Below are positions 1 through 21,254 of a stretch of DNA of 21,254 nt, one piece after another. The DNA lies in the IMG/VR virus record IMGVR_UViG_3300028892_000417, positions 1 to 21,254 of that record, one strand, 5' to 3'. The translations under genes and the position numbers were made by a program. The notes under the pieces were generated by a model. The model was not told the origin of the DNA and searched no databases. It saw nothing but the letters and a program-made list of their open reading frames with translations. Position 1 is the first letter of the stretch. Each line of letters begins with the position of its first letter. Source of the stretch: a virus.

Positions 1-456
1 GAACACCTTTGGGAAAATAATAATTATGATACTCTAGATGAAGGTATAAAGGACTGGATAACTAACGCGGGTCATGCAGTTCTTGATGTTGTGGGTGTAG
101 CAGGAGACTTTACTGGAACTCCTATCGGCGCAGCAGCCGATGCAATAAATATGATATGGTATCTTAAGAAAAGGTGTTGGCTTTATGCTGCTTTTTCCGC
201 TATTGCTTTAGTCCCGGTTTTTGGTGACATGCTTGGAAAGGGAGGAAAATTCTTATCGTATTTTAAAAAAGGTGCGAAAGCGTTAAAATGGCTAAAGACA
301 AAATTACAGGATCATGAACCCGAAATAGATAAAGTATTCACCACTCTTGAAACTAGCGAAAAGACCCCCGAAAGCGCAAAAGAAAACACAGGTAAAATGA
401 GGGGCGCAATTCAGGTATTTGCCAACAATCCTTCAGAAGAACGACCCTCGTGCTAA
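1..456 (+). CDS. C-terminal part of a protein with a pre-toxin-like hydrophobic region (5' truncated)
   Basis: The reading frame is open from the first base of the window to the TAA stop, so this is the last 151 residues of a longer protein. An internal GTG at 91 could serve as a start but has no clear ribosome site. Residues about 23-80 form a hydrophobic Gly/Ala-rich segment with the pattern LDVVGVAGDFTGTPIGAAAD, then N..WYL and ALVPVFGDMLGKGG. The spacing of Asp, Pro-x-x-Gly, Ala-Asp and a final Pro-x-x-Gly-Asp resembles the pre-toxin linker region of secreted polymorphic toxins and similar segments in phage proteins. The tail (about 95-151) is charged and probably disordered. Terminase starts 9 bases downstream. 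The protein does not look like a small terminase. The function is unknown; the toxin-linker resemblance is by eye only. Confidence 0.6.
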   Translation, partial: EHLWENNNYDTLDEGIKDWITNAGHAVLDVVGVAGDFTGTPIGAAADAINMIWYLKKRCWLYAAFSAIALVPVFGDMLGKGGKFLSYFKKGAKALKWLKTKLQDHEPEIDKVFTTLETSEKTPESAKENTGKMRGAIQVFANNPSEERPSC

Positions 457-465
457 TTACGATGT

Positions 466-2055
466 ATGTCTCAATATCTTTCTAAAAAAGAACTTGTCCG
501 AGAACTTGTTAAGTGCGGCAAAGATCCAGTTTATTTTATAGACAATTATTGTAAGATTGCTCACCCCCAACGTGGGCAAATTCCATTTAAGACTTGGGAC
601 TTCCAAAAAGATCTACTACAAAAGTTTAACGATTATCGCAATAACATTATTTTAAAATCCCGTCAAATGGGTATTTCAACAATTACAGCCGCATATGTTT
701 CGTGGATGCTTCTTTTTCATCGTGATAAAAATGTTCTTGTTATTGCCACCAAGTTTAGCACAGCAGCCAACCTTGTAAAAAAAGTAAAAGCGATGATCAA
801 ATTATTGCCTCCTTGGTTTGATCAGATCGCTAAAATTGCCATTGATAATCGTTCTTCATTTGTTTTGAGCAACGGTTCTGAAATTAAAGCAACGTCCACA
901 TCGGCTGATGCTGGTCGTTCTGAAGCACTCTCATTGTTAGTGATTGATGAAGCCGCCCACATTGATGGCTTCAGTGAATTATGGGCAGCACTTCAGCCCA
1001 CAATGGCAGCGGGCGGTCGTTGTATTGCTTTGTCCTCTCCTAACGGGGTGGGCAATTGGTTTCATAAAACCTATGTTTCTTCACAAGCTGGTGAAAATGA
1101 TTTTCACCCAACCATACTTCATTGGACTCTACATCCAGAAAGAGATCAAGCCTGGTTCGATGAGACAACTAGAAATCTATCCCGTCGCAAAGTAGCACAA
1201 GAGTATGAGTGCAATTTTAATGCTTCGGGTGAAACAGTTATTCACCCGGATAATTTAAATAAGATGGCACTAACTTGTCGTAGCCCTGAACATCAAACAG
1301 GCTTTGATAGAAACTTTTGGATTTGGAAACAATATGATCCAGATAATAAATACCTATTAGTTGGCGATGTTTCACGAGGCGACGGCGCTGATTATTCAGT
1401 GTTTCACATTTTTGATATAAGCACAATGGTTCAGGTTGCTGAATATCGAGGCAAGCCTACAACTGATTTATTTGCGAGGATTTTATTTGATGCTGGAAAA
1501 GAATATGGAAATGCGATGCTGGTTGTCGAAAATAATAACATCGGGTTCTCAGTATTGGAAAAACTCATTGATGCCGGTTATCCAAACTTATATTACTCTA
1601 CTAAAGGAACTCATCAATATGTTGAGCAATATGAAGCCGAGCAAATTTCTAACTCTGTTCCAGGTTTTACCACTTCACAAAAGACACGACCACTCATCGT
1701 CGCCAAGTTAGAAGAATTCGTTCGCAACGAACTAATTACTATAAATTCGGAGAGGACTTATCAAGAACTAAAAACATTTGTATGGAGAAACGGAAGACCA
1801 GAAGCACAGCGAAGTTATAACGACGACCTAGTTATGGCTCTGGCTATAACTTGCTGGATTAGAGACACAGTCTTACAGGAGAATACCCGCGACTTACAAT
1901 TTAAGAGGGCAACACTGAACGCGATGATCGTATCAAGCACAAAATTGAATACCACAATACCAGGCATGACCGGCTACAAAAGTGTGGAAAGTAATGATAG
2001 AATACAAGAAGCTAAAAATCTCTATGAAGACTTCGGCTGGATTATAAAAGGATAG
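466..2055 (+). CDS. 17: Terminase large subunit, T4 gp17-like
   Basis: This is the DNA-packaging motor ATPase and headful nuclease, which docks on the portal and pumps concatemeric DNA into the prohead. The 529-residue protein has an N-terminal ATPase: Walker A-like SRQMGIST at 65-72, Walker B LLVIDEAA at 157-164, and coupling motif ALSSPNG at 188-194. A C-terminal RNase H-fold nuclease follows, with candidate metal ligands D301 (GDVSRGD), E355 (VVENNN) and D453/D454 (NDDLVMA), matching the three-acid arrangement known for gp17 (D401, E458, D542). It is shorter than T4 gp17 (610 residues), mainly at the N-terminus. The ATG at 466 is chosen because the family domain starts soon after it; no strong Shine-Dalgarno is visible. 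The stop lies 2 bases from the portal start, so the two are co-transcribed. No small terminase is seen in the window. Confidence 0.96.
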   Translation: MSQYLSKKELVRELVKCGKDPVYFIDNYCKIAHPQRGQIPFKTWDFQKDLLQKFNDYRNNIILKSRQMGISTITAAYVSWMLLFHRDKNVLVIATKFSTAANLVKKVKAMIKLLPPWFDQIAKIAIDNRSSFVLSNGSEIKATSTSADAGRSEALSLLVIDEAAHIDGFSELWAALQPTMAAGGRCIALSSPNGVGNWFHKTYVSSQAGENDFHPTILHWTLHPERDQAWFDETTRNLSRRKVAQEYECNFNASGETVIHPDNLNKMALTCRSPEHQTGFDRNFWIWKQYDPDNKYLLVGDVSRGDGADYSVFHIFDISTMVQVAEYRGKPTTDLFARILFDAGKEYGNAMLVVENNNIGFSVLEKLIDAGYPNLYYSTKGTHQYVEQYEAEQISNSVPGFTTSQKTRPLIVAKLEEFVRNELITINSERTYQELKTFVWRNGRPEAQRSYNDDLVMALAITCWIRDTVLQENTRDLQFKRATLNAMIVSSTKLNTTIPGMTGYKSVESNDRIQEAKNLYEDFGWIIKG

Positions 2056-2057
2056 AA

Positions 2058-3980
2058 ATGGAAAATAAAAGAAACCCCAACAATGATCAGAACCCATTGT
2101 ACCGCGCATTAACTAGGCTATTATCTGGTCCTATCACTGATCGACGAAAACAAAATCCGCGCCAGCTTAAACGCAAACAGTTGAACAAATATAAATTCAC
2201 CTCCCCTGGTGGTTTGAGCTTCAAAAAAGAATCCTATAACCCTTTTGATAATTTTAGGACTTCCGCCTATCAAAACGTCAACCGAGCCGAGCGATATATT
2301 GATTTTGATCAAATGGAATACATGCCTGAGATTGCTTCCAGTTTAGATATTTATGCAGACGAGATGACCACCTCGTCAGCAATTCAGAAATTACTTCTAA
2401 TCAATTGCCCCAACGAAGAAATTAAAGAGATTTTATCACAACTATTTTATGAAGTATTGAACATTGAGTTTAATATTTTTGGATGGTGTCGTTCAATGTG
2501 CAAGTATGGTGATCTGTTTTTGTACCTTGATATTGACGAAGAACTAGGGATCACAAATGTCATTGGTCTTCCATCTCTGGAAGTGGAGAGGATGGAGGGT
2601 GAAGATAAAACGAATCCTAATTATGTCCAGTTCCAATGGAACAGTGGTGGCCTTACTTTTGAGAATTGGCAAATAGGACATTTCCGAATTTTAGGAAATG
2701 ATAAATATGCTCCTTATGGAACTTCTGTTCTAGAGCCATGCCGCCGAATCTGGAGACAATTACAACTATTAGAAGATGCGATGATGGCTTATCGTGTTGT
2801 GCGTTCACCAGAGCGCCGCGTTTTTTATATTGATGTGGGTGGAATTCCTGAAAAGGAAATCGAACAGCATATGCAAAGAATTGTTACTCAAATGAAAAGA
2901 AATCAAGTTATTGATTCTCAAACTGGTCGTGTTGATTTGCGATATAATCCAATGAGCGTCGATGAAGATTATTTCATTCCCGTTCGCGGCGGGTCTTCCA
3001 ATACGAGAGTTGAGAGTTTACCGGGTGGAACATATACAGGTGATGTGGATGATGTAAAATATTTGCGTGATAAACTATTTTCTGCGTTGAAAGTCCCACC
3101 ATCATACCTTACACAATCTGATGAAGGTGGCGACGAGAAGACTACCCTTGCACAAAAGGACGTGCGTTTTGCCAGAACAATACAGAGGCTTCAAAGAAGC
3201 GTGGTAGCAGAACTGGAAAAGATTGCGGTTGTCCATTTATATACACTAGGATTTAAGGGAAAAGATTTGTTATCCTTTAAGCTACATCTCAATTGCCCTT
3301 CTAAAATTGCTGAACTTCAAGAACTAGAACATTGGAGAACAAAATTCGAAATCGCTGGCGCTGCAACTGAAGGCTACTTTAGTAAACAATGGGTAGCAAA
3401 AAATCTTCTCAATCTATCCGATGAAGAAATTGTTCGCAACCAGCGTGAAATGTTTTACGACAAGAAATTTGAAGCGATGCTTGAGGGCTCTGCGGAAGCT
3501 GACGGCGGCGAAGCTGGTGGCGAAGCTGGCGGTGGTGATTTTGGTGGTGATGATCTTGGCGATGATCTTGGCGATGATCTTGGCGACGAAGAAGAAGGCG
3601 ACGAAGATGAAACACTATTGGCTGAACCGGGGAAGCGTAATGATATGAAGTGGCGAACTCAAAACCCAAAGCCACACCATACACCAAACGATAAAGGAAA
3701 ATCATACATCCCAGAAAAACACGATGATCGAGAAGAAGCCGGAAGAAGAAAAAACATGATGGGAAAAGTGGCTTCCGAGATGGGAAAGAATACACAAAGA
3801 AATGTTTTTCCAGGTCTTGATGGATTTAAGCAACAATACAAAGGTATAAAGGAAAATGCCGAAACTAATTATATTGAGGAATCTAAGGTAGAATTCGAAG
3901 TCTTAAGAAATAGTAGAGAAATTCAACAAATTATTGAGAACCTGGATAAAAGAGAAAATACAAAAAATGGTAAAATTTAA
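2058..3980 (+). CDS. 20: Portal vertex protein, T4 gp20-like, with acidic C-terminal extension
   Basis: This is the dodecameric portal at the unique capsid vertex, through which DNA enters and to which the neck attaches. The 640-residue protein shows T4-type portal sequence throughout: an N-terminal YNPFDNFRTS..NRAERYIDFDQMEYMPEIASSLDIYADEMT region (about residues 62-103), the clip/stem region around 290-325 (GRVDLRYNPMSVDEDYFIPV), and TTLAQKDVRFARTIQRLQ near 362-380. It is longer than T4 gp20 (524 residues). The excess is a Gly/Asp/Glu-rich stretch at about 478-520, with three perfect DDLG repeats, followed by a Lys/Arg-rich tail. It begins 2 bases after terminase and its last 14 bases overlap the next gene, suggesting translational coupling. 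Identity is sure; the role of the extension is unknown. Confidence 0.95.
   Translation: MENKRNPNNDQNPLYRALTRLLSGPITDRRKQNPRQLKRKQLNKYKFTSPGGLSFKKESYNPFDNFRTSAYQNVNRAERYIDFDQMEYMPEIASSLDIYADEMTTSSAIQKLLLINCPNEEIKEILSQLFYEVLNIEFNIFGWCRSMCKYGDLFLYLDIDEELGITNVIGLPSLEVERMEGEDKTNPNYVQFQWNSGGLTFENWQIGHFRILGNDKYAPYGTSVLEPCRRIWRQLQLLEDAMMAYRVVRSPERRVFYIDVGGIPEKEIEQHMQRIVTQMKRNQVIDSQTGRVDLRYNPMSVDEDYFIPVRGGSSNTRVESLPGGTYTGDVDDVKYLRDKLFSALKVPPSYLTQSDEGGDEKTTLAQKDVRFARTIQRLQRSVVAELEKIAVVHLYTLGFKGKDLLSFKLHLNCPSKIAELQELEHWRTKFEIAGAATEGYFSKQWVAKNLLNLSDEEIVRNQREMFYDKKFEAMLEGSAEADGGEAGGEAGGGDFGGDDLGDDLGDDLGDEEEGDEDETLLAEPGKRNDMKWRTQNPKPHHTPNDKGKSYIPEKHDDREEAGRRKNMMGKVASEMGKNTQRNVFPGLDGFKQQYKGIKENAETNYIEESKVEFEVLRNSREIQQIIENLDKRENTKNGKI
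3549..3584 (+). repeat. Three tandem 12-bp repeats inside the portal gene
   Basis: GATGATCTTGGC occurs three times in perfect tandem at 3549-3560, 3561-3572 and 3573-3584. Each copy encodes DDLG. The perfect DNA identity suggests recent slippage expansion within the acidic tail of the portal protein. The repeat keeps the frame, so its effect is a variable-length acidic linker. Confidence 0.9.
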
Positions 3981-4803
3981 ACACAACAAGAAAAAGAATA
4001 GTGCCTTTTTATATGAGGCTCTTATTATAGAATTAACAAAAGCAATCTTGAAAAAAGATGAGAGTTCTAAAACAAAAATAGCATCTCTGATAAAGGAATC
4101 CTTTAGGTTTGATACATCTCTCCATCAAGAATTGAAATTATATCATTCATTGACAAGGACACAAAACGCTCATCCTCGCACGGCAGAGAGAATATTATCG
4201 GAAGTGATTAAGCAGAGAGAGATTATTGATAAGAAACGATTGTTATCAGAACAGAATAAATTAGTTCGAAAAATAAAGAAGTCACTACCAGAAGATACTT
4301 TTAATAATTTTGTTCCTAACTATAAATCTCTTGCCACAATTTATCAAATCTTTAATCAACGTAATACCATAAAGACAAGAATTCTCTTAGAGAACCAGAT
4401 CATAAAAGGAATGATTCTGCCCGAAGGTAAAGATAAGGATCAGATGGTCCCTATTGACAATTTGGTATATAAGACTTTTACTAAAAAGTTTAATGCTGAA
4501 TACTCTGGTGGGCTTTTGAAAGAACAGAAGGAGCTATTATCTAAATTTGTTTCCTCGTTTGTGGACAACGGTCTTCTTCTAAAGTTGTATTTGAATGAGG
4601 AGATAGCTAGGTTAAAAAAGGATTTGAAAAAATCTTTAATGATGGAAGAAATCATAAGCGACACTTCTATGATAAAAAAGGTTCAAGCAATAATAGAGTC
4701 CTTAGAAGAATTTAAAAATGAAGAACCTAAAAAGGAAATGATACAAAAAGTGATCAAGATACAAGGCTTGATACATGAGATAAAATCTGATGGCGTCAAT
4801 TAA
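3967..4803 (+). CDS. Helical charged protein between portal and prohead protease, unknown function
   Basis: A 278-residue Lys/Glu/Leu-rich protein, predicted mostly helical, without signal peptide or membrane segment. The N-terminus MVKFKHNKKKNSAFLYEALI is a compact basic-then-hydrophobic segment of a kind I associate with proteins found after the portal gene in marine T4-like phages, but I cannot assign a named family. The ATG at 3967 is preferred over an in-frame earlier start at 3934 because it gives a short 14-base overlap with the portal rather than a longer one and begins at the conserved-looking N-terminus. The gene occupies the place where T4 has the small prohead core genes 67 and 68, so a core or portal-associated role is possible, but that rests on position only. 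Its 3' end overlaps the next gene by 14 bases. Confidence 0.85.
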   Translation: MVKFKHNKKKNSAFLYEALIIELTKAILKKDESSKTKIASLIKESFRFDTSLHQELKLYHSLTRTQNAHPRTAERILSEVIKQREIIDKKRLLSEQNKLVRKIKKSLPEDTFNNFVPNYKSLATIYQIFNQRNTIKTRILLENQIIKGMILPEGKDKDQMVPIDNLVYKTFTKKFNAEYSGGLLKEQKELLSKFVSSFVDNGLLLKLYLNEEIARLKKDLKKSLMMEEIISDTSMIKKVQAIIESLEEFKNEEPKKEMIQKVIKIQGLIHEIKSDGVN

Positions 4804-5350
4804 AATAAATATCACTCCCGAAGCCTTGAGTGCGGAAGAAATCAAGGAAGAGAATGAAACACATCCACAGATTTCTTTGGTTGCTCGCAAAACCGTTGAT
4901 GGAAAAATTATGGTTTTGGATCATAGGGACTTGGATATTGTTATTGACCCCGCAAATAAGAAGATCATTACATTTCCAAAAAACGAAATGAGTGATGAAG
5001 TTTACCAGATTCAAAATAATTATTTCAATTACTTGTCACGAAAAGGCGTTGTCGAAAGAGCGTCTGTTCATGCGGGGGATGTGTATGCGAGCATTCAAGG
5101 AAGTTATCTCGAAGCAATTGACGAAGGTGTAGATGCTACACAAGTTGTGCTTCTTTCTACTTATCAGTTTATAGAACAAGAAAGACCAAAGTTTGAAGCG
5201 GAAGAAAGGTACGAAGAAGAAATTGATGATTGGTATACAAATCCCGACGCAGAGGACTCAACTGAACTGGGCGAAGTTCCCGAGTCACCAGACAAGGGGT
5301 CAATCAACCCTAATAATCCTTGGACATATTATTCCGGCTATTATTCATGA
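4790..5350 (+). CDS. Hypothetical protein with acidic C-terminal tail
   Basis: A 186-residue soluble protein. Residues 1-130 look folded, with a beta-rich part (IMVLDHRDLDIVIDPANKKI at about 40-60) and a helical part (DEVYQIQNNYFNYLSRKGVV at about 69-88). Residues 135-186 are acidic and aromatic-rich (EERYEEEIDDWYTNP, ending YYSGYYS) and probably flexible. I do not recognise the family with certainty. It starts inside the preceding gene (14-base overlap) and shares an ATGA start-stop overlap with the following membrane-protein gene, so translation of the three is likely coupled. Position suggests head assembly; no catalytic motif is visible. Confidence 0.85.
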   Translation: MASIKINITPEALSAEEIKEENETHPQISLVARKTVDGKIMVLDHRDLDIVIDPANKKIITFPKNEMSDEVYQIQNNYFNYLSRKGVVERASVHAGDVYASIQGSYLEAIDEGVDATQVVLLSTYQFIEQERPKFEAEERYEEEIDDWYTNPDAEDSTELGEVPESPDKGSINPNNPWTYYSGYYS

Positions 5351-5640
5351 GCCTAATATATTTTGTTTTAGCAGCCTATGGCTTAACACAACTCTTAGTG
5401 TATGCTAAAATATTTGACAAAATCAGACCATCATATCATTTGTTCCATTGTCCCATGTGTGTGGGGTTTCATGTCGGATGGTTTTTATGGGCGATAAACG
5501 GACAAACAGAACTATTTACTTATGAATATTCTATAACCACAGCACTTATTTTGGGGTGTGTGGGTTCAGGAACTTCATATATTGGAAACATGATTTTTGG
5601 AGATCAAGGAATAAATTTTAAAATGTGGGGTGAAAAATAA
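5347..5640 (+). CDS. Small membrane protein with CPMC motif (DUF1360-like)
   Basis: A 97-residue protein with two or three predicted membrane segments: residues 2-19 (SLIYFVLAAYGLTQLLVYAK region), about 38-50, and 60-80. Between the first two lies FHCPMCVGFHVG, a CxxC pair next to a hydrophobic turn, resembling the DUF1360 type of small membrane protein. The start at 5347 is chosen because its ATG overlaps the upstream stop as ATGA; an earlier in-frame ATG at 5320 would lie inside the previous gene. The stop overlaps the next ATG by one base (TAATG). A membrane protein among prohead genes may matter because T4 proheads assemble at the inner membrane, but this is inference. Confidence 0.82.
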   Translation: MSLIYFVLAAYGLTQLLVYAKIFDKIRPSYHLFHCPMCVGFHVGWFLWAINGQTELFTYEYSITTALILGCVGSGTSYIGNMIFGDQGINFKMWGEK

Positions 5641-5753
5641 TGTTAGAAAATCTATGGACAAGCAAATCTCGTATGCTTCGACCTGTGCGTCGATGTAAAT
5701 CAGGATGCATAGTCACGCGGGTTGCGCCCGCTTTTTATAATGAATGGAGATAA
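5640..5753 (+). CDS. 37-residue basic mini-protein containing a terminator-like hairpin
   Basis: A short frame begins at the ATG that overlaps the stop of the membrane-protein gene (TAATG) and runs to the TAA at 5751-5753, just after the GGAGA ribosome site of the next gene begins. It encodes MLENLWTSKSRMLRPVRRCK followed by a Cys, a hydrophobic VTRVAPAFY stretch and a final Arg. It is basic, with two Cys. The evidence is the tight coupling and exact fit between neighbours; without it there would be a gap of about 115 bases. Against it, the 3' half contains a GC hairpin with a T-run, so the region may instead be a regulatory leader. I do not recognise the protein. Confidence 0.55.
   Translation: MLENLWTSKSRMLRPVRRCKSGCIVTRVAPAFYNEWR
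5717..5736 (+). terminator. Terminator- or attenuator-like hairpin before the FtsZ-like gene
   Basis: GCGGG at 5717-5721 pairs with CCCGC at 5727-5731 around a 5-base loop (TTGCG), followed by TTTTT at 5732-5736. This has the form of a short intrinsic terminator. It lies only 20 bases before the FtsZ-like start, so there is no room for a new promoter after it; it may act as an attenuator or mRNA 3' end, or be incidental within the mini-protein gene. Confidence 0.55.
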
Positions 5754-5756
5754 GAA

Positions 5757-6965
5757 ATGATCGATGACAAACAAGAACCGGATGTAGCCGAAGAAATTGA
5801 TGCGGGTGAAATTAAAGAAACAAAACCGGAAGAAGAAACAAAAGATGAGCTAATCACAGAAGCAGATTCTTTTAGTTTACCAAGTGATGAGCCTGTGACT
5901 AGCACCTCTTTTGAAACTTTTGATGCCGAAGACTTCGGTTTTATTGAGCATTATGGTGAAGAAATTACAGTTCAACATAATGAGCAACTGCCCGAGAATG
6001 AAGCGGTGTCTGCTTTGAACTGTGCCTTTATTGGTATTGGCGGCGCTGGAGGAAAACTAGCGAAAGCATTTTTAGATTTAGGCTTTAATAAAACACTACT
6101 TCTCAACACTACAGAAAAGGATCAGCCGGAAGGTGTAGATCCCGCCCACTTGATTCTAATTCCTGATGCTGATGGAGTGGCTAAAAATGTCGCTTATGGA
6201 AAAAAAGTATTTAGTGAAAACAGCGCAGTTGTTGAAGATGCTATTCGAACTAAACTTGGTAAAGTAGATTGGATTTTTGTTTTGGCTGGTGGAGGTGGAG
6301 GAACCGGAAGTTCTTGTGTTGTGCTTCATGAAGTTTTTGAGCGATACCTAAGTTCAGTTCAGGGTGAAGGAAAAGTATTTTATATTATATCTTGGCCTAC
6401 GGCGCAAGAATCTCTTAACCACACTATTTCCAAAAACGCATTATCCCTGGCTAATGACGTAGCACCACATCCTCATATTCTTATTGATAATGAGAAACAA
6501 GCGCAACTACTTCGCGGAAAGGTTGGTATCCTAAACTTGTATCCAGTAGCGAATTCTACATTTGCTAAGTTGTTTCATCAAATTTTAAAACTGGCTTCGG
6601 AAAAATCCTATGTTCAAACCTTTGATTCAAAAGATCTTGAGCGATGCTTGGGGACCGAGGGCAGAATGTTCTTGGGCTCCACTATGATAGCAAATCCAGC
6701 AGATCCCAATCTTGGCGCAGCCATTTATCAAAATTGTATTAAGCGTTCTCCGTGTCCAATGCCAAAAGGGAAGTCCGTTACGGGGACGATGTTACTAATT
6801 ATTACACCGGAAATGGCAACAGATCCAGAGATTAGCAAACATTTGGACGCAGCAGTGTCCTATGTTGGCGGAAGGTGTGAAACCTTGTTTTCTGGTGTGT
6901 ACATCAAAGAAAACTTACCAGGGCTTGTTGCGGTCTTATCGGTGAATGGGTTAGACGGGAGATAA
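5757..6965 (+). CDS. Tubulin/FtsZ-superfamily GTPase
   Basis: A 402-residue protein with the landmarks of FtsZ in the right order. Residues 1-85 are an acidic, probably disordered N-terminal extension. Then come the P-loop-like FIGIGGAGG at 91-99 (FtsZ GVGGGGG), LLLNTTEKDQ at 114-123 (FtsZ NTDAQ), a T3-like GVAKNVAYGKK at 140-150, and the tubulin signature LAGGGGGTGSS at 176-186. ILIDNEK at 241-247 matches FtsZ ITIPNDK. In the C-terminal domain, FDSKDLERCLGTEGRMFLGS at 289-308 aligns with the FtsZ synergy loop, with D290 and D293 in the catalytic DxxD positions. It ends with LPGLVAVLSVNGL, like the last FtsZ strand. So the GTP site and the polymerisation-coupled hydrolysis loop look intact. 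Deviations: the last Gly of the signature is Ser, and NTD is NTT. GGAGA lies 6 bases before the ATG. It sits immediately before the prohead protease. Filament formation and function are inferred. Confidence 0.88.
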   Translation: MIDDKQEPDVAEEIDAGEIKETKPEEETKDELITEADSFSLPSDEPVTSTSFETFDAEDFGFIEHYGEEITVQHNEQLPENEAVSALNCAFIGIGGAGGKLAKAFLDLGFNKTLLLNTTEKDQPEGVDPAHLILIPDADGVAKNVAYGKKVFSENSAVVEDAIRTKLGKVDWIFVLAGGGGGTGSSCVVLHEVFERYLSSVQGEGKVFYIISWPTAQESLNHTISKNALSLANDVAPHPHILIDNEKQAQLLRGKVGILNLYPVANSTFAKLFHQILKLASEKSYVQTFDSKDLERCLGTEGRMFLGSTMIANPADPNLGAAIYQNCIKRSPCPMPKGKSVTGTMLLIITPEMATDPEISKHLDAAVSYVGGRCETLFSGVYIKENLPGLVAVLSVNGLDGR

Positions 6966-6969
6966 TAAA

Positions 6970-7533
6970 ATGAGCAAGTACCTTCTTAGAGAATATTATG
7001 AATTATGCGCTGGTGGCATTTGTGAGGATCTATTAACAGAAGATGAAAAGGTCCAAGTTAAAAACGGTGCGACTTTCCTATCAGGAATTATGCAGAGGGT
7101 AGATGAGCAAAACGGTAATGTCAAAAACTATATGAAGACGGTCAAAGAGAACCGTGCTTGTGGAGAACTAGATCATCCAGAAGATTCAGTTGTCAATCTT
7201 AAAAATGCTTCTCATATAGTTACTGATTTGTGGTGGGAAGGTCAAGACTTGAAAGGAAAAATCAAAGTATTATCTACTCCCTCTGGAAAAATTTTAGAAT
7301 CTTTGGTGAGTGACGGTGTTACTTTGGGAATTTCATCTCGGGCTTTGGGGTCTGTTCATGAAAGCCAAGGGAAAACAATTGTTGAAGATGATCTTCAATT
7401 GATTTGCTTTGATATTGTTTCCGAGCCGTCAACCGAAGGCGCATTTATGAAACTAAGTGAATCAAAAATTAAACAACCATATTCTAAGGCTGATCGTATT
7501 AATAGATTACTGAACGATATTGTAGGAGACTAA
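6970..7533 (+). CDS. 21: Prohead core protease, T4 gp21-like (S80-type)
   Basis: This serine protease is housed in the prohead core and cleaves the scaffold and the N-terminus of the capsid precursor before DNA packaging. In T4 it cuts after Glu in LxE or IxE contexts. The 187-residue protein has the family hallmarks: catalytic His69 in GELDHPEDS and catalytic Ser in GISSRALGS (S122/S123), with a VVNLKNASHIV strand and a FDIVSEPS strand before the C-terminal helix. Length is close to T4 gp21 (212 residues). GGGAGA precedes the ATG by about 7 bases, and the gene follows the FtsZ-like gene by 4 bases, so the two are probably expressed together. Confidence 0.94.
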   Translation: MSKYLLREYYELCAGGICEDLLTEDEKVQVKNGATFLSGIMQRVDEQNGNVKNYMKTVKENRACGELDHPEDSVVNLKNASHIVTDLWWEGQDLKGKIKVLSTPSGKILESLVSDGVTLGISSRALGSVHESQGKTIVEDDLQLICFDIVSEPSTEGAFMKLSESKIKQPYSKADRINRLLNDIVGD

Positions 7534-7540
7534 AGAGGTG
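7534..7540 (+). promoter_or_regulatory. Ribosome site deciding the 7544 start
   Basis: AGAGGTG lies 3 bases before the ATG at 7544 and overlaps the possible GTG start at 7538, which would therefore have no ribosome site of its own. This favours the ATG. Confidence 0.6.
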
Positions 7541-7543
7541 AAG

Positions 7544-8524
7544 ATGTCAAGAGAAGATTTAGAACGGATGATCAAAGAAGAAGCAGAAGATCTGTTAGGA
7601 GAAAAAGCAGATCCAAATAAAATAGACTCAGAGCGTTTTCCACTAAAGCTTTCGGATGTAGGCACAGATACAGCAAAGGTAGTCGCGACTCACGGACTAT
7701 CCAAGTATGATAAAGATCCAGATGACGATGTTATAGCAGTGGAAAAAAAGCCAGATGGTGTTGCTTCGGTAGGTAATCTTAAGCCATCACAGTCCAGTAT
7801 GAATATTGGAAAAGCGATGACTTTTGTTTTGCATATGCTAGATCCAAACAGTAAGATGAATCCCGGTGGCGATCTTGGCGCGTTCATTAGTAAAGATTTT
7901 TATATTATGGATGGACATCATCGATGGATATCAACCGCCATGGTAGATCCATCTAAACAGGTCGGTGGATTTTACGTTGATTTTCCCGGTCAGCAATTAG
8001 TCGCAATTTTAAATGCGATGACGAAAGGTCGCTATGGAGTGATGGATGGAAAGCCAGCCTCCGGTGGCTTCGAACAATTTAAAGAAAAACCAATTCGTGA
8101 TATGCTTACAAAAATGGTGGAAGGCGGGATTAGTCAAGGCACAGTCCCAGATACCTTCAAAGGTTGGCAAGCCCGAACCCCTGAAGAAGTATTAAAAATC
8201 CTAGAAGACTGGACAGGGAAAGAAGGCGAAGATGCTGTAGAATCTGCTGTAACAAAAATGGTAAATAATTTGAGTAGTATAACAATGGCAACACCTTCGT
8301 GGGCTCCCGAGCGTCCCGATATGCCTGTGATTGATAAACCCGATATTCCTGATGCGGTCAAAGCATTGACGCGAGGGGAAATTGATGTAAACGAACCATA
8401 CTTTCAAAGCGAAGAAGATCCCGTTGGTCAGCCACCCCTAGAAGAATCTCGCAACCTTATGTCAATCTCCAAAGAAAGGCTACAAGAGATCATCAAAGAA
8501 GAACTACAAAATCGCAAGAGGTAA
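7544..8524 (+). CDS. ParB/sulfiredoxin-like domain protein with repeated end helices
   Basis: A 326-residue protein. VGNLKPSQ at 77-84 and IMDGHHRWIS at 121-130 match the layout of ParB/Srx-fold proteins, in which a substrate- or nucleotide-binding D/E-G-H-x-R box follows a short N-terminal motif; DGHHR variants occur in nucleotide-handling members such as SerK/DUF1015-type proteins. Residues 30-230 form the likely folded core; about 250-305 is Pro/Asp-rich linker. Both ends carry a similar amphipathic helix: SREDLERMIKEEAEDLL at the start and SKERLQEIIKEELQ at the end. The ATG at 7544 is chosen over GTG 7538 for its ribosome site. It lies between protease and candidate core genes and 2 bases from the next gene. 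The fold call rests on the short DGHHRW box, so activity (nuclease, kinase or binding only) is open. Confidence 0.75.
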   Translation: MSREDLERMIKEEAEDLLGEKADPNKIDSERFPLKLSDVGTDTAKVVATHGLSKYDKDPDDDVIAVEKKPDGVASVGNLKPSQSSMNIGKAMTFVLHMLDPNSKMNPGGDLGAFISKDFYIMDGHHRWISTAMVDPSKQVGGFYVDFPGQQLVAILNAMTKGRYGVMDGKPASGGFEQFKEKPIRDMLTKMVEGGISQGTVPDTFKGWQARTPEEVLKILEDWTGKEGEDAVESAVTKMVNNLSSITMATPSWAPERPDMPVIDKPDIPDAVKALTRGEIDVNEPYFQSEEDPVGQPPLEESRNLMSISKERLQEIIKEELQNRKR

Positions 8525-8526
8525 AG

Positions 8527-8937
8527 ATGAACAAGTCCGATTTAAAGAAGATGCTGAAGCCTCTTATTATAGAATGTATCCGTGAGGTTATTTTTGAAGA
8601 AGGAATTCTATCAGGTCTTATAACTGAAGTAGTGCAGGGATTAGGAAATGTTAATGCAGCTCCACAGATGCAACAAATCGCCCAACCCACAACCCCGAAA
8701 AAACAACAACAAAGCCAAAGCCTCATTGAAGCAAAGAATCAACTCAAGGAAGTGAAAGACTCGCTACAGAAAGCAACTGGATTACATGGAATCTTTGAGG
8801 GAACAAAACCAATACCGTCAAGTGGTGGTGGTAAGTCTAACAAATATGGGGCTTTACGAGATAAAGATCCGAGTGATGCTGGTGTAAATATTGACGGCTT
8901 ACTAAAAGCAACTGGTGGATGGTCCCATTTAACATAA
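8527..8937 (+). CDS. Small helical candidate prohead core protein
   Basis: A 136-residue protein. Its N-terminus (MNKSDLKKMLKPLIIECIRE, then VIFEEGILSGLITEVVQGL) is a long amphipathic helix similar in style to the end helices of the previous gene. The middle (45-66) is Gln/Pro-rich, and the C-terminal half is Gly/Lys-rich and ends in GGWSHLT. Two sites fit the gp21 cleavage pattern: LIE before Ala69 and IFE before Gly92. I regard it as a possible internal prohead protein processed by the neighbouring protease, from motif and position; no named family is claimed. It starts 2 bases after the preceding stop. Confidence 0.82.
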   Translation: MNKSDLKKMLKPLIIECIREVIFEEGILSGLITEVVQGLGNVNAAPQMQQIAQPTTPKKQQQSQSLIEAKNQLKEVKDSLQKATGLHGIFEGTKPIPSSGGGKSNKYGALRDKDPSDAGVNIDGLLKATGGWSHLT

Positions 8938-8950
8938 CAAGAAGAAACAA

Positions 8951-9157
8951 ATGGAAATAAAAATTAGAAGAAATGAAACCTCCGAAAACTTAATTAAGAG
9001 GTTTGTTCGCAAGATGAAAAAAGAAAATATAATTGAAGAATATCTCGAAAGGCGTTATTATAAAAAGCCATCAGAGAGAAAGCGAGAAAAGCATCAACGA
9101 CAATTGGTAGAAATTGAGCGGCAAAAGAAAAAAGAACAACAATCAAATGATTATTAA
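8951..9157 (+). CDS. rpsU: Phage-encoded ribosomal protein bS21 homologue
   Basis: A 68-residue, very basic protein that follows bS21 along its length: an initial IKIRRNE strand (E. coli IKVRENE), LIKRFVRKMKKENIIEEYLE helix (E. coli LRRFKRSCEKAGVLAEVRR), then RRYYKKPSERKREK (E. coli REFYEKPTTERKRAK), ending in a Lys/Arg/Glu/Gln helix. Length is close to the bacterial 71 residues. bS21 binds the 30S platform near the anti-Shine-Dalgarno end of 16S rRNA and affects initiation; bS21 genes have been reported in phages, including pelagiphages. A phage copy could replace the host protein and favour phage mRNAs, which is inference. It lies between the core-like gene and the surface-protein cassette; the upstream ribosome site is a weak AAGAAG. 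A candidate promoter element begins directly after its stop. Confidence 0.85.
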   Translation: MEIKIRRNETSENLIKRFVRKMKKENIIEEYLERRYYKKPSERKREKHQRQLVEIERQKKKEQQSNDY

Positions 9158-9158
9158 G

Positions 9159-9166
9159 ACTATTTA
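9159..9166 (+). promoter_or_regulatory. Candidate late-promoter element ACTATTTA
   Basis: ACTATTTA lies in the 28-base gap after the bS21 gene and 20 bases before the next ATG. The same octamer occurs in three other intergenic gaps. It partly resembles the T4 late element TATAAATA. Assignment is by recurrence and position only. Confidence 0.45.
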
Positions 9167-9185
9167 AGGAAAGAGGAATATAAAA

Positions 9186-9593
9186 ATGTATTATCAATAT
9201 AAAGCAGGAATAGGAGATGTGGGCTCATATCAGGTTGCGGGTCGCCCTTATCTTACAGGATCTACGGCTATTGCCCCCGGAGCAGAAGATCGCATAGTGT
9301 TCCCAACAGTCGCCAAAGCCGTTACAATTATTAATACTGACCCCGCTGGAAATGACATTATCAGGATTCATTATAATTCAGAGTCGTCACCAGGAAATGT
9401 AATTAGTGGTTTACATTTTGTAAGTCTTAGCTTTGCCAGAGATTCTTTTACATTTACTTTGAAGTGTAAAGAAATTTATATTTCTGCTCCCGCAGCAAAT
9501 GTTGGCGATAGTGCCTATCAATTGATTGCTGAATTAACCGGCATTGATGATAATCAAATGCCTATCCTAACAGGTTCAGGTCTTACGGATTAG
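9186..9593 (+). CDS. Beta-rich virion protein, candidate head decoration
   Basis: A 135-residue Gly/Ser/Thr-rich protein with alternating strands (VAKAVTIINTDPAGNDIIRI at about 42-61, DSFTFTLKCKEIYI at about 83-96, and a final AYQLIAELTGI) and no signal peptide, membrane helix or catalytic motif. The N-terminus MYYQYKAGIGDVGSYQVAGR resembles small beta-sandwich structural proteins of marine T4-like phages as I recall them. Its position inside the head gene block, ahead of a fibre-like gene and a LamG gene, suggests a capsid-surface or fibre-associated role. GAGG lies upstream of the ATG and a candidate promoter element precedes it. No specific family is claimed. Confidence 0.8.
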   Translation: MYYQYKAGIGDVGSYQVAGRPYLTGSTAIAPGAEDRIVFPTVAKAVTIINTDPAGNDIIRIHYNSESSPGNVISGLHFVSLSFARDSFTFTLKCKEIYISAPAANVGDSAYQLIAELTGIDDNQMPILTGSGLTD

Positions 9594-9617
9594 TAGAGGA
9601 CAAAAAGGAGATTTCAA

Positions 9618-10211
9618 ATGGCTAGCAGTTTTAAACCATCACCAAACGTAACCAGTGGTAACACTCAAGCGTCAGGGTCATCTCATCAATTTACTGGAAG
9701 CGTTACTATTGATGGTAGTTTGGCTGTCAATGGCGTGAACATTACTGGCGGCGGCGGCGATGTAACTGGTCCTGGTTCTTCAACCGATCATGCGATTGCA
9801 AGATATCATTTAACTACTGGAAAAATAATACAAGATTCTGGAATCACAATTGATGACTTAAACAATATGAATGGGGTGGCGAGTCTTGAAGCAAATATGA
9901 TGTCCACCACCATATTAACAGAAACTATTAATACAGATACAGAAGCCGATTGTAGTTCTTATAATATTTTCAAATATACCATAGATGCCACCCTTGACAT
10001 AACCGGAAGCAATCCAGTTGCGGGTGCCTCTTATTTATTTATTTTGACTCAGGGTGCGGGCGCTCCTTATACAGTAGCTTGGGATGGTTTTAAATGGCCT
10101 AACGGTGGAACGCTTCCTGTACTTTCCCTGGTTGCTGGCGAGATTGATGTTGTTTCGGGAATTTCAGATGGAACATATATTTATGCCGACATTACTAAAA
10201 ACTTTAGTTAA
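9618..10211 (+). CDS. Tail- or head-fibre-type structural protein
   Basis: A 197-residue protein. Residues 20-45 contain the short repeats of trimeric fibres (HQFTGSVTIDGSLAVNGVNI). Residues 49-83 carry a fibre module, GPGSSTDHAIARYHLTTGKI then IQDSGITIDDLNNM, that is widespread in phage fibre proteins. The C-terminal 90 residues form a beta domain with YNIFKYTID, YLFILTQGAGAPYTVAWDG and a WPNGG turn, also common at fibre ends. Such proteins usually trimerise and display or attach receptor-binding parts. AAAAAGGAG is the ribosome site. Within a head gene cluster it could be a head fibre or part of a tail fibre; which one cannot be decided here. Confidence 0.8.
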   Translation: MASSFKPSPNVTSGNTQASGSSHQFTGSVTIDGSLAVNGVNITGGGGDVTGPGSSTDHAIARYHLTTGKIIQDSGITIDDLNNMNGVASLEANMMSTTILTETINTDTEADCSSYNIFKYTIDATLDITGSNPVAGASYLFILTQGAGAPYTVAWDGFKWPNGGTLPVLSLVAGEIDVVSGISDGTYIYADITKNFS

Positions 10212-10223
10212 GGAGGCAACATA

Positions 10224-13200
10224 ATGCCTTTTCCTTTTCCATTCACAATGTTTGGATCAAGTAGAGCAAGTAATGTACCTGCGGGAGCAACTTGCGATTT
10301 TACTTATTGTTATGGCGGCGACTGGGTTCAAGGCAAAGTTGGCAATTATGGGTTATTTTTCCCAGGTGATATTAATGGAGATGTTGAATGGGTGTCTACT
10401 CCATCTACGCCTGATATTGAATTTAGCGATTCGGATGATTTTACAGTTGCTTGTTGGGTCAAGCCAGACACCAGCATAGACGATCAGCAAGCTTTTGTTT
10501 CAAAAATATGCCAAGTCGGCGGCTATGGTTGGGCTTTGGCATTGAATGGGTTGCCCCCGCGAGTGCCCGATAATAAGTTTGTTTTTATGATTTATTCTTT
10601 AGGTTCTTCCCCGTTCCCGGGATGGGAAGCGATCTATTCCGATATCGCCATCACTTCTTCCGCATGGCACCATGTAGCTGTTACAAGAAATGGTGCTGAT
10701 ACAAAGACTTCAATACTGTATGTTGATGGAGTTGCACAAGCAGACACTATGACCCGAACACTTGCAGAGTGTAGTGAGGGATTAACTATTTCAAAGTGGT
10801 TTTCCGATGGTGTTGTTGCTAATCGTCATACACTCAGCGGCTCTATTGATGAAGTCGCGCTTTGGGACAGAGTATTGCCCGCCTCATCAATTCTTAGTTT
10901 ATATAATTCGGGGGTCGGTGCGAGAGCCGACAGCATAATACCACCGCCCGTTGGTATTGTTAATGGCGATTGGTCAACGGGAACAAATAAAAAAATAGGC
11001 ACTTATGGAGTTGGACAATTAGACAGAGTTGCCAACTATGTTTCTTGTTCTTGGGACTCTAATATAGATTTTGATCATGGCGATCCTTTTTCTTGGTCGA
11101 TTTGGGTTAAACCTACTGATTTGGCAGGTCAAACAGCGAACAATGCTTCTCCCGCCGTGATCACAAAAGAGACATATATGAACCCAACCGGGTTCACATG
11201 TGCCCTTACTGAAGACGGAAAGGTTTGGTTTGGTTTGACTGGCGGTGGCAGTGGTACAGGATATTTACATATACACACTACAAACACAAACCAAGTCAAT
11301 GATAACACTTGGGCTCATCTTGTTTTTACTTATGACGGAAGCAATCTTGTCAGTGGTTTTAAAATCTATGTGGATGGCGCAGAACCAGCATCGACCATCT
11401 TTTCTTCATCACCAGCAGCATCTGTCTCGATGCTAGGACAAGCTCTAACTCTTGGAAAAAGAGGTCCAAACAACCCCGGCGCAGCGCAACGTTATCTTAA
11501 AGGCTACCTGGACGATTTTTCAATTTGGAATGTAGAATTAGATTCTGGTGCAGTTCTGGACTTATACAATAGCGGATCTGCGGATAAAGGAGCATTAGAA
11601 TCTGGTGTTAGTAGTTCGGCACTTCAAGGATACTGGGATTTTGAAAACCCAGGACCAGGATCAACAACAATTAGCGGAAGTCGTGGGCTTGATGCGACTA
11701 TGATGGGAGGTATGGATGGTGGCATTGCCGCCACCACCGGCTCACTCTTGTTATATTATGATTTCGAAATTGGCAATTCAAACCCAGTTTCAGGAAACTT
11801 CCCAACATCAAGAACAATTTATGATGTTGATACAGTCGCTTGGAAATCACCAACGATGCACACAGGAACAATGACAATTCAGATGAATCCAGCGGATTTT
11901 GGTGCGTGGGGTCAAGGGAAACTTGGAAAGTATTCATTTCTGGGTGATGGCGTAGATGATTATATATCGATAGCTTCTGCTTCTCAATTACCGCTTGGCA
12001 AAGGAGCAGGCGATATGAGTGTTGCCGCTTGGTGCAAACAAAGCGACACGACCAATTGGATGCAGGTAGTTACCCGAGGTGTTGATTGGTCAGACATGTG
12101 GGGTTTGGGCAAAGATGGCACGGGTAAGATGCAGTTTGGCGTTGGTGGCTATGGTCAAGCTAAAATCCTCTTCGACGAGGAGGATACATGGACACACTTT
12201 GTCGGCACCTACAACAACTCACTTGGAAAAGTTAAAATTTATAAAAACGGCGTTGAACAAGCCGAGGCATCCCACGGTCCGAATGGCGTTGCCGCAGGAG
12301 ATGTTCGAATCGGAGGACATTCGGCGGGTGGCTACGAATGGTACGGAAATCTTGATGAAGTTTCAATGTGGGACGGTGTTTTAGATACTGGCAGTATTGA
12401 TAGTTTGGCAAGCGGATCAAAAGCAAATGCCATAACTACGACGGCTGGGTCAGTAACTCCAGGCGATTGGGTTACAGGAACAACCGGAAGTATTGCTGAC
12501 AGTATCACAAGCACTTATTCTGTGGATCTTGGGAACGGTACAGACGATTATATTCCGATTGATGATTTGTCAGGAATTTCTACAGAACTAGCGGGATTAG
12601 CTGGCTTCTCGATTGCTGGTTGGTTTTGGACTGATTCATTCCCAGCAAGCTTCGATACGCCTGACGCTGCCGGTCTGTTCTCAGCGGTTAATTCCACCAC
12701 TTATGGGGGGGGCGGCGGCTACAATGCTATTTCTGCTATATCGCTTCACTTGCGAGGGCACAGCAACCCCGACTATAATAAAGGAATGGTATTTCAAGTT
12801 ATGAATGGGTATGATGCGGGTGCTCGATACGTTTGGGCGGGTGATCTACCAGGTCTTAGTCCCAAACCAGGGTTAGCGGGACAATGGAATCATGTTGCGG
12901 CGGTTTATGATGGAACTTTGGGTCCGACAGCAGGCGGCGCAACTGGAACAAATCAAAGCGCTGCCCAGAAAAGAGAGATGTGTAAAATATATATTAATGG
13001 TATTTATCGCGAAGTCGCGGGAACACCACCGGGAGCTTATGATATTCCAAACACAACTGCGGCGGAGTTTGTGGGTGGTCAGGTTCGTTTTGGGAAAGAC
13101 CTGTATGGGCAGAATTCTGATCCCACATTCGATGGAAAACTTGATCAAATGGCGATATGGAATGTCCCGCTATCTGCATCAGATGTTCGATATTTATTTT

Positions 13201-13484
13201 CTGGAACACTTGCTCCAAATGCTGTAAGCTCCTCAAATCTTATTTCTTATTGGAGTATGGATGCTGATGGACCTGGAAGCACAAATCTTGTCGATTCATC
13301 TGCTAATGGATTTGACGGCACATTAACAAATATGAACGCCGGTGCCGCCGCCCCAGCCGCAGCAACCCTTTCTGCTTATTTAGATATGGAATGCGATGGA
13401 CCAGGCTCTACTAACGTATTAGATCTGTCTGGAAACAGCTTATCAGGAACTTTAACTAACCCAGACTCAGGATCTTGTGGATAA
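10224..13484 (+). CDS. Large multi-LamG (concanavalin-like lectin) surface protein
   Basis: A 1086-residue protein made of four LamG/concanavalin A-like domains at about residues 35-230, 255-450, 560-728 and 750-993. Each has the jelly-roll marks: FTVACWVKP / FSWSIWVKP / MSVAAWCKQ / FSIAGWFWT; then WHHVAVTRNG / WAHLVFTYDG / WTHFVGTYNN / WNHVAAVYDG; then YVDGV / YVDGA / YKNGV / YINGI; and IDEVALWDRVL / LDDFSIWNVEL / LDEVSMWDGVL / LDQMAIWNVPL. Short Y-D-GPGST modules stand alone at about 467-499 and twice at the C-terminus. There is no signal peptide or transmembrane helix, as expected for a virion protein. LamG domains bind glycans or proteins, so a role in host or surface adhesion as a head or tail appendage is likely but inferred. 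A strong AGGAGG ribosome site precedes the ATG. Confidence 0.9.
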   Translation: MPFPFPFTMFGSSRASNVPAGATCDFTYCYGGDWVQGKVGNYGLFFPGDINGDVEWVSTPSTPDIEFSDSDDFTVACWVKPDTSIDDQQAFVSKICQVGGYGWALALNGLPPRVPDNKFVFMIYSLGSSPFPGWEAIYSDIAITSSAWHHVAVTRNGADTKTSILYVDGVAQADTMTRTLAECSEGLTISKWFSDGVVANRHTLSGSIDEVALWDRVLPASSILSLYNSGVGARADSIIPPPVGIVNGDWSTGTNKKIGTYGVGQLDRVANYVSCSWDSNIDFDHGDPFSWSIWVKPTDLAGQTANNASPAVITKETYMNPTGFTCALTEDGKVWFGLTGGGSGTGYLHIHTTNTNQVNDNTWAHLVFTYDGSNLVSGFKIYVDGAEPASTIFSSSPAASVSMLGQALTLGKRGPNNPGAAQRYLKGYLDDFSIWNVELDSGAVLDLYNSGSADKGALESGVSSSALQGYWDFENPGPGSTTISGSRGLDATMMGGMDGGIAATTGSLLLYYDFEIGNSNPVSGNFPTSRTIYDVDTVAWKSPTMHTGTMTIQMNPADFGAWGQGKLGKYSFLGDGVDDYISIASASQLPLGKGAGDMSVAAWCKQSDTTNWMQVVTRGVDWSDMWGLGKDGTGKMQFGVGGYGQAKILFDEEDTWTHFVGTYNNSLGKVKIYKNGVEQAEASHGPNGVAAGDVRIGGHSAGGYEWYGNLDEVSMWDGVLDTGSIDSLASGSKANAITTTAGSVTPGDWVTGTTGSIADSITSTYSVDLGNGTDDYIPIDDLSGISTELAGLAGFSIAGWFWTDSFPASFDTPDAAGLFSAVNSTTYGGGGGYNAISAISLHLRGHSNPDYNKGMVFQVMNGYDAGARYVWAGDLPGLSPKPGLAGQWNHVAAVYDGTLGPTAGGATGTNQSAAQKREMCKIYINGIYREVAGTPPGAYDIPNTTAAEFVGGQVRFGKDLYGQNSDPTFDGKLDQMAIWNVPLSASDVRYLFSGTLAPNAVSSSNLISYWSMDADGPGSTNLVDSSANGFDGTLTNMNAGAAAPAAATLSAYLDMECDGPGSTNVLDLSGNSLSGTLTNPDSGSCG
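11622..11720 (+). repeat. First Y-W-D-x-x-GPGST protein module
   Basis: This encodes residues 467-499 of the LamG protein, with GYWDFENPGPGSTTISGSRG. It matches the pair of modules at the C-terminus in spacing and in the GPGST core. It resembles the first strand of a LamG domain left without the rest of the domain. Confidence 0.6.
13239..13460 (+). repeat. Two tandem C-terminal GPGSTN protein modules
   Basis: Residues 1006-1036 and 1049-1079 share the pattern Y-x-x-M-[DE]-x-DGPGSTN-[LV]-[VL]-D-x-S-x-N-x-x-x-GTLTN. The two DNA copies (from 13239 and 13368) differ at many wobble positions, so the duplication is not recent. Each looks like an N-terminal LamG strand set with its characteristic GTL turn. 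Confidence 0.75.
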
Positions 13485-13487
13485 GGA
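13483..13487 (+). promoter_or_regulatory. Ribosome site for the 82-residue gene
   Basis: AAGGA lies 4 bases before the ATG at 13492 and overlaps the LamG stop codon. It favours the ATG over an in-frame GTG at 13477, which lies inside the LamG gene and has no ribosome site. Confidence 0.5.
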
Positions 13488-13491
13488 TAAA

Positions 13492-13740
13492 ATGAGCAAT
13501 AATAATTTAACATACACAGCTATAAATGTTTCTGACATTACGCCATCTATTCTTAATGATTGTTTAGAAACCAGCATGAATACATTAGCTACATCAGTGG
13601 ATGGATCTCAAGCAATTTTAAAGTGGAAAGGTGATCAACCAGCTTGGGTAACAACGCTTGGACTTTCGACTTATACACAAACAGAAATTCGAGCCTTGTG
13701 TAAAACAGCGGCATGGATGCCACCCGGTCCGACAGGTTGA
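13492..13740 (+). CDS. 82-residue protein downstream of the LamG gene, unknown function
   Basis: A small soluble protein with a central helical part (ITPSILNDCLETSMNTLATS at about 14-33), a Trp-containing strand pair (ILKWKGDQPAWV) and a C-terminus ending PPGPTG. I do not recognise it. It follows the LamG gene by 7 bases and is the last gene before a 70-base gap with a candidate promoter, so it probably belongs to the surface-protein operon, perhaps as an accessory or assembly partner of the lectin protein. No catalytic or membrane feature is visible. Confidence 0.75.
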   Translation: MSNNNLTYTAINVSDITPSILNDCLETSMNTLATSVDGSQAILKWKGDQPAWVTTLGLSTYTQTEIRALCKTAAWMPPGPTG

Positions 13741-13769
13741 TAAATTATAGTATTTTACTAAACTTACTT

Positions 13770-13777
13770 ACTATTTA
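13770..13777 (+). promoter_or_regulatory. Candidate late-promoter element ACTATTTA before scaffold
   Basis: ACTATTTA, extended to TTACTATTTATTGAAGAC, lies in the AT-rich 70-base gap before the scaffold gene. The extension TACTATTTATT is shared with the copy at 19865. It would drive the scaffold and capsid genes. Confidence 0.5.
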
Positions 13778-13810
13778 TTGAAGACCACTGTAATTTTTTA
13801 GGAGAAATAA

Positions 13811-15238
13811 ATGTCATCAACTATGTTAGACCAAGCCGTCATTGACGCCGAAGCACTTCGAGAAGCAGCGATGAAAAACGCAGAACAAGAAGTTCTCGAA
13901 AAGTATTCCGGCGAAATCAAAGAAGCTGTCACATCCCTTTTGGAACAAGAAGAAGATATGTTTGGCATGGAAGACGAGGAAGGCCTTGATGCTGAACCCG
14001 GTATTGCCGATCAAATGCCAATTGCTGCCACTGATGGTGAGAACATGTGTCCATGTCCCGAAGAAGAAGAGCCCATAGTCCTCGACCTAGATCAAATTGT
14101 GGCCGCGGCACAAGCAGAAGAGAGCGAAGAAGAAATGGACCTTGGTGGTGAAGTAGCAGACGACGAAGAAGAACTCTTTGAAGTGAGCGAGGACAATCTT
14201 CTTGAGGCTATTGCTGAAGCACTGAACGAGGAAGAAGAATTATCGGACAAACAAAAATCTGAAATGGATGCCGATGATGATGGAGACATTGATGAAAAAG
14301 ATCTTGCTGCTTTAAGAAAATCTAAAGAAAAAGAAAAGAAGGTTGAAGAAGCAGGTCGGCCACATAGTATGCGTGGCGGAAGGACAATGGCTGATTTAGA
14401 TGACGATGCTAAAACAAGAGAAACAGATTTTTTGAAAAAGAAAGAAAAGAAAGAAAAGGAAGCCAAGCAAAAAAGCGAGGGAGCTGAAAAAATCGCCCCT
14501 GAAATTTTTGAAGATTCGCGGGATAAAGAAACAGCACATTACATCACTAACAAAGATGCTGATAAAAAAGAAATCGAAGACCTAGAAGACGACGAGAAGT
14601 TTGATGACAGCAAAGAAGAACGTCGTGACGAAGATCTAGATCTTGACGAAAAACTAATTGATGAAATCGTTGAGGCATTAGTAGTCGATATGAAAAATGT
14701 TCCTTCCGGGGATATGTTTCACACACACCCAACTATGGGACAAAACGAACGAGGTCTTGATGTTGCGTTAGCGCAAGAACAAGACACAGAATTTGCAGAG
14801 GAGCAAGAACAATTGCGCCAAGCATTAAAGAAGTTGCAAGAGCAAGTAAAATCTCAGAAGCTTGATTTGAATAAGCAGAAAAAAGATTTTGATAATCTTA
14901 AGAGTATTGCACTAAAGGCAACAAAGAAGTTAGAAGAAGTTAATTTTTCTAACGCAAAACTAATCTACACGAATCGCATCCTGAAAAGCGACTCCTTGAA
15001 TGAGCGACAAAAAGAAAAACTTGTCGAAGCAATTTCAAAGGTTGGTTCAGTAGAAGAAGCCAAGATTGTTTATGATACACTGAATGAAAATCTTTCGTCC
15101 AAGAGCAAGACTGTTCCGAAGACATTGAATGAAGCAGTGAATAAAAACAATCCGCTTATATTGAAATCAAATAAAGAAAAACACCCCGCTAGTCAAAATC
15201 AAGTCGATAGACTAAGGCGACTTGCGGGTATTATTTAA
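13811..15238 (+). CDS. 22: Prohead scaffold core protein, T4 gp22-like, with EF-hand loop
   Basis: This is the main internal scaffold around which the capsid shell assembles and which the gp21 protease later degrades. The 475-residue protein is highly charged. Residues 1-145 are acidic and helical. Residues 153-164 (DADDDGDIDEKD) form a canonical 12-residue EF-hand loop. Residues 170-285 are a Lys/Glu/Asp-rich linker, and about 325-378 form a coiled coil. Residues 376-425 (NAKLIYTNRILKSDSLNERQ, then KEKLVEAISK..SVEEAK) are the most recognisable gp22-type segment. It is longer than T4 gp22 (269 residues), largely in the acidic middle. Several LxE/A or IxE/A sites occur, for instance at E132, E136, E288, E406 and E441, matching gp21 specificity. 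GGAG lies 6 bases before the ATG. Capsid follows in the same unit. Confidence 0.88.
   Translation: MSSTMLDQAVIDAEALREAAMKNAEQEVLEKYSGEIKEAVTSLLEQEEDMFGMEDEEGLDAEPGIADQMPIAATDGENMCPCPEEEEPIVLDLDQIVAAAQAEESEEEMDLGGEVADDEEELFEVSEDNLLEAIAEALNEEEELSDKQKSEMDADDDGDIDEKDLAALRKSKEKEKKVEEAGRPHSMRGGRTMADLDDDAKTRETDFLKKKEKKEKEAKQKSEGAEKIAPEIFEDSRDKETAHYITNKDADKKEIEDLEDDEKFDDSKEERRDEDLDLDEKLIDEIVEALVVDMKNVPSGDMFHTHPTMGQNERGLDVALAQEQDTEFAEEQEQLRQALKKLQEQVKSQKLDLNKQKKDFDNLKSIALKATKKLEEVNFSNAKLIYTNRILKSDSLNERQKEKLVEAISKVGSVEEAKIVYDTLNENLSSKSKTVPKTLNEAVNKNNPLILKSNKEKHPASQNQVDRLRRLAGII
14267..14302 (+). other. EF-hand calcium-binding loop in scaffold
   Basis: Residues 153-164 read DADDDGDIDEKD. Positions 1, 3 and 5 are Asp, 6 is Gly, 8 is Ile and 12 is Asp, which fits the canonical EF-hand or dockerin-type loop. 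Flanking residues (KQKSEM before, LAALRK after) are helical. Confidence 0.75.
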
Positions 15239-15242
15239 GGAG
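15237..15242 (+). promoter_or_regulatory. Ribosome site of the major capsid gene
   Basis: AAGGAG, overlapping the scaffold stop codon, lies 9 bases before the ATG at 15252. It decides that start over an in-frame TTG at 15222 inside the scaffold gene. Confidence 0.8.
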
Positions 15243-15251
15243 AAAAAAATA

Positions 15252-17063
15252 ATGAGTATTATTGAAAAACTAACCGAAGGAATCATTAATCGTGATCTTT
15301 CGCGTGAAGCCAATGCTCTCTTGTCAAAATGGGAGAACACTGGACTTTTAGAAGGAATTGAAGGCGAACATAACAAAAACAGTATGGCATGTCTTCTAGA
15401 AAATCAAGCCAAGGAACTTCTTCGTGAAGCTTCCACAATGGCTAGTGGTGATGTTGAAGGATTTGCAGCAGTTGCATTTCCAATCGTTCGTCGTGTATTC
15501 GGCGGACTGGTAGCGAATGAGCTTGTCTCGGTTCAGCCAATGAGCTTGCCGAGTGGTCTTATCTTCTTCCTCGACTTTACCACAGGAAATGATAAGCTTG
15601 GAGATGACGCATGTAGCTCTATCTATGGTGGTGGTGTTACTGGGTCTGGTATTACCCATGGCGTAACTCTTGGAGCAGGTCCACCTTTGACAAATGCGGA
15701 CGAACAAGGATTTTATAATCTATCCAATGGATATGCTGCAACGACTAGCTCAGTTGCTTTGGATGAGGTTCCGACTTTGATTGCAACCAGAACCGGAGGA
15801 ACTACCGGAGTTTGGACGGCTGGTCGCGGACTGACTGAACTAGATCGTCTTATTCGGTTTGATCCTGATCTTGGTGCTCTCGGTGAGGCTGGAAGCGCAG
15901 CGGTGGCAGTTGGTCAAATTACCATAGCTGACCTTACGCAGTTTAATATTCAAGACGATGTTTCAGTCTGCTTGCTCAGTGGTTCGGGCGGAAGCCTCGG
16001 AACTGGTGCTCGTATCAATGGCATCAATAAAACAGGTGAATTACAAATCCGTCGCTTGACGCAACCTGACTATACAGATCCAAAAGGCGTGGCTCCGGTT
16101 AACCTCTTGGTAGTTGTTTCAGGTTCGAATATAACTCAAGCTGCGGACGCACTTAATGCAAGTATTTCAGCTAGTTTTGTTATTGCTGACAATTTCGCTA
16201 ACGCTGGCCCAGTCGGAGCCATTGTTGGTGCGCCTATTTGGGATCTGGAAGCTCTTGGCACCGTTGGTGACGGCGGCGGCGATATTTGCGGACTGGCAAA
16301 TTCTGGTTCTGCGATTGCTGAAATCGACATCAAGGTGGATAGTATTTCTATTACCGCGATGACCAAAAAGCTTCGTGCTAAATGGACACCAGAACTACAG
16401 CAGGACATCAATGCTTATCACAATTTGGATGCTGAAGTTGAGCTTACCTCGATTTTGTCGGAAGCGATTGCTCTTGAAATTGATCAAGAAATCCTTGAAG
16501 ACCTTATCAAAGGTGCGACTGCTTCTACTTTCCACTGGTCCAGACGACCAGGAGTTTTTGTGGATAGGATAACTGGTGCTGCGCTTGCCACGCCGCCCAC
16601 TTTCACTGGAACTGTTTCAGAATGGTATGAGACTTTGCTTGAGACTGTCAATGACGTTTCTGCTCAGATTCATCGTAAGACGCTTCGCGGTGGAGCTAAC
16701 TTTATTGTTACTTCTCCTGAAGTTGCGAACCTTCTGGAGTTTACAAATGGTTTCCGTGCTAGCACAACCGCAGATGAAAATCGCGGAACTGCTGGTGCTG
16801 TGAAGACGGGCTCGATTAGCAAGAAGTGGGATGTGTATGTTGACCCATACTTCCCACGCAATCTCTTGCTTGTTGGTCGCAAAGGAAGCGGATTCCTTGA
16901 GAGTGGATATGTATATGCGCCTTATGTGCCTCTACAGACCACCCCAACCATTTTCGATCCAGAGAACTTTACGCCACGAAAGGGCGTAATGACTCGTTAC
17001 GGAAAGGCTATGGTCCGACCAGATATGTATGGTCTTGTCGTCGTGGAAAATCTCTTTGGCTAA
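15252..17063 (+). CDS. 23: Major capsid protein precursor, T4 gp23-like
   Basis: This is the HK97-fold shell protein of the head. The 603-residue precursor has the gp23 N-terminal layout: ANALLSKWENTGLLEGIEG at 20-38 (T4 LLNKWKPLLEG), LLENQAKELL at 48-57 (T4 FENQEKDF), IVRRVFGGLVANELVSVQPM at 78-97 and a Pro-x-Gly turn (T4 MVRRAIPNL..GVQPMNSPTG). The C-terminal part (VDPYFPRNLLLVGRKGSG, then YAPYVPLQTTP, then TRYG) is also gp23-like. A cleavage site for the prohead protease fits at E59/A60 (LRE before Ala), close to the T4 site at E65, leaving about 544 mature residues. It is larger than T4 gp23 (521), with extra sequence in the middle (about 160-350). It is followed by a strong terminator. 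Capsid accessory gp24 is not seen. Confidence 0.95.
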   Translation: MSIIEKLTEGIINRDLSREANALLSKWENTGLLEGIEGEHNKNSMACLLENQAKELLREASTMASGDVEGFAAVAFPIVRRVFGGLVANELVSVQPMSLPSGLIFFLDFTTGNDKLGDDACSSIYGGGVTGSGITHGVTLGAGPPLTNADEQGFYNLSNGYAATTSSVALDEVPTLIATRTGGTTGVWTAGRGLTELDRLIRFDPDLGALGEAGSAAVAVGQITIADLTQFNIQDDVSVCLLSGSGGSLGTGARINGINKTGELQIRRLTQPDYTDPKGVAPVNLLVVVSGSNITQAADALNASISASFVIADNFANAGPVGAIVGAPIWDLEALGTVGDGGGDICGLANSGSAIAEIDIKVDSISITAMTKKLRAKWTPELQQDINAYHNLDAEVELTSILSEAIALEIDQEILEDLIKGATASTFHWSRRPGVFVDRITGAALATPPTFTGTVSEWYETLLETVNDVSAQIHRKTLRGGANFIVTSPEVANLLEFTNGFRASTTADENRGTAGAVKTGSISKKWDVYVDPYFPRNLLLVGRKGSGFLESGYVYAPYVPLQTTPTIFDPENFTPRKGVMTRYGKAMVRPDMYGLVVVENLFG

Positions 17064-17096
17064 TATTTGATTAGTTAGGAGATAATCTTAAACTTT

Positions 17097-17146
17097 GAAA
17101 TGCTCCCCCTTTCTTTTTGAGAGGTGGGAGCATTTCTTTTTGTTTT
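17097..17146 (+). terminator. Strong intrinsic terminator after the major capsid gene
   Basis: GAAATGCTCCC at 17097-17107 pairs perfectly with GGGAGCATTTC at 17126-17136. After a single bulged T (17125), the stem continues for about six more pairs including one G-U (17108-17113 with 17119-17124), around a TTTTT loop. The 3' arm is followed by TTTTTGTTTT. It ends the scaffold-capsid unit, 33 bases after the capsid stop. Confidence 0.92.
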
Positions 17147-17159
17147 CTATTAACAAATT

Positions 17160-17167
17160 ACTATTTA
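17160..17167 (+). promoter_or_regulatory. Candidate late-promoter element ACTATTTA before neck genes
   Basis: TTACTATTTAGATAC lies between the capsid terminator and the ribosome site of the neck gene. A promoter is needed here because the terminator just upstream would end the preceding transcript. It shares the ACTATTTA core with three other gaps. Confidence 0.55.
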
Positions 17168-17188
17168 GATACAGGAGATATATAGTTT

Positions 17189-18457
17189 ATGGCCCTTCCA
17201 ATACTAACCCCCAAAAGTCAAATGAGCAAGGTTATCTTGCCGGTTACTGGTACTGCTGCAAACGTGACAAGCGCAAACCTACCTTATGGAGTGTATTTAG
17301 ATAATAATGATTTCATATCAGGTGCCGTAGATCAGGTTGCGTTTACTTATAAAATGTTGGGGGGAGATGTTCTTGATATCGAGCTTATGGAAGGGAATGT
17401 CTATACCTCCTACGAGCTGGGAGTTCTAGAATATTCTTCTATAATCAATTCTCATCAAGCTGAAAATGTTTTATCTGATTTCTTGGGCGCAACGACAGGA
17501 ACTTTTGATCAAGACGGAGAATTGAAGGCGGGTTCACTTTCATCAAGCCTTAGTGGCTCGTCTGTCGCTTTGAAGTTTCCTAAATTTGACTTTGCTTATT
17601 CGGAACGTATCGGAAGTGGTTTGGCTCAATCTGCGGGGTTCGGTGATAATATTCGCATGTATTCTGCGTCTTTCGCACTGACAGGAGGAGTTCAGGATTA
17701 TAATCTTCAGTCAATTGTTTCGGCATCACAGTCGGGGAGTGTATGGGAAGATCTAGTTCAAAATAAGAAAGTAAGAATTGAGCGTGTATATTATAAATCA
17801 CCCGCTGCGATGTGGCGATTCTTTGGATACATGAATATTGGTGGTGGAGTTTATGGAAATTTAAGTTCTTATGGAATGTATGCCGACGACTCCACTTTTG
17901 AAATCGTTCCTGCGTGGCAGAACAAATTACAAGCACAACAATTTGAAACAAATCTTTATACACGCGGAAGTCACTATTCTTATGAAATACGAGATAATTA
18001 TTTAAAAATATATCCACCTCCTTGCGTAAGCTATCCGCGACGAATGTGGTTTAACTTTAGTATCCCGCAAGATACTTGGACGGAAGACCCTTCCTCCAAA
18101 GTTGGTGTGGACGGCATTAATAACATGAACACACTTCCGTTTGCCAACTTGCCTTACAACAATATCAATAGTATAGGTAAACAATGGATTAGAAAATATG
18201 CCCTTGCTATAGCAAAAGAAATGCTTGGTCAAATAAGAGGTAAATTTGCAACCATCCCAATTCCAGGCAACGATATAACTCTAAATGCTTCGGAGCTTTT
18301 GTCTCAAGCGAAAGAAGAGCAGCAAGCACTCAAAGAAGAACTAAAAGCTCAACTAGAAAAATTGACTTATGGTGCCTTGATCAAAGGCGATGCTGAAATG
18401 GCTGCGGACGCAGAAGCAGTACAGACCCATGTCCCAATGGGGATTTATACAGGATAG
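17189..18457 (+). CDS. 13: Neck protein, T4 gp13-like (head completion)
   Basis: A 422-residue structural protein. Residues 337-395 (IRKYALAIAKEMLGQIRGKF, then IPIPGNDITLNASELLSQAK and a helical EEQQALKEELKAQLEKL) are the type of C-terminal segment I associate with the gp13 neck protein in marine T4-like phages. gp13 joins gp14 at the portal after packaging to seal the head and accept the tail. It is longer than T4 gp13 (309 residues), with an N-terminal Ser/Gly-rich beta part at about 90-180. AGGAGAT is 9 bases before the ATG. It is followed, 4 bases later, by the gp14-like gene and then the gp15-like gene, which is the T4 order 13-14-15 and supports the call. The identity rests partly on this context. 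Confidence 0.7.
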   Translation: MALPILTPKSQMSKVILPVTGTAANVTSANLPYGVYLDNNDFISGAVDQVAFTYKMLGGDVLDIELMEGNVYTSYELGVLEYSSIINSHQAENVLSDFLGATTGTFDQDGELKAGSLSSSLSGSSVALKFPKFDFAYSERIGSGLAQSAGFGDNIRMYSASFALTGGVQDYNLQSIVSASQSGSVWEDLVQNKKVRIERVYYKSPAAMWRFFGYMNIGGGVYGNLSSYGMYADDSTFEIVPAWQNKLQAQQFETNLYTRGSHYSYEIRDNYLKIYPPPCVSYPRRMWFNFSIPQDTWTEDPSSKVGVDGINNMNTLPFANLPYNNINSIGKQWIRKYALAIAKEMLGQIRGKFATIPIPGNDITLNASELLSQAKEEQQALKEELKAQLEKLTYGALIKGDAEMAADAEAVQTHVPMGIYTG

Positions 18458-18461
18458 ATAA

Positions 18462-18956
18462 ATGGCTGATGAAGACAACAAATGGTCACGCCCCGATGCA
18501 CCACCACCACCGCTGTTTCTTGGACGACCTGAAAGAGATTTAGTTAAGCAAGTCAACGATGAACTCATTGAACGGGTCATTGGTCAAACTATAATCTATT
18601 ATCCGATCAGCATGGAGCATACAAACTTTCACCCCTTATACGAGGAAGCAATTAAAAAGACTTTCCTTCCTCCCATTAGAGTTATGGCATTGATTGACTG
18701 GGAGGGTTCTGAAACAACCACTCTCAAAGATGGTATCGACAGAACCTCTAGTATAACTATTCATTTCCATAAACGAAGATTGACGGAGGATCAAGATGTA
18801 AATGTTCAAGAGGGCGACTTTGTGCTTTACGGACAAATTCTTTATGAGATTGTTAACCTAACACAACCAAGAGCCATCTTCGGTCAAATACCATATAAGA
18901 TGGAAGTAGCAGCCAAATGTATTCAAGCACGATCAGGAGTTTTTAATACTGAATAA
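18462..18956 (+). CDS. 14: Neck protein, T4 gp14-like
   Basis: A 164-residue protein. Residues 44-80 (TIIYYPISMEHTNFHPLYEE, then an FLPPIRVMALIDW strand) and 115-145 (NVQEGDFVLYGQILYEIVNL, then FGQIPYKMEVAAKC) follow the layout of T4 gp14, where EGDLIYFPMDNSLFEI precedes a similar Gln-rich strand. gp14 forms the neck with gp13. It is shorter than T4 gp14 (256 residues), lacking the C-terminal part. The N-terminus is a Pro-rich tail (DAPPPPLFLGRP). Its TAA overlaps the next ATG by one base, so the two are translationally coupled. Assignment is from partial similarity by eye plus gene order. Confidence 0.62.
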   Translation: MADEDNKWSRPDAPPPPLFLGRPERDLVKQVNDELIERVIGQTIIYYPISMEHTNFHPLYEEAIKKTFLPPIRVMALIDWEGSETTTLKDGIDRTSSITIHFHKRRLTEDQDVNVQEGDFVLYGQILYEIVNLTQPRAIFGQIPYKMEVAAKCIQARSGVFNTE

Positions 18957-19834
18957 TGACTATAGAAACTCTAAACCCGTTGCTGCCCTACAAGGCTTCA
19001 ACTTTTGAAACTATAGATTTTGCCCTTTATGATTGGCTTAATGAAACTATGGATCTATTTTGCTCCACCAACGAAGGCTGGCAAAAGGTTTCGTGTATCT
19101 GGGTTGCGGGGGAACGATCAGGACAGCGATCCAATCAAATACGAACCCGATCTGGTATTGTTAATTACCCCGTTATTACGATTGAACGAACGGCGGTAAA
19201 TAAAGATTTGAATAAAAAAGGCTCTTATTATGGTAACATACCACCAGTCAAGGATTATAAGGGTGGCTCCATTACAATCGCTCGCACCATTCAGCCCAAT
19301 AAAACGGCTAATTTTCTTAACGCCGATAGCGCACGACAATATGGTGTGGGTGGCGTAGTAAAGCCCACCGGGGGACAAATAAATTTTCCCAGTAAAAATA
19401 AAAATAAAAAAATAGTTTATGAACAGATATCGGTGCCAATGCCTGTGTATGTAGATATCACTTATGCCATTACTATTCAGACAGAGTATCAACAACAAAT
19501 GAATGAATTGGTACAACCATTTGTTACAAAGACTTATGGAGTGAATCAGTTTTTTGCCCATCGTGGCGAACATCGGTATGAGTGTTTTATTCAGCAAGAC
19601 TTCGGTCAGCAAAATAATGTGAGTGATATGGGCGAAGACCGTCGCAACTTTGCCACCACCATTCAGATTCAAGCTCTTGGTTATCTAATAGGACAGGGCA
19701 AAAATGATCCGCAACCTTCTAAAGTTATTCGTCAGAATGCGGTTGAGTTGCGAACGCCACGCGAAAGAACGATCTTTGGGGATAAACCTCACTATCGTCC
19801 AATAGAAGGACAACCAGGAAAATATCGTCCATAG
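18956..19834 (+). CDS. 15: Tail sheath stabiliser/completion protein, T4 gp15-like
   Basis: A 292-residue protein. The segment at about 160-235 (VPMPVYVDITYAITIQTEYQ, then MNELVQPFVTKTYGVNQFF, then RRNFATTIQIQALGYLIG) matches the T4 gp15 layout SPIKMIYELSIFTRYEDDMF, QIVEQILPYFQP, RRRIEWSLTFEVNGWMYP. gp15 caps the tail tube and sheath and provides the surface that joins the head. Length is close to T4 gp15 (272 residues). The C-terminal tail (250-292) is Arg/Pro-rich. It is coupled to the neck gene by TAATG. The next gene is sheath (gp18), so genes 16 and 17 of the T4 order are absent here; terminase lies at the other end of the window. Confidence 0.75.
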   Translation: MTIETLNPLLPYKASTFETIDFALYDWLNETMDLFCSTNEGWQKVSCIWVAGERSGQRSNQIRTRSGIVNYPVITIERTAVNKDLNKKGSYYGNIPPVKDYKGGSITIARTIQPNKTANFLNADSARQYGVGGVVKPTGGQINFPSKNKNKKIVYEQISVPMPVYVDITYAITIQTEYQQQMNELVQPFVTKTYGVNQFFAHRGEHRYECFIQQDFGQQNNVSDMGEDRRNFATTIQIQALGYLIGQGKNDPQPSKVIRQNAVELRTPRERTIFGDKPHYRPIEGQPGKYRP

Positions 19835-19864
19835 TAATTCCTTTTGCATTTGGTGTCCCTGCAT

Positions 19865-19872
19865 ACTATTTA
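19865..19872 (+). promoter_or_regulatory. Candidate late-promoter element ACTATTTA before tail sheath
   Basis: CATACTATTTATTAGAGAC lies in the 85-base gap before the sheath gene, 47 bases upstream of its ATG. It closely matches the element before the scaffold gene (TACTATTTATT in both), the two highest-output kinds of structural gene. Confidence 0.5.
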
Positions 19873-19919
19873 TTAGAGACTTGTAATAAGATCGAGTTTT
19901 CTTAAGGAGAAAAAATTAA

Positions 19920-21254
19920 ATGCCAGTAAATAAATTTAAATTTGTAAGCCCCGGAGTACAAATGGCGGAAATAGATAATTCGCAACTTCCTGCACTACCC
20001 GGACCAATTGGACCTGTCATCATCGGTCGATCACAAAGAGGTCCAGGTCTTCGTCCGGTTCAAGTAGATTCATTTTCTGAATTTGTAGAAATTTTTGGAA
20101 ACCCAAAGCCCGGTGGCGATGGCACTGATGTTTGGAGAAACGGCGGCGCTGGACTTGCCCCTACTTATGGAGCTTACGCGACTCAAGCATTTTTACGCAA
20201 TAGTTCTCCTGTTACGTTTGTTCGCCTTTTAGGTAAAGAGCATCCTGATAAAACAGCGACCGGATTTGCTGGCTGGAGAGCCGGTGAAATTAGTGACGGA
20301 CCCGCCCGCACTGGTGGTGCTTGGGGGCTTTTTGTGGTTGCTGACCCAGATGCGGTTGGGGCTACTGGCTCTCTTGATACTGGATCATTGGGCGCGATCT
20401 TCTACGCTGAAACTGGCTCATTGAAACTCAAAGGGACTGACCCTTCAACCCCTGCTTCCCAGATTTCGGGAACCTGCGGTTTTATTCAAGGCGCAAACAC
20501 TGGATGGCAAATGGAAGTGCTCGCTGCCAATGGCGACGTGAGCGAGACATTATCTTTCAATTTTTCCACCACTTCTAAAAATTATATTAGAAAGGTTTTC
20601 AATACCAACCCTACGCTAACCAATGCAGCGATAAACAAAACCACCAAGACTTACTGGCTTGGAGAGACTTTCGAGAGAACTGTAAGAGAGGAGAGCATAG
20701 GAACCAATCCAATTGGTGTTTTGTTGCCTTTGACTTCAGGCTCTTTTACCAACCAACAAAACGATCAAAGACGAGAAGCTACTAAAGCAAACTCACCTTG
20801 GGTTTTCTCACAAGACCTCGGTGGTCTTTCAGGAAGCTTCAACGTTCAAAACCTTTTTCAATTTAGAACATTGGACGCTGGCGAATGGGAACAAAAGAAC
20901 TTTAAGATTTCAATTACCGATGTGAAATCTTCATCAGACCCCTTGGTTCCTTATGGAACTTTTACGGTTCAAATTAGAATGGCAGCGGATAGTGATAATG
21001 CCAAGCAGGTTGTGGAATCATATGCCAACTGCGATCTAAATCCGGCTTCTCCAAACTATGTCTCTAAACAAATTGGTGACATGTATGTTGATTGGAGTTA
21101 TACTGACCGACGATATCGAGAATACGGAAATTATCCCAATATGTCTAAATACATCTATATGGTGATGAATAGCGATGTTGAAAATGCGGCAACTAATGAA
21201 GCCTACCTTCCATTTGGTTTTGAAGGTCCGGTGAGATGGAAAGGATTTACAGTC
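19920..21254 (+). CDS. 18: Tail sheath protein, T4 gp18-like (3' truncated by window end)
   Basis: The frame is open from ATG 19920 to the last base, giving 445 residues without a stop. The N-terminus (KFKFVSPGVQMAEIDNSQLP, then GPIGPVIIGRSQRGPGLRPV) is typical of contractile sheath subunits, with the SPGV start and the strand leading to VxSFSEFVEIFG at about 44-55. Later parts (GEWEQKNFKISITDVKSSSD, PYGTFTVQIR, and DWSYTDRRYREYGNYPN near 398-415) are also sheath-like. The sheath surrounds the tail tube and contracts to drive it through the host envelope. AAGGAG at 19904-19909 lies 10 bases before the ATG. The missing C-terminal part should carry the conserved sheath core and inter-subunit arms. 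The tube gene (gp19-like) is expected just beyond the window. Confidence 0.93.
   Translation, partial: MPVNKFKFVSPGVQMAEIDNSQLPALPGPIGPVIIGRSQRGPGLRPVQVDSFSEFVEIFGNPKPGGDGTDVWRNGGAGLAPTYGAYATQAFLRNSSPVTFVRLLGKEHPDKTATGFAGWRAGEISDGPARTGGAWGLFVVADPDAVGATGSLDTGSLGAIFYAETGSLKLKGTDPSTPASQISGTCGFIQGANTGWQMEVLAANGDVSETLSFNFSTTSKNYIRKVFNTNPTLTNAAINKTTKTYWLGETFERTVREESIGTNPIGVLLPLTSGSFTNQQNDQRREATKANSPWVFSQDLGGLSGSFNVQNLFQFRTLDAGEWEQKNFKISITDVKSSSDPLVPYGTFTVQIRMAADSDNAKQVVESYANCDLNPASPNYVSKQIGDMYVDWSYTDRRYREYGNYPNMSKYIYMVMNSDVENAATNEAYLPFGFEGPVRWKGFTV

Follow-up and report, generated by a model that had tools for sequence, protein, structure and literature searches.

A tubulin/FtsZ-superfamily protein encoded by uncultured T4-like phages

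The tubulin gene and its sequence motifs

The window analysed in this work (the whole stretch of 21,254 nucleotides, positions 1 to 21,254 of the IMG/VR virus record IMGVR_UViG_3300028892_000417) carried T4-like genes: terminase, portal gp20 (2058..3980, plus strand), used here as the phage-lineage marker, prohead protease gp21 (6970..7533, plus strand), gp23 and gp13-type proteins. An open reading frame on the same strand (5757..6965, 402 amino acids) started with an ATG preceded by a GGAG ribosome site and stopped four bases before the start of gp21, the coordinates and spacing being those of the initial annotation. PDB searches, alignment and a predicted structure identified its product as a phage tubulin, here assigned to “subfamily A”. 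Just upstream, a possible open reading frame for a basic protein of 37 amino acids (5640..5753, plus strand; RPVRRCKSGC), with a similar frame in nine relatives, ended in a GC-rich hairpin with a T-run (5717..5731, plus strand), a terminator-like element present at the same place in all nine loci of the window's sub-lineage. The T4 late promoter TATAAATA was not found in the window.

The first 56 residues (5757..5924, plus strand) formed an acidic extension, predicted with low confidence (pLDDT under 60) and presumably disordered, whose length differed among the aligned relatives. It was followed by an acidic-aromatic motif, AEDFGFIEHY (residues 57-66; 5925..5954, plus strand), kept in relatives as DDFDFVEAY or EDFD: among 61 aligned members F62 was invariant, and D59, F60 and Y66 were conserved in at least 90%. 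A related EDFD motif was present at the N-terminus of a second, 28%-identical subfamily (“subfamily B”, see below), so that an acidic N-terminal motif exists in both subfamilies; it is a candidate docking motif. Cleavage of the N-terminus by gp21 was considered as a possibility, from LxE-like motifs.

The tubulin/FtsZ unit corresponded to residues 84-402 and contained the P-loop-like, tubulin-signature and DxxD motifs that had been recognized initially: the T1 nucleotide loop GIGGAGGK (residues 93-100; 6033..6056, plus strand), with G93, G95, G96, G98, G99 and K100 invariant in the 61 members; the T4 signature GGGGGTGSS (residues 178-186; 6288..6314, plus strand), with G180-S185 invariant; and, from the alignments, the T7 synergy loop and start of H8, VQTFDSKDLERCL (residues 286-298; 6612..6650, plus strand). 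Here D290 and D293 (DSKD) aligned with the aspartates of E. coli FtsZ NVDFAD; both were invariant in the 61 members and were also kept in subfamily B, and the position of FtsZ N207 (the N of NxDxxD) was occupied by T, S, A or V in the phage tubulins. The segment first described as “ITIPNDK-like” did align with FtsZ SLITIPNDKLL on the guanine side, but its sequence is HILIDNEKQ (residues 240-248), i.e. IDNEK and not IPNDK. The protein stopped almost directly after its last strand; alignment and model agreed that A1 members extend no more than a few residues past this strand and have neither the C-terminal linker nor the adaptor peptide.

Fold and superfamily membership

The window protein is a member of the tubulin/FtsZ superfamily. 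A single-sequence phmmer search of the PDB retrieved CetZ (3zid, 4.5e-10) together with many FtsZ chains, the latter near 1e-4, and the profile matched CetZ at 1.5e-9. The Pfam Tubulin model (PF00091, best 2.6e-10) and the FtsZ model TIGR00065 (best 1.2e-11) each matched all 61 members. The window protein alone scored 26.2, below the Pfam gathering score of 33, which was exceeded by 9 of the 21 records searched (8 related phage contigs and one bacterial MAG that has its own FtsZ).

The structure was predicted with AlphaFold2 from the alignment of 61 diverse relatives (mean pLDDT 87.1, mostly 92-98 across the domain). An earlier model built from 25 sequences had placed the C-terminal domain poorly (rmsd about 14 Å), a problem resolved with the larger alignment. 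Structure prediction had been proposed initially as a check, the lack of a two-domain fold counting against a tubulin; in the predicted structure this fold was complete, with the H7 core helix, and gave Z scores of 26-32 over approximately 270-311 residues against TubZ, CetZ and FtsZ chains. By fold (model residues 84-402), TubZ ranked first (Z 32.0, 311 residues, 2.3 Å), followed by CetZ2 (31.6), CetZ (30.3) and FtsZ (about 28). The predicted fold, together with the Pfam and TIGR00065 matches, thus supports the initial proposal of a putative tubulin/FtsZ-like GTPase in a T4-like phage.

In tubulins, the catalytic T7-loop aspartates come into play on meeting the nucleotide of the next subunit. 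The invariance of these residues and of the nucleotide loop argues for an assembly-coupled GTP hydrolysis and against a dead decoy, and the conserved aspartates are the best indication in the sequence that the protein may polymerize.

Relatives, subfamily B and hosts

Relatives were encoded in 197 IMG/VR stretches; the analysis drew on 98 strong matches from the fetched loci, and 61 representatives (52-87% identical to the window protein, near-identical copies existing besides) were aligned. The carrier contigs reached 284 kb, several being near 203-205 kb. The gene is carried by a broad set of uncultured T4-like myoviruses, which we take to be mostly marine, judging from the sample numbers. 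No homologue of subfamily A or B was found by tblastn in 50,697 annotated phage records, and profile and Pfam-model searches detected no tubulin in the nearest isolates; it was missing from two isolates, Flavobacterium phage immuto and Microcystis phage Mel-JY01. Four matches fell in bacterial MAG bins, including Flavobacteriales and Halobacteriovorax, and were probably phage contigs that may have been misbinned. Peptidoglycan amidases (Amidase_2 on 7 of 16 contigs) indicate that the hosts are bacteria, “bacterial” being as far as this evidence reaches. An unannotated, uncultured huge phage of 484 kb (LR756508, locus L126) had a portal that was a near relative, and no convincing tubulin was found in it.

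Subfamily B was discovered through the portal survey, on a T4-like contig of 119 kb, and was represented by 15 loci in IMG/VR. It shared 28% identity with subfamily A along the entire length (99.7% hhalign probability), had a C-terminal helix which was missing from the window's subfamily, passed the Pfam Tubulin cut-off, and matched the TubZ C-terminal model TubZ-like_C (PF22453; 29.6 bits vs. a cut-off of 26) and TubZ 4ei7 (2.3e-14).

Gene position

The initial annotation raised a possible link of the gene to gp21 and head assembly, and a survey of the neighbourhood did not support this link. Adjacency to gp21 was restricted to the window's sub-lineage, where tubulin sits between a DUF1360-like gene and gp21. 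The gene was located between gp23 and gp13 in 23 loci; other loci had it immediately ahead of gp22, some 4-5 kb upstream of terminase, or with o135 and the DUF1360-like gene on either side. Thirty-two loci showed no recognized head gene in the fetched DNA, many of them having PhoH-like, protease or baseplate-type neighbours. Tubulin and head genes were on the same strand in every locus showing both.

Syntenic relatives lacked the gene. A 73-kb contig (G022; portal 69% identical) had the same gene order, with an open reading frame of 160 amino acids where tubulin would be, and a 185-kb contig (G026) had nothing at the slot before gp21; no tubulin was found elsewhere on either contig. In a close relative (L226, 11297-11779) an open reading frame of 160 amino acids filled this slot, which looks like a cargo site. 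Many close relatives were without tubulin on the contigs at hand, suggesting that it is probably dispensable, though these counts rest mostly on fragment contigs, and good evidence for absence comes only from the 185-kb contig and the complete isolates. A fixed T4 head-assembly gene was rejected, given the several arrangements and the absence of tubulin from syntenic phages with the same head block; the best reading is an accessory late gene.

Selection and inheritance

Tubulin had a dN/dS of 0.03-0.05 in the window's sub-lineage, where synonymous sites were unsaturated, comparable to portal and gp21; the value for gp23 was higher (0.13-0.19). In any given set of phages, the portal, gp23 and gp13 all varied more than tubulin (mean amino-acid distance 0.31 for tubulin vs. 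0.39 for the portal, and 0.34 vs. 0.44 for gp23); such slow evolution of tubulin would be expected of a filament lattice. Tubulin distances were rank-correlated with those of portal (0.91) and terminase (0.88), none of 999 permutations giving values as high, suggesting vertical inheritance within the carriers while the address of the gene changes. One locus (L029, 9911-10231) contained a second tubulin, a truncated N-terminal part similar to those of L019 and L024, just upstream of an intact gene of another type; we read this copy as a remnant of turnover there.

Placement with respect to FtsZ, TubZ, CetZ and PhuZ

The closest overall fold was that of TubZ, the partition tubulin of plasmids and phages (PDB 4ei7, 2xka). 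However, identity to TubZ was only 17-18%; subfamily A has a long acidic N-terminus instead of a C-terminal helix or tail, none of its 61 members matched TubZ-like_C, and its genes lie in blocks of virion genes in T4-like phages. No tubC-like iterons were present upstream in the five loci checked, and no TubR-like partner was common to the arrangements, which had no constant neighbour. CetZ, an archaeal cell-shape protein (PDB 3zid, 4b45, 4b46), was the top PDB sequence match, with Z scores of 30-32, but it formed a separate branch of the tree and the hosts of the phage tubulins are bacterial. FtsZ shared with the phage proteins the model matches and the fold described above, and differed in having a C-terminal linker and peptide.

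FtsZ identity was rejected: the window protein scored 20.6 bits against the TIGR00065 equivalog cut-off of 295.2 bits and fell outside the FtsZ clade (support 100/99). The tree, a check that had been suggested initially, separated the protein from a monophyletic FtsZ, but its deep nodes were weak, with few references, several of them fragments from PDB alignments, and long branches flagged. Under the same limits, subfamily B joined TubZ (90/84), subfamily A grouped at 78/88, and CetZ (94/81) was joined with FtsZ instead of the phage proteins.

PhuZ identity was likewise rejected (hhalign probability 0.2%, or 15% with both subfamilies; PhuZ lay far off on a very long branch), and a phmmer search with PhuZ as query retrieved PhuZ-type chains, beyond which the best match was at E 0.47. 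PhuZ of nucleus-forming jumbo phages is also a phage-encoded tubulin and an accessory gene, and a job in organizing the infected cell may be shared. Unlike PhuZ, the tubulin described here occurs with T4-like virion genes, and no match to chimallin (phiKZ gp54) was found in 12 contigs of 94-284 kb, in a search where the positive control was found and a single-sequence query may miss distant homologues. The initial view that the protein is closer to FtsZ than to PhuZ therefore holds as far as PhuZ is concerned, there being no PhuZ profile match, but the nearest folds are TubZ and CetZ, and subfamily B matched TubZ best.

The best viral matches by fold were A0A6J5RW92 (“FtsZ Cell division GTPase”, uncultured Caudovirales phage; E 2.8e-16) and A0A8S5UFG9 (“Cell division protein”, Myoviridae sp. 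ctcyQ27; E 2.8e-13), both at 16-18% identity; they show that automatic annotation has already met phage FtsZ-like proteins. Two FtsZ/tubulin types have been mentioned in general terms for jumbo phages (PMC7824862; PMC7162821). In open-access full text (paywalled work lying outside this scope) PhuZ and TubZ were described and the present family was not; as the initial annotation had supposed, a tubulin of this kind in a T4-like block is apparently undescribed in the open literature. The phage proteins form a lineage of their own, distinct from PhuZ and FtsZ, to which TubZ and CetZ come closest; since subfamily B also matches the C-terminal model of TubZ, the group as a whole appears TubZ/CetZ-like, and “TubZ/CetZ-like phage branch” is the fairest label.

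Proposed role and alternative explanations

The tubulin probably builds filaments late in infection. By analogy with PhuZ, our main reading, to which we give a probability of roughly one half, is a GTP-driven filament that would organize late infection in phages with no detectable phage nucleus. Subunits would stack head to tail, each supplying the T7 aspartates that complete the GTPase site of its neighbour; dynamic filaments formed in this way would organize the infected cell at a late stage, where they would position phage DNA or nascent heads, and may bind cargo or membrane via the acidic N-terminal DFDF motif, a contact proposed because the usual C-terminal tail is missing. Late action is suggested by the late-gene orientation. 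PhuZ is an accessory gene whose product moves capsids and centres DNA (PMC13282480; PMC10299810), and organization of DNA or proheads may be the most economical job here too. Several points count against the filament: no phage-nucleus shell protein was found, so the known cargo of PhuZ is absent; no partner gene was constant across arrangements; the asparagine corresponding to FtsZ N207 is replaced; and many close relatives are without the gene on the contigs at hand.

The best of the alternatives, although unlikely, is a modulator of host division that binds or caps host FtsZ, or otherwise stops division, so that the cell grows larger for the late production of phage. Phages often halt division through FtsZ (Gp0.4, Kil, DicB; PMC13423816), the phage tubulin is distantly homologous to FtsZ, and its accessory, cargo-like pattern of occurrence suits a host-takeover gene. 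However, the known phage inhibitors of FtsZ are small, unrelated proteins; with 16-20% identity to FtsZ mixed filaments would be unlikely; a capper has no need of the GTPase site and synergy loop, which are intact and strongly constrained; and the late-gene orientation is late for division arrest.

A TubZ-type partition system segregating phage genomes in a carrier or pseudolysogenic state is improbable. The nearest folds include TubZ (Z 32.0), subfamily B exceeds the TubZ-like_C cut-off, matches TubZ (2.3e-14) and groups with it (90/84), and a gene with a ParB-like motif (DGHHRW) lies within 40 bp in some lineages; but iterons and a common TubR-like partner were not found, the tubulin is placed among virion genes in the same orientation, subfamily A has lost the C-terminal helix and tail, and the DGHHRW gene was not seen near most copies and is also beside gp21 in tubulin-less phages.

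Quite improbable as well is a role in head morphogenesis, in which the protein would work with gp21 as core, scaffold or prohead transporter and would possibly be packaged or cleaved. The four-base spacing from gp21 in the window's sub-lineage, and the gp23/gp13 or pre-gp22 positions in others, would fit this role; against it, the position varies, many copies lie outside the head block (by PhoH or baseplate genes, or upstream of terminase), the head block is complete in syntenic phages that have no tubulin, and the isolates immuto and Mel-JY01 lack the gene. A degenerate or horizontally acquired host gene with no conserved role, which the patchy presence and the truncated copy in L029 might suggest, is hardly credible, being contradicted by the constraint (dN/dS 0.03-0.05, invariant active site), a divergence in step with portal and terminase across dozens of phages, and the position outside the FtsZ clade.

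Phage tubulins have been described chiefly in jumbo phages that form a nucleus and in TubZ partition elements. On the filament reading we tentatively propose, as a possibility we hold at rather less than even odds, a third, ocean-wide phage cytoskeleton lineage, in which T4-like phages without a nucleus would move proheads or DNA by tubulin filaments; if so, phage cytoskeletons arose or spread beyond those two groups. A large, constrained tubulin family in uncultured T4-like phages implies that intracellular organization by viral filaments may be far commoner, allows PhuZ to be compared with a natural counterpart from phages that have no nucleus, and places new deep branches between TubZ, CetZ and FtsZ, useful for following how tubulins diversified.

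Neighbouring elements

The DGHHRW protein of the window (7538..8524, plus strand) was a recurrent but inconstant neighbour of tubulin. Proteins with this motif, reminiscent of ParB-like folds, gave a single weak Pfam match (0.058). In the window's sub-lineage the gene was one gene away from tubulin; in one group it lay 4-37 bp upstream, and in two other loci it touched or overlapped the tubulin end. Where present in the fetched carrier flanks it was always within 610 bp of tubulin. Such proteins were seen near tubulin in L058-L062, L073, L074, L077, L048 and L064, in varied gene orders and variable sequence versions. Since most carriers showed none nearby, and tubulin-less relatives have DGHHRW beside gp21, a partnership, for instance as a candidate DNA adaptor, is a lead only.

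The window gp21 (6970-7533) was missing 12 residues present in relatives (GRVYPKLVLERE), a clean in-frame gap that corresponds to either a real deletion or an assembly collapse. In one locus (L010, 4646-11649) TerL, gp20 and gp21 each appeared as two open reading frames, suggesting frameshift errors in the contig. Between the head genes of the window, positions 10224-13484 encoded a protein of 1086 amino acids, apparently with several LamG-like repeats, which may be a decoration or fibre protein.
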